This document shows, piece by piece, positions 1-64,000 of a stretch of DNA of 64,000 bases (positions within the stretch are counted from its first letter, which is position 1; the number at the start of each line of letters is the position of its first letter). The notes beneath the pieces were generated by a model. It saw only the letters and a list, made by a program, of their open reading frames with translations, ran no database searches and had not been told where the DNA came from. The translations under genes and the position numbers were made by a program. Source of the DNA: Diplolepis rosae (Eukaryota > Arthropoda > Insecta > Hymenoptera > Diplolepididae); assembly GCA_030998225.1 (NCBI GenBank), contig JAPYXD010000308.1, positions 4,970,001-5,034,000 of the forward strand, given 5' to 3'.

Positions 1-306
1 ATAGAGCAATAAAGTTTCGTTGTTCTTATTTCCAAATTACTTTACAGACATTTATTCTTATTATAGCTACTTTTCTTTTGAAAAAAAGTATTCCAGCACG
101 TCATCCTTGAAAAATTTTCGCCAATAACAGAGTAAATAACGAATTACCAGTTTTACTGCCGATTTACCGAATTACGGTAAGAAATTACCAGTGACCAAAA
201 AATGGCGGTATCGGCACATCACTAGTCCAGAAGCAAAGGCTGAACCATGTTTGCCTAGCAAGAGGAGCACTTACTGTCACTTAGCCATAAGAATGTGAAA
301 CCACGC
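1..306. other. AT-rich flank, no gene seen
   Basis: No open frame or recognisable element. It holds short A/T runs and a small self-complementary patch near 140-215 (repeated 'ttacc'/'ggtaa' words). It flanks the foldback element that starts at about 307. Confidence 0.4.
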
Positions 307-1468
307 GAGTATACGCAGAACGTGGACGTTTTCGGCCTCCACCACTGACTCGTGTGGATCTGCACACAATCAAACTTCGTTCAAACGTGGCGCGAAGCAG
401 ACGACATATTTAAAATGACTAAATAGATAATTTAAGAAATTACCCTCCTTTTTTAGATATTTTAAAAAACATTCACCTAAAATGAATATCTAAAAGATTT
501 TTTTCGAATTTTAGGATGATTTAAACACTTGAGAAAAAAAATGTTCAGTAAAATGTATAGTACAATAAATGTTAAAAGCTTCAATTTAAAATATAGATTT
601 ATATATTTTTTAGTATTGTAAATAAACTATTTCAAATAAAAAATTATGCCTAAAATACTTTATATTAAAATGTTATAAATATAAAAAACATAAATTGTAT
701 TTAAATTTACACACAAAATTAGACAATAATATTTTTTTGATAGAAAGTAACATGAAAAAACATTAAATTCCAATAAAATATTTTTTTAAATTTTTGAAAT
801 ATGTAACATTTTTTATGAAATGTCGTTTTCGAGTCCCAAGTGCGAATAAAAGGTTTCATTTTTTGAAAAGAAATCATGCCTACATTTGAATACGAAATTA
901 CATCATAAGATTTTTCTGCTGTGAAGTAAAGTTGAAGAATATTTCGTTTAATTAAAGTGCTTTGAAACAAATTTTTTAATATATATTTTATTATATTTTG
1001 TCAATATATTAGTGTGAATAAAGGGTTAAAATATTTAATAAATATATATACACTATATATAAATATGCATACAAAATAAAACTGATATTTCTTTGGTATG
1101 AAGCAAAATTATTAATTATTTAACGCATTTTTTTGAATAGTAGTTTTATCGATAAACATTACAGAAATCTCTGTTAAAATTAAAATTTTGAAGAAAATTT
1201 CTTATTTTATTAGTTTAACAGGGATTCCTTAGCGAATTTATAAGTTGCACACGCAGAAAAAAGTTTAGTAAAATTTACAGGAAGTTCAGTACTTATTTTT
1301 ACAAATTGAATTTTGAGTAGATATATTACCAGAAATCTGGTCCAATTAACAGCTTTTTGTACAGTGAAATCTACCAAACTTGATTTTTTTCGTATCTCAT
1401 AGATTTCACTGGGTGCTAAGGGAAACGTACAGAAAATATGTATACATGCACATGCATCAACTTTTGTT

Positions 1469-1656
1469 TTCAAAATTTTGGAAATGGTAAAGAAGATAGA
1501 AACGGAAATAGATAGACTACTTTTGTTTTTGACAATGAAACGAAATTTTCTGATACATATCTTTTTTTTTAATTTAACTTTTTTTAATTTCGAAACTGCA
1601 GTAGTCTACCTACGTCCGTTTTTATCGTCTTTATGATTTGGCAAATTTTGAGCAGA
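1469..1656. repeat. Internal palindromic repeat, about 188 bp
   Basis: The left half (ttcaaaattttgg at 1469, then a segment ending in tagactac) is complementary to the right half, which starts at gtagtctacc near 1601 and ends in caaattttgag. Arms are about 50 bp with some mismatches. It sits in the unpaired centre of the larger foldback and may be the original hairpin loop or a separate small MITE. Confidence 0.55.
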
Positions 1657-2605
1657 AAATACCTAGCTCTTAAATACTTTAATACATTTCCTAAAAAGCT
1701 AATTTTTTTCCATTCTATAGAGTTTTTGAATTTTCAAATTAAGAGTCTCTGCATGTACAACAAAAACACAATATTTATTTTAAACTTGAACCTCATATTT
1801 ATTGTAAAACACAATTTTGTGCATAATTTTTAAATTACAATAATAGATTTAAAAGCTACACAAAGTTTAAATCGATATATATTTTTTTAATTATTAACAT
1901 TTATTGACTTCCAAATGTTAATGCAAAATCATGTTTCAAGTGTCTAAATCATTCCAAAAATTTAACAAAATTTTTCAGGTATTTTTTTTGGGCAAATATT
2001 TTTCAAAATATATGAAATCAAATAATTTAAGTTATTATTAAATAATTTAAATTTAAATTAAATATTCCATAAATAATGAATTGGCGTGCCTTTTGCGCTT
2101 TTTTGCGCGGAGTCAGGAAAAACATACATAATTTTACGGAGTCAACAATTTTAAATAGTTATAACACAAAATGTTTGCAAATTTAGTAGATATTTTAATA
2201 CAATTCACCGCTTTTTGGAAAGTATAATACATTTGCTGATTATCATTACCAAAATGCCAGTAAAATTAATAAAATAAGCAATTTTCTTCAAAATGTTGAT
2301 TTTAACAGGCATTTTCGTAATATTTATCGACAAAACTATTATTTAAACAAAATTTGTTTCGAAGCATCTTATTCAAACGAAACAGTCTTCAACTTTACTT
2401 CATAGCAGAGAAATCTCATGATGTAATTTCGTATCCAAATTTAGGCATGATTTCTTTTTAAACAATGACACCTTTTATTCGAAAAGGTGTCATTTCAAAC
2501 GACATTTCATAAAAAATGTTACATATTTCAAAAACTTAAAAAAATATTTTATTCGAATTTAATGTTTTTTCATGTTGGTTTCTACCAAAAAAATCTTATT
2601 GTGTA

Positions 2606-3163
2606 CCCTAGCGGACCCGTGTGAGAGAACGGTCATAGAATACTCTGACCGTTCTCTGACTGTTCTATGACCGTTCTATGAACTCGCATTATTACGGCTA
2701 AGAACGGTAAAAAAGACATTAAAAGCTTTGCAATTATGATTCTGTGGCGAAATTTGGATTAGAAGGTGAAGCAATAAATACAATTATCTTATTTTTTAGC
2801 GATTAAAACTAGGAATACATCATGTATCTGTCATTGAAGGCAGTGCAGTGGTTCACCATTTGCGGAACGTCTCCACCAATAGTAAACCTTCACGGTGGAG
2901 ACGTTCCGCCAATTGTGAACCACTGCACTGCCTTCAATGACAGGTATTATGTTTTTCTAGTTTTTATCGCTTAAAAATAAGATAATTGTATTTATTGCTT
3001 CACCTTCTAATCCAAATTTCGCCACAGAATCATAATTGCAAAGCTTTTAATGTCTTTTTTACCGATCTTAGGCGTAATAATGCGAGGTCATAGAACGGTC
3101 ATAGAACAGTCAGAGGACGGTCAGAGTATTCTATGACCGTTCTCTCACACGGGTCCGCTAGGG
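2606..3163. mobile_element. Palindromic MITE, TA target duplication, 558 bp
   Basis: The ends are perfect inverted copies beginning CCCTAGCGGACCCGTGTGAG and are flanked by TA at 2604-2605 and 3164-3165. Nearly the whole element is one palindrome with its axis near 2885. The intact left arm of the surrounding foldback (about position 718) shows the empty site, which confirms both the insertion and the TA duplication. TA duplication suggests mobilisation by a Tc1/mariner-type transposase. It has no coding capacity. Confidence 0.85.
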
Positions 3164-3286
3164 TAATTTTGTGTGTAAAATTAAATACAATTTATGTTCT
3201 TTATATTTATAACATTTTTATATAAAGTATTTTAGGCATAATTTTTTATTTGAAATAGTTTATTTACAATACTAAAAATAGTATAT

Positions 3287-3719
3287 TATGTGCCTAGGCG
3301 TATATAACGAGGGTTATCACGCGAAGAGCGACAATGCTCGCAGGGAATCGAAGCCAAGGCGCGATCAGTCCTACGAGCATTTTAAGCAAGTCTCGTAATC
3401 ACCCGAATTATGTGCATTGGCACATATTCCATTTTTTGTGACTTCAGCGCATATACGAGTTTTTATGCATATACTCGAATCCAATCTAAAAAGGTCGAAA
3501 TTGCCGTGATTATCGCCCATCTCACTTCACATTTCGCGAATACTTCCGGCCATTTTGATTTTCTCGATCTTTTGTAGTAGTAGGAGTAGCGTATCGTAAT
3601 AGGCGCATGCGCAGTTCAATTTTTACATTACATTCCATTGCATTACATTTCCATTACATTACATTGCGCTACTCTCAACTGTAGCGTAAAAACGAGTTTA
3701 CGCACCGGAGGCACGTAAA
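3287..3719. mobile_element. Nested insertion with TIR-like ends, about 430 bp
   Basis: This block interrupts the right arm of the 307-4098 foldback and is absent from the paired left arm near 590-610, so it is an insertion. The left end (tatgtgcctaggcg) resembles the reverse complement of the right end (tacgtgcctccggtgcg). A second inverted pair closes near 3430. The family is not recognised and the exact ends are uncertain by a few bases. It contains a TTACA-type microsatellite. Confidence 0.5.
3624..3671 (+). repeat. ATTACA-type microsatellite
   Basis: Irregular tandem 5-6 bp units (ttaca, ttcca, ttgca) in a row, inside the nested insertion. Confidence 0.75.
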
Positions 3720-4098
3720 ATATATTAATCTATATTTTGTTTCGAAGCTTTTAACATTTATTAAACTATACATTTTACCGAAATTTTTTTTCTTAAGTGT
3801 TTGAATTATCCTATAATTCGAAAAAAATCTTTTTGATATTTATTTTAGCCGAAGGTTTTTCAAAATATCTAAAAAAGGAAGGTAATTTCTCAAATTATCT
3901 ATTTAGTGATATCAAATATGTCGTCTACTTCGCGCCACGTTCGCACTAAGTCGAGAGATACATAATTTCTCGATCTTAGCTCAACAGCCGACAGCGTGAA
4001 ATCGAAGCGTGGAAGTGGGGACACGCCAAATTTGGTTGTGTGAGGTTCCACACGGGTCAGTAGTGGGGGCCGAAAAGTTCCACGATCTGAGAACACTT

Positions 4099-4739
4099 TT
4101 GCTAGCCTGTGTCTGCTGGCGGCGAGTTAACCGAGCAAGAAGGAAGAAGAGTTGGAAAAACTGACCGCGGCACAGTGAAACGCAGTAACGTAAGATCTGG
4201 CCACAGCGATTCCCTGACTAAACCTTAAATTCCCTGACTTTTCCAGACCACTACGATTTCCCTGACTTTTTCCTGACTTCCCTGACTTCCCTGACTTGTG
4301 GCAACCCTGTCAACTTCATTTGGCTGACCTGAACGTTGCTCATCTTTGAGTGGAAAATCCCCAGAAAGCTAAAAGTGACAGCTAACAAATGTCAGAAGGA
4401 AAAAATTGGGACATTGAAATAAGCCATTCAAAAATATGGTCAAAGACATGTATATTTGAAGTCGGCAATTCTGGGATAACCCAATATTACATATATATAT
4501 AATCTATATTGAAAAATGCTCGTTAACAATATTGATGTGAAAATATGTAAATTACAACATTTTCAAATATTAGAAAAAAATTACACAAACTACTGTTGGC
4601 ATAAATAAAATAAAAATAATAAATATTGAAACAAATATTTTTGGTACAAGTATGTAACCAGTAGGCTTCCGTTTAACATACTTGGAACGTTGCCACTACG
4701 CTCATCTCCCTTCGAAGGACCAGCCAAATTTTAGCTATA
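4099..4739. other. Intergenic stretch with a short degenerate tandem repeat
   Basis: Positions 4209-4300 repeat the 10-mer ttccctgact several times with spacers. The rest is AT-rich sequence with no supported gene. It lies between the foldback element and the first mariner copy. Confidence 0.5.
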
Positions 4740-5880
4740 ACAGGTCTAGATGTATTAAACCGGGATTTCCCTATAGATCGTGCTTGCCATCAGTTTAGGG
4801 AACGTACGACCGCTTCTGCAGCGCCATCTTCTCCCTCTAGCAGCTGAGAATGATTTTCAGTAGACAACAACCCAAGTTCGATATACCAGTGTATTTACTA
4901 CAAGCATCAACAAGTCGAGTTTTGTGCCTAGGAACTACGATTTGCGGACAGCACTGGTTTTTTGTTATCACTTGAAGAAAACTGCTGCAGAATCACATCG
5001 AATACTTGTCGAAGCTTACGATGAACATGCTCTTGGCAAAACACAGTGTTTCGAGTGGTTTAAGAAATTCAAAAGTGGTAATTTTGATGTGAGTAACGAA
5101 GATCGTGGAAAACCACCGAAAAAGTTCGAAGACAACGAATCGCAAGCCTGACTGGATGAAAACGTTACTCAAACTCAACAAGAACTCGCGGATCAACTGA
5201 ATGTGTCGCAAAAAGCCGTCTCCATTCGTTTGAAATTAACGGAAAAGATTCAGAAAGTCAGAAAATGGGTTCCACATAAACTGAACGAAAGGCAGCAAGA
5301 AAATCGGAAAATCACCTGCAAAATTCTGCTCGACAGATTCAAACGAAAGTCATTTTTCCATCGAATCGTGACAGGTGATGATAAGTGGATCTATTTTGAG
5401 AATCCTAAATGTCGTAAATCATGGGTGAATCCAGGCGAACCATCGACATCCAGTGCAAGACCTAATCGCTTTGGAAAGAAAACAATGCTGTGCGTTTGGT
5501 GGGATCAGAAGGGTGTTATCTATTAGGAGCTGCTAAAACCTGGTGAAACTGTCAACACGAATCGCTACCAACAGCAAATGATCGATTTAAATCGAGCATT
5601 ACAAGAAAAACGACCGGATTATTGAAGAAGGCAACACAGTCATTTTTTTTTCATGATAATGCCCCATAACACACAGCGAAACGGGTCAAGGAAATGATCG
5701 AGACGTTCCGTTGGGAAATACTGGCGCATGCCGCTTATTGGCATTCATCACCTTCCGGAGAGGTGTGAAAAATGTGTAAATAGCAATGCAGATTACTTTG
5801 AATAAAATATATTTGGTCATTTTCATGCAACAGACGTGTAACTTTTGCAAAAAAATTCCGGTTTCATATTTCTACAGGGT
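4740..5880 (+). mobile_element. Decayed mariner element, copy 1
   Basis: The left terminus near 4741 (acaggtctagatgtattaaaccgg) is an imperfect inverted match of the right terminus, which ends tttctacaggg at about 5879. At about 1.14 kb it is a little short of a full-length mariner (about 1.3 kb). It encloses the broken transposase at 4924-5766. Confidence 0.6.
4924..5766 (+). pseudogene. Mariner transposase pseudogene
   Basis: The translation shows an N-terminal helix-turn-helix region, then KWVPHKL, the first catalytic aspartate in VTGDDKWIYF, the WWDQKGV motif, and the second in HDNAP. The family is IS630/Tc1/mariner, DD34D. Stop codons interrupt the frame after about residue 75 (5149-5151), after GVIY (5524) and further down. 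The third catalytic region (normally YSPDLAPSDY) is replaced by unrelated sequence near 5725-5766. It cannot make active transposase. The N-terminus starts at a non-ATG codon in the current sequence, so the true start is unclear. Confidence 0.85.
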
Positions 5881-6500
5881 GCGCCATTTAGACCTTCGGT
5901 ATTTCAACATTGAATAACTATGACACTTTTCAGCCGATTTTAGCAAATGAGCAAGATTTGTTTAGGATATACTTTACCATTGATACGATGTCTGAATATA
6001 ATCTACGATCAAACATATAATAAAAATAACTATAATTTTGAGTTCTTAATGTGATGGGTTTAGGCACAAAATGGTTTCAATCTTCTCTGTAAGATATATA
6101 TTTTACACACAATACACTAAGTACATGTAAAGTTTGGTTACAGTGAGTCAAAAATAATGTTAATTTCGATGTGGAAATAATGTTATGAGAAAGGCGTAAG
6201 ACCGACTCGGACGACGAGTTCCGAGTTCGGTGGTGTTGAAAAATTTACTGAACTAGCAGAATAATAACAAATTCTCATCGGAGGTGCAAAGACACTTACA
6301 AGTAGCATTTCTAACGAGGCGTAGTTTTTTTAGCCGATTGGTTAATGAAAGCAAGGTAGGAGTATCAGGTGACACCCACAATTTTCCCAAATTGGTCGGC
6401 AGACCTGAAGGGTCGACAACTACCTGAATTAGGCGCACGTGAAAGGGATGATTATAAAATTAGAGAGATGAGATGACAATTGCTAAAATAAAATAATATA
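5881..6500. other. Spacer between two mariner copies
   Basis: No gene is supported. A 61-codon minus-strand frame at 6253-6438 has no recognisable domain. The sequence begins gtgcgccatttagacc directly after the mariner end, which might be the tip of another repeat; I could not find a partner end. Confidence 0.35.
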
Positions 6501-7425
6501 CCAGGGGTGTTAGTTGAATTTTTCCGGTTTTACTCATAGATGTCGCTAGAGATATGTATACATTTCTATGATTTGGCATCTATGTCATATTTTTCTATGG
6601 ACAATAACCTTCAAAAATACACAATTACATTCTGCCAAAATAATAGCATCATAGTTGTTTACCTCAGTGAATATGTCGAGTTTCGTGCCAAGTAAATAGC
6701 ATTTGTGGCATTTGTTGATTTTCTTATTTCATGAAAAGAAAAAAGCAGTTAAAGCTCATCGATTGCTGGTAGAAACTTATGGTGACATGCACAAACACTA
6801 AATGTGACCCGAGGAGCAATTTGCCAACGCTTAAAAGCCATGGGAAAAATCCAAAAGTATGGAAAATGGGTACCACACGAACTGAACGATAGACAAATGG
6901 AAAACCGAAAAACCATTTGTGAAATTCTGCTTCAACGGTTCGAAAAGAAATCTTTTCTGCATCGAATTGTCACGGGGGACGAAAAATAGATTTATTTCGA
7001 GAACCCGAAGCGGAAAAAATCATGGCTTTCACCTGGTGAAGTCGGCCCATCGACTCCATGGCCAAATCGCGTTGGCCGTAAGACAATGCTCTGTGTTTGG
7101 TGGGACCAGTGTGGTGTGGTGTACTTCGAGTTATTAAAACCTGGTGAGACGGTGAATACGGATCGCTACCGATAACAAATTATCAATTTGAATCATGCGT
7201 TGATCGAAAAACGGCCGGAATGGGCCCGAAGACATGGCAAAGTTATCCTACAACATGACAATGCACCGTCTTATACCGCTAAAGTGGTAAAGAAAACATA
7301 TTAAGCATTGAATTGGGAAATATTATCGCACCCGCCGTACTCTCCAGACCTCGCCCCGTCCGACTATCACCTTTTCGTATAAAAACAGTTAATGTGGTTG
7401 ATAGTAAATATGAATAAACTGTAGA
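6501..7425 (+). mobile_element. Decayed mariner element, copy 2, 3' truncated
   Basis: It starts at TA (6499-6500) followed by ccaggggtgttagttgaatt, a typical mariner tip. The 5' untranslated part leads to an ATG at 6673. The right end is lost: similarity stops soon after the third catalytic motif near 7375, and no right inverted repeat is found before the BEL/Pao remnant. Confidence 0.7.
6673..7389 (+). pseudogene. Mariner transposase pseudogene, internally deleted
   Basis: The first about 40 codons match the start of mariner transposase but are broken by a stop almost at once. A deletion near 6800 then removes the rest of the first helix-turn-helix. Later blocks read KWVPHEL, VTGDEK followed by an in-frame stop where Trp is expected, WWDQCGVVYFEL, HDNAPSYTAK and YSPDLAPSDYHLF. 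All three catalytic aspartates of the DD34D triad are still visible, but several stops and the missing 3' end make it inactive. It is a different lineage from copy 1 by sequence and from the intact mariner at 23.8 kb. Confidence 0.85.
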
Positions 7426-7486
7426 TGTATACAAGAAATAGAATTGTCAACAAAAGATATATATGTATGTACAAGTTGACAATAAT

Positions 7487-10086
7487 CTAGACATCGTTCG
7501 TTGATGAAATAGGCAGAGGACATAATCGTGTCAAGCTGCGTTTGTAGGTTCCCGTACTCGTTCGTACTGATACCACACGAACTATTTTATCTTCTCCCGG
7601 ATGCAAGTCGACAATGCGACCGAGTTTCCAACTCATAGGTGGAAGATTGTCTTCTTTTAGGATCACCAATGTTCCATTCTTAATGGAATCCTTTGGAGTA
7701 GCTGACTGCCACTTGCTGCGAATGATCATTTGGTTCAGATACTCCTTGTGCCACCTTCACCAAAAATGTTGCCTTAAAACCTGTACATGTTGCCAGGCTG
7801 ATAATCGACTCTCTTGAATGCTGCACAGATCTTCCTGTGGGAAGCTGGTTAACGAACTACCAATGAGGAAGTGGCCAAGAGTCAGCAGAAGGAAGTCATT
7901 TGGGTCTGTGGAAAGGGGTGAAAGGGGGCGAGAATTGAGAATTGCTTCGATTTCAACCACGTATTCTCAAATTGTTCCTGAGTCAGTAAGATGTTGCCTA
8001 CAATGCGTAATAAATGGTGTTTGAACGACTTTACTGCTGCTTCCCAGAGTCCACCAAAGTGTGGAGCTCGAGGAGGAATAAAATGCCATGTGACGTTTTT
8101 CCTTAACATAAAAGGGTCCACAATAATCGATTCCTACATTCAAAAAGGGTCGTGCTGGTGTTACTCGATTTTCTGGTAAATTTCCCATTACGTAATCAAT
8201 GCCACGTGGCCTTGCTTTGAAACATGTAACACATTAGCGAATAATATATCGTGTAACGATATATTATTCGCTAATGTGAATTTTTATTTTTAAAAATAAA
8301 AATTTTACCGTTTATTGGCCAATAGTTTTCGCGGACTCCATACAAAGCAGCTTGGGTACCTGCGTGTAACCTTCTGATATGTTCTTCGCGAATGAGAAGT
8401 CTTGTAATTCGATGGTTACGCGGTAAAACTATCGGATGTCTTTGACTCTCTGGAATTTCTGCATTTGAAAGACGACCGCCGGCCTTGATAATACTCTTAT
8501 CAAGGAACGGATTGAGGGCAAGCAAACTACTCTTTCGGCTGATGGCTTCACCCTTTGAAAGAGAATGACTTTCTTTTGAAAATGTGGACATTTGTGCAAG
8601 TTTGAGAACTGTGTGATGTGAGAACTGAAGCTCAGCATCTGATAGCGGACCACTAAGTTGGTCCTTGTTTTGTAAATTGTGATGATATCGAAGAACAATT
8701 AAACATAACATTGGAGAGTTTAAAGTGAAGAGTATTTTTCTAATAGATTCCACTCGTTTGACACCAAGTTTAAAGCATTGAATTTCGAGATTTTTACGTT
8801 TTCCAGGATTATCACGTTTGTGAAAATAAAATTCGGGACACGAATTTTCTTCCTGGAGAAGCTACTCAGGACCGTGTTGCCAAAATTTAAAGTTCAAAAA
8901 CTCATGAGGTGTTTTACCTCTAGAGATGAGATCTGCAGGGTTGAACTCTGTAGGAACGTGTCTCCAACGTTGTTGATCTGTTAATTTTTGGATTTCTGCC
9001 ACGCGATTGGCTTCAAAGGTCTGTAAAGTATAGGATGGACTGTTTATCCATTGAAGTTCAAGCGTGGAATCTGACCAAAGGTAGGTTTTATTCACTTGGA
9101 TCTTGAGTAAATGAACTGTAGTGGTATACAATTTCGCTAACAAAAGAGCGGCGCATAATTCAAGTCTTGGAATTGTAGTGCTTTTTAGTGGCGCAATTCG
9201 CGATTTAGAGCATACGAGAGATGTGCGATGCTTTCCCTGCATGTCAGTAGAACGGAGATATATACACGCTCCGTATGCCTTTTCACTGGCATCACAAAAG
9301 CCGTGTAATTGAAATTTGATATGATTTGAAACTGTAATGCACCTCGGAAATTGAATATTATTTAAAAGAGGCAATTGATCGCGGTAATGCACCTAAGATC
9401 TTTGTAGACTCAGAGGAACTGTCTCCCCCGACGGAAGTTTTGCTTTCCAAAGAACTTGAATAATGATCTTTGCTGATACGATTACTGGACCTAGTAGACC
9501 CAGTGGATCGAACAATTTCGCGATTTGTGAAAAGATGGTTCTTTTTGTCAACTTGTTGTTTGATTCCGCGAGATTATGTGATATTCCGCATATATGATTG
9601 AATCCTCGCTTGGATTCCAGAAGAGTCCAAAGGTTTTAATTCTTTCAGTGGGGTCTAAAGACATGTGTGAGTCGCGCGAATTGCTTTGGAAGTCGCTAGT
9701 GAGTCTGGGATCATTTGAGCCCCACTTGCGAAGATTATAACCTCCTCTGCGCAGAAGTTCAAACAAATCGTTTGGAGAGAAAGAGCTTCTTCATATGTGT
9801 TCGCTACCGTCAAGAGATCAACCACATAGAAGTCTTGTTTTAGTATCGCTGCTGCGACTGGAATATCTTTGCATTTATCTTCTGCCAATTGATGAAGTGT
9901 ACGTATGGCAAGAAAGGGTGCGGATGCGGTACCAAAGGTTACCGTATTTAAAGTGTAAACCGTGATTGCATCGTCAGGAGTTTCGCGCCACAGAATTTTG
10001 TGAAATAATCTGTGCTCGTTGCATAATTGAATTTGCCGATACATCTGCTCTATATCAGCTGTAATCGCAAAAGTAAATGTGTAACG
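7487..10086 (-). pseudogene. pol: BEL/Pao retrotransposon pol remnant
   Basis: Read on the minus strand from 10086 down, the domains are in BEL/Pao order. Reverse transcriptase has ITADIEQMYRQI and FYVVDLL, where the catalytic YVDD has become YVVD. A linker follows with FDPLGLLGPVIV (9392-9548). RNase H-like sequence has LHGFCDASEKAYGACIYLR and WSDSTLELQW (8862-9392). Then come the H2C2 zinc region (8160-8500), part of the integrase core, and a C-terminal DUF5641-type region (7487-7729). Frameshifts separate the blocks. The integrase core lost most of the span between the first Asp (VGIDYCGPF) and the [12 protein letters not shown]lu block. Gag, protease, the fingers of the RT and both LTRs are absent. 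The 5' side stops abruptly at a GC-rich block. Confidence 0.88.
8230..8278. repeat. Perfect 23-bp hairpin inside BEL/Pao integrase
   Basis: Two perfectly complementary 23-bp arms flank a 3-base loop (gta). Directly beside it, at 8279-8304, is a second AT-only palindrome (aatttttatttttaaaaataaaaatt). Together they interrupt the zinc-finger region between the H and C pairs (ENYWPINGK and CVTCFKARPRG). This looks like a small inverted duplication made during repair. Confidence 0.75.
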
Positions 10087-11255
10087 AAGTGTGCACCCCT
10101 GTATACACGTCACGACTTCCCCCGCTTACGCCGAGCAGCGCGCGCAGCGGTCCCCCTCCTCGTACGAACGAGATATAGGCAAGGACCGCAGCACTGGTGC
10201 TCCTGACTGAGTGCTGCTCAGGGTCCTCCAGGAAGTTGCCCCCCAGACGACGACCCGACAGGCGGCTAGTGGTCCCCCACGTCGAGTGACAATGGATGGG
10301 CGCCCCCATGATTGGTTCTCGGCGGAGCGTAGATCTCGGCGTCAGGTGCTCCTGACCGAGCTCTACCTGGGGCGGCCACTGGACGTCATCTACGACGACA
10401 CGACGGACGGACTGGTGGTCCCCCACGTCGAGTACCAATGGATGCGCGCTCCCATGATTGGTCCTCGGCGAAGCGTAGAGCTCGGAGTCAGGTGCCCCTG
10501 ACTGAGTTCTACCTGGGGCGGCCATTAGATACCGTCCACCACAAACCGACGGGCAGGACTGTGTTTCCCCACGTCGAGTACCAATGGATGGGCGCTCCCA
10601 TGATTGGTCCTCGGCGGAGCGTAGAACTCGGCGTCAGGTGCCCCTGACCGAGTTCTACCTGGGGCAGCCACCGAACCTGCCCGAAGGAATCCAGACGCAC
10701 AACCGGAACGACACGAGCACTCCCGAACACCACCGAACGCCAACCGACCACGACCGAACACTACCAAACGTTACCCGACAGCACTACGAACCGACCCGAA
10801 CACCCTTGAGAACTCCCGAACGCTCCCGACGCACTCCCGACGCACTACCGAGCCTCTCCGAAGCACACACCGCGCGTAATCGACCTCTATCAGTTGCATC
10901 TAGACCCAGCCGTCACGACAGAGAGACCGACCGACCTGACTCACCTGAAAACTCGGCCCTACGGATACCGCCGCGGCCGAGGTCTAGAGGGCGAGGCGTT
11001 GCCCAGATACCGCTGGGAACGTCTCCCCCTAAGCCGGACAGCTGACCAAGACCACGACAGACTTACAGACGTACGACCCGGACGAAGGGTCAACGCGCCC
11101 TGCATAAGAGGCTGGACGCAACGCTGTATTTTGTACGCGCGACGACCCAGTCCGAGAAATAAATATTGTGTACCGGGTTTTTCAGAAGAGCAACATTGTA
11201 AACTACGGCTTTCAGACGATCGGTCTACGACGCGAAGCGACCGCCAGGCCTGTGC
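10087..11255 (+). repeat. GC-rich block of unknown origin, promoter- or LTR-like
   Basis: Composition shifts sharply from AT-rich to GC-rich at the BEL/Pao breakpoint and back near 11255. The block opens tgtgcacccc, contains CCAAT and ATTGG motifs in tandem repeats, and has an AATAAA signal at about 11159 followed by T-rich sequence. This would fit a solo LTR on the plus strand, with repeated enhancers, polyadenylation signal and U5. No terminal CA or target duplication could be assigned, so this is a suggestion. Long ORFs here (for example 10584-11045 and 10894-11529) reflect low stop-codon density in GC-rich DNA and show no known domain. Confidence 0.4.
10268..10675 (+). repeat. 145-147 bp tandem repeat with paired CCAAT boxes, 3 copies
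   Basis: The word gtcgagt starts at 10281, 10428 and 10573, giving periods of 147 and 145 bp. Each unit carries an (a/c)caatgg...atgattgg pair (inverted CCAAT motifs about 20 bp apart), then cggcg(g/a)agcgtag, a self-complementary ggtgcccctgac region, and ctacctggggc. Spacing and motifs look like repeated promoter or enhancer elements. Confidence 0.75.
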
Positions 11256-12635
11256 CTCACATCTCACCTCACACACACACACACCCATTCCACTCACCAC
11301 ACTGACACCGGCACACTTAACACTTATTATGTACACTCACACGAAAACTATCTTCTGTTTAATACAATTTTTAAATAATAAATGTTTTATTACTTTTCAC
11401 ATGACCAGACTCAATTATTTCATCACCTACTCCCCCACTCCTACCGAACCCTGGCTGACTGAAGCGTCTGGCAGCAAGGGGGAAAGTAGGGATGTTAAAA
11501 ATGAAACTTCATTCCATAGCGTTATTTAGCATGTTCTGCAACACCTAACGGTACACGATTTTCTGACCCATACGGAACATGGAATGATGTTGTAGTCCAA
11601 GCAATATTCAAAATAACTTTGCAAAAACACTACGTAACTATTCATTTAAAATGAAATAAAATTCAGTTAGGATCTAGAATAATATGCATATGGATAATAT
11701 GGATATAATATGAATAAAAACATTTTGAAATACGTTACCTAAGGACAATACAACGAACAATTCAGAAACATTTTACTCTTTAATTGCTTCAGATATAACC
11801 CCCACTAATATGGAATAAAACGCGTTCGAATTTGAAACAGTAACGCGCATAACAACAAGTAGGGTATGAAGGGATTACTTCTCGCGCTTGTTGCAGAGAA
11901 CACACTGAAGCTCGAGCTTCTCGTTGGAGAGAATCTCGAGTGTAATGAGTACCTATGTCACGTTAATTTACAATATAAATATTACATAATTATGGGAAGT
12001 TGCGAAGATAAAGAGGATTTAAAACAAAATTTACCACGGAATTCATATCAAACCTTAAATAACACAGGCCCACAAAAAAAGTGGAATGAACTTTACATGT
12101 GAGTATACTAGCCCTATGGATTTTGAGCCTCTGAATCCGAATCCGGTCTCAGAATTTCCCCTGAACCAGCCCAGTTTTCCCCTAGCCTAGGGGAAATGCG
12201 TGAAATCTTAGAAATTTCAGTATCTGTGAAAGTAATTTTGATCTATGCAATATTAAATAATACGATAATTTTTTCACGTATCGCGAGTCGCTTAGTTCGA
12301 ATCTCACTGTAGAATTTCCCTAGAGTACATCAGAATATGTACTCTTTCTGTACCAATTTGAAACTATTTTACCATTATCAAGTTTAATTATTTCCAAGTC
12401 CAAAAAACTGATTCTATTGTTTTTTTCCATTTCATGGGTAAATTGAATTCTTGGGTGATAGTTATAGTTTTTTTTATAGTGATAGTTTGGACGTTGGGGG
12501 AATCCGGGTTCGTGGTATGCGAATTCGAGTTCAGGTTTAAAACGTCACTGTCGTAAGGTCGGACACCTGTCAAAAACATAACATTGAAATATTAGTGAAT
12601 TTTTATCAGTATAATATATTCTTTTGTGTGCGCAA
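11256..12635. other. Non-coding stretch, no gene supported
   Basis: A short CA microsatellite lies at about 11266-11286. AATAAA-type words occur near 11380 and 11810. The 78-codon plus frame at 11866-12102 has no recognisable domain. The tail of the stretch leads into the mariner remnant at 12636. Confidence 0.4.
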
Positions 12636-12943
12636 ATGTCGAGTTTTGAGCCGAATAAGCGACATTTGCAGAAACTTTTGATTTACTTCTTCAATTTGAA
12701 GAAATCTGCAGCTGAGGCGTATCGATTGCTTGCAGAGACATATGGTGAGGCTGCCTTAAGTGAGAGAAGTTGTCCTGAGTAATTTCAAAAGTTTACCAAC
12801 GATGAATTTTACATCGAAGACAAAGAACGTAGCGGAAGGCCAAAAGAGTACGAATACGCGGAATTGGAAGCATTATTGGATCAAAATTCGTGCCAAACGC
12901 AAGAAGAACAATGTGATGGACAATACTTTGAATAAAACATAAG
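12636..12943 (+). pseudogene. Mariner transposase remnant, N-terminus fused to C-terminal tip
   Basis: From ATG at 12636 the frame reads MSSFEPNKRHL, then a helix-turn-helix region with KKSAAEAYRLLAETYGEAAL. A stop at 12778 precedes FQKF, and further on RSGRPKEYEYAELEALLDQ is readable. It then jumps to CDGQYFE and a stop, which is the usual C-terminal tip of mariner transposases. The whole catalytic domain is deleted. The N-terminal region resembles copies 1 and 2 but is not the same copy. Confidence 0.75.
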
Positions 12944-13233
12944 GTTCCGTTCTTTCACAATAAATAAGGATCCTCATCCCTAAGCGAGGATCATTCGATC
13001 CTAACTTAAAACGAGGAACCTTCGATTAAAGTAAGTATTAACGTAATTGTAACGTAACACACGGAGAAAATAAGTACTGGAAAATTTACATGACAGAGTG
13101 CTCGACTTTTAGATACGTTCAAAAGTTACTAAAAACTGGGAGTACTGTTCTTGTACAATTAGGTCAACAATCCTGGAAAAAGTATAGAACTTTTCTAAAG
13201 TATTCAGTAGAAAGTCCGTGAAAATTAATTAGT
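12944..13233. other. Spacer with a small palindromic patch
   Basis: ggatcctcatccctaagcgaggatc near 12968-12993 is partly self-complementary. No gene or RNA is supported. Confidence 0.35.
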
Positions 13234-13496
13234 TGAGTTTCAAATTTCTGCCACTGCCTACATTATCGGAGAATTACTAGTCGCGTATCAGATAGGATAC
13301 GTTGCCGACAGGTGTCCTCGTAGACAATTTAAAACTTTAATATTGCCTATCTGATACGCGACTAGTGATTCTCCGATAATGTAGGCAGTGGCAGAAATTT
13401 CAAACCAAACTAATTAATTTCAAATAATTTACAGCCGCATGGCTGAGCCTCTAGGCGATATAAGGAGATCTTCCTATGGAGAAGGATATATCAGAC

Positions 13497-13568
13497 GCCT
13501 GTGTAGCTTAGTGGTTAGAGCAGTCGAACGGCAATCGAAAGACCTGGGCTCGAATCCCAGCGCAGTCG
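13497..13568 (+). tRNA. tRNA-like sequence, copy 1 (possible tRNA-derived SINE head)
   Basis: It folds as a 72-nt cloverleaf. The acceptor stem pairs 13497-13503 with 13561-13567 at 6 of 7 positions. The D arm is gctt/gagc, and the T arm ctggg-ctcgaat-cccag is perfect. The A box (tagcttagtgg) and B box (ggctcgaatcc) are good, and a T run follows at 13577. The anticodon loop acggcaa would give GGC, but base 33 is C instead of the invariant U. With two tandem copies, a pseudo-tRNA or SINE head is more likely than a working tRNA-Ala gene. Confidence 0.45.
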
Positions 13569-13835
13569 AAAGCGTCTTTTTTTCCACAGAAAGATTTCAA
13601 ATTCTTAAATTTTGAATTTAATTTGCATTTATTTGCGATATAAGAGTTTGAAATTGTTTACGAGGACACCTGTCAGCAACTTATCCTATCTGATACGCGA
13701 CTAGTGATTCTCCGATAATGTAGGCAGTGGCATAAATTTCAAACTCATCTAATTAATTTGAAATAATTTACAGCCGCAAGGCTGAGCCTCTAGGCGATAT
13801 AAGGAGATCTTCCTGTGGAGAAGGAGATGTAGGAC

Positions 13836-13907
13836 GCCTATGTAGCTCAGTGGTTAGAGCAGTCGACCGGCAATCAAAAGACCTGGGCTCGAATCTCAAC
13901 GCAGTTT
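13836..13907 (+). tRNA. tRNA-like sequence, copy 2 (possible tRNA-derived SINE head)
   Basis: This is the same tRNA-like region, 339 bp downstream of copy 1. The D stem is better (gctc/gagc), but the T stem is weakened (ctcaa instead of cccag), and the anticodon-stem 3' side reads tcaaa, which breaks pairing. The sequence ends in a T run at about 13907. The decay suggests a non-functional copy. Confidence 0.4.
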
Positions 13908-13959
13908 TTATCAAATTTCAAAACATCTAGTCAAACACTATACACGCAAGTACTACTTT

Positions 13960-14222
13960 TAAATAATGAATTTCACTATTTTATAGTGAAATTTTATTAT
14001 TGGATTTAAAAGAAAATAGGGCACTTTAAAGAAAACAAAATTGACTATTTGAAATAGTGGATTTTACTAATTAGAATAGTGGGTTTCGCTAATTCGAAAA
14101 GTCCATTTCACTATTTCAAACAGTGGATTTCAGTAATTCAAATAGTGAAAAAACTAATTCTACTATTTCAATAGTGAAATAATTTTCACTAATTCAAATG
14201 GTGAAATTTTCACTATTACAGT
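13960..14222. repeat. Degenerate short repeat of 'actattt...aaatagtg' words
   Basis: The motif aattcaaatagtgaa and its inverse ttcactatttgaa recur about every 20-30 bp, some head-to-head. It is a local low-complexity inverted/tandem repeat with no coding potential. Confidence 0.6.
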
Positions 14223-14718
14223 TTTGATAGTAGGGGGAAGAACAAGTCACGGCAAAAAAGTTTTTCAAATCTTAACTTGTAGTTGCAGTGGTGCTCCATT
14301 TCTTTCTATCGCCCGTGCAAAATTAAAAGTTTTTGCGCAGGGCTGTCTCACTTTGGACCTGGAATTACGCAGACAAACCTATATTTTCTCGAAGAGCAGA
14401 TCGTAAGCTTTCGATTCAAGTATTTATTATTCTATTAAACATCCGGTGAAGTTGTACGCCTAGAAAATCTGTAAAAATGTTTAAACAACCCATGTTCAGA
14501 CCAACCTGGGGTTTGACAACCCTACACTTTTTCGCTTGTCTAGTCGTCAACTTTCAATTGTTACTATGTTTATCTCATTAATCTTAATTGTAGTTACCTC
14601 CCATAATTAGGATTTTCAATAAATAATTATGTACATAAGGACCCGGATATGCTTAGACAACCTAGTCGTTTCATGTTAGGACATATATAATACACATGTT
14701 TCGACGCGTTTTTTTCTA
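14223..14718. other. Non-coding stretch, no gene supported
   Basis: A 60-codon plus frame (14224-14406) has no recognisable domain and starts from a non-ATG codon. No further structure was noticed. Confidence 0.35.
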
Positions 14719-15836
14719 CACTGAGAGACTTTTCGTTAGAATAAATCGTAAAAGTAAATCATATTTTAGTATAATATCGTTTCAAAGTGAGGCAAACAGG
14801 GTTTACGTATCAGAAATTAATATAGTGGTTTTCAAGCGGTGAAATTAATATTTTCGTTTGAATAAATGGAATATATGTTTTACTAACTGCTATAAAACCT
14901 ACGAGAATTTGAAATTTACTATATCAAAGTTTCGAAGCGAAACAAAGAATATGTGAATCCGAAAACCACTATATGAAAAATCACTCACTCCACCAAAAAG
15001 TTTGACCTTCAGAAGGGAACGTCACCGGGTTATGGATTGTGGTGTCTTTTTCTAACGCGTGCGAAGCAAGAGGAAGATAAAGGGGAGAGCTTTGGACACT
15101 CAGAAGAGGGGATAGGTTTCAGTGGAAAGACATACACAAATATTATTATCATACCTTAGTTATGTTCATATATTTAAGTACACAATGCTACACTATTTAT
15201 ATTCGCATACGCTTGAAATTAAATTTCAGAATCGCCTTTGGGTTCGAACCCCCTAACTCTACCTATATATACATTAACTAAACGCATTCCTAACGCCTAA
15301 AGCCTCTCGGCTATTCTCGCTTGCCATATTCCGAAATAAATGTCGCTTATAAGCCACTACTGAGTTGGGGGTTGGGCAGACTTGGATTCGAGTCTACGAA
15401 GCTATTCGGATAACGTCGGAAGTACTCGGACGACATTCTGAAACAAATTATATGAAAAGCCAGGAATGAATGTTTTGATTTTTGCTGCGCGTCGTGAGGT
15501 TTCTGGCAAGTTCATATTCATAATATGAATTTCTCAAACATGCTTTCCAAAATGTGATATTCATTATTTATCTTATTCAAATTATTTTTAGACAACTTAG
15601 TAATCATAGTATCATTTTCTCGTACTTTCAATTTCTCGAATAGAGATTCATAATATTTAGTATTTAAAATACTACTTTATCTTCTTCATATATTAAAGAC
15701 CGTTATGACTATATCAAACTTCGATGTCATAATATGAATAAGTATAATAAAGCCTCGGCTTTCCCCATTTTGGAACGATATTATACTAAATTTTGATTCA
15801 TCTTTATCATTTACTCTAACGAAAAGTCTCTCAGTG
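14719..15836. mobile_element. TA-flanked TIR element, non-autonomous, 1118 bp
   Basis: The left end CACTGAGAGACTTTTCGTTAGA and the right end are inverted copies, flanked by TA at 14717-14718 and 15837-15838. The inverted match runs on for about 80 bp (through tttagtataatatcgtt). Further inverted words (tatagtggtttt at 14821 and aaaccactata at 14961; the atatcaaa words) lie inside. TA duplication points to the Tc1/mariner superfamily. No transposase frame is present. Confidence 0.75.
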
Positions 15837-16190
15837 TATTAACATTTCGGTGAAGGTACTTTGCAGTCGTATCTCGGTCTTAATATTTATTGCTTCGATT
15901 TAGAACCCTCAACATTTTCTTTATAATATAATCGTGAACCTACAAGCAGATATTATCAATTGTGTTCAATGTGCTCAGATCGGACACGCCAACCATGCGC
16001 ACACAATTACAGGCTACCTCCGTGTGAATAAAGTAGGAGCTGTAAGTTTGGTTGCGCGCGCAACCGACTTCTCCTATTCTGAATTCAAAAACTCGGAGAT
16101 GCTCGAAAATATTCGGGAAACTTCAGCTCTCTCCTTATTTCGTCTATATATAGCATATACGAACTAAAGTAAAAGCAAGCGTTCCCTAAC

Positions 16191-16352
16191 CAGTGTTCGC
16201 AGAACGTGGACGCAAACGGCCGCCACCATTGATGCTTCAAGCTTATTGTGTCTTCCTCATTCAACCAACCTATAGCAGTGGAACAAGGAAGAAGCCATGA
16301 GCTGGTAGGGTCCATGGTGGGGGCCGTTTACGTCCACGTTCTGCGAACACTG
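16191..16352. repeat. Mini-palindrome with CAGTGTTCGCAGAACGTGG tips, left arm copy
   Basis: 162 bp with inverted ends of about 40 bp (CAGTGTTCGCAGAACGTGG, then aaacggcc(g/c)ccaccat). It is present in both arms of the 7.5-kb foldback, so it was there before the arms were duplicated. Its tips match those of the 307-4098 element. Confidence 0.8.
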
Positions 16353-17311
16353 ATTCGGTGTCACGTGCATCTCATCGTCTGCTCGCTCGGCGACTTCTGT
16401 TTACAAAATTTGACACCTAACAAATTTTTTAAAAAGTCTTAAATAATGTTGATGACGTGACATAAATTTTATGAATTTCAGGAAATGTTAAATAATTCTT
16501 TCGAGTGTGTGATCTGTAAGGACTATTTATTTGAAAATATTTATTTGTAGAGTTTAAATGCAAAATTTGAGGTTAGGTTCATAACCTGTTGTATTTCAGT
16601 AGTTTTATTTTTTAACTTTCGTTGATTTCACTCAATTGATTTTGAATATTGTAAATTTAAAATGTTATTTAATTGTACTTTTAAAAAAAAATTTTTAATA
16701 GTCATCATTTTTACCTGATAAATTCTGTCATAATTACGTTCCTTGTAATTCTATTTTCTGACAATATATAACCCTTTAAGTCTTTTTTACCTAAACCTTA
16801 GGTAATAAAGTACATCTATGAAGGGAAAAATTGTTACTGTCAATATTTTTGGTCGAAATGAGAAATTGAAATTCTGATTTTAGAATTTAGATCCAATATT
16901 CTTATAATATTGCAAATGAAAATTAAATTACATATATTGAAATGTCACAAAAGTACAATATAAATCAGATAAATTAATGTTACAAACATCTAAAAATGAA
17001 AGAGTTTTAAAATCGTTTGAACTCAAAATTTTTTAAATTTTTGAAGCCTCTTTTAGGCTATAAGTGCTTGTCAAACGTGATTAATTAAAAGCTGACAAGA
17101 AAATCATAAGTGGTCAGATTAAAAAATAATGAGGCATTGAAAATTGCTCAATTAGTAATATTTCAAATTTTAAATTAAATAAGTTGGGAATATTTGAATG
17201 AAAAGATCTGCAAATAATTATAATGGTTTCTCTTTACAAAAATTTTAAATGCATCAATTCCAATTGTAAAATGTCCTGAATTTTTTAGCATTTCTAAATT
17301 AAATCTATATA

Positions 17312-18689
17312 TCGTGACATGTTTCCGTACATGTTCATTGTTTTATTGACCCACAGTGATAATTCTGAGATAATTAATTTGGCACGGGGTCAGATGTTTA
17401 AGCAGTTTTCTATGTAGTAATCATAGAAATTGGTCAAGGCAAACGTTTCGGCCACAAATGGGGGCCCTCTTCAATGTCAACAATTTTAAGTTGCATTAAA
17501 AATAGTAATTATAACCTATGCAAGCAAAATCCATGCAACTTAATAGTTTTTTTTTTCTATAATAAATTTATATAAAAAAATTTATATAAAAAGTAGAATT
17601 AGAGCATGCGAATAGACCTTCCAGTACCGTCCTCACACAGAAGTCCTCTTCTGTCAGATTCGTGGAAAATGTGAATTGCGGAACGCACCACCTCAAAGGC
17701 ACACAACCACAATTAATTCCAAAGAAGAGCACAGAATATAAATCCAATCGTGAGCCCTCGATGAAGAACGCACAGCACAACACACACGCACGAAACCGAG
17801 AAGTTGAGGGTGAGTTTAAACCGGTAAAATTTGAATTTGGGAAAAAAATTTCTTCTTCTCTTTTCGAGCACGGAGTCGACAGACCGTTTGGTAGTCTGAC
17901 ACTTCGTTTCAAGACAGAGAGAAAACTGATTTAGAAAATATTGAGAGTTTTCTGTATAGGAGAAAACTTTTATGAAGAGTCAGGTTACAACCCAAAAGAG
18001 TATGCACATTCAAAAATCTTTTCAATATCCCGGGCACTCGAGATTTCTATGTGCTCGAGCGTTCGAGGAAAGCAAACCCCATACCACATGTTCGAAGGAA
18101 TTCGTCAGAAAAGTCACTCAAATCGGTACAGAAACACTCCCTTGAACATAATATAGTACAGGCGTTAAGATGATCGCGAGTGAGGAAATTTTTTGATAGA
18201 AAAGAATGATATTGAATTTTTTGGTTATTTTGAATTAACATGTATGATATACGTGCAAAGAAACGTTTCTTTACCAATACTTTTTCGAAAGTATTGTATT
18301 TATAGTAAAAGCAATCCCGTAATACAGTTACTAATCCTGTAAACGCGATTATTTTAAATGGACGTGTATGATATACTCGTAAAAAAAGTTGTTGCCAGTA
18401 CTTTTGGAGATATTGTAATTCTATTGAGACAGTACCGTAAACCGATTTCTAATCTTAAAACCGCGAAAAATAACATTTACGGATTAATACAATACTGGAC
18501 TCGCTAGTATTAGCTTTAATTATTTTAAGACAGTACCGTAAACCGATTTCTAATCCTAAAAACTCGAAAAAGAACATTTACGGATTAATACAATACTAGA
18601 CTCGCTCGTATTAGCTTTAATTATATTAAGACAGTACCGCAAGACGATTTTTGCCTTTACCAATTTCTATGATTATTACATAGAAAACT
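17312..18689. mobile_element. Insertion in the left arm of the hAT foldback, about 1.38 kb
   Basis: The paired right arm (about 20262-20270) lacks this block, so it is an insertion or an added segment. A 45-bp inverted pair bounds most of it: atgtttaagcagttttctat at about 17393, and its inverse ending at about 18680. The word ttaaatctatat occurs on both sides (about 17301 and 18686), which may be a target duplication or microhomology. The interior has unrecognised frames (17568-17934, both strands) and a 101-bp tandem repeat. The family is unknown. Confidence 0.6.
18428..18670 (+). repeat. 101-bp tandem repeat, two and a part copies
   Basis: gacagtaccg starts at 18428, 18529 and 18630, an exact 101-bp period. 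The two full copies differ at only a few positions. The third breaks off after about 20 bp into the terminal inverted repeat of the surrounding insertion. A related cruder copy starts near 18300 (gtaatacagttactaatcctg). Confidence 0.85.
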
Positions 18690-19197
18690 GCTTAAATCTA
18701 TATAATTTAAAGTAATTTTATTTACATATCGGAAAAATTGAAATAGTCTTCGGACTTTAGAAAACTAAGAAATTTATTCATGAAAATCATTCCAAGTTGC
18801 AATTAATGAAATATTTCGAATGAAACGATTATAAGCCGAAGGTACTAAAAAGTGCATAATTTTATATTCAATATATTATATATTTTATATATATATATGT
18901 ATATATTATTTATATATTATTTATAGATATTCATTGATTTTATTAATGAATATATACTTTATTATTGAACTGAAGGAAAACAGATTTTAATTTTTTTAAG
19001 AAAACAATTCTTACATTGAAAATGTTTATCTTCTCAATGTCACATGTTTAATGTTTTGGTTCCAAAAATTGAATAGTCGAGACTTCCTTCACAATATTGT
19101 GATCTGCAGGAGAAGATAAATCAATAAAAAATGCATCGCTAGAGAGGTGTTTGAAATAGTTTCTTGATGCATTTTCATACCGTTATAAAGGGTTTCC

Positions 19198-19944
19198 CAA
19201 TAGGGGTGATATGATTTTGAATGTCCCTATCGGGCTCATTTGAACTGAAATTTTTGACGTCTGCTGTCAGTTGTCATCAGTAAGGTTTGCCATTTAATCA
19301 TGAGTAGTTTCACGCTTCCACAACGTTTGGAAATTGTCCAATTATTTTATCAAAATTCGAGAAGTTTTGTCGGTGTTCAAAGAGCATATCGTGCAAAATA
19401 TGGTCGTCATTCTGCTCCATCCGCGCTCTCAATTCGTCGAATAATCGATAAGTTGGAGAGTGAATTTACTCTATTGGATACTAAGCCTAAAAATCGTATG
19501 CGTACCGCACGTTCTACACAGAATATAGCCGCCGTACAGGCCAGTATCGAGGAAAACCGTGAATTGTCCGTGCCACACCGATCTCAGGAATTGGGCCTGT
19601 CCAGGATGACTACCTGGCGTATTTTGCGATTGGATCTTGGCCTGCATCCCTATAAGATGATTCTGGCCCAAGAACTGAAGCCTAATGACCATCGTTTGCG
19701 TCGGGAGTTCGCGGATTGGGCTCTGGAATCAATTGAAAATGATCCCAATTTTCATCAAAAAATCATCTTTTCTGATGAGGCGCATTTTTGGCTCAAGTCT
19801 CGGGGGACATTTGGCCGATATATTGTTTAAATCATAAATGGCATAGAATATCCAATATAATAAAAAAGATTTCGATCAATTCCGAATGAATATTCAGTGT
19901 TTTTTTTCAATTTCAAAACATATCACCCTTATTGGGAAACCCTT
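19198..19944 (+). mobile_element. Tc1-like transposon, deletion derivative, 747 bp
   Basis: The ends AAGGGTTTCCCAATAGGGG (left) and AAGGGTTTCCCAATAAGGG (right, inverted) are flanked by TA at 19196-19197 and 19945-19946. It lies in the loop of the giant hAT foldback, so it inserted after or at its formation. It encloses a truncated transposase frame. Confidence 0.88.
19300..19830 (+). pseudogene. Tc1-like transposase, truncated after the first catalytic Asp
   Basis: A 176-residue frame. Residues 1-60 form a DUF4817-type helix-turn-helix (LPQRLEIVQLFYQNSRSF). Residues about 65-130 form a second winged-helix part (SMTTWRIL-like: LGLSRMTTWRILRLDLGLHPYK). KIIFSDEAHFWL (about 154-165) holds the first catalytic aspartate. 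The frame then runs into GTFGRYIV and stops: a deletion removed the second and third acidic residues and about half the usual length of around 340 residues. DNA binding to its own ends is plausible and catalysis is not. The ATG at 19300 fits the family start. Confidence 0.85.
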
Positions 19945-20481
19945 TATTAATTTAAATCAACTTAAAATTGTTTTCTTGAAAAAAATTAAAATCTGTTTTA
20001 CTTTATTTCAATAATAATGTATATATTCATTAATAAAATCAATGAATATATGTAATATAATATATATATAAAATATATAATATATTGAATATAAAATTAT
20101 GCATTTTTAGTACCTTCAGCTTATAATCGTTTCATTTGAAATATTTCATTAATTGCAACTTGGAATGATTTTCATGAATAAATTTCTTAGTTGTCTAAAG
20201 TCCGAAGACTATTTCAATTTTTTCGATACGTAAATAAAATTACTTTAAATTATATAGATTTAGTTTAGAAATACTTAAAAATTGAGGACATTTTACAATT
20301 GGAATTGTTGCATTTAAAATTTTTGTAAAGAGAAACCAATATAATTATTTGCAGATCTTTTCATTTAAATCTTCCCAACTTATTTAATTTAAAATTTGAA
20401 ATATTACTAATTGAGCAATTTTCAATACCTCATTATTTTTTAATCTGGCCACTTATGATTTTCTTGTCAGCTTTTAATTAA

Positions 20482-22325
20482 CCCACTAACGCCCAAAATC
20501 ACAGACTTTTGAACTCATTTTTGGCCCTTGTTGACAAAGCGAAAAAGGGAATATATCATGACCAAACCTTGTATACATAATGTTTTTGGGTCTCCTCTTT
20601 CGATTTATTAAGTCAAAATTACACTATCGTGCACTGGAAAATCAATATGACGGATTTTATTCAAAAAAGTACCAAAAATTCGACATTTTTTTTTATTTTT
20701 TTTTTTCAAATGGATAAACATATTGATCTATTTTAAACTATGGACAAAGGGGGACATAATAGTTGTAGTTTATGAAAAATATTTTTTGGTCCAGCTCCCT
20801 ATGTTTTATCTTTTCCAAAATGGTGGAAAACAATGGAAATCTAGAAAAATAAGCGTTTTCTCATGACATTTCTAAGATAATTGGATAATACACGGAATTT
20901 TATTGATCAAACTGTCAAAGTTTGATTGATTAATTATGTATAGACCTCTTCTAGTATATTTAATGACCTGATTAATGGTGGATTCAAGATGGCGCTTGGA
21001 GAACTTGGGAAATACCGAGTTTTTTCAAGATTATCGTTAATGAAAATTCCTGAACCTTTATTAAATTCAATTTTCCTACGTTTCCTGGCACATTATATGA
21101 AAATCCGGTGAAAGTGTTAGAAAATTCAAAATGGCGAATCCAATATGGCGGTTCGAATATTGAAGATTTAATAATATGCTAACGAAAAAAATATTTTTGT
21201 ATTTTATGTAAAATATCTGATTATTTGATCTACTTAACGAATTCAATTTCATACAGAAGTTTCATGCTTCAAAATCCCACTACTGGTATGACTGATGTGA
21301 CAAAAAAAATGTATATAATTTTGTAACCAAATGAATTGATATTTATTACGATCAAAATAAGAATTTTTTTCATTTTCCAAAATACATCATATTGATTCGA
21401 TCCACTCATTCACTCTAAAATAGATCCTATTGATTCAATCTACTCATTTACTAAATCCATCATCCAACTTCATTTAGCGACATACATAAAGCGTTGGAGA
21501 ATACGCAGATCGTGAAATATAAATTCAGAACTTTACGAATTTTTTCCGCTGAATTAACGATCTCAATCAAAAAATGTCTAAATACATTTTTGATTGCATA
21601 TTTTATATAAAATACGAAAATATTTTTTTCATTAGCATATTATTAAATCTTCAACATTCGGACCGCCATATTGGATTCGCCATTTTGAATTTTCTAACAC
21701 TGTCAGCGGATGTTCATATAATGTGCCAAGAAACATAGGAAAATTGAATTTTATAAAGGTTCAGGAATTTTCATCAACGATAATCTTGAAAAAACTCGGT
21801 ATTTCCCAAGTTCTCCAAGCGACATATTGAATCCACCATTAATTAGGTCATTAAATATACTAGAAGAGGTCTATACATAATTAATCAATCAAACTTTGAC
21901 AGTTTCATCAATAAAGTTCCGTGTATTATCCAATTATCTTAGAAATGTCATGAAAAAACGCTTATTTTTCCAAATTTCCATAATTTTCCGCCATTTTGGA
22001 AAAAGTAAAACATAGGGAGCTGGACCAAAAAATATTTTTTATAAACTAAAACTATTTTGTCCACCTTTGTCCATAGTTTGAAATAGATCAATATGCTTTA
22101 TCCATTTGAAAAAAAAGAATAAAAAAAAATTTCAAATTTTCGGTACTTTTTAAAATAAAATCCGCCATATTGGTTTTTTAGTGAACAATAAGGTAATTTT
22201 GACTTCACAAATCGAAAGAGGAGACCCAAAAACATTATGTATACAAGGTTTGGTCATGATATATTCGCTTTGGCAACAAGGGCCAAAAATGAGTTAAAAA
22301 GTTTGTGATTTTGGGCGTTAATGGG
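20482..22325. mobile_element. piggyBac-type foldback element, 1844 bp, TTAA flanks
   Basis: It is flanked by TTAA at 20478-20481 and 22326-22329, and its tips are CCCACTAACGCCCAAAATC (left) and CCCATTAACGCCCAAAATC (right, inverted). TTAA duplication with CCC tips is the piggyBac hallmark. The element is an almost complete palindrome with arms of about 850-900 bp and an axis near 21,400. The left arm of the host foldback (about 17,084) shows the empty TTAA site. It has no transposase. Confidence 0.88.
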
Positions 22326-23057
22326 TTAATCACTTTTGAAAAGCACTTATAGCATAAAAAAGGCTTCAAAAATTAGAAAAATTTTGAGTTCAAACGATTT
22401 TAAAACTCTTTCATTTTTAGATGATTGTAACATTAATTTATCTGATATATATTGTACTTTTGTGACATTTCAATATATGTAATTTAATTTTCATTTGCAA
22501 TATTATAAGAATATTGGATCTAAATTCTAAAATCAGAATTTCAATTTCTCATTTCGACCAAAAATATTGACAGTAACAATTTTTCCCTTCATAGATGTAC
22601 TTTATTACCTAAGGTTTAGGTAAGAAAGACTTAAAGGGTTATATATTGTCAGAAAATAGAATTACAAGGAACGTAATTATGACAGAATTTATCAGGTAAA
22701 AATGATGATTATTAAAAATTTTTTTTTAAAAGTACAATTAAATAACATTTTAAATTTACAATATTCAAAATCAATTGAGTGAAATCAAAGAAAGTTAAAA
22801 AATAAAACTATTGAAATACAACAGGTTATGAACCTAACCTCAAATTTTTCATTTAAACTCTACAAACAAATAGTTACAAATAAATAGTCCTTGCAGATCA
22901 CACACTCGAAAGAATTATTTAACACATCCTGAAATTCATAAAATTTATGTCACGTCATCAACATTATTTAAGACTTTCTACAAAATTTATTAGGTGTCAA
23001 ATTTTCTAAACAGAAGTCACCGAGCGAGCAGACGATGAGATGCACGTGACACCGAAT

Positions 23058-23219
23058 CAGTGTTCGCAGAACGTGGTAGTAAACGGCCCCCACCATGGAC
23101 CCTACCAGCTCATGGCTTCTTCCTCGCTCCACTGCCATAGGTTGGTTGAATGAGGAAGACACAATAAGCTTGAAGCATCAATGGTGGGGGCCGTTTACGT
23201 CCACGTTCTGCGAACACTG
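23058..23219. repeat. Mini-palindrome with CAGTGTTCGCAGAACGTGG tips, right arm copy
   Basis: Inverted twin of 16191-16352, also 162 bp. Its 5' tip has mutated from ggacgcaaac to ggtagtaaac, while the other tip keeps ggacgtaaac. Apparent ORFs over both copies are products of this repeat. Confidence 0.8.
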
Positions 23220-23451
23220 GTTAGGGAACGCTTGCTTTTACTTTAGTTCGTATATGCTATATATAGACGAAATAAGGAGAGAGCTGAAGTTTCCCGAATA
23301 TTTTCGAGCATCTCCGAGTTTTCGAATTCAGAATAGGAGATGTCGGTTGCCCACGCAACCAAACTTACAGCTCCTACTTTATTCACACGGACGTAGACTG
23401 TAATTGTGTGCGCATGGTTGTCGTGTCCAATCTGAGCACACTGATTGTGTT

Positions 23452-23783
23452 TCGAAAAACTAGAGCAGGAGATTCAAAATAAATGTGAATTTTGCACTTC
23501 GTAGCATGCAATTTGTAAATTGGAATTTGTACATATGAATTACTACCGTTGCCAAGAAATATTAATTACTCCGCTACAGAGAGCATCTATTTGTAAAGAA
23601 TCCACTGAACAATATTTAATTTATGAACAAAGTGGAGGATGGCCTTTCTGGTATTTTTTAGATGTAAAAAAGGAAATTATAAGTCCATTTTCAAATTCCA
23701 TTGAAATTGAAGTTTTATTAATTTCCTCAGTAAGTCAACGTTTCGAATGAAATTTCATTCCTTATCAAGACTAAAAGAATAAC
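23452..23783. other. Spacer between hAT foldback and mariner
   Basis: A 76-codon plus frame (23520-23750) has no recognisable domain. Nothing else is supported. Confidence 0.35.
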
Positions 23784-25074
23784 ATAGGTTATTTAAATAT
23801 GAAAAGAGTAACATAAATACGTTTTTTTTTTGGTGAAATCACTTTTATTGCTCAGTATAATCTCCCATAAAATCAATACATTTGGTCCAACGGTCTTCCA
23901 ACTTGTTGATCCCATCATGGAAGTGACTTTCTGCAAGGCCTGCAAAATACCCCTCTACGACGGCTATAACCTCTTCGTTTGATGAAAAATGCTTCCCACG
24001 AAGGAATTTCTTGAGGTGTGGGAACAGCCACAAGTCAGAGGGAGCTAAATCAGGCGAATAAAGTGGATGCTGCAACAATTCGTACTTTAATTCGGTTATT
24101 TTAGTGATGGTTTTTTGAGCTGTGTGCGCGGGTGCATTGTCTTGATGAAAAAGGATTTTTTTCTTCTGCAAACCGGGTCTTTTTTCACGAATTTTTTCAT
24201 CCGATTGATTCAAAAGGTTACAATAATATTCAGAATTTATTTTTTTGCCAGTTTGGAGATAATCCACCAGCAAAATCCCTTTTGCATCCCAAAAAACTGA
24301 TGCTAACTCCTTCTTCGCCGATTTCTGGACACGAACTCGCTTCGGTGCCGAAGTGCCTGGTTCACACCACTCCTTAGCCTCTTGTTTTGATTCAGGATCA
24401 TGATGGAAGACCCAAGTCTCATCCATAGTGATGAATCGACGCAAAAAATCCTTTTTATCCTTTCGAAAACGCTCCAAATGTTGCTCTGAAAGTCGCATTC
24501 GAACGTGTTTTTGTTCCATTGTGAGCGAATGCGGCACCCATTGTGCACAGAGCTTTCTGAAACCCAAAACTTCACGTAAAATATGACTCACACTGCCTAA
24601 TGAGATGTCTAGGGCCTCTGCTAAATCTCTCTCGGTCAATCGACGATCTTCCAGAACCATATCCTGTACTTTTGCTATGAATGCTGGTGTTGATGCACTT
24701 TTTGGACGTCCTGAGCGTGGTTCGACTTCAACGCTTTTTCGACCACGTCTAAACTCTAAAACCAATCGATGCACAGTTGGAAATGAAGGAGCAGCTTCCT
24801 TTAACACTTTCACCATTTTTGTATGAATTTCCGTTGCTGATAAATCTTCCAAAACAAAGAATTTTATCACTGCACGATATTCGGTTTTTTCCATTGTACA
24901 AAAATACACTGACACGTCAACTTCAAATGGCTTGTAAACAAACAATGAATTGACAGAGTGGAATGACACTTTGGGGTATGTTCATATGAAAGATGAAATC
25001 TTAAAATGGCGTAGAAATTTTGGTTCTTCTACTGCTCTATAGATGTCGCTTTCAAAACTTTTTGAACAACCTAG
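23784..25074 (-). mobile_element. Mariner element with intact transposase, about 1.29 kb
   Basis: The 5' tip on the minus strand, ending at 25074, reads CTAGGTTGTTCAAAAAGTTTTG next to TA at 25075-25076. The other end near 23784 keeps only a diverged version (ataggttatttaaat, about 12 of 16 bases), and its TA is lost. Length is normal for mariner. It belongs to a different lineage from the three dead mariners in the first 13 kb. Confidence 0.8.
23845..24894 (-). CDS. Mariner transposase, intact ORF
   Basis: 349 residues from the ATG at 24894, the usual mariner length; the frame also runs 25 codons upstream, but this ATG fits the family start (MEKTEYRAVIKFF). It would cut and paste the element at TA sites in the nucleus. 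The N-terminal half has two helix-turn-helix motifs (SATEIHTKM region and LDISLGSVSHILREVLG). WVPHSLT links to the DD34D domain. Catalytic aspartates are in ITMDETWVFHH, HQDNAPAHTA and YSPDLAPSDLWLF, with exactly 34 residues between the second and third. No stop or frameshift is seen, so the protein could be active. One terminal repeat is diverged, which probably limits mobility of this copy. Confidence 0.92.
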   Translation of the reverse strand: MEKTEYRAVIKFFVLEDLSATEIHTKMVKVLKEAAPSFPTVHRLVLEFRRGRKSVEVEPRSGRPKSASTPAFIAKVQDMVLEDRRLTERDLAEALDISLGSVSHILREVLGFRKLCAQWVPHSLTMEQKHVRMRLSEQHLERFRKDKKDFLRRFITMDETWVFHHDPESKQEAKEWCEPGTSAPKRVRVQKSAKKELASVFWDAKGILLVDYLQTGKKINSEYYCNLLNQSDEKIREKRPGLQKKKILFHQDNAPAHTAQKTITKITELKYELLQHPLYSPDLAPSDLWLFPHLKKFLRGKHFSSNEEVIAVVEGYFAGLAESHFHDGINKLEDRWTKCIDFMGDYTEQ

Positions 25075-25152
25075 TATAATGATAATATTATAATTTGAAA
25101 TATTAATATAAAAATAATATTATATATATAATAATATATATTATTATATAAT
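25075..25152. repeat. AT-only microsatellite
   Basis: TA/AAT-rich run with repeated ataatatta words between the mariner end and the LINE fragment. It borders the 3'-side break of the LINE. Confidence 0.75.
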
Positions 25153-25640
25153 ATTCTCAGGGCAACATCTCTCTGTGCGAAGAACAGCTTCCTCTGGATA
25201 GCATGGTTCTGTAGGGTATTAGCCCAAACCGGAGGTGCGTAAAGCAGCTTCGAATGTGCCACGCTCGCCAAAATTCTCCTTTTCGCTTCCCTGCGTCCAC
25301 CAATGTCGGGTATAAGCCGAGCCAAGTTTTCTCCGCATTGGATGGCTTCGGCAGCTGCGATCTGTTGGTGTTCGCCGAAGCCAAGCCTTCAATCGAACTG
25401 CACCCCCAGGTACTTGATACTTGTTTTCCAGTTGACCTCATGTTCTGCGAGAACGATCCTCGGTTATTTGAAGGGTCTCCTGTCCGTGAAGAGCAAAGCC
25501 TTGGTCTTTTCAGGGGCTATTTTCAGGCCTCTGTTACCCAAACAACGCTTTGCCCGCCACAAACGTTCATTGCTCTTTAGCTCTAGGATTCTGAGGTCAA
25601 TGGAAATCGTCATACATGACGTTCCAAAAAAGTGGTCCTA
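25153..25640 (-). pseudogene. R1/jockey-like LINE reverse transcriptase fragment
   Basis: Minus-strand frames 25157-25441 and 25071-25325 join through frameshifts into the C-terminal part of a non-LTR reverse transcriptase. Readable motifs are LKIAPEKTKALLFTDRRP, then LARLIPDIGGRREAKRRILASVAHSKLLYAPPVWAN and QRDVALRI. These match the post-catalytic thumb region of R1/jockey-type ORF2. Endonuclease, the catalytic RT core and the 3' end are missing. The left end stops at an AT microsatellite and the right end lies next to the retrovirus-like LTR at 25645. Confidence 0.75.
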
Positions 25641-25644
25641 CACG

Positions 25645-27424
25645 TGTTACGTCCCGAGCTAAGGCGAGGGTAGGTTGGAAAAATTAGGAAAAGGGAGGAA
25701 AGTTTGCTGATTAAATCAGAGTGGTAAATTCTGATTATTTATATTTTTGTGGGATCGTGGTCACTAGTCAAACCTATGCGGCTCGAGTTGTTCACAATAA
25801 TAACAAATTTGGTTATATTGCGGTGTACAAGCTTTATTAATTAAAAGATAGATATACAATAAGTTTTGAGATGCTTATGTGTATGACTTATACTACTTCT
25901 CAGGATGAGAAGGCAATATTAAGGGTTTTATGCGTTTATGAGTTAGTAATACTGGTTTTGAGATGCCTATATATGTAACTCACGCATTAAAAGTGTGCGT
26001 CTATATAAGTCAATAATACAGGTTTTGAGATGCCTATATATGTGACTTCCGCGTTTAAGTGTGTGCGTCTACAAGTTATTAATACAGGTTTTGAGATGCC
26101 TATATATGTAACTTGTACGTTTTATGCAAATATACTAGGTTTTGAGATGCCTAGGTATACAACTCACGCACTACAATTGGCGTTATAGTTAATATAATAA
26201 GTTTTGAGATGCTTATTTATATAACTTACGCTTTTTCCTTGCTTGAGAAGGCAAGAGAAAGAGTTTTGTCGTATATTTCTCCTTGTTGATAGCTGGATAA
26301 CGGCACAATCCTGGCTGGAGTTAAGTAGTGCTAGTCAAGTAGTACAGGAAGCGTATCAGACAATCCAACTTGCTTGCTAAACACTGGTTAAGTTCGTTTT
26401 CTGTAGATTTAACTCTCAGAACTCGACTTAATACGACGATACACGTATTTAACGGCACTTATCAATTCACGACCACCGGACTTGCACCACTTAAGGACCA
26501 GGGATTTTATTTACCAAGTACCGAGGTATACCGACAGTATGACTTGCGGACGGAGTGATTACCGACGTTAAGATCTTGAAGACTGAACAGCTACTAGCGA
26601 AAAGACAACCTCCAGAGGTAAATCTGGGGTTTATATATTATTGATTATTCCCATAGTGGGAGAGTGACTGCTAATTTGTAGATCGGCACGTACGTTGCTA
26701 ATTTGTAGATCGGCACGTACAGTGATAATTTGTTGATCGGCACGCGTCTGGCGGCAATGTCGATGACCATGCTTGCTGACAGTCGCGGAAACTCGTGAAC
26801 TCGCGGCTAGTTCTCACGCAGGTCATACTATCGGGATCAAAGTCCATTGATGCTCGGTGCGGTATCTCTTTCTCTCGTCTTTTCAGCTATGTTATTTAAT
26901 ATATATATGTTGACAGGTCGGTGCAATTGTACTAGGTCATAATTGCACTGACTCATCTATTATTTTACAACTTGGTATATATTCTTATAGTATTTATGAA
27001 GTACATGAATTTTTGGTGTTTATATTCTAAAATATTATTCAAGCTAATATGCGGATCCCCAATAATGTGATTGATATTATTGATTGATTATCCATTATTG
27101 GTTATCGCTGATTATTATGTGCTGTTGTTTGATTATTATTACCAATCATTTAATGGCTGTTCTTAACAATAATGAATATTATTGTTATTTTTATTAAATA
27201 ATTATTAATTTTTTATTGGCTTGGTTCTCTACATTACCGACGGTAAGGTAGTTTTCCTATTTTATGCAACTCAACTGTCTTGTCGATCTCAGGTAATTAT
27301 CCTATCGACAAGTAGTTATCATCGCAGTGATGTGATTTACATTCGTCAATCGCCTGGTTGTATGTCGGGTTGCCTTGCTGTAGGCGCGATTTTAAATTTC
27401 TATTAATTTTTACGGGATGTAACA
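25645..27424 (-). repeat. 3' LTR, complete, 1780 bp
   Basis: It runs from TGTTACGTCCCG (plus-strand left end) to CGGGATGTAACA, giving TGTTAC/GTAACA inverted tips. The polypurine tract abuts at 27425. Inside are six copies of gttttgagatgc (25863, 25955, 26022, 26088, 26139, 26201) and three copies of a 27-bp unit with gatcggcacg (26671-26748). Both are candidate control repeats. It is identical to the other LTR apart from one 27-bp unit, one T and an A/G difference near 25680. Confidence 0.9.
25863..26225. repeat. Six-copy 'ggttttgagatgccta' repeat in the LTR
   Basis: Spacings between copies are 92, 67, 66, 51 and 62 bp, each followed by tatatatgtaact-like sequence. The same set is at 41642-42004 in the 5' LTR. 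This is a possible binding-site cluster in U3/R. Confidence 0.8.
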
Positions 27425-27436
27425 GTCCACCCTCCT
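27425..27436 (-). other. Polypurine tract of the retrotransposon
   Basis: On the minus strand the sequence before the 3' LTR reads aaggagggtggac followed by TGTTACATC. A purine run directly at the LTR edge is where plus-strand DNA synthesis starts in this family. Its position helped set the LTR boundary at 27424. Confidence 0.75.
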
Positions 27437-27466
27437 TAGAATAGTCATCGTCCTCGATGACAAAAG

Positions 27467-27796
27467 TTAGTAATTAGTTGGCGATTGACGCTCGTAACTC
27501 ATTTTATTGTTAATAACGATCAGTTTATTTTCCTTATTCTTGTTTGAATTTAATCTTATTTTTCGCAAGTTATCGTTTTCTATATTTCTGCGGATTCTGT
27601 GAAATGAGTGTATTTTTGTTATGTCTAGTGTATCGTGCCTTGTGTCATCCAGAAGTCCCAAGCGATTCAGGTAAGTGATACTATTCCTTGCATTTGTCTC
27701 ATATTCTTCATAATTTAGTTTATTAATTTCTTCAGTTCCAATTGTGCATAGTAAGATTTTGTAATCATCATCAGTTTGTGAGATGGGCAGCTGCAC
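27467..27796 (-). CDS. Unrecognised 109-residue ORF upstream of the 3' LTR
   Basis: Sense-strand ORF from ATG at 27796 to just before the polypurine tract. The product is hydrophilic, with an acidic N-terminal half and a basic Asn/Lys-rich C-terminal third (NSNKNKENK). It has no signal peptide, membrane segment or motif that I recognise. It is not a shadow of another frame, since nothing else covers this span. It could be a small accessory protein or chance in A-rich RNA. It is 2.7 kb downstream of env, so it would need its own spliced message. Confidence 0.35.
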   Translation of the reverse strand: MQLPISQTDDDYKILLCTIGTEEINKLNYEEYETNARNSITYLNRLGLLDDTRHDTLDITKIHSFHRIRRNIENDNLRKIRLNSNKNKENKLIVINNKMSYERQSPTNY

Positions 27797-27840
27797 TCTT
27801 TTGTGTCGAAGATGTGTTAGTTGTCAGTTAATAATTAACC

Positions 27841-28518
27841 ATGGAGAACCAGGGATCATCTTCGAGCGGGTCAGCCACCATCCCCTACTCCCTTTGGATT
27901 GAAAACAACTCTCATTTGCCCTACAATCTTTTGGTGGATCGTGGGGTACCTCCTTTTGTTTTTTTGTGTTTCGTTAAGTGGGGTGTGTTATATAATAGCT
28001 TCGGTTTATTCCCATTATTTCTCAAAAGTGTCTTCGCGAGTGCCTTCGTTGTTTCCCTTTTTTGTTACTTCTCGGGCCGAATGATGGACGTTCCTGGATC
28101 TGAAGAGGCCGTTGCTGATTTTGATTTATCATTGCTGGATGATGTGGCTCAGCAATATCCGGTTAACGGGGGAGACGCGTCTTCTTCTGGCAGTTCTTCA
28201 GATGCATATATAAATTTCTTTGATTTCTCGACTGGTGCTGGGCGATGCGTTTCGAGATCGGATAGTTTATCTTTGCGCATTTCGTCGATAGAGGAGCGCT
28301 TAGGGATTTACCACGTTGCTGTTTGGGGTGTCAGGGCGGATACTATTCTCTCAACCTTCGCGGCTTGTTGTTCCGAACTTTTTGGGTGGTCTGTGTCTGT
28401 TTCGGACTTCACGGTAATCCATAGGTTGGATGCTAGTCGCGCGGGGTTTTTGCTGAGTGTGTCATCCCTTGCCCTTAAACGGCAAATTTTGTTGAAGACT
28501 GCCGACTTTCAGCTTTGA
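27841..28518 (+). CDS. Antisense ORF, 225 residues, beside the 3' LTR
   Basis: It runs opposite to the retrotransposon. The ATG at 27841 has a strong context (ttaaccATGG) and lies 417 bp past the inner edge of the 3' LTR, placed for antisense transcription out of that LTR. The product starts Ser-rich, has a hydrophobic stretch at about residues 38-78 (PPFVFLCF to VVSLFCYF), then an acidic/Ser-rich part (EEAVADFDLSLLDD), then a C-terminal block (YHVAVWGV to ALKRQILLK). That block weakly recalls the RRM-like fold of LINE ORF1 proteins. No family is assigned. No sense ORF overlaps it, so it is not a shadow. The hydrophobic part might be a retained intron. Confidence 0.45.
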   Translation: MENQGSSSSGSATIPYSLWIENNSHLPYNLLVDRGVPPFVFLCFVKWGVLYNSFGLFPLFLKSVFASAFVVSLFCYFSGRMMDVPGSEEAVADFDLSLLDDVAQQYPVNGGDASSSGSSSDAYINFFDFSTGAGRCVSRSDSLSLRISSIEERLGIYHVAVWGVRADTILSTFAACCSELFGWSVSVSDFTVIHRLDASRAGFLLSVSSLALKRQILLKTADFQL

Positions 28519-28671
28519 GGGTTCTTCCAGGAATCTGTTGACATGTGTGTGGCGGTTGCTCTTAATTTAGTTTTTTTTTTTGAATTCCAATGTCGTTGTT
28601 TTTATTGCTAATTTTGTTTAGTTGCTTCTTATGCATACGTGCAATTAATTAAAATTCTTTTTTCTTTTCAG

Positions 28672-29315
28672 GTTCTTATATTCGTGCGCCTCAAATTCCA
28701 CCTGCCAGCTCTATGAGGCAGGTGTACAACTTAACCTCTTCTTTGGTGCCTTGGATGCGTTTTTTATGGTTCCTGACGCAGGAACTGGTGTCAGGAGAAC
28801 AGTCGAGTGGTGGAGTAAGCCGTGGACTCGAGCGAAGTGTGCATGTTGATCTGCACACTCTGGCGGAGGCTTGTCGGGAGTCCCTTCACATAGTAGAAGG
28901 GTTGAACCGACTGGTGGTGGAGGACATCTCGCCCTTGCCTGCGCAGTATCGCCGAGTTTGCTGCCATTCGGTTCCTTCTGACATTTGTCTGGAATAAATA
29001 TCATTTTTTTTATTACTATCATTATTTTTATTATTATTGTTTGTGTATATATATTTTGATTCATTGTTCATTTCTTTATAATTCTTTGTTTGTTTTCAGC
29101 GTCCAGGGTACCGAAGATAGGTTCTGTCGCTGTGGACGATACGTGAGGATTCGACGTCGGAGCCTGTTCGATGTTCCTGCGGGTCCTTACTGGCTAGTTA
29201 CGAAGGTAATTAAACTCCTTTCCCTTTTTTTTTCGTTTGGTACTACCCTTTTTCTTTTCAAATTTTAGATTTTTAATTAATTATTTGTCTTTTTCAGTAC
29301 CGCGGCGTGAGGTAA
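28672..29315 (+). other. Antisense exon-like blocks with splice signals
   Basis: Strong 3' splice sites on the plus strand: tttcttttcag before 28672, gtttgttttcag before 29100, and tctttttcag before 29298. The block 28672-28996 is open (contains MRQVYNLTSSLVPW) and ends at a stop inside ggaataaat. Block 29100-29205 is open and ends in the donor AAG|GTAATT. Joining it to 29298 keeps frame and gives five codons and a stop at 29313. A further donor (GAG|GTAAGT, 30268) and acceptor (ccttccttag, 30424) lie downstream. The donors for the first junctions are unclear. This could be one antisense multi-exon gene with 27841-28518, or a captured host gene segment. Confidence 0.4.
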
Positions 29316-30461
29316 TTTACTGCCGTCGGCCAGTGATCAGAGGACATCGGGCGTTTCCAGGACTGCGGAATTCTCCGTATCATCCACGGATCTGACGTGT
29401 TCGTGTGGTTTTGTTGTATGTGTTTGTGTGTGTATGTTTTACGTATTTTATGTATATTTTATATGTGTAGTATTTACAGATTTTGGCTTGTAAAACCCTG
29501 TTATTTCTCTTTTTTGAATATTTAAATATATATTAGGAATTTAAACTGATCAATCGGTAGAATGTATTGATTTGATTCAATTTAATAGAATTTTATTTTT
29601 TTTTGTTCTCATAATTATTTCGTGGGATTTGTAATTGTATCAATTCAATACATTTTATTTTCTTTGATTTATCCTTCCAAGCCATTTCCTTTTCCTATCT
29701 TAAATAGTGTTTAAGTTTGCTGACTATTTTTAATTTGACTAAATATTTTTAGTATTATCCACATATCTATGTAGGCATATGTGTGTAAAATTTTATGTGT
29801 ATACCCTATAGTGTTTTCTTTTTCAATAATCTATACATATGCGTACATATATATTATTCATACTTCTATAATTACTAGTGTTTTGTTGGTCAAAGGTTCG
29901 TTGTCCCTTAATTAATTTTAATATTAAATTTTCTTCCTCATACTTTTTTTTTTTAAATAAAATTCTTTATTATTAATTCTTAATTAAGAGAAATGAATTT
30001 CTGTTAATTAAGCCTTTATTATTACCTTTTAATAAAAATGGAACGAACTTTTGATCAGGAAAACATACTGGTGAGAATGTTGCTGACGATGATAGGCGTG
30101 CTGGTCATCTAGTCGCTCCCATTGACGTAGAGAGGCGGATCGTTGTTCTTCCTCTATGCTGTGGTGTCAGGTTGCATGCTCGGTGCCATACTGCTTACTG
30201 CTTCCTCTCTTCGCATGATTATTTTTCTCGCGCTAGCCATTTTGTCGGGAGCGCCTTATCTCTTTGAGGTAAGTTTATCCTGCTGGACTGCATAAATGCT
30301 TCGCAGGTTAATCTAATTACAGGCGTCGCTGACTGGTACTGTAGAGTTCTTTCATTTTTATTTATTTTTTGATCAAAAAAATTTTTTTTTTTTGAGTGTA
30401 ACTTTCCGTGTCCTCCTTCCTTAGATTTGTCAGCGTCCTCGGTGACACAGAAGGTGGTATT
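29316..30461. other. Env-to-3' region without a clear gene
   Basis: T-rich on the plus strand, so A-rich in the element's sense. It contains long T runs (for example 30378-30392), a plus-strand donor-like GAG|GTAAGT at 30268 and an acceptor at 30424. No ORF longer than about 60 codons is supported. Confidence 0.4.
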
Positions 30462-32432
30462 TTAGGCAATTCGGATATTTCGAATTGGAAATTTAGTAGT
30501 TTCTGTTTGTACTCGAATTTCAGGGATGTTTACTGGTTGTAAGTATTGTAGTTCTGTTGGTGCCTCTTCCTTTTGAGGGGTTCTTTTTGGGTTTTTTAAA
30601 CATTTTAGGATTGAATTTTTTCCAAAATAAATCATAATTATTATTATTATGATTATTATTGCACTAGATCCTCCTGTCCAGTATTTATTATGTAATTGTT
30701 TATTAAAATTTTGTTCTTCGAATTCTGTCAATTGTTCTTCTATGGTTGAAAGTGATTCGTCTGTGTGGAGCCTTTTCCAATTTCCTATGTGAGATTTTTC
30801 CCACGTAAAAGGTTTTATTTTAGGAAGTTGTTGAATTGTGTCCAACTTTGGAAGAATTTCAGTTATATTGAAAGTAAAATTAGGGTTGTAAATATATTCT
30901 TCTGTCCTTTTATTAATCTGAGTTCCGGTTAGGGTGGTATATTTCGTCCTTGCAGTACATCCTGTACCTAATCGGAGTAGTCCTGAATTGCTGAGGTAGC
31001 CTTTTTCCAGTTTTCCTTTTATGCAGTTGATGCTTATTGGCTCTGGATTTTTTGTTGAATAAATCCAGGCAGATAACGAAGGGATGTAGTTCCAATACAT
31101 TTCTTCTTCTATTTTCATCCTGATGTCACAAAGGTGAATGGTATCCTTTGATGGTCTTATCAACATCAAACACTCGCATGAGTTGGTTGTGGAAACTTCG
31201 TGCTTGGGCTGGGTGTTTTCGCAGATGGTGTTGTAAAAGGTTTTTTGACAATTATCATAATATTCTTTGCTTACGAGAAAGAATTTTCTTTCATCATTTG
31301 CCAGGGCAATATACGGAGTTTTAGGTATTATATAAATAGATGCTGTTGTATTCGGAGATATTTGTTGATACACTGGATGTGCATAAATTTCATAAAGCTG
31401 ATACCCTGCCTTATCAAGTAAGGGTATGTCGACGGCGATGAGCAGTCGTCCAGAGCTGATTCTAACATCTGTTTTTCCTAATTTTGATAGTTCTTCTGCT
31501 CGAACATGTGAGGTGGGTATTGGAAATTCGTTTTCACTTAATTTAAAATGTATTTCGGTAATGATTTCTTGGAGTTGTTCTTTAGTGAGAAGGAGTGGAT
31601 GTAACCTGTTTTTTCGTGCTGCTTCTACTATTTTTATAAATTGTTTTAAACTTTCGGCTAAGTGATTAAGTTTTATCTCGATATGGTCAGCCCATTGTCT
31701 TATTTTTCTGAAATATAAGGTGTTACTCCAGAATTGATTATGCGATTCTATGTTTTTGATGGTCTCGTTTAGTTGTTGTTGTATGTTTGCGATTTCTTGC
31801 GATTTTTGATTCAATTCTAGGTGAATGTTGTTGATTTCTGATTTGACAATGTGGGTCTGTTTTCTCAAAATTTTGCTAAGATTATTTTGTCTGTCATGTA
31901 GTTCGTTGATAGCGTTATCATATTCTTCTGCGTCGTCGGAAGTCATCACTCCTATCACTGGTCCAATAATTGATCCGATAAAGCCTAATAGGGGTGCTCT
32001 TCGTTTCTGCATACTTGGGGGTGGGTTTTCTGCTTCTGGTGTATCTTGTTTTATTTCTGCTAACATATTTTTTAATTCTTCATAGTTATTTTCGATTTGT
32101 TTGACTTTTCCATTCAACAGGTCTAGTCTAATTTCACTTCTGCAGTCTTCTTCTAGGGATTGGTCCAAACATGTTGAATATACGTTGTTTATATCAGTTG
32201 ATATGGTTTTAGATTGGAGATGGGCTTGTAGGTGCTGTGGATCTATATACACGACAATCCTGCAATATATATTGGTAATACGCAAGGGCTCAACTTTGGC
32301 GTAAAATAGTCCAGGGTTGTTTCTCAATGGTTGAATTTCATATTGTGTTGGGGTGACTGGGGTTGCAAAAATAATGACGATCAAGATCCAGGTCCATTTT
32401 TCTCGGCCTTGGGTGGCGTTTAGTTGGTCCAT
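30462..32432 (-). CDS. env: Envelope glycoprotein (errantivirus/baculovirus-F-like Env)
   Basis: A 656-residue intact frame. It would be made on the ER, cleaved, and mediate membrane fusion. The N-terminal hydrophobic segment at about 14-27 fits a signal peptide. A basic site QKRR (142-145) precedes a Gly/Ile-rich segment at 146-162, which fits a furin-type site followed by a fusion peptide, as in insect Env/F proteins. Helical heptad-like regions (about 166-260) follow, then several Asn-X-Ser/Thr sites. A membrane anchor lies at 589-604 with a 52-residue basic tail. The anchor is mostly an isoleucine run encoded by an ATT microsatellite, which is odd. A splice acceptor (ttttctgatacgcag) ends 18 bases before the ATG, so a spliced message is likely. 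Confidence 0.88.
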   Translation of the reverse strand: MDQLNATQGREKWTWILIVIIFATPVTPTQYEIQPLRNNPGLFYAKVEPLRITNIYCRIVVYIDPQHLQAHLQSKTISTDINNVYSTCLDQSLEEDCRSEIRLDLLNGKVKQIENNYEELKNMLAEIKQDTPEAENPPPSMQKRRAPLLGFIGSIIGPVIGVMTSDDAEEYDNAINELHDRQNNLSKILRKQTHIVKSEINNIHLELNQKSQEIANIQQQLNETIKNIESHNQFWSNTLYFRKIRQWADHIEIKLNHLAESLKQFIKIVEAARKNRLHPLLLTKEQLQEIITEIHFKLSENEFPIPTSHVRAEELSKLGKTDVRISSGRLLIAVDIPLLDKAGYQLYEIYAHPVYQQISPNTTASIYIIPKTPYIALANDERKFFLVSKEYYDNCQKTFYNTICENTQPKHEVSTTNSCECLMLIRPSKDTIHLCDIRMKIEEEMYWNYIPSLSAWIYSTKNPEPISINCIKGKLEKGYLSNSGLLRLGTGCTARTKYTTLTGTQINKRTEEYIYNPNFTFNITEILPKLDTIQQLPKIKPFTWEKSHIGNWKRLHTDESLSTIEEQLTEFEEQNFNKQLHNKYWTGGSSAIIIIIIIIMIYFGKNSILKCLKNPKRTPQKEEAPTELQYLQPVNIPEIRVQTETTKFPIRNIRIA

Positions 32433-32449
32433 TCTGCTACTGGATGACG

Positions 32450-32451
32450 CT
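32450..32451 (-). promoter_or_regulatory. Probable splice acceptor for env message
   Basis: On the minus strand ttttctgatacg ends in AG here, 18 bases before the env ATG at 32432. Errantivirus env is normally translated from a spliced RNA. The matching donor was not located. Confidence 0.5.
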
Positions 32452-32717
32452 GCGTATCAGAAAATATATATAAGTACTTTTCAAGATAGGTTTTATTTAA
32501 TCTTATCCCTTTACTCCTTTAAATTACTGTACTGTTGAATTTGGGGTTTTTGATTTATCAAAATTAAATTTTATGATTTAAATACATTTTATTTTGTTCA
32601 TTTTGAATATTCTATATGTGGTTACAGGGTCTATAGGTGTTATTATAACATATATATGTATTGGATATTATGCCTATTACAATGTGTTTAATAAAGTTCG
32701 AGTAGTGTGTGAGACAT

Positions 32718-33311
32718 TTATTGAGTGATATAAATTAAATTTGGATTTTTAATGTTATCTACAGGATCCCAAAAGTCCTCTTCCGTAACAGTGTAATTTT
32801 CTTTAAAATTTTTATTACGTTTTATTTTTTTTGAACAATTTTCTACTTTATGTCCTCGTAAATAACAATATTCGCAACATTGTTCCCACTTATATAGTTT
32901 AATGAGCATCCTACTTTCTTTGTCTTGACACAAAACAAAAATATCTTCTACTTCATTATTAATATTTCGCTCTTCGCTAAAATAATAATTATCCTCTAGT
33001 TTTTTTAGAATTTTCCTTGCTGCCTCATGTTCAGCTTTTTTAAGTTTGTTTTCGCCATTACTACTTTCTGAAAAAATCTTATTACGTTTACAATCTTTTA
33101 TAATACATGATGCGTAAAAAGTCCTATTATGAGCTGGTCCTTCTGACTTTATTAGGATATAAGAGGGTTTGGTAAATCCGTATTCGGCTGATAGCTCTTC
33201 CAACGCTCCCTTTGGATTCTTGAGGTGTTCCACATCTCCTTTGGGATGTATGTATGTGGGATAGATTTGTCCTCTGGGGAGTGGTGAGTCCAATGTTGTG
33301 AAACCAGACAT
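32718..33311 (-). CDS. Accessory protein: dsRNA-binding domain plus CCHC zinc knuckle
   Basis: 197 residues between pol and env. Residues 33-106 read as a double-stranded-RNA-binding domain: helix 1 (ALEELSAEYG), the conserved GPAHNRTF loop (58-65) before a beta strand, and a basic helix 2 (KKAEHEAARKILKKL, 91-105). A canonical CX2CX4HX4C knuckle follows at Cys146, Cys149, His154 and Cys159. The C-terminal tail is acidic then polar. The ATG at 33311 lies 46 bases after the integrase stop, and a splice acceptor (cttctcattatag) ends 7 bases before it. dsRBDs bind RNA duplexes, and viral ones often block RNA silencing. That role, or help with genome packaging, is an inference here. I know of no errantivirus with this pairing. 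Gag itself lacks a zinc knuckle. Confidence 0.8.
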   Translation of the reverse strand: MSGFTTLDSPLPRGQIYPTYIHPKGDVEHLKNPKGALEELSAEYGFTKPSYILIKSEGPAHNRTFYASCIIKDCKRNKIFSESSNGENKLKKAEHEAARKILKKLEDNYYFSEERNINNEVEDIFVLCQDKESRMLIKLYKWEQCCEYCYLRGHKVENCSKKIKRNKNFKENYTVTEEDFWDPVDNIKNPNLIYITQ

Positions 33312-33318
33312 GTCCTTC

Positions 33319-33320
33319 CT
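33319..33320 (-). promoter_or_regulatory. Probable splice acceptor for dsRBD/CCHC message
   Basis: On the minus strand cttctcattatag ends here, 7 bases before the ATG at 33311. A short pyrimidine-rich stretch precedes AG. It supports expression from its own spliced RNA rather than by reinitiation. Confidence 0.45.
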
Positions 33321-33356
33321 ATAATGAGAAGACTATTAGTTTCTAATATTAAGTGA

Positions 33357-34817
33357 TTATTCGTAAGCTATTTTGAGTTTGTCTACGTATTTTTGGAATA
33401 GGGTTTCGTTTTTGTCTTTCAAAATCGCTGTGTGTTTGTCCAAGAGTTTAATAATTTCGAACGGTCCATAATATTTACTGTCTAATTTACCGCGTTTTTT
33501 TACTTCCTTTTGTACATAGACTTTATCTCCTACTTTTCCAAGGAACGATCTTGCTTTAGCGTCGTAATTTAGTTTGGAGTTTTGTTTTGCCTTTATCAAA
33601 TTGTCAGCTGCCATATTTTTAATTTCTGTTAATCTGCAAATTAATTCTTGTAAATATGAACCGTACGTCTCTAATTTTTCGTAATTGGGGAATGAACTAG
33701 GGGTACGGGCTATTTTTCCGAACACTAATTCGAATGGGGTGAATTTTGTTGCACTGTGGACAGATGTGTTATAAGCAAACATGGCGAAGGGTAGCAGTTG
33801 ATCCCAATCGTCATAATTTTCTGCATAGGCTCTAACATAATCCATTAGTACGGCATGGCTTCTTTCTGATGAACCATTAGATTGTGGTCTATAGCCTGAG
33901 GTGGTTATTTGTTTTATTCCAAATATTTTTGATAAATTACTCAATAGGTTGTTCACAAATCCTTTTCCTTTATCGGTGAGAATTGCTTTTGGTGCTCCAT
34001 ACTGAGAAATAAGGTTTTTTGCTATTGCATGGGCTATTGTTGCTGCTGAGATGTCTGGAATTGGTACTGCTATACAGTATTTTGAAAGGTTGTCCTGCAT
34101 GGTTAATATGTGCTTATTGCCGTCTGGGGTGGTTGGTAATTTGCCTACAGTGTCTAAAGAAACTTTATCAAAGGTATCCAGGGGTGTATCTGTTATCACC
34201 ATGGGTTCATGAATTTTGGCTCTTACAATTTTTTCTTCTTGACAAATTTTGCATTTTCTTACAAAATCAGTGACTTGTTCTTTGATTCCTGGCCAAAAGT
34301 ACCTTTCTCGAATTCTTTGGTATGTTTTGTTAACTCCTTTATGGCCTCCGATCTTACTATTGTGGTTTTCAGAAATTATTTCTAGACGTGACTCCTCAGG
34401 AAGTGTACTTACATTTCCGTAACACATACTTATCTTTATATTACTGTTTTCAAACTCGTTGGTTATCATTTTGAGCAGTTCTTCCTTCATTAGGTCGTTT
34501 GTCAAGTCTCCTTGTCGCGAAATATGAAATTCGGTGATGTTTTCTCTGAATAGGGCCACTCTTAAATTATGGAGGGCTGTTTGGAGAATGGTTTTATCTA
34601 TGTCGTCGAAATGTCGGTTTTTTATTATCAGTGAATATACATTATATTGTCCTCTGGGGGTAATCAATACTTCTCCTATTTTTGGCTGTTTAATTTTCAA
34701 TTCCTGTGGGTCTATTGCTCCGATGTCGATTAGTAATCTTCCTACAGGGGTGGTTACTTCAACATCAGCAGAAAGAAAATGTACATAATTATTCCTTAAA
34801 TATGTTAAGTTTTCTCT
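33357..34817 (-). CDS. pol: Pol, second part: integrase, after an in-frame UGA
   Basis: The frame continues directly from the UGA at 34820-34818 with no shift, 486 residues to the stop at 33357. After an errantivirus-type pre-integrase region (SADVEVTTPVGR to NRHFDDIDKTIL) comes an HHCC zinc finger (HNSKIGGHKGVNKTYQRIR to CKICQ). The catalytic core has Asp in KVSLDTVGKL, Asp in ILTDKGKGFVN and Glu in SNGSSERSHAVL. A C-terminal DNA-binding part (GDKVYVQKE to YYGPFEIIKLL) follows. All key residues are present. The enzyme inserts the DNA copy into chromosomes. Without readthrough or reinitiation it would not be made from the Gag-Pol message, since no early ATG in good context is obvious. Confidence 0.88.
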   Translation of the reverse strand, partial: RENLTYLRNNYVHFLSADVEVTTPVGRLLIDIGAIDPQELKIKQPKIGEVLITPRGQYNVYSLIIKNRHFDDIDKTILQTALHNLRVALFRENITEFHISRQGDLTNDLMKEELLKMITNEFENSNIKISMCYGNVSTLPEESRLEIISENHNSKIGGHKGVNKTYQRIRERYFWPGIKEQVTDFVRKCKICQEEKIVRAKIHEPMVITDTPLDTFDKVSLDTVGKLPTTPDGNKHILTMQDNLSKYCIAVPIPDISAATIAHAIAKNLISQYGAPKAILTDKGKGFVNNLLSNLSKIFGIKQITTSGYRPQSNGSSERSHAVLMDYVRAYAENYDDWDQLLPFAMFAYNTSVHSATKFTPFELVFGKIARTPSSFPNYEKLETYGSYLQELICRLTEIKNMAADNLIKAKQNSKLNYDAKARSFLGKVGDKVYVQKEVKKRGKLDSKYYGPFEIIKLLDKHTAILKDKNETLFQKYVDKLKIAYE

Positions 34818-37800
34818 TCAGCTAAGAACTTTGAAGTTTGTCGTAGGGGCGTTTGAGCTACAACCGGTGGGTAATTCTGGGGGGATGCTGGTGATAAGCT
34901 TAGAAGTGTTTTTAGTCTTATCATTATGTGTGTTTTCAGAGATTTTTTCCGAAAATTGAGGAGTTTCCATGTCTATTCTGCGTGGCTTGTATCTAGTGGA
35001 TGAAATTACTGTATTGGAGTGGTCTTCTTTATTACTTGAATATGGGGTTGATATCGCTTTAGGTTCTTTGAATGCTGAAGGACTAACGTTTGCTAGCATG
35101 TCGGGTGTTGCAGGTATCTCGGGTCCAAAAGTTACGCTTTTCCGGGTCCGCAGAGGTGGATTGGGGGTAGGTTGATCTTCTTCATCAGAAGATGGGATTC
35201 CGGGGTCCAAATTTTCCTTTGTTTCTGGGTTCACCTCCTTTCCCATTTTTTGTGTTTCTTTCATCAATCTCTGTGCTGTTTCAATTGCTGTTTTAATTCG
35301 GTTATCAAATTCAGTTTCACTTTCTGGTTCTAGTTCTTCAATGGCTTCTAGGAGTTCCTGATTGTCTTCTCCTTCCGAAACGGCTGTGATCTCGAGGATA
35401 GGGGCATCTTTTTCAGTGTTTTCTTTTTCTAGCCAATTTTCGCGAGCCTTTAAAGATTTTTCAAACAATAAAAATGAGTTTTCCAGGCTCTCTTTTGATG
35501 GCTTAGGTTTACTTTCTTCTGTATGTTTATTGTCATCATCACTAGGACTATCTTCACTATCGCTTATAGGTGGACTAACGATTTTTATAGGTCCTTCTTG
35601 TTGTTGTACTGTAAGAATTGGTTCCTCTTGTTCCTCAAAAGGGAATTCAGTTTCGGCCTGTAGTACATTTGCTGGGGCACTTTTTGGTATAGTTGAGGAT
35701 GGATATGCTGCAGGGGGTAGATCTAAACTGGGTAGTAAACTTTTTCTTTTTCGCAGAATTGGAGGTGGTTCCAAGTCTTTTTCTGTATCATCAGAGCTAC
35801 TGTCATCTTTATAGTCAGGTTTTATCTTGACTCTTTGTTCTTCTGCTCGTCGACGGATCAGTCGTTTACTGATGGTACTTTTATCTACTTCTGCTGTAGT
35901 AGAAGTACTGGATTTAGATCGAGATAGAGTGGGGTTGAGCTGCTTCGTAGTAGATGGGTTTGAAAGTTCACCCTTTGGCTTCGCTCCCTTTCTGGTGAAA
36001 ATTGAGGGCTTGTTCACTAGGCCAGAGACTGATGTTTTTGTTTGAGGTTTAGTGCTGGATTCTATTTTTTTAGACTGTCGGGTGAACATCGGCATTATTC
36101 TGGGGGGTAATTCTTGTTTTAATGCTGCTGCGTTATTTTCTACTGGATTTCGAGAGAGGGCGTCGGCATTAATGTTTAGTTTGCCCGGTTTATACTTAAA
36201 TGTATACTCGTAGTCTTGTAACTTTAATCGCCATCGAATCAGTCTTTGCCCTGGGTCCTTGATTGAGTCTATCCATTTTAGTGGCTCATGGTCGCTCATA
36301 AGAGTGAATTTTCTTCCATATAAATAGGGTCTGAATTTTGCTATTGCGTATAACACTGCTAAACATTCTTTCTCAGTGGTTGAATAATTTAACTCGGGTC
36401 CAGTTAGTGCCCGTGATAGGTATGCTACTGGCAGGTCCATATTTTGGACTTCTTGGCTTAATACAGCGCCAATTGCGAAACCTGATGCATCTGTTGTTAC
36501 TGTAAATGGTTTATTAAAATCTGGATATTGTAAAATAGGGCTATTACATAGGGCTTGTCTTAATATTTTGAAACTTTTTTCTTCTTCTTTTCCCCATTTA
36601 AATAGTGCTTCCTTTTTCAAAAGATTCGTTAACGGTTTTGCTATTGCGGAAAAGTCTTTTATAAATCTCCGGTAGTATCCTGCTAGCCCTAGGAACGGTT
36701 TGATATTTTTAGGGTTCTTGGGTTGCGGAAAACATTGTACCGCCTCTATCTTCTTTGGATCGGGTTTTACACCTTCGCTGCTAATGATGTGACCCAAGTA
36801 AGCTATTTCCTTAAATAGAAATTCACATTTTTCGGGTTGCAGAGACAGGTTTGCTTCTTTTAATCGTTTCAGGAGTCTTCTTACCTTCTTTCCGTGTTCT
36901 TCTAGATTGTTTGCGTATACTACTATGTCGTCTAGGTATACGAATAGTTCTGTCCCTTGCAGTCCTATTAACACTTGATCCATTAGTCGTTGGAATGAGG
37001 CTGGCGAATTTTTTAATCCCATGGGCATTCTGACATATTCATAATGCCCATTTAATGATGAGAAAGCTGTCTCAGGTCTGTCCGCAGGGTCTAGTTCTAT
37101 CTGGTGAAATCCACTCGCAAGGTCAAATACTGAAAAATATTGGGCTCTACCTAAATGATCCAGAATTTCGGAAATATTTGGCAGAGGGTAAGCATCGCCA
37201 ATCGTCTTTTCATTGAGAAGGCGGAAGTCGATCACTATTCTCCATTTTCTTTTTCCGGTGTGGTCCAATTTTTTAGGTATAATTAGTAATGGAGAGTTGT
37301 AGGGTGATTTTGAATTTTGAATGGCTCCTTCAGTTTTCATTTTAGTTATGACGCGTTCTATTTCTTCTTTCTGAGCTGGTGAAAACCGGTAAGGGCGGGT
37401 ATTTATCGGTATTTCGTCTGTTGTATGTATTTTATGTTGTACCAGATGCGTAGAGGTTAGTGGTTCCCCAGGCAGATAAAAGCTATCTGGAAACTCTCGC
37501 ACTATTTCTATGACGTGCTCCTTTTCTTCTTGATTGAGGTGATCTAACTGTAATTTGTCAATTACTTCCTCTATTTTGTCTCTTTCAAATTTGAAATTTT
37601 CGACTAAAAAATATTCGTCTGAATCCTCTCCTGGTAAATTATAATATTCGAAGGGTATTAATTCTTGTGGGAGTATTTCAATGCTTAAATCTTTTTCAGT
37701 TGTGTTGATTGCTAATACGTGGCAAATTCCGTTTGCGTTTGTTACAGCTGCTTCACCCACTAGTACTCCTTCTGTAGTTTTAATTAAGGGTAGATAACCT

Positions 37801-38303
37801 TCTTTTAATTCTGTATTTGTGACTTCTACGGGGATTATTCGTTTAGTTCTGGCTTTGATCTGGATAGGTCCTAATGCTGTCCCTTTGTAGCCTTCCATAT
37901 TTTCCTGGACTATTTTGGATTCTTCGTCTACAAATGGTACGGGTTTGGTTGGGTTGGAATGAGTGACGATTGTGTTGTGCCAAAATGAAATCTCTACCTT
38001 TTCTTGTCGGAGGTATTCTCTTCCTAGAATCCCGTCGGTGCTGATAGGAAAATCTGGTTCTGTGACGTGAAAGGTCACTATTGAGTTTTTAATTTTTATT
38101 TGAACGGTTCCAAGGGTTGAAATCTTATTCTGGGTTATACCAGCTATTTCAATTGCTTCATTGTGTGATACCATTATGTCTTCGTCGAGTGAGCTTAGCT
38201 TAATTATGTTTACGTCTGCTCCAGTGTCGACTAGTAATTGGGCCTTGTTTTCTTTAAAATTGGGTGAGCTGATCTCTACTACTGGTGATTCTCTCCTAAA
38301 TTT
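34818..38303 (-). CDS. pol: Pol, first part: protease, reverse transcriptase, RNase H, acidic linker
   Basis: Reached by -1 frameshift from gag at 38303-38297. The aspartic protease has LLVDTGADVNII and, about 75 residues on, DGILGREYL. RT spans roughly 37.4-36.8 kb, with FSVFDLASGFHQI and the catalytic YLDD. RNase H has TTDASG, TEKECLA, SDHEPL and NADALSR, so all four acidic residues are there. From 36134 to 34821, 438 residues of low-complexity sequence follow, rich in Ser, Pro, Glu and Lys with acidic clusters, which no usual gypsy pol has between RNase H and integrase. The frame ends at a UGA (34820-34818), and the same frame then encodes integrase. Replication enzymes appear intact. An ATG at 38174 is internal to the protease and is not the start. 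Confidence 0.9.
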   Translation of the reverse strand, partial: KFRRESPVVEISSPNFKENKAQLLVDTGADVNIIKLSSLDEDIMVSHNEAIEIAGITQNKISTLGTVQIKIKNSIVTFHVTEPDFPISTDGILGREYLRQEKVEISFWHNTIVTHSNPTKPVPFVDEESKIVQENMEGYKGTALGPIQIKARTKRIIPVEVTNTELKEGYLPLIKTTEGVLVGEAAVTNANGICHVLAINTTEKDLSIEILPQELIPFEYYNLPGEDSDEYFLVENFKFERDKIEEVIDKLQLDHLNQEEKEHVIEIVREFPDSFYLPGEPLTSTHLVQHKIHTTDEIPINTRPYRFSPAQKEEIERVITKMKTEGAIQNSKSPYNSPLLIIPKKLDHTGKRKWRIVIDFRLLNEKTIGDAYPLPNISEILDHLGRAQYFSVFDLASGFHQIELDPADRPETAFSSLNGHYEYVRMPMGLKNSPASFQRLMDQVLIGLQGTELFVYLDDIVVYANNLEEHGKKVRRLLKRLKEANLSLQPEKCEFLFKEIAYLGHIISSEGVKPDPKKIEAVQCFPQPKNPKNIKPFLGLAGYYRRFIKDFSAIAKPLTNLLKKEALFKWGKEEEKSFKILRQALCNSPILQYPDFNKPFTVTTDASGFAIGAVLSQEVQNMDLPVAYLSRALTGPELNYSTTEKECLAVLYAIAKFRPYLYGRKFTLMSDHEPLKWIDSIKDPGQRLIRWRLKLQDYEYTFKYKPGKLNINADALSRNPVENNAAALKQELPPRIMPMFTRQSKKIESSTKPQTKTSVSGLVNKPSIFTRKGAKPKGELSNPSTTKQLNPTLSRSKSSTSTTAEVDKSTISKRLIRRRAEEQRVKIKPDYKDDSSSDDTEKDLEPPPILRKRKSLLPSLDLPPAAYPSSTIPKSAPANVLQAETEFPFEEQEEPILTVQQQEGPIKIVSPPISDSEDSPSDDDNKHTEESKPKPSKESLENSFLLFEKSLKARENWLEKENTEKDAPILEITAVSEGEDNQELLEAIEELEPESETEFDNRIKTAIETAQRLMKETQKMGKEVNPETKENLDPGIPSSDEEDQPTPNPPLRTRKSVTFGPEIPATPDMLANVSPSAFKEPKAISTPYSSNKEDHSNTVISSTRYKPRRIDMETPQFSEKISENTHNDKTKNTSKLITSIPPELPTGCSSNAPTTNFKVLS

Positions 38304-39388
38304 TGTGCACAGGACTTTCTTTGCTGCATTAATATCCTCACACTGCTTTGACGCTCTTTTTGGTCTGTGCTCGTCGTCGCGTCCTCTCGGCGAGCAAGGC
38401 TGGAGTTTAAATGTTCTGTGTTTGATGGAGATGGGGATGGCGTACGAGGGGGGTTGGTGGGGTTCTTATAGGGGTAGTTAGGGTTTGGATATGGAATAGG
38501 GTGATTTGGGTAATAAGGATATGGTTGATAGGGTGGATAGGGGTGGGGGAAACTGCTGGGGTAGTTTTGTTCCGTTGGGAAATGGTTTCGTCTATTTAAT
38601 TTAGGTGAATTTTGCCTATCTTCATTGGGTCTATTTCTTTCTGGAGAGGCCGCAAATCGGACATGCGGACTAGGGCTGCGATCACGCATTCCTGAGTATG
38701 CAGGTTGAGCAAAATTTCTGTCATAAAAGTTATTATGTGGGGATTGAGGGTTTAACTGATGTCTTGATTCGTATTCTATGGCATATTTTAGAGCTGCTTC
38801 TATTGAATTTGGATTTCGGCTTTCTACTGCTCCTGAGAGTCCATCTGGAAGTCCACGAATAAAAGATTCTAACGCACAATCGTTGAGAGGGGCTAATAAT
38901 AGTTCCGCGTTATCGTATTTATCCTCTAGTGCGGCTTGCGCACCAGATTTTAATAATGTAAGGCGATCGTAGTATTCACTTACACTTTCGTTACGGGTCA
39001 TTTTGATGTTCGAAATTTCGTGTGTGTACCACGTATATGACTTGTGAGGAGCAAACCGTTGTTTGAGGTGGTCAATCAAGTCCTTCATGGAGAAAAAACT
39101 TTTTCCATGTGTGCTATCTCTTGCTTCTCCCTTCAGTCGGGAGAGAACCGCCCTGATATACTGTTTTTCACAGTTGGCAGGTATGCTGGCTTCTCCGTTT
39201 ATCACGTCCTGAATAAAGTCTCTTACTGGCATATTTTTACCATTAAATATCGGCACATTCATTATGCCTTGTTGAATAGCAAAACATTCTGCCATGGATG
39301 TTACCATTGCGTCGTTTAAGGTACGCGAGATGTCGCCGGTAAAATCGGTTGCTCCGGTCTTGTCTGATCGAATGCTGTCTTTGGGCAT
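38279..39388 (-). CDS. gag: Gag capsid precursor
   Basis: 369 residues. Residues about 45-230 resemble Ty3/gypsy errantivirus Gag: FNGKNMPVRDFIQDVINGEASI, LKGEARD, YTHEISNIKMTRNESVSEYYDRL and LESFIRGLPDGL. The C-terminal third is basic, then Pro/Tyr/Asn-rich (SFPHPYPPYQPYPYYPNH), with no CCHC zinc knuckle. It would assemble the cytoplasmic particle. The gag stop at 38281-38279 overlaps pol in the -1 frame, and the AAATTTA slip site is 16 bases upstream. The ATG at 39388 is the first good start after the protease-like ORF. A Gag without a knuckle next to a separate knuckle-bearing ORF may mean the two work together in RNA packaging; that is inference. Confidence 0.85.
   Translation of the reverse strand: MPKDSIRSDKTGATDFTGDISRTLNDAMVTSMAECFAIQQGIMNVPIFNGKNMPVRDFIQDVINGEASIPANCEKQYIRAVLSRLKGEARDSTHGKSFFSMKDLIDHLKQRFAPHKSYTWYTHEISNIKMTRNESVSEYYDRLTLLKSGAQAALEDKYDNAELLLAPLNDCALESFIRGLPDGLSGAVESRNPNSIEAALKYAIEYESRHQLNPQSPHNNFYDRNFAQPAYSGMRDRSPSPHVRFAASPERNRPNEDRQNSPKLNRRNHFPTEQNYPSSFPHPYPPYQPYPYYPNHPIPYPNPNYPYKNPTNPPRTPSPSPSNTEHLNSSLARREDATTSTDQKERQSSVRILMQQRKSCAQNLGENHQ
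38297..38303 (-). promoter_or_regulatory. Programmed -1 ribosomal frameshift site AAATTTA
   Basis: In the gag frame the bases split A AAT TTA, the canonical X XXY YYZ pattern. Slipping back one base gives AAA TTT in the pol frame, which is open from there. The position, 16 bases before the gag stop, fits. I did not model a downstream stem or pseudoknot. Confidence 0.8.
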
Positions 39389-39564
39389 GTTGATGGTTTT
39401 TTTAAACGCTTGAAAATTATCAATGAATGCTCTGAACTGGCACTATTATTATCTTTGATGTAATCTTGACATCTGTATTTAATGCTCAATCTAAATCTCT
39501 ATTTTTGGAAACTTATGGGCCTAAAATTGAATATGAATTACAAGTTTACTTTTATCAATTTTGT

Positions 39565-39915
39565 CTATTTGACTAAATCCGGAATAGGAAGATTCAATTT
39601 AGAAATAAAGGATTTTCCAATTACTCCTGCAATACCTGTACCAATTTCGTGTTTAATTATGTTGAATTTAATTGAATTACGCAAAATTGGGATTTCTACT
39701 GATCCTACTGTTGAAAGAGTGGCGTTATGTAGTATGTAGATTTTTAAATGGTTTATTTTGACTTCGGGAATTATTTTATCCTTTTGGATTAAATTGATAT
39801 TTAGTGTTGGATCGTACAAGAAATCTCCTACTTTATTTTTTAATAGGTCAGAATATACTGAAATTATAATATTGGTTTGATGTTTTATTATTATTTGAGT
39901 TTGGTTAGTTGTCAT
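39565..39915 (-). CDS. Retropepsin-like paralogue upstream of gag, catalytic motif lost
   Basis: 116 residues. The sequence aligns by eye with the element's own protease. FLYDPTLNINLI stands where the enzyme has LLVDTGADVNII. STVGSVEIPILRNSIKFNI matches STLGTVQIKIKNSIVTFHV. GVIGKSFISK matches the GILGREYLRQ flap-to-helix region. The catalytic Asp is kept, but DTG has become DPT, so proteolysis is unlikely. The fold (a half-dimer) may be kept for binding or for pairing with the active protease. The ATG is at 39915, and the frame ends 177 bases before gag. It could instead be a relic of an ancestral rearrangement, but the frame is open and A-rich like its neighbours. Confidence 0.65.
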   Translation of the reverse strand: MTTNQTQIIIKHQTNIIISVYSDLLKNKVGDFLYDPTLNINLIQKDKIIPEVKINHLKIYILHNATLSTVGSVEIPILRNSIKFNIIKHEIGTGIAGVIGKSFISKLNLPIPDLVK

Positions 39916-40287
39916 ATAATGTAGGCAACTTTATTATTATTATTTTGTATAACTATCGATTTGAATTTCAATCTGTTTCTGTTGAAGAATTTATGCTGTA
40001 GTTTCAACGTACTGTCGATTTTGGTCGCGATGTATGCAGGTACTCTACGTTCTTAGCCTTGAATGCTATGAATTCAGTGATGCAAAGGGGGTCAGGTCAG
40101 ACGTATTTAATATTCGCCTGAGTGAATATTACACTTGTTATTTTAATAGTTGTTTAAGAGAATTAACAAAAGTTATTTTGAACGATATGAGATTGGACAA
40201 GTTAGATTTAATGAAAATGCGTGAACAATTCTGACAATTATAAAATTTGTTTATTGCTAACAAATAACAAAATTGTTTATTTTTACA

Positions 40288-40500
40288 GAATTTTAGTGAT
40301 GTAAGATTGGACAAACTAGACTCAAGCACAATTTTTGGACAATCTTCGCATTCAAAAATATTCTGTTAGTTAATTAAGTTGAAAATTGCAGTTTATAAAC
40401 AATACATTACGAGCACTTCAAATTTTGCCTTACCCAATGATCGAAATCACTGGTGACCGTTCAACGTGCCTAAAAAGGACTTATACTCTTGAAGGCTGTT
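40288..40500 (-). repeat. Leader direct repeat, copy A
   Basis: Pairs with 40902-41118. Shared words include agattggacaaac, agactcaagcacaa and the fully conserved gatcgaaatcactggtgacc. About 80 percent alike by eye. A weaker third fragment is at 40793-40840. Confidence 0.75.
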
Positions 40501-40901
40501 TTTTGTTTGTATTAAACTCAATCTGAAACTTAGTTAACAATTTGTAATTGGAAACAAACTGTTATATTTTAAGTAAATTTGATAAAATGTTCACTGTTTG
40601 ATTTATTTTTTATTTGATTTTACTGTGATATAAATTTTATTTATTTCGTTTGCCTTTTTATGTGTTTTTATTTATTTTATTAGATTTCAATAATTTCAGT
40701 TATTCAAGATTGAGCAAACAAAATCTTGACTAATTTTAGGAATTAGAGAAATTATTTAGTTGGGTATAAATTATTGGCAATTATTAGTTTAAGCAATGCA
40801 AAATTAGACAAGCATGACTCAAGCACAAATTCCTGAATAATTTTTGCATTTACAAAATCTACAATATGTCGATAATTTAATTATTTATCGAATACAATTG
40901 A

Positions 40902-41118
40902 GAATTTTAGTGATGCAAGATTGGACAAACCAGACTCAAGCACAACACTTTGGACAATCTTATGCAATCACAAATATTATGTCAATTGTTTAAAGTTAAA
41001 ATGAAAGTTATAAACAATACTTGACACACACTACGAACTTTGCCTTGCCCAGATGATCGAAATCACTGGTGACCGTTCAACGAATCTAAGAAGGACTTAT
41101 ACTCTCGAGTGCAGTCTT
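40902..41118 (-). repeat. Leader direct repeat, copy B
   Basis: 614 bp from copy A, same orientation. A duplicated untranslated module close to the primer site could hold packaging or dimer-linkage signals; there is no direct evidence for that. Confidence 0.75.
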
Positions 41119-41397
41119 TGCTCTGTTTAAAACTCAGATAATAACTTATTTTATTTAAATAATTATTCCAAAAATCTTTTAATTTTGAAAAGCGGGAATT
41201 AATTCCGACTATTTGAAATTCAACAATTTTTAAATTTATTTATTTCAATTTATTTATTAATAATTTAGAAAATTTCAAAAATGTGAAGCTTAATAGTTAT
41301 GTAACAATCTAAATTTTCCGAAATGATTGTACATATAATTTTGTCGCTTCAAATTATAAATTTGGAATTTATTATTAATTGTGACAACATTAGTGAC

Positions 41398-41416
41398 AAT
41401 CCCACCGCTGCCACCA
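41398..41416 (-). other. Primer-binding site matching tRNA-Leu
   Basis: The plus strand reads aatcccaccgctgccacca, which is the 3' end (acceptor plus CCA) of eukaryotic tRNA-Leu of the AAG/UAG type as I recall it, so the RNA is complementary over 19 bases. It lies 7 bases inside the 5' LTR (41424), the right place for minus-strand priming. Confidence 0.75.
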
Positions 41417-41423
41417 AATCAGC

Positions 41424-42750
41424 TGTTACGTCCCGAGCTAAGGCGAGGGTAGGTTGGGAAAATTAGGAAAAGGGAGGAAAGTTTGCTGATTAAATCAGAG
41501 TGGTAAATTCTGATTATTTATATTTTTGTGGGATCGTGGTCACTAGTCAAACCTATGCGGCTCGAGTTGTTCACAATAATAACAAATTTGGTTATATTGC
41601 GGTGTACAAGCTTTATTAATTAAAAGATAGATATACAATAAGTTTTGAGATGCTTATGTGTATGACTTATACTACTTCTCAGGATGAGAAGGCAATATTA
41701 AGGGTTTTATGCGTTTATGAGTTAGTAATACTGGTTTTGAGATGCCTATATATGTAACTCACGCATTAAAAGTGTGCGTCTATATAAGTCAATAATACAG
41801 GTTTTGAGATGCCTATATATGTGACTTCCGCGTTTAAGTGTGTGCGTCTACAAGTTATTAATACAGGTTTTGAGATGCCTATATATGTAACTTGTACGTT
41901 TTATGCAAATATACTAGGTTTTGAGATGCCTAGGTATACAACTCACGCACTACAATTGGCGTTATAGTTAATATAATAAGTTTTGAGATGCTTATTTATA
42001 TAACTTACGCTTTTTCCTTGCTTGAGAAGGCAAGAGAAAGAGTTTTGTCGTATATTTCTCCTTGTTGATAGCTGGATAACGGCACAATCCTGGCTGGAGT
42101 TAAGTAGTGCTAGTCAAGTAGTACAGGAAGCGTATCAGACAATCCAACTTGCTTGCTAAACACTGGTTAAGTTCGTTTTCTGTAGATTTAACTCTCAGAA
42201 CTCGACTTAATACGACGATACACGTATTTAACGGCACTTATCAATTCACGACCACCGGACTTGCACCACTTAAGGACCAGGGATTTATTTACCAAGTACC
42301 GAGGTATACCGACAGTATGACTTGCGGACGGAGTGATTACCGACGTTAAGATCTTGAAGACTGAACAGCTACTAGCGAAAAGACAACCTCCAGAGGTAAA
42401 TCTGGGGTTTATATATTATTGATTATTCCCATAGTGGGAGAGTGACTGCTAATTTGTAGATCGGCACGTACAGTGATAATTTGTTGATCGGCACGCGTCT
42501 GGCGGCAATGTCGATGACCATGCTTGCTGACAGTCGCGGAAACTCGTGAACTCGCGGCTAGTTCTCACGCAGGTCATACTATCGGGATCAAAGTCCATTG
42601 ATGCTCGGTGCGGTATCTCTTTCTCTCGTCTTTTCAGCTATGTTATTTAATATATATATGTTGACAGGTCGGTGCAATTGTACTAGGTCATAATTGCACT
42701 GACTCATCTATTATTTTACAACTTGGTATATATTCTTATAGTATTTATGA
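41424..42750 (-). repeat. 5' LTR, truncated, 1327 bp
   Basis: It matches 25645-26999 of the 3' LTR, starting at tgttacgtcccg. The match stops dead at tatttatga (42750), and the last about 425 bp (start of U3 on the sense strand) are replaced by mariner sequence. It has two copies of the 27-bp gatcggcacg unit where the 3' LTR has three. Loss of the U3 start may remove part of the promoter. Confidence 0.9.
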
Positions 42751-42751
42751 C

Positions 42752-43251
42752 CACATGTCATCCCTTCTTGCTTTTCTAGCGGTGTCTACCACAGCTTTGA
42801 TGGCATCAACAATGAAAAACTGTGTTTCCTCAGAAACTGCTGCACAAGATTCGAAGAATGCGCTGGCGCGTTATCGTGGTGAACAAGCCAGTCACCGCAC
42901 ACACGCGAGTCATTCCTAACATCTTGTTCAAAATTTCCAGAACAGTAGTTTTCGGTATCCCGAGAGCATTTTCTAGTTCACGAACAGTTAATCGACGATC
43001 ACCTTCAATCGCAAGTTGGACCAAATCAAATTTACCCAATGTTGTTGTCGTCGAAGGTTGGCCAGAACGAGAACCACTATCAACAGAAGTGCGGCCTCCT
43101 TTGAAACGATTATACCACTCGTTTATTCGTGTTTTGCTCATACACTCTTTCCCAAAGGCTTTCTGCATCATCTAAATAGTTTCCGAACTCGTTTTTCCGA
43201 GTTAAGAACAAAATTTGATGCAAATCCGTTGATCTCCTTTTTTAGTCATTA
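42752..43251 (-). pseudogene. Mariner transposase deletion derivative
   Basis: Reading from 43251 down: a start (MTKKGDQRICIKF), stops near codons 14 and 24, then the first helix-turn-helix with ECMSKTRINEWYNRFKGG, and RRLTVRELENALGIPKTTV. After LGMTRVC the sequence jumps, in another frame, to DWLVHHDNAPAHSSNLVQQFL, the second catalytic Asp block. The first and third catalytic regions are gone. The lineage is the SETMAR-like type and differs from the other mariners here. It abuts the cut end of the 5' LTR at 42750 and the satellite at about 43.4 kb. Confidence 0.75.
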
Positions 43252-44287
43252 TTAACAATCACAAAATCCGCCGAACTCAAAAAGAGCTTTGTAAACAAAG
43301 ACACGATGCACATGAACTATACGTCCGGCAGATGTCAGCAAACAACCGATAGGTTTGTGAGGCTTTACTGCTGACGGTCATGCCCCGTAGAGGTTGCTCT
43401 AACACTATGGCGCACATATATAAAGGTAGGCAACTGCCTTTTAAAAAAAGACTAGATCCGGGTAGATACTTATCTCCGTATTTCAATTTCTGGATCCATA
43501 TGTCAGGTAGGAACCGGGTTGGGCTTGGTAGCAGATGTACTTTCACCTTAACAATGTGCAAGCCGAACAGAAAACGGACAGGATCCGTTAAGATACATAT
43601 ATTCGCATTTAAATTTCTGAGTCCACGTGTCAGGTAGGAACTTGGATGGGCTCGGTAGCAGATGTACTTTCACCATAACGATTTGCAAGTCGACAACTGC
43701 CTTTTAAAAAACGGACTATCTCCGGGTAGAAACTTATTTCCGTACTTCAATTTCTGGATCCATATGTCAGGTAGGAACTGGGTAGCGGCGAGTAGCAGAT
43801 GTAGTTTGTCCTCAACAATGTGCAAGCCGACATCTGCCTTTTAAAAAACGGACTAGATCCGGGTAGACACATATTTTTGTATTTTAATTTTTGGGTCCAT
43901 ATGTCAGGTAGGAACCGGGTTGGGCTGGGTAGCAGATGTACTTTCACCTAAACGATTTGCAAGTCGACAACTGCCTTTTAAAAAACGGACTAGCTCCGGG
44001 TAGAAACTTATTTCCGTATTTAATTTCTGGATCCATATGTCAGGTAGGAACTGGGTTGGGCTGGGTAGCAGATGTACTTTCACCTAAACGATTTGCAAGT
44101 CGACAACTGCCTTTTAAAAAACGGACTAGCTCCGGGTAGAAACTTATTTCCGTATTTAATTTCTGGATCCATATGTCAGGTAGGAACTGGGTTGGGCTGG
44201 GTAGCAGATGTACTTTCACCTTAACAATGTGCAAGCCGACATCTGCCTTTTTAAAAACAGACAAGATCCGGGTAGAAACATATTTTC

Positions 44288-44745
44288 GTATTTTAATTTT
44301 TGGGTCCATATGTCAGGTAGGACCCGGATGGGCTGGGTAGAGGATGTAATTTCACCTTAACAATTTACAAGCTGACAACTGGCTTATAGAAACGGGATGG
44401 GAAACGAGACTAAACGTATTCTTGTATCTTAATTACTGGACCCATATTCCAGATAGGAACCGGATAGGGCTGGGTAGCAGAATTACTTTCACCTCAAAAA
44501 TGGACTGTACTCCATATTCCTTATAAAAACCGTATGCTATCTGGTTAGAGACGAATATTCGTATTTCAATTTCTAGATCCATATGTCAGGTAGGAACCGG
44601 ATGTGCTGGGTAGCAGATGTACTTTCACCTTAACAATGTGCAAGCCGACAACTGCCTTTTAGAAAACGGACAGGATCCGGTAAGATACATATATTCTCAT
44701 TTTAATTTCTGGGTCCATATGTCAGGTAGGAACTTGGATGGGCTG
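44288..44745. repeat. Divergent satellite block, copy 1
   Basis: It contains the unusual words aacgggatgggaaacgagac (44391) and tggactgtactccatattcc, with monomers of altered length. The same block is at 48925-49385 and 52755-53215. Confidence 0.85.
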
Positions 44746-47700
44746 GGTAGCAGATGTACTTTCAACTTAACGATTTGCGAGTCCAAAACTGCCTTTTAGA
44801 AAACGGACAGGATCCGGGTAGAAACATATTTTCGTATTTTAATTTCTGTATACATATGTCAGGAAGGAACCGGGTAGGGTCGGGAAGCATGTGCAATTTC
44901 ACCTTAACAATTTGCAAGATGACAACTGCCTTTTAGAAAACGGACAGGATCTGGGTAGAAATATATTTACGTATTTTAATTTTCGGGTCCATATGTCATG
45001 TACGTCACGGATGGGCTGGGTAGTAGATGTACTTTCACCTTAACGATTTGCAAGTCGACAACTGCCCTTTAAAAACGGACTAGATCTGGGGAGTAACTTA
45101 TTTCCGTATTTTAATTTCTGGATCCATATGTCAGGTAGGAACTTGGATGGGCTGGGTAGCAGATGTACTTTTACCTTAACAATGTGCAAGTCGAAAACTG
45201 CCTTTTAGAAAACGTACAGGATCCGGGAAGATACATATATTCGCATTTTAATTTCTGGATCCATATGTCAGGTAGGAACCGGGTTGGGCTGGGTAGCAGA
45301 TAGACTTTCACCTTAACAATGTGCAAGCCGACAGCTGACTTTTAAAAAAGAAACAAAATCCGGGTTGAAACATATTTTCAAATTTTAATTTTTTGGTCCA
45401 TATGTCAGGTTGGAACTTGGATTGGCTGGGAGCAGATGTACTGCCACCTTAACGATTTGCATGACGATAACTAACTTTTAAAGAACGGACTAGACCTGGG
45501 GAGTAACTTATTTCCGTATTTTAATTTTTAGGTCCATATGTCAGGTAGGAACCGGATGGGCTGGGTATTAGATGTAATTTTACCTTAACAATGTGCAAGC
45601 CGACAACTGCCTTTTAAAAAAAAGAATAGATCCTGGTAGAAACCTATTTCCGTATTTCAATTTCTGGATCCATATACCAGGTAGGAACCGGGTTCGCCTG
45701 GGTAGCAGATGTACTTTCACCTTAACAATGTGCAAGCCGACAACTGCCTTTTAGAAAACGGACAGGCTCCGGGAAGATACATATATTCACATTTTAATTT
45801 CTGGGTCCATATGTCAGGTAGGAACTTGGATTGGCTGGGAGCAGATGTACTGCCACCTTAACGATTTGCATGCCGACAACTACCTTTTAAAGAACGGACT
45901 AGACCTGGGGAGTAACTTATTTCCGTTTTTTAATTTTTGGGTGCATATGTCAGGTAGGAACCGGATGGGCTGCGTATTAGATGTAATTTCACCTTAAAAA
46001 TGTGCAAGCCGACAACTGCCTTTTAGAAAAAGGACTGGATCCGGGACGATACTTATTTTCATATTTCAATTTCTGGACCCATATGTCAGGTAGGAACCGG
46101 GTTGGGCTTGGTAGCAGATGTACTTTTACCTTAACAATGTGCAAGTCGTCAACTGCCTTTTAAAAAAAAGAATAGATCCTGGTAGAAACCTATTTCCGTA
46201 TTTTAATTTCTAGATCCTAATGCCAGGTAGGAACCGGGTTGGGCTGGGTAGCAGATGTACTTTCACCTAAACGATTTGCAAGTCGACAACTGCCTTTTAA
46301 AAAACGGACTAGACCTGGGGAGTAACTTATTTCCGTTTTTTAATTTTTGGGTCCATATGTCAGGTAGGAACCGGATGGGCTGCGTATTAGATGTAATTTC
46401 ACCTTAAAAATGTGCAAGCCGACAACTGCCTTTTAGAAAAAGGACTGGATCCGGGACGATACTTATTTTCGTATTTCAATTTCTGGATCCATATGTCAGG
46501 TAGGAACCGTGTTGGGCTGGGTAGCAGATGTACTTTCATCTTAACAATGTGCATGCCGACTGCTGACTTTTAAAAAAGAAACAAGATCCGGGTAGAAACA
46601 TATTTCCGTATTTTAATTTCTGGATCCATATGTCAGGTAGGAACCGGGTTGGGCTGGGTAGCAGATGTACTTTCACCTAAACGATTTGCAAGTCGACAAC
46701 TGCCTTTTAAAAAACGGAGTAGCTACGGGTAGAAACTTATTCGCGTATTTCGATTTCTGGATCCATATGTCAGGTAGGAACTTGGATGGGCTGGGAGCAG
46801 ATGTACTTCCACCTTTACGATTTGCAAGTCGACAACTGCATTTTAAATAACGGACTAGATCTGGGGAGTAACTTCTTTCCGTATTTTAATTTCTGGATCC
46901 ATATACCAGGTACGAACCGGGTTGGGCTGGGTAGCAGATGTAGTTTCACCTTAACAATTTACAAGATAACTGCCTTCTAGAAAGTAGAAAGGATCCTTGA
47001 AGATACATATATTCGCATTTCAATTTCTGGGTCCATATGTCAGGTAGGAACTTGGATGGGCTGGGAGCAGATGTGCTTCCACCTTAACGATTTGCAAGTC
47101 GACAACTGCCCTTTAAAAACGGACTAGATCTGGGGAGTAACTTATTTCCGTATTTTAATTTCTGGATCCATATGTCAGGTAGGAACTGGGTAGGGACGAG
47201 TAGCAGATGTTCTTTCACGTTAAATATTTGCAAGTCGACAACTGCATTTTAAAAAACGGACTAGATCTGGGGTGTATCTTATTTCCGTATTTTAATTTCT
47301 GGATCCATATGTCAGGTAGGAACCGTGTTGGGCTGGGTAGCAGATGTACTTTCATCTTAACAATGTGCATGCCGACAGCTGACTTTTAAAAAAGAAACAA
47401 GATCCGGGTAGAAACATATTTCCGTATTTTAATTTCTGGATCCATATGTCAGGTAGGAACCGGGTTGGGCTGGGTAGCAGATGTACTTTCATCTTAACAA
47501 TGTGCATGCCGACAGCTGACTTTTAAAAAAGAAACAAGATCCGGGTAGAAACATATTTCCGTATTTTAATTTCTGGATCCATTTGTCAGGTAGGAACCGG
47601 GTTGGGCTGGGTAGCAGATGTACTTTCACCTAAACGATTTGCAAGTCGACAACTGCCTTTTAAAAAACGGAGTAGCTACGGGTAGAAACTTATTCCCGTA

Positions 47701-48924
47701 TTTCGATTTCTGGATCCATATGTCAGGTAGGAACTTGGATGGGCTGGGAGCAGATGTACTTCCACCTTAACGATTTGCAAGTCGACAACTGCATTTTAAA
47801 AAACGGACTAGATCTGGGGAGTAACTTGTTTCCGTATTTTAATTTCTGGATCCATATACCAGGTACGAACCGGGTTGAGCTGGGTAGCAGATGTAGTTTC
47901 ACCTTAACAATTTACAAGATAACTGCCTTCTAGAAAGTAGAAAGGATCCTTGAAGATACATATATTCGCATTTCAATTTCTGGGTCCATATGTCAGGTAG
48001 GAACTTGGATGGGCTGGGAGCAGATGTGCTTCCACCTTAACGATTTGCAAGTCGACAACTGCCCTTTAAATACGGACTAGATCTGGGGAGTAACTTATTT
48101 TCCTATTTTAATTTCTGGATCCATATGTCAGGTAGGAACCGGGTTGGGCTTGGTAGCAGATCTACTTTTACCTGAACAATGTGCAAGTCGTCAACTGCCT
48201 TTTAAAAAAAAGAATAGAAACTGGTAGAAACGTATTTCCGTATTTTAATTTCTGGATCCATATGCCAGGTAGGAACCGGGTTGGGCTGGGTAGCAGATGG
48301 ACTTTCACCTTAACAATGTGCAAGCCGTCAGCTGACTTTTAAAAAAGAAACAAGATCCGGGTAGAAACATATTTTCGAATTTTAATTTTATGGTCCATAT
48401 GTCAGGTAGGACGCGGATGGGCTGGGTAGTAGATGAACTTTCACCTTAACGATTTGCGAGTCGAAAACTGCCTCTTAGAAAGTAGAAAGGATCCTTGAAG
48501 ATACATATATTCGAATTTCAATTTCTGCGTCCATATGTCAGGTAGGAACTTGGATGGGCTGGGAGCAGATGTACTTCCACCTTAACGATTTGCAAGTCGA
48601 CAACTGCCTTTTAAAAAACGGACTAGATCTGGGCAGTAACTTGTTTCCGTATTTCAATTTCTGGGTCCATATCTCAGGTAGGAACTGGGTAGGGACGAGT
48701 AGCAGATGTACTTTCAGGTTAAAAATTTGCAAGTCGACAATTGCATTTTAAAAAACGGACTAGATCTGGGGTGTAACTTATTTCTGTATTTTAATTTCTG
48801 GATCCATATCTCAGCTAGGAACCGGGTTGGGCTGGGTAGCAGATGTACTTTCACCTTAACAATGTGCAAGCCGACAGCTGACTTATAAAAAAGAAACAAG
48901 ATCCGGGTAGAAACATATTTTCGT

Positions 48925-49385
48925 AGTTTAATTTTTGGGTCCATATGTCAGGTAGGACCCGGATGGGCTGGGTAGAGGATGTAATTTCACCTTAACAATT
49001 TACAAGCTGACAACTGGCTTATAGAAACGGGATGGGAAACGAGACTAAACGTATTCTTGTATCTTAATTACTGGACCCATATTCCAGATAGGAACCGGAT
49101 AGGGCTGGGTAGCAGAATTACTTTTACATCAAAAATGGACTGTACTCCATATTCCTTATAAAAACCGTATGCTATCTGGTTAGAGACGAATATTCGTATT
49201 TCAATTTCTAGATCCATATGTCAGGTAGGAACCGGATGTGCTGGGTAGCAGATGTACTTTCACCTTAACAATGTGCAAGCCGACAACTGCCTTTTAGAAA
49301 ACGGACAGGATCCGGTAAGATACATATATTCTCATTTTAATTTCTGGGTCCATATGTCAGGTAGGAACTTGGATGGGCTGGGTAG
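48925..49385. repeat. Divergent satellite block, copy 2
   Basis: Marker aacgggatgggaaacgagac at 49026, 4635 bp after copy 1. Nearly identical to copies 1 and 3. It shares with copy 3 the following tttttaagtcgtcaactgcg segment, which copy 1 lacks. Confidence 0.85.
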
Positions 49386-50269
49386 CAGATGTACTTTCAA
49401 CTTAACGATTTTTAAGTCGTCAACTGCGAATTAAAGAAAAAGAATAGATCCTAGTAGAAACCTATTTCCGTATTTTAATTTCTGGATCCATATGTCAGGT
49501 AGGAACCGGATTGGGCCGGGTAAGCAGATGGACTTTCACCTTAACAATGTGCAAGCCGACAACTGCTTTTTAGAAAACGGACAGGATCCGGTAAGATACA
49601 TATATTCTCATTTTAATTTCTGGATCCATATGTCAGGTAGGAACCGGATTGGGCTGGGTAGCAGATGTACTTTCACCTAAACGATTTGCAAGTCGACAAC
49701 TGCCTTTTGAAAAACGGACTAGCTACGGGTAGAAACTTATTCCCGTATTTCGATTTCTGGATCCATATGTCAGGTAGGAACTGGATTGGGCTGGGTAAGC
49801 AGATGGACTTTCACCTTAACAATGTGCAAGCCGACAACTGCCTTTTAGAAAACGGACAGGATCCGGTAAGATACATATATTCGCATTTCAATTTCTGGGT
49901 CCATATGCCAGGTAGGAACTTGGATGGGCTGGGTAGCAGATGTACTTTCAACTTAACGATTTTCAAGTCGTCAACTGCGGTGTAAAGAAAAAGAATAGAT
50001 CCTAGTAGAAACCTATTTCCGTATTTTAATTTCTGGATCCATATGTCAGGTAGGAACCGGATTGGGCCGGGTAGCAGATGTACTTTCACCTAAACGATTT
50101 GCAAGTCGACAACTGCCTTTTAGAAAACGGACAGGATCCGGGTAGAAATATATTTTCGCATTATAATTTTCGGGTCCATATGTCATGTAGGTCACGGATG
50201 GGCTGGGTAGTAGATGTAATTTCACCTTAACGATTTGCAAGTCGACAACTGCCTTTTAGAAAACGGACA

Positions 50270-50815
50270 GGATCCGGGTAGAAACATATTTTCGTATTTT
50301 AATTTCTGTATACATATGTCAGGTAGGAACCGGGTAGGGTCGGGAAGCATGTGCAATTTCACCTTAACAATTTGCAAGATGACAACTGCCTTTTAGAAAA
50401 CGGACAGGATCTGGGTAGAAATATATTTTCGTATTTTAATTTTCGGGTCCATATGTCATGTACGTCACGGATGGGCTGGGTAGTAGATGTACTTTCACCT
50501 TAACGATTTGCAAGTCGACAACTGCCTTTTAGAAAACGGACAGGATCCGGGTAGAAACATATTTTCGTATTTTAATTTCTGTATACATATGTCTGGTAGG
50601 AACCGGGTAGGGTCGGGAAGCATGTGCAATTTCACCTTAACAATTTGCAAGATGACAACTGCCTTTTAGAAAACGGACAGGATCTGGGTAGAAATATATT
50701 TTCGTATTTTAATTTTCGGGTCCATATGTCATGTACGTCACGGATGGGCTGGGTAGTAGATGTACTTTCACCTTAACAATTTGCAAGATGACAACTGCCT
50801 TTTAGAAAACGGACA
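50270..50815. repeat. Tandem satellite dimer, period about 273 bp
   Basis: The variant pair marked by ctgtatacatatgtc / gtcgggaagcatgtgcaa and then gtcatgtacgtcacgg occurs twice in a row (ggatccggg at 50270 and 50543), with the second half repeated once more. One more copy lies at 44814-45060. This is a local two-monomer higher-order unit. Confidence 0.75.
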
Positions 50816-52754
50816 GGATCTGGGTAGAAATATATTTTCGTATTTTAATTTTCGGGTCCATATGTCATGTACGTCACGGATGAGCTGGGTAGTAGATGAA
50901 ATTTCACCTTAAAAATGTGCAAGTCGAAAACTGCCTTTTACAAAACGTACAGGATCAGGGAAGATACATATATTCGCATTTTAATTTCTGGATCCATATG
51001 TCAGGTAGGAACCGGGTTGGGCTGGGTAGCAGATGTACGTTCACCTTAATAATGTGCAAGCCGACAACTGCCTTTTAGAAAACGGACAGGCTCCGGTAAG
51101 ATACATATATTCACGTTTTAATTTCTGGGTCCATATGTCATGTAGGAACTTGGATGGGCTGGGAGCAGATGTACTGCCACCTTAACGATTTGCATGACGA
51201 CAACTACCTTTTAAAGAACGGACTAGACCTGGGGAGTAACTTATTTCCGTTTTTTAATTTTTGGGTGCATATGTCAGGTAGGAACCGGATGGGCTGCGTA
51301 TTAGATGTAATTTCACCTTAAAAATGTGCAAGCCGACAACTGACTTTTAGAAAAAGGACTGGATCCGGGACGATACTTATTTTCATATTTCAATTTCTGG
51401 ACCCCTATATAAGGTAGGAACCGGGTTGGGCTTGGTAGCAGATGTACTTTTACCTTACAAATGTGCAAGTCGTCAACTGCCTTTTAAAAAAAGAATAGAT
51501 CCTGGTAGAAACCTATTTCCGTATTTTAATTTCTGGATCCTAATGCCAGGGAGGAACCGGGTTGGGATTGGTAGCAGATGTACTTTCACCTAAACTATTT
51601 GCAAGTCGACAACTGCCTTTTAAAAAACGGACTAGACCTGGGGAGTAACTTATTTCCGTTTTTTAATTTTTGGGTCCATATGTCAGGTAGGAAGCGGATG
51701 GGCTGCGTATTAGATGTAATTTCACCTTCAAAATGTGCAAGCCGACAACTGCCTTTTAGAAAAAGGACTGGATCCGGGACGATACTTATTTTCGTATTTC
51801 AATTTCTGGATCCATATGTCAGGTAGGAACCGTGTTGGGCTGGGTAGCAGATGTAATTTCATCTTAACAATGTGCATGCCGACAGCTGACTTTTAAAAAA
51901 GAAACAAGATTCGGGTAGAAACATATTTCCGTATTTCAATTTCTGGATCCATATGTCAGGTAGGAACCGGGTTGGGCTGGGTAGCAGATGTACTTTCACC
52001 TAAACGATTTGCAAGTCGACAACTGCCTTTTAAAAAACGGAGTAGCTACGGGTAGAAACTTATTCCCGTATTTCGATTTCTGGATCCATATGTCAGGTAG
52101 GAACTTGGATGGGCTGGGAGCAGATGTACTTCCACCTTAACGATTTGCAAGTCGACAACTGCCTTTTAAAAAACGTACTAGATCTGGGGAGTAACTTCTT
52201 TCCGTATTTTAATTTCTGGATCCATATACCAGGTACGAACCGGGTTGGGCTGGGTAGCAGATGTAGTTTCACCTTAACAATTTACAAGATAACTGCCTTC
52301 TAGAAAGTAGAAAGGATCCTTGAAGATACATATATTCGCATTTCAATTTCTGGGTCCATATGTCAGGTAGGAACTTGGATGGGCTGGGAGCAGATGTGCT
52401 TCCACCTTGACGATTTGCAAGTCGACAACTGCATTTTAAAAAACGGACTAGATCTGGGGTGTATCTTATTTCCGTATTTTAATTTCTGGATCCATATGTC
52501 AGGTAGGAACCGTGTTGGGCTGGGTAGCAGATGTACTTTCATCTTAACAATGTGCATGCCGACAGCTGACTTTTAAAAAAGAAACAAGATCCGGGTAGAA
52601 ACATATTTCCGTATTTTAATTTCTGGATCCATATGTCAGGTAGGAACCGGGTTGGGCTGGGTAGCAGATGTACTTTCATCTTAACAATGTGCATGCCGAC
52701 AGCTGACTTTTAAAAAAGAAACAAGTTCCGGGTAGAAACATATTTTCGTATTTT

Positions 52755-53215
52755 AATTTTTGGGTCCATATGTCAGGTAGGACCCGGATGGGCTGGGTAG
52801 AGGATGTAATTTCACCTTAACAATTTACAAGCTGACAACTGGCTTATAGAAACGGGATGGGAAACGAGACTAAACGTATTCTTGTATCTTAATTACTGGA
52901 CCCATATTCCAGATAGGAACCGGATAGGGCTGGGCAGCAGAATTACTTTTACCTCAAAAATGGACTGTACTCCATATTCCTTATAAAAACCGTATGCTAT
53001 CTGGTTAGAGACGAATATTCGTATTTCAATTTCTAGATCCATATGTCAGGTAGGAACCGGATGTGCTGGGTAGCAGATGTACTTTCACCTTAACAATGTG
53101 CAAGCCGACAACTGCCTTTTAGAAAACGGACAGGATCCGGTAAGATACATATATACTCATTTTAATTTCTGGGTCCATATGTCAGGTAGGAACTTGGATG
53201 GGCTGGGTAGCAGAT
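52755..53215. repeat. Divergent satellite block, copy 3
   Basis: Marker aacgggatgggaaacgagac at 52851, 3825 bp after copy 2 (about 28 monomers). Long shared stretches between blocks indicate recent segmental amplification. Confidence 0.85.
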
Positions 53216-56200
53216 GTACTTTCAACTTAACGATTTTTAAGTCGTCAACTGCGCAGTAAAGAAAAAGAATAGATCCTGGTAGAAACCTATTTCCGTATTT
53301 TAATTTTTGGGTCCATATGTCAGGTAGGAACCGGGTTGGGCTGGGTAGCAGATGTACTTTCACCTAAACGATTTGCAAGTCGACAACTGCCTTTTAAAAA
53401 ACGGACTAGATTTGGGGAGTAACTTATTTCCGTATTTTAATTTTTGGGTCCATATGTCAGGTAGGAACCGGATGGGCTGCGTATTAGATGTAATTTCACC
53501 TTAAAAATGTGCAAGCCGACAACTGCCTTTTAGAAAAAGGACTGGATCCGGGAAGATACTTATTTTCGTATTTCAATTTCTGGATCAATATGTCAGGGAG
53601 GAACCGGGTTGGGTTTGGTAGCAGATGTACTTTCACCTAAACGATTTGCAAGTCGACAACTGCCTTTTAAAAAACGGAGTAGCTACGGGTAGAAACTTAT
53701 TCCCGTATTTCGATTTCTGGATCCATATGTCAGGTAGGAACTTGGATGGGCTGGGAGCAGATGTACTTCCACCTTAACGATTTGCAAGTCGACAACTGCA
53801 TTTTAAAAAACGGACTAGATCTGGGGAGTAACTTCTTTCCGTATTTTAATTTCTGGATCCATATACCAGGTACGAACCGGGTTGGGCTGGGTAGCAGATG
53901 TAGTTTCACCTTAACAATTTACAAGATAACTGCCTTCTAGAAAGTAGAAAGGATCCTTGAAGATACATATATTCGCATTTCAATTTCTGGGTCCATATGT
54001 CAGGTAGGAACTTGGATGGGCTGGGAGCAGATGTGCTTCCACCTTAACGATTTGCAAGTCGACAACTGCCCTTTAAAGAACGGACTAGATCTGGGGAGTA
54101 ACTTATTTTCCTATTTTAATTTCTGGATCCATATGTCAGGTAGGAACCGGGTTGGGCTTGGTAGCAGATCTACTTTTACCTGAACAATGTGCAAGTCGTC
54201 AACTGCCTTTTAAAAAAAGAATAGAAACTGGTAGAAACGTATTTCCGTATTTTAATTTCTGGATCCATATGCCAGGTAGGAACCGGGTTGGGCTGGGTAG
54301 CAGATGTACTTTCACCTTAACAATGTGCAAGCCGACAGCTGACTTTTAAAAAAGAAACAAGATCCGGGTAGAAACATATTTTCGTATTTTAATTTTTTGG
54401 TCCATATGTCAGGTAGGACGCAGATGGGCCGAGTTGCAGATGTACTTTCACCTTAACAATTTACAAGATAACTGCCTTTTAGAAAGTAGAAAGGATCCTT
54501 GAAGATACATATATTCGTATTTCAATTTCTGCGTCCATATGTCAGGTAGGAACTTGGATGGGCTGGGAGCAGATGTGCATCCACCTTAACGATTTGCAAG
54601 TCGACAACTGCCTTTCAAAAAACGGACTAGATCTGGGGACTAACTTGTTTCCGTATTTTAATTTCTGGATCCATATACCAGATAGGAACTGGGTAGGGAC
54701 GAGTAGCAGATGTACTTTCACGTTAAAAATTTGCAAGTCGACAACTGCATTTTAAAAAACGGACTAGATTTGGGGAGTAACTTATTTCCGTATTTTAATT
54801 TCTGGATCCATATGTCAGGTAGGAACCGGGTTGGGCTGGGTAGCAGATGTACTTTCACCTAAACGATTTGCAAGTCGACAACTGCCTTTTAAAAAACGGA
54901 GTAGCTACGGGTAGAAACTTATTCCCGTATTTCGATTTCTGGATCCATATGTCAGGTAGGAACTTGGATGGGCTGGGAGCAGATGTACTTTTACCTTAAC
55001 AATGTGCAAGTCGTCAACTGCCTTTTAAAAAAAAGAATAGAAACTGGTAGAAACGTATTTCCGTATTTTAATTTCGGGATCCATATGGCAGGTAGGAACC
55101 GGGTTGGGCTGGGTAGCAGATGGACTTTCACCTTAACAATGTGCAAGCCGTCAGCTGACTTTTAAAAAAGAAACAAGATCCGGGTAGAAACATATTTTCG
55201 AATTTTAATTTTATGGTCCATATGTCAGGTAGGACGCGGATGGGCTGGGTAGTAGATGAACTTTCACCTTAACGATTTGCAAGTCGAAAACTGCCTTTTA
55301 TAAAACGTTCAGGATCCGGGAAGATACATATATTCCCATTTTAAATTTTGGATCCATATGTCAGGTAGAAACTTGGATGGGCTGGGAGCAGATGTACTTC
55401 CACCTTTACGATTTGCAAGTCGACAACTCCCTTTTAAAAAACGGATTAGATCTGGGGAGTAACTTATTTCCGTATTATAATTTCTGGGTCCATATGTCAG
55501 GTAGGAACTGGATAGCGACGAGTAGCAGATATACTTTCACGATAAAAATTTGCAAGTCGAAAACTGCCTTTTAGAAAAAGGACAGGAGCCGGTAAGATAC
55601 ATGTATTCGCATTTTAATTTTTGGATCCATATGTCAGGTAGAAACTTGGATGGGCTGGGAGCGGATGTACTTCCACCTTAACGATTTGCAAGTCGACAAC
55701 TGCCTGTTAAAAAACGGACTAGATATGGGGAGTAACTTATTTCCGTATTTTAATTGCTGGATCCATATGTCAGGTAGAAACTGGGTAGGGACGAGTAGCA
55801 GATGTTCTTTCATGTTAAATATTTGCAAGTCGACAACTGCATTTTAAAAAACGGACTAGATCTGGGGTGTATCTTATTTCCGTATTTTAATTTCTGGATC
55901 CATATGTCAGGTAGGAACCGTGTTGGGCTGGGTAGCAGATGTACTTTCATCTTAACAATGTGCATGCCGACAGCTGACTTTTAAAAAAGAAACAAGATCC
56001 GGGTAGAAACATATTTCCGTATTTTAATTACTGGATCCATTTGTCAGGTAGGAACCGGGTTGGGCTGGGTAGCAGATGTATTTTCACCTAAACGATTTGC
56101 AAGTCCACAACTGCCTTTTAAAAAACGGAGTAGCTACGGGTAGAAACTTATTCCCGTATTTCGATTTCTGGATCCATATGTCAGGTAGGAACTTGGATGG

Positions 56201-56389
56201 GCTGGGAGCAGATGTACTTCCACCTTTACGATTTGCAAGTCGACAAATCCCTTTTAAAAAACGGACTAGATCTGGGAAGTAACTTATTTCCGTATTTTAA
56301 TTTCTGGATCCATATGTCAGGTAGGAACTTGGATGGGCTGGGAGCAGATGTGCTTCCACCTTAACGATTTGCAAGTCGTCAACTGCCTT

Positions 56390-56935
56390 TTAAAAAACGG
56401 AGTAGCTACGGGTAGAAACTTATTCCCGTATTTCGATTTCTGGGTCCATATGTCAGGTAGGAACTTGGATGGGCTGGGAGCAGATGTGCTTCCACCTTAA
56501 CGATTTGCAAGTCGACAACTGCCATTTAAATACGGACTAGATCTGGGGAGTACCTTATTTTCCTATTTTAATTTCTGGATCCATATGTCAGGTAGGAACC
56601 GGGTTGGGCTGGGTAGCAGATGTACTTTCACCTAAACGATTTGCAAGTCGACAACTGCCTTTTAAAAAACGGAGTAGCTACGGGTAGAAACTTATTCCCG
56701 TATTTCGATTTCTGGGTCCATATGTCAGGTAGGAACTTGGATGGGCTGGGAGCAGATGTGCTTCCACCTTAACGATTTGCAATTCGACAACTGCCTTTTA
56801 AAAAACGGAGTAGCTACGGGTAGAAACTTATTCCCGTATTTCGATTTCTGGGTCCATATGTCAGGTAGGAACTTGGATGGGCTGGGAGCAGATGTGCTTC
56901 CACCTTAACGATTTGCAAGTCGACAACTGCCCTTT
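56390..56935. repeat. Local triplicate of the 'gagtagctacgggtag' satellite variant
   Basis: The variant gagtagctacgggtagaaac with a following tttcgatttctgg recurs at about 56400, 56669 and 56810, and again at 58566 and 58836, with almost no differences. It also occurs earlier (46712, 47662, 52032, 53670, 54893, 56121). This fits spread by unequal exchange. Confidence 0.75.
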
Positions 56936-59900
56936 AAATACGGACTAGATCTGGGGAGTACCTTATTTTCCTATTTTAATTTCTGGATCCACATGTCAGG
57001 TAGGAACCGGGTTGGGCTTGGTAGCAGATCTACTTTTACCTGAACAATGTGCAAGTCGACAACTCCCTTTTAAAAAAAGAATAGAAACTGGTAGAAACGT
57101 ATTTCCGTATTTTAATTTCTGGATCCATATGCCAGGTAGGAACCGGGTTGGGCTGGGTAGCAGATGGACTTTCACGTTAACAATGTGCAAGCCGTCAGCT
57201 GACTTTTAAAAAAGAAACAAGATCCGGGTAGAAACATATTTTCGAATTTTAATTTTATGGTCCATATGTCAGGTAGGACGCGGATGGGCTGGGTAGCAGA
57301 TGAACTTTTACCTTAACGATTTGCAAGTCGAAAACTGCCTTTTAGAAAACGTACAGGATCCGGGAAGATACATATATTCCCATTTTAAATTTTGGATCCA
57401 TATGTCAGGTAGAAACTTGGATGGGCTGGGAGCAGATGTACTTCCACCTTTTCGATTTGCAAGTCGACAACTCCCTTTTATAAAACGGATTAGATCTGGG
57501 GAGTAACTTATTTCCGTATTATAATTTCTGGGTCCATATGTCAGGTAGGAACTGGATAGCGACGAGTAGCAGATATACTTTCACGATAAAAATTTGCAAG
57601 TCGAAAACTGCCTTTTAGAAAAAGGACAGGAGCCGGTAAGATACATGTATTCGCATTTTAATTTTTGGATCCATATGTCAGGTATAAACTTGGATGGGCT
57701 GGGAGCGGATGTACTTCCACCTTAACGATTTGCAAGTCGACAACTGCCTGTTAAAAAACGGACTAGATATGGGGAGTAACTTATTTCCGTATTTTAATTT
57801 CTGGATCCATATGTCAGGTAGAAACTGGGTAGGGACGAGTAGCAGATGTACTTTCACATTAACAATTTACAAGATAACTTCCTTTTAGAAAGTAGAAAGT
57901 ATCCTTGAAGATATATATATTCGAATTTCAATTTCTGGATCCATATGTCAGGTAGGAACTTGGATGGGCTGGGAGCAGATGTACTTCCACCTTTACGATT
58001 TGCAAGTCGACAACTGCCCTTTAAAAACGGACTAGATCTGGGGAGTAACTTATTTCCGTATTTTAATATCTGGATCCATATGTCAGGTAGAAACTGGGTT
58101 GGGCTGGGTAGCAGATGTACTTTCACCTTAAGAATTTACAGGATAACTGCCTTTTAGAAAGTAGAAAGGATCCTTGAAGATACATATATTCGCATTTTAA
58201 TTTTTGGATCCTTATGTCAGGTAGGAACGTGGATAGGCTGGGAACAAATGTACTTTCACCTTAACAATTTACAAGATAACTGCCTTTTAGAAAGTAGAAA
58301 TGATCCTTGAAGATACATATATTCGGATTTCAATTTCTACGTCCATATGTCAGGTAGGAACTTGGATGGGCTGGGAGCAGATGTGCTTCCACCTAAACGA
58401 TTTGCAAGTCGACAACTGCCCTTTAAAAACGGACTAGATCTGGGGAGTAACTTTTTTCCGTATTTCAATTTCTGGGTCCATATGTCAGGTAGGAACTTAG
58501 ATGGGCTGGGTAGCAGATGTACTTTCACCTTAACTATTTGCAAGTCGACAACTGCCTTTTAAAAAACGGAGTAGCTACGGGTAGAAACTTATTCCCGTAT
58601 TTCGATTTCTGGGTCCATATGTCAGGTAGGAACTTGGATGGGCTGGGAGCAGATGTGCTTCCACCTTAACGATTTGCAAGTCGACAACTGCCCTTTAAAT
58701 ACGGACTAGATCTGGGGAGTACCTTATTTTCGTATTTCAATTTCTGGATCCATATGTCAGGTAGGAACCGGGTTGGGCTGGGTAGCAGATGTACTTTCAC
58801 CTAAACGATTTGCAAGTCGACAACTGCCTTTTAAAAAACGGAGTAGCTACGGGTAGAAACTTATTCCCGTATTTCGATTTCTGGGTCCATATGTCAGGTA
58901 GGAACTTGGATGGGCTGGGAGCAGATGTGCTTCCACCTTAACGATTTGCAAGTCGACAACTGCCCTTTAAATACGGACTAGATCTGGGGAGTAACTTATT
59001 TTCCTATTTTAATTTCTGGATCCATATGTCAGGTAGGAACCGGGTTGGGCTTGGTAGCAGATCTACTTTTACCTGAACAATGTGCAAGTCGTCAACTGCC
59101 TTTTAAAAAAAAGAATAGAAACTGGTAGAAACGTATTTCCGTATTTAAATTTCTGGATCCATATGCCAGGTAGGAACCGGGTTGGGCTGGGTAGCAGATG
59201 GACTTTCACCTTAACAATGTGCAAGCCGTCAGCTGACTTTTAAAAAAGAAACAAGATCCGGGTAGAAACATATTTTCGAATTTTAATTTTATGGTCCATA
59301 TGTCAGGTAGGACGCGGATGGGCTGGGTAGTAGATGAACTTTCACCTTAACGATTTGCGAGTCGAAAACTGCCTTTTAGAAAACGTACAGGATCCGGGAA
59401 GATACATATATTCCCATTTTAAATTTTGGATCCATATGTCAGGTAGAAACTTGGATGGGCTGGGAGCAGATGTACTACCTCCTTTTCTATTTGCATGCCG
59501 ACAACTCCCTTTTATAAAACGGATTAGATCTGGGGAGTAACTTATTTCCGTATTATAATTTCTGGGTCCATATGTCAGGTAGGAACTGGATAGCGACGAG
59601 TAGCAGATATACTTTCACGATAAAAATTTGCAAGTCGAAAACTGCCTTTTAGAAAACGTACAGGATCCGGGAAGATACATATATTCGCATTTTAATTTCT
59701 GGATCCATATGTCAGGTAGGAACTTGGATGGGCTGGGAGCAGATGTACTTCCACCTTAACGATATGCAAGTCGACAACTGCCCTTTAAAAAAGGACTATA
59801 TCTGGGGAGTAACTTATTTCCGTATTTTAATTTCTGGATCCATATGTCAGGTACGAACTGGGTTGGGCTGGGTAGCAGATGTACTTTCACCTTAAGAATT

Positions 59901-62900
59901 TACAGGATAACTGCCTTTTAGAAAGTAGAAAGGATCCTTGGAGATACATATATTCGCATTTTAATTTTTGGATCCATATGTCAGGTAGGAACGTGGATAG
60001 GCTGGGAACAAATGTACTTTCACCTTAACAATTTACAAGATAACTGCCTTTTAGAAAGTAGAAAGGATCCTTGAAGATACATATATTCGAATTTCAATTT
60101 CTACGTCCATATGTCAGGTAGGAACTTGGATGGGCTGGGAGCAGATGTGCTTCCACCTTAACGATTTGCAAGTCGACAACTGCCTTTCAAATAACGGACT
60201 AGATCTGGGGAGTAACTTTTTTCCGTATTTCAATTTCTGCGTCCATATTTCAGGTGGGAACTTAGATGGGCTGGGTAGCAGATGTACTTTCACCTTAATA
60301 ATGTGCAAGCCGACAACCTGCCTTTTAGAAAACGGACAGGCTCCGGTAAGATACATATATTCGCATTTCAATTTCTGGGTCCATATGTCAGGTAGGAACT
60401 TGGATGGGCTGGGAGCAGATGTACTTCCACCTTTACGATTTGCAAGTCGACAACTGCCCTTTAAAAACGGACTAGATCTGGGGAGTAACTTGTTTCCGTA
60501 TTTCAATTTCTGGGTCCATATTTCAGGTGGGAACTTAGATGGGCTGGGTAGCAGATGTACTTTCACCTTAATAATGTGCAAGCCGACAACTGCCTTTTAG
60601 AAAACGGAGAGGCTCCGGGAAGATACATATATATTCAAATTTTAATTTCTGGGTCCATATGTCAGGTAGGAACTTGGATGGGCTGGGAGCAGATGTACTT
60701 CCACCTTTACGATTTGCAAGTCGACAACTGCCTTTTAAAGAACGGACTAGACCTGGGGAGTAACTTATTTCCGTATTTTAATTTTTGGGTCCATATGTCA
60801 GGTAGGAACCGGGTTGGGCTGGGTAGCAGATGTAATTTCACCTTAACAATGTGCAAGCCGACAGTTGACTTATAAAAACGAAACAAGATCCGGGTAGAAA
60901 CATATTTTCGAATTTTAATTTTTTGGTCCATATGTCAGGTAGGACGCGGATGGGCTGGGTAGTAGATGAACTTTCACCTTAACGATTTGCGAGTCCAAAA
61001 CTGCCTTTTAGAAAACGAACAGGAGCCGGTATAATACCTATATTGGCATTTCAATTTCTGGGTCCTTATGTGAGGTAGGAACTTGAATGGGCTGGGAAGC
61101 AGATGTACTTTCACCTTAATAATGTGCAAGCCGACAACTGCCTTTTAAAAAACGGACTAGATCTGGGGAGTAACTTATTTCCGTATTATAATTTCTGGGT
61201 CGATTTGTCCGGTAGGAACGCGGATGGGCTGGGTAGCAGATGTACTTTCAAACTAACAATGTGCAAGTCGACAAATGCCTTTCAGAAAACGGACAGGATC
61301 CGGTAAGATACATATATTGGCATTTTAATTTCTGGATCCATATGTCAGGTAGGAACTTGGATGGGCTGGGAGCAGATGTACAGCCACCTTAACGATTTGC
61401 ATGACGACAACTGCCTTTTAAAGAACGGACTAGATCTGGGGAGTAACTTATTTTCCTATTTTAATTTTTGGGTCCACATGTCAGGTAGGAACCGGGTTGG
61501 GCTGGGTAGCAGATGGACTTTCACCTTAACAATGTGCAAGCCGACAGCTGACTTTTAAAAAAGAAACAAGATCCGGGTAGAAACATATTTTCGAATTTTA
61601 ATTTTATGGTCCATATGTCAGGTAGGACGCGGATGTGCTGGGTAGAAGATGAAATTTCACCTTAACGATTTGCGAGTCGAAAACTGCCTTTTCGAAAACG
61701 TACAGGATCCGGGAAGATACATATATTCCCATTTTAAATTTTGGATCCATATGTCAGGTAGAAACTTGGATTTGCAAGTCGACAACTGCCTGTTAAAAAA
61801 GGACTATATCTGGGGAGTAACTTATTTCCGTATTATAATTTCTGGATCCATATGTCAGGTAGGAGCTGGGTAGGGACGAGTAGCAGATGTACTTTCACAT
61901 TAACAATGTGCAAGCCGACAGCTGACTTATAAAAAAGAAACAAGATCCGGGTAGAAACATATTTTCGAATTTTAATTTTTTGGTCCATATGTCATGTAGG
62001 AACTTGGATGGGCTGGGAGCAGATGTACTTCCACCGTTACGATTTGCAAGTCGACAACTGCCCTTTAAAAACGGACTAGATCTGGGGAGTAACTTGTTTC
62101 CGTATTTCAATTTCTGGGTCCATATTTCAGGTGGGAACTTAGATGGGCTGGGTGCAGATGTACTTTCACCTTAATAATGTGCAAGCCGACAACTGCCTTT
62201 AAAAAACGGACAGGCTCCGGGAAGATACATATATTCACATTTTAATTTCTAGGTCCATATGTCAGGTAGGAACTTGGATGGGCTGGGAGCAGATGTACTT
62301 CCACCTTAACGATTTACAAGTCGACAACTGCCTGTTAAAAAGCGGACTTGATCGCGGGGGTAACTTATTTCCGTATTTTAATATCTGGATTCATATGTCA
62401 GGTAGGAACTGGGTAGCGACGAGTAGCAGATGTACTTTCAGGTTAAAAATTTGCAAGTCGACAACTGCATTTTAAAAAACGGACTAGATCTGGGGAGTAA
62501 CTTGTTTCCGTATTTTAATTTCTGGATCCATATACCAGGTAGGAACCGGGTTGGGCTGGGTAGCAGATGTACTTTCACCTTAACAATGTCAAAGCCGATA
62601 GCTGACTTTCAAAAAGAAACAAGATCCGGGTAGAAACATATTTTCGTATTTTAATGTTTTGGTCCATATGTCAGGTAGTACGCGGATGGGCCGAGTTGCA
62701 GATGTACTTTCACCTTCATAATGTGAAAGCCGACAACTGCCTTTTAGAAAACGGACAGGCTCCGGGAAGATACATATATTCACATTTTAATTTCTGGGTC
62801 CATATGTCATGTAGGAACTTGGATGGGCAGGGAGCAGATGTACTTCCACCTTTACGATTTGCAAGTCGACAACTGCCCTTTAAAAACGGACTAGATCTGG

Positions 62901-64000
62901 GGAGTAACTTGTTTCCGTATTTCAATTTCTGGGTCCATATTTCAGGTGGGAACTTAGATGGGCTGGGTAGCAGATGTACTTTCACCTTAATAATGTGCAA
63001 GCCGACAACTGCCTTTTAGAAAACGGACAGTCTCCGGTTAGATACATATATTCGCATTTTAATTTCTGGGTCCATATGTCAGGTAGGAACTTGGATGGGC
63101 TGGGAGCAGATGTACTTCCACCTTTACGATTTGCAAGTCGACAAATCCCTTTAAAAACGGACTAGATCTGGGGAGTAACTTGTTTCCGTATTTCAATTTC
63201 TGGGTCCATATTTCAGGTGGAAACTTAGATGGGCTGGGTAGCAGATGTACTTTCACCTTAATAATGTGCAAGCCGACAACTGCCTTTTAGAAAACGGAGA
63301 GGCTCCGGGAAGATACATATATATTCAAATTTTAATTTCTGGGTCCATATGTCAGGTAGGAACTTGGATGGGCTGGGAGCAGATGTACTTCCACCTTTAC
63401 GATTTGCAAGTCGACAACTCCCTTTTAAAAAACGGACTAGATCTGGGAAGTAACTAATTTCCGTATTTTAATTTCTGAATCCATATGGCAGGTAGGAACT
63501 GGGTAGGGACAAGCAGCTGATGTACTTTCAAGATAAAAATTTGCAAGTCGACAACTGCATTTTAAAAAACGGACTAGATCCGGGGAGTGACTTATTACCG
63601 TATTTTAATTTCTGGATCCATATGTCAGGTAGGAACTGGGTAGCGAAGAGTAGCAGATGTACTTTCACGTTAAAAATTTGCAAATCGACAACTGCCCTTT
63701 AAAAACGGACTAGATCTGGGGAGTAACTTGTTTCCGTATTTAAATTTCTGGGTCCATATTTCAGGTGGAAACTTAGATGGGCTGGGTAGCAGATGTACTT
63801 TCACCTTAATAATGTGCAAGCCGACAACTGCCTTTTAGAAAACGGACAGGCTCCGGTTAGATACATATATTCGCATTTCAATTTCTGGGTCCATATGTCA
63901 GGTAGGAACTTGGATGGGCTGGGAGCAGATGTACTTCCACCTTTACGATTTGCAAGTCGACAACTGCCCTTTAAAAACGGACTAGATCTGGGGAGTAACT

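What the first reader, a model, noticed from the sequence alone, without database searches (positions are those of the whole stretch)
32718..33311. Retrotransposon accessory gene joining a dsRNA-binding domain and a CCHC knuckle
Between pol and env of the errantivirus-like element is an intact 197-codon ORF with dsRBD hallmarks (helix 1, GPAHNRTF loop, basic KKAEHEAARKIL helix) and a textbook CX2CX4HX4C knuckle. dsRBD proteins of insect RNA viruses commonly shield dsRNA from Dicer, so this may be a silencing suppressor carried by an endogenous retrovirus. A role in RNA packaging or chaperoning is the main alternative. Its own splice acceptor just before the ATG suggests real expression.
Basis: partly seen in the sequence, partly recalled or inferred. 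Interest (0 to 1): 0.88.

Follow-up and report, generated by a model that had tools for sequence, protein, structure and literature searches.

The report
Retrovirus-like element's double-RNA-binding accessory gene
An endogenous retrovirus-like element carries, between its pol and env genes, an extra gene for a small two-domain RNA-binding protein that selection has kept intact in many copies, so whether such elements fight the host's RNA defences can now be tested directly.

Summary
The ORF is real: 197 aa on the minus strand, with a dsRNA-binding domain (PF00035 E 4.4e-11; predicted fold matches solved dsRBDs) and one exact CX2CX4HX4C motif. It sits between integrase and env of a ~17 kb errantivirus-like provirus whose LTRs differ at 1 of 1327 aligned sites. 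It is a constant gene of the element: of 70 copies fetched, 70 have integrase upstream, 66 also env downstream, 54 are intact. dN/dS falls to about 0.15-0.25 (frame-shifted controls 1.0-2.1). Two families only about 50% identical keep the gene, its place and an acceptor-like site before the ATG. A distant lineage in the same genome has the same two domains, often beside a Cys-rich ORF. In the window's clade the third basic residue of the KKxAK helix is Glu in all 53 ungapped intact copies, and family 2 also lost the loop histidine; the matching Lys-to-Ala change in iridovirus 340R cost 12-fold affinity and suppressor activity. The distant lineage keeps KKxAK. The motif region is the most conserved part between families. 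Best reading: an accessory RNA-binding protein, probably a silencing antagonist (0.45), with an RNA chaperone/packaging role close behind (0.35).

The parts
32718..33311 (-). accessory ORF, 197 aa (P0001): dsRBD plus CCHC-type knuckle
   Evidence: dN/dS
32997..33215 (-). dsRNA-binding domain, residues 33-105
   Evidence: PF00035 E 4.4e-11; AlphaFold, and Foldseek against 1di2 with TM 0.93 by target and rmsd 1.0
33030..33032 (-). codon 94 (Glu) at the third basic position of KKxAK
   Evidence: Glu in 53 of the 53 intact copies with a residue there; 1 of the 54 has a gap
32835..32876 (-). CX2CX4HX4C knuckle, residues 146-159
   Evidence: only such motif in six frames of the window; motif complete in 49 of 54 intact copies
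33319..33331 (-). splice-acceptor-like pyrimidine tract and AG, 7 nt before the ATG
   Evidence: AG at this offset in 65 of 70 copies
33357..34817 (-). integrase reading frame
   Evidence: Integrase_H2C2 and rve
34818..38465 (-). pol reading frame: protease-like start (by reading), RT, RNase H, long acidic tail; ends at an in-frame TGA before integrase
   Evidence: RVT_1 1.5e-35
38279..39388 (-). gag, 369 aa, no CCHC motif
   Evidence: Retrotrans_gag 2.6e-5; motif scan and cysteine count
30462..32432 (-). env, 656 aa
   Evidence: Baculo_F 1.8e-49
41424..42750 (-). 5' LTR
25645..26999 (-). 3' LTR; 1 mismatch in 1327 aligned sites to the 5' LTR plus gaps of 27 and 1 nt

Best explanation
A genuine accessory gene of an env-bearing Ty3/gypsy (errantivirus-like) element. 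SHOWN: it encodes a dsRBD followed by a conserved CCHC-type segment; it has a fixed place between integrase and env; it has stayed under purifying selection; an acceptor-like site stands just before its ATG. INFERRED: it is translated from its own spliced subgenomic RNA, as env is in errantiviruses (recalled). INFERRED, most likely function: it blunts the host's dsRNA/small-RNA defence. Because the canonical lysine contact is replaced by Glu in this clade, it probably does so through knuckle-assisted RNA binding, or by imitating TRBP/Loquacious-type partners of Dicer with a dsRBD used for protein contact, rather than by plain dsRNA coating. The distant lineage with an intact KKxAK could still coat dsRNA.
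For: Domains and fold. Closest solved sequences are TRBP-family dsRBDs (TARBP2, Loquacious, Xlrbpa). Best structural match among viral models is a 173-aa DRBM protein of Iridovirus Liz-CrIV; 340R of iridovirus IIV-6, a dsRBD protein of that size by the layout in PMC4231766 (30 + 70 + 73 aa), is a proven RNAi suppressor (abstract and passages). That the two are orthologues is recalled, not tested. Selection: dN/dS in family 1 falls from 0.86 (dS<0.03) to 0.25 (dS 0.12-0.25) and 0.15 (dS>0.6), in family 2 from 0.51 to 0.16; frame-shifted controls 1.03-2.06 against 0.25 and 0.19. Synteny 66 of 70 loci. A separate lineage with the same two domains and KKxAK. A dsRBD ORF next to a Monjiviricetes-type fusion glycoprotein in the same genome hints that such genes entered retroelements more than once.
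Against: No expression, binding or silencing data. K3 is Glu in every intact copy with a residue there and H61 is Asn in 19 of 19 intact family-2 copies. Between families the knuckle segment, not the dsRBD, is the most conserved part (pN 0.18 against 0.34), which suits an RNA-handling role as well as a suppressor; within family 1 the two are alike (dN/dS 0.22 and 0.21). Gag has no knuckle of its own, so the protein could stand in for nucleocapsid. In 340R the dsRBD alone did not suppress RNAi, so a dsRBD fold alone predicts little. The dsRBD tree does not resolve the two lineages as sisters nor point to a host parent.
Confidence: 0.45

Rival explanations
1. RNA chaperone or packaging factor: the protein supplies in trans the zinc-knuckle nucleocapsid function that Gag lacks, while the dsRBD recognises a structured signal or dimerises.
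For: Only CX2CX4HX4C of the element; Gag (369 aa) has none. The knuckle segment is the most conserved part between families and has dN/dS 0.05 in family 2; it is kept in the distant lineage (hhalign over 129 columns). Basic K-R-N-K segment after the knuckle. Copies are numerous and the window's insertion is young, so the gene goes with replication.
Against: Errantiviruses such as gypsy and ZAM replicate without a CCHC in Gag (recalled). A separate, acceptor-preceded ORF is an odd way to make a structural protein. A dsRBD is unusual for packaging. In family 1 the knuckle is no more constrained than the dsRBD (0.22 and 0.21), and the relative P0018, otherwise intact, lacks the second Cys.
Confidence: 0.35
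2. Plain dsRNA shield like iridovirus 340R or DCV 1A, in the window's own clade.
For: dsRBD fold, GPAH loop in family 1 and K2 kept as Lys/Arg in 53 of 54 intact copies; insect-virus precedents.
Against: K1 is Leu/Ile in 53 of 54 and K3 is Glu in 53 of 53 intact copies with a residue there, and family 2 lost the loop histidine; 340R K89A at the K3 position bound 12-fold weaker and did not protect from Dicer. This is one route inside the best explanation.
Confidence: 0.12
3. Regulator of the element's own RNA (nuclear export, splicing balance or translation), a Rev-like role.
For: A small RNA-binding protein that is probably made from a spliced RNA.
Against: No direct evidence of any kind.
Confidence: 0.12
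4. Chance ORF or decaying relic without function.
For: 16 of the 70 fetched copies did not pass the intactness filter.
Against: 54 of 70 intact, dN/dS well under 1 with frame controls above 1, domains kept at about 50% identity.
Confidence: 0.01

Closest known systems
Errantivirus-type endogenous retroviruses (Metaviridae with Baculo_F env; gypsy, ZAM)
   Same: gag-pol-env order, gypsy-type RT/RNase H/integrase, Baculo_F env, LTRs
   Different: an extra dsRBD-knuckle gene between integrase and env; LTRs of about 1.3 kb; ~17 kb long; long acidic tail after RNase H (the contrast with gypsy and ZAM is recalled)
Iridovirus IIV-6 340R (suppressor of RNAi)
   Same: small free-standing viral protein with one dsRBD and a C-terminal extension; a DRBM protein of Iridovirus Liz-CrIV is the top viral structural match
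   Different: 340R has the basic K86/K89 contacts; this clade has Glu at the K89 position and adds a CCHC motif not mentioned for 340R in the passages read
TRBP/Loquacious family dsRBDs
   Same: best solved relatives by sequence (TARBP2 second dsRBD stretch); NPxGALxEL...P.Y...GPAH...F...C pattern; Loquacious dsRBD1 first by fold
   Different: single domain, KKxAK lost, fused to a knuckle; no supported host parent in the tree
Additional ORFs of plant Tekay elements with DRBM-like predicted folds
   Same: LTR retrotransposon extra ORF with a predicted DRBM-like structure; the authors also raise suppressors of RNA silencing (PMC11728184, passages)
   Different: plants; similarity by predicted structure only; no knuckle mentioned in the passages read
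sORF2 of Drosophila MDG1-group elements
   Same: accessory small ORF of an insect LTR retrotransposon (PMC11952523, abstract and section list)
   Different: sORF2 is a transmembrane fusogen-like protein, not RNA-binding

Membership tests
dsRNA-binding domain (PF00035) | profile score above the curated cut-off | tested here: met
   43.6 bits against 23; family-2 P0009 29.0 bits; degraded family-1 relative P0004 18.0, below
dsRNA-binding domain (PF00035) | alpha-beta-beta-beta-alpha fold | tested here: met
dsRNA-binding domain (PF00035) | GPxH loop-2 contact | tested here: inconclusive
   His in 34 of 35 intact family-1 copies; Asn in 19 of 19 intact family-2 copies
dsRNA-binding domain (PF00035) | KKxAK helix-2 contact | tested here: not met
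   L/I-K/R-x-A-E in the window's clade; KKxA/SK in the second lineage
dsRNA-binding domain (PF00035) | binds dsRNA | not testable with these tools
   needs EMSA
Retroviral-type zinc knuckle | C-X2-C-X4-H-X4-C spacing, conserved | tested here: met
   (49 of 54 intact copies)
Retroviral-type zinc knuckle | PF00098 profile match | tested here: not met
   no hit at E<=1
Errantivirus-like provirus | gypsy-type RT, RNase H, integrase, Baculo_F env and LTR pair | tested here: met
Viral suppressor of RNAi (functional class) | basic contact residue at the 340R K89 position | tested here: not met
   Glu, compared with PMC4231766
Viral suppressor of RNAi (functional class) | suppresses silencing in a reporter assay | not testable with these tools
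   no assay

The most novel reading that the evidence does not exclude
Retroelements of this genome repeatedly carry counter-defence genes built on a dsRBD: the window's pol-env clade, a distant lineage with a Cys-rich plus dsRBD-knuckle gene pair, and an element with a mononegavirus-type envelope. The window's clade has shifted from coating dsRNA to a knuckle- or protein-contact-based block of the host's Dicer pathway.
Probability: 0.3. Interest if true: 0.9.

Novelty: new variant of a known kind. Interest (0 to 1): 0.74.

Why it matters
Insect viruses often encode RNAi suppressors, but whether insect endogenous retroviruses do is, as far as I know, open. Here is a compact, recently mobilised, selectively maintained candidate in two deep lineages, one with and one without the classical RNA-contact residues. 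That is a built-in comparison for testing what the protein does. If it is instead a trans-acting nucleocapsid, it would be a new way to build a retroelement particle.

Tried and rejected
Chance ORF: rejected by selection and synteny.

dsRBD-knuckle ORF directly upstream of a protease in the second lineage: seen at one locus (L083/L086) but rejected. That protease belongs to a very abundant separate element (150 scored of 3667 candidates); compared by eye with the list, the other 149 matches come no closer than about 7 kb to a listed dsRBD ORF.

Capture from a named host gene: the tree of 21 dsRBD rows has 9 open forks of 18 and warns of long branches; left open. It also does not group the window's clade with the second lineage; their kinship rests on profile comparison (shallow profiles, Neff about 2) and shared two-domain layout.

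Between-family dN/dS: dS saturated in 663 of 665 pairs, so not used.

Viral contigs: one scan, 47 pattern matches, none confirmed as a relative. A second AlphaFold run with 32 sequences did not firm up the C-terminal half.

Papers: searches (one search was on 340R). No listed paper describes an insect LTR element with a dsRBD; of the hits (54, 51 and 56 papers) only 15 each were listed. PMC4246233 mentions dsRNA-binding only for Loqs/R2D2 (passages). PMC12992720 and PMC5408684 were searched for terms only, nothing relevant. 'Not in print' means no more than that.

Full report
WHAT IS THERE. The ORF at 32718-33311 is on the minus strand, like the whole element. A pair of ~1.3 kb repeats, 41424-42750 and 25645-26999, frames a ~17.1 kb provirus; the two align with 1 mismatch in 1327 sites and gaps of 27 and 1 nt, so the insertion is recent. 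In order: gag (39388-38279), pol with RT and RNase H and a long acidic tail, integrase, the accessory ORF, env with a Baculo_F domain (E 1.8e-49). Pol and integrase are separated in this copy by one in-frame TGA at 34818-34820.

DOMAINS. PF00035 matches residues 33-105 at E 4.4e-11. The nearest solved sequences are TRBP-family dsRBDs (TARBP2 2e-9 over two domains, the better one 6e-5; Loquacious 1.9e-6; Xlrbpa 4.6e-5). AlphaFold gives helix 33-43, strands 50-57, 64-73 and 78-83, helix 90-108 at high confidence; residues 1-25, 111-139 and parts of the C-terminus are below 50 (a second run was no better). Foldseek: 1di2 (dsRBD on dsRNA) at TM 0.93 by target and rmsd 1.0, Loquacious dsRBD1 first by E-value. 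Among viral models the first is a 173-aa DRBM protein of Iridovirus Liz-CrIV, then a nudivirus DRBM protein and VP8 of Kadipiro virus; NCBIfam's seadornavirus dsRNA-binding model also hits, E 9.4e-8, below its cut-off. The knuckle is the only CX2CX4HX4C in six frames of the window; Pfam zf-CCHC does not hit.

A CONSTANT, SELECTED GENE. The window's own assembly (757.7 Mb) gave 150 scored matches out of 1924 first-look candidates: family 1 (about 72-100% identity) and family 2 (about 45-53%). I fetched 70 loci with flanks, the window's own copy among them: 47 of family 1 and 23 of family 2, mostly the best-scoring rows, so they favour intact copies. All 70 have integrase sequence upstream and 66 of 70 also have env sequence downstream; the gap from integrase to ORF is mostly 49-50 nt in family 1 and 36-39 nt in family 2. 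Between families integrase is about 72%, env about 55% and the ORF about 50% identical (e.g. L035). 54 of 70 pass the intactness filter (35 and 19). Pairwise dN/dS falls as dS grows, as expected for selection in the active lineage diluted by neutral decay after insertion: family 1 0.86, 0.47, 0.44, 0.25, 0.19, 0.15; family 2 0.51, 0.40, 0.30, 0.16, 0.16. Integrase (0.27 and 0.11 in the highest dS classes of families 1 and 2) and env (0.22 and 0.18) behave alike. Reading the same pairs in the wrong frames gives pN/pS 1.03-2.06 against 0.25 and 0.19. The filter keeps only stop-free copies and pairs are not independent, so the numbers are descriptive; between-family dS is saturated and was not used.

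EXPRESSION SIGNAL. Just before the ATG stands CTTCTCATTATAG|GAAGGAC in the window and typically TTTTCTTTTACAG|GAAA(A/G)TC in family 2, although the sequence further upstream has diverged. AG is at that exact offset in 65 of 70 copies (one of these, L059, is an offset alignment in which the match is fortuitous). Of the other five, L048 and L061 are rearranged, L065 and L070 have the AG shifted by one or two bases, and L050 has lost it. 61 of 70 have ATG at the aligned start. The second lineage has CTGTTTCAG or TTTGTTTCAG at the same place in the two copies seen. Splicing itself is inferred.

THE CONTACT RESIDUES. Helix 2 of canonical dsRBDs reads KKxAK before AA. The window reads L90-K91-K92-A93-E94-H-E-A97-A98. 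Among the 54 intact copies position 94 is Glu in 34 of 34 family-1 and 19 of 19 family-2 copies with a residue there (one gap); position 90 is Leu or Ile but for one copy; position 91 is Lys or Arg but for one; K92 is Asn in 34 of 35 family-1 copies; H61 is His in 34 of 35 of family 1 and Asn in 19 of 19 of family 2. The database relatives P0018, P0020, P0022 and P0028 (36-54% identical) have the same A/S-E-H; a few members (P0005, P0010) have Lys there. In IIV-6 340R, K89 lies three residues before its AA92 pair, the same place; K89A bound long dsRNA at 1626 nM against 139 nM, did not protect from Dicer and lost suppression (PMC4231766, abstract and passages). So the classic shielding mechanism cannot be assumed here. 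Between families segment 136-165 with the knuckle is the most conserved: pN 0.18 against 0.34 for the dsRBD; in family 2 its dN/dS is 0.05 against 0.17, but in family 1 the two are alike, 0.22 and 0.21. Relative P0018 lacks the second knuckle Cys.

A SECOND LINEAGE. A PF00035 scan of the assembly (58 matches at E<=1e-6, 150 of 1563 candidates scored) showed host genes and further element-like ORFs; I fetched 14 of those loci. One group (L079, L083; database P0052-P0067) has a dsRBD with T-K-K-x-A/S-K-H in most members, then Y-L-F-S-E, then LYKWTGTCERCYQRGHKPVNC in the members that reach that far. Profile comparison with the window's clade aligns 129 columns across both domains, probability 98.9, E 2.1e-17; the dsRBD tree does not resolve the two as sisters. 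It has at least 150 scored matches in the assembly, many intact. A Cys-rich ORF lies within 1.5 kb upstream on the same strand in 35 of the first 40 rows and in 6 of 6 of a 49%-identical group, but in 0 of 15 of a 45%-identical group (one search is a capped list, so absence there is weak). What lies further upstream could not be fetched. A third type (L080, L084) is a dsRBD-like ORF; L080 stands just after the C-terminus of a Monjiviricetes-type fusion glycoprotein (2.5e-52).

READING. Shown: a selected two-domain accessory gene. Inferred: RNA binding, own mRNA, function. I place silencing antagonism first because free-standing dsRBD proteins of insect viruses are known to do that (340R; DCV 1A), because the nearest dsRBDs are those of Dicer partners, and because dsRBD ORFs appear in more than one kind of element here. 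The Glu at K3, the conserved knuckle and a Gag without a knuckle keep an RNA chaperone/packaging role almost as likely.

NOVELTY. Eight searches of the paper library on this topic listed no insect LTR element with a dsRBD; three of them listed only 15 of 51-56 papers. The nearest report is a passage on maize and sorghum Tekay elements whose extra ORF resembles a DRBM protein by predicted structure (PMC11728184). Of the 41 relatives that one search lists above the RNase III hits, all but P0028 carry the label 'ena', and P0055 of the second lineage is identical to a copy in this assembly, so most may come from this same species; P0028 ('lgn') is of unknown origin. Spread beyond this host is therefore not shown. 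That the host is an insect rests on the env type and on a Loquacious-like host dsRBD (L077), recognised from memory.

CHANGES AFTER RE-CHECK. Counts were recomputed and PMC4246233 was looked into; the weaker constraint on the knuckle in family 1 and the group without the Cys-rich neighbour were added.

Noticed in passing
window 34818-34820 (-): One in-frame TGA separates the RT/RNase H frame from integrase in this copy; a rearranged copy (L061) is open across that junction.
   Followed up: partly
window 39565-39930 (-): ORF of 116-121 aa upstream of gag resembles the element's own protease region (18% identity over 98 columns, E 2.4e-6 for the single pair) without its DTG; no Pfam hit. Possibly a degenerate duplicate protease.
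   Followed up: partly
window 27841-28518 (+): 225-aa ORF antisense to the element between env and the 3' LTR, no Pfam hit, beside and within a stretch of higher G+C (0.46 in 28001-29000).
   Followed up: no
L080 (C217:1383700-1384100), L084 (C30), L088: dsRBD-like ORF directly after a Monjiviricetes-type fusion glycoprotein C-terminus (L080/L088): another element or viral insertion with a dsRBD gene.
   Followed up: partly
L087, L089, L090; coordinates: Cys-rich ORF of about 154 aa paired with the dsRBD-knuckle ORF of the second lineage in many copies; no clear Pfam family (best E 0.049).
   Followed up: partly
window 43414 to past 50000: Long tandem array of a ~137-nt satellite beside the provirus.
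   Followed up: no
window 41703-41901 and the matching part of the 3' LTR: Three ~66-nt direct repeats inside the LTR.
   Followed up: no
L061; P0017: Rearranged copies in which the integrase frame runs into the dsRBD ORF.
   Followed up: no
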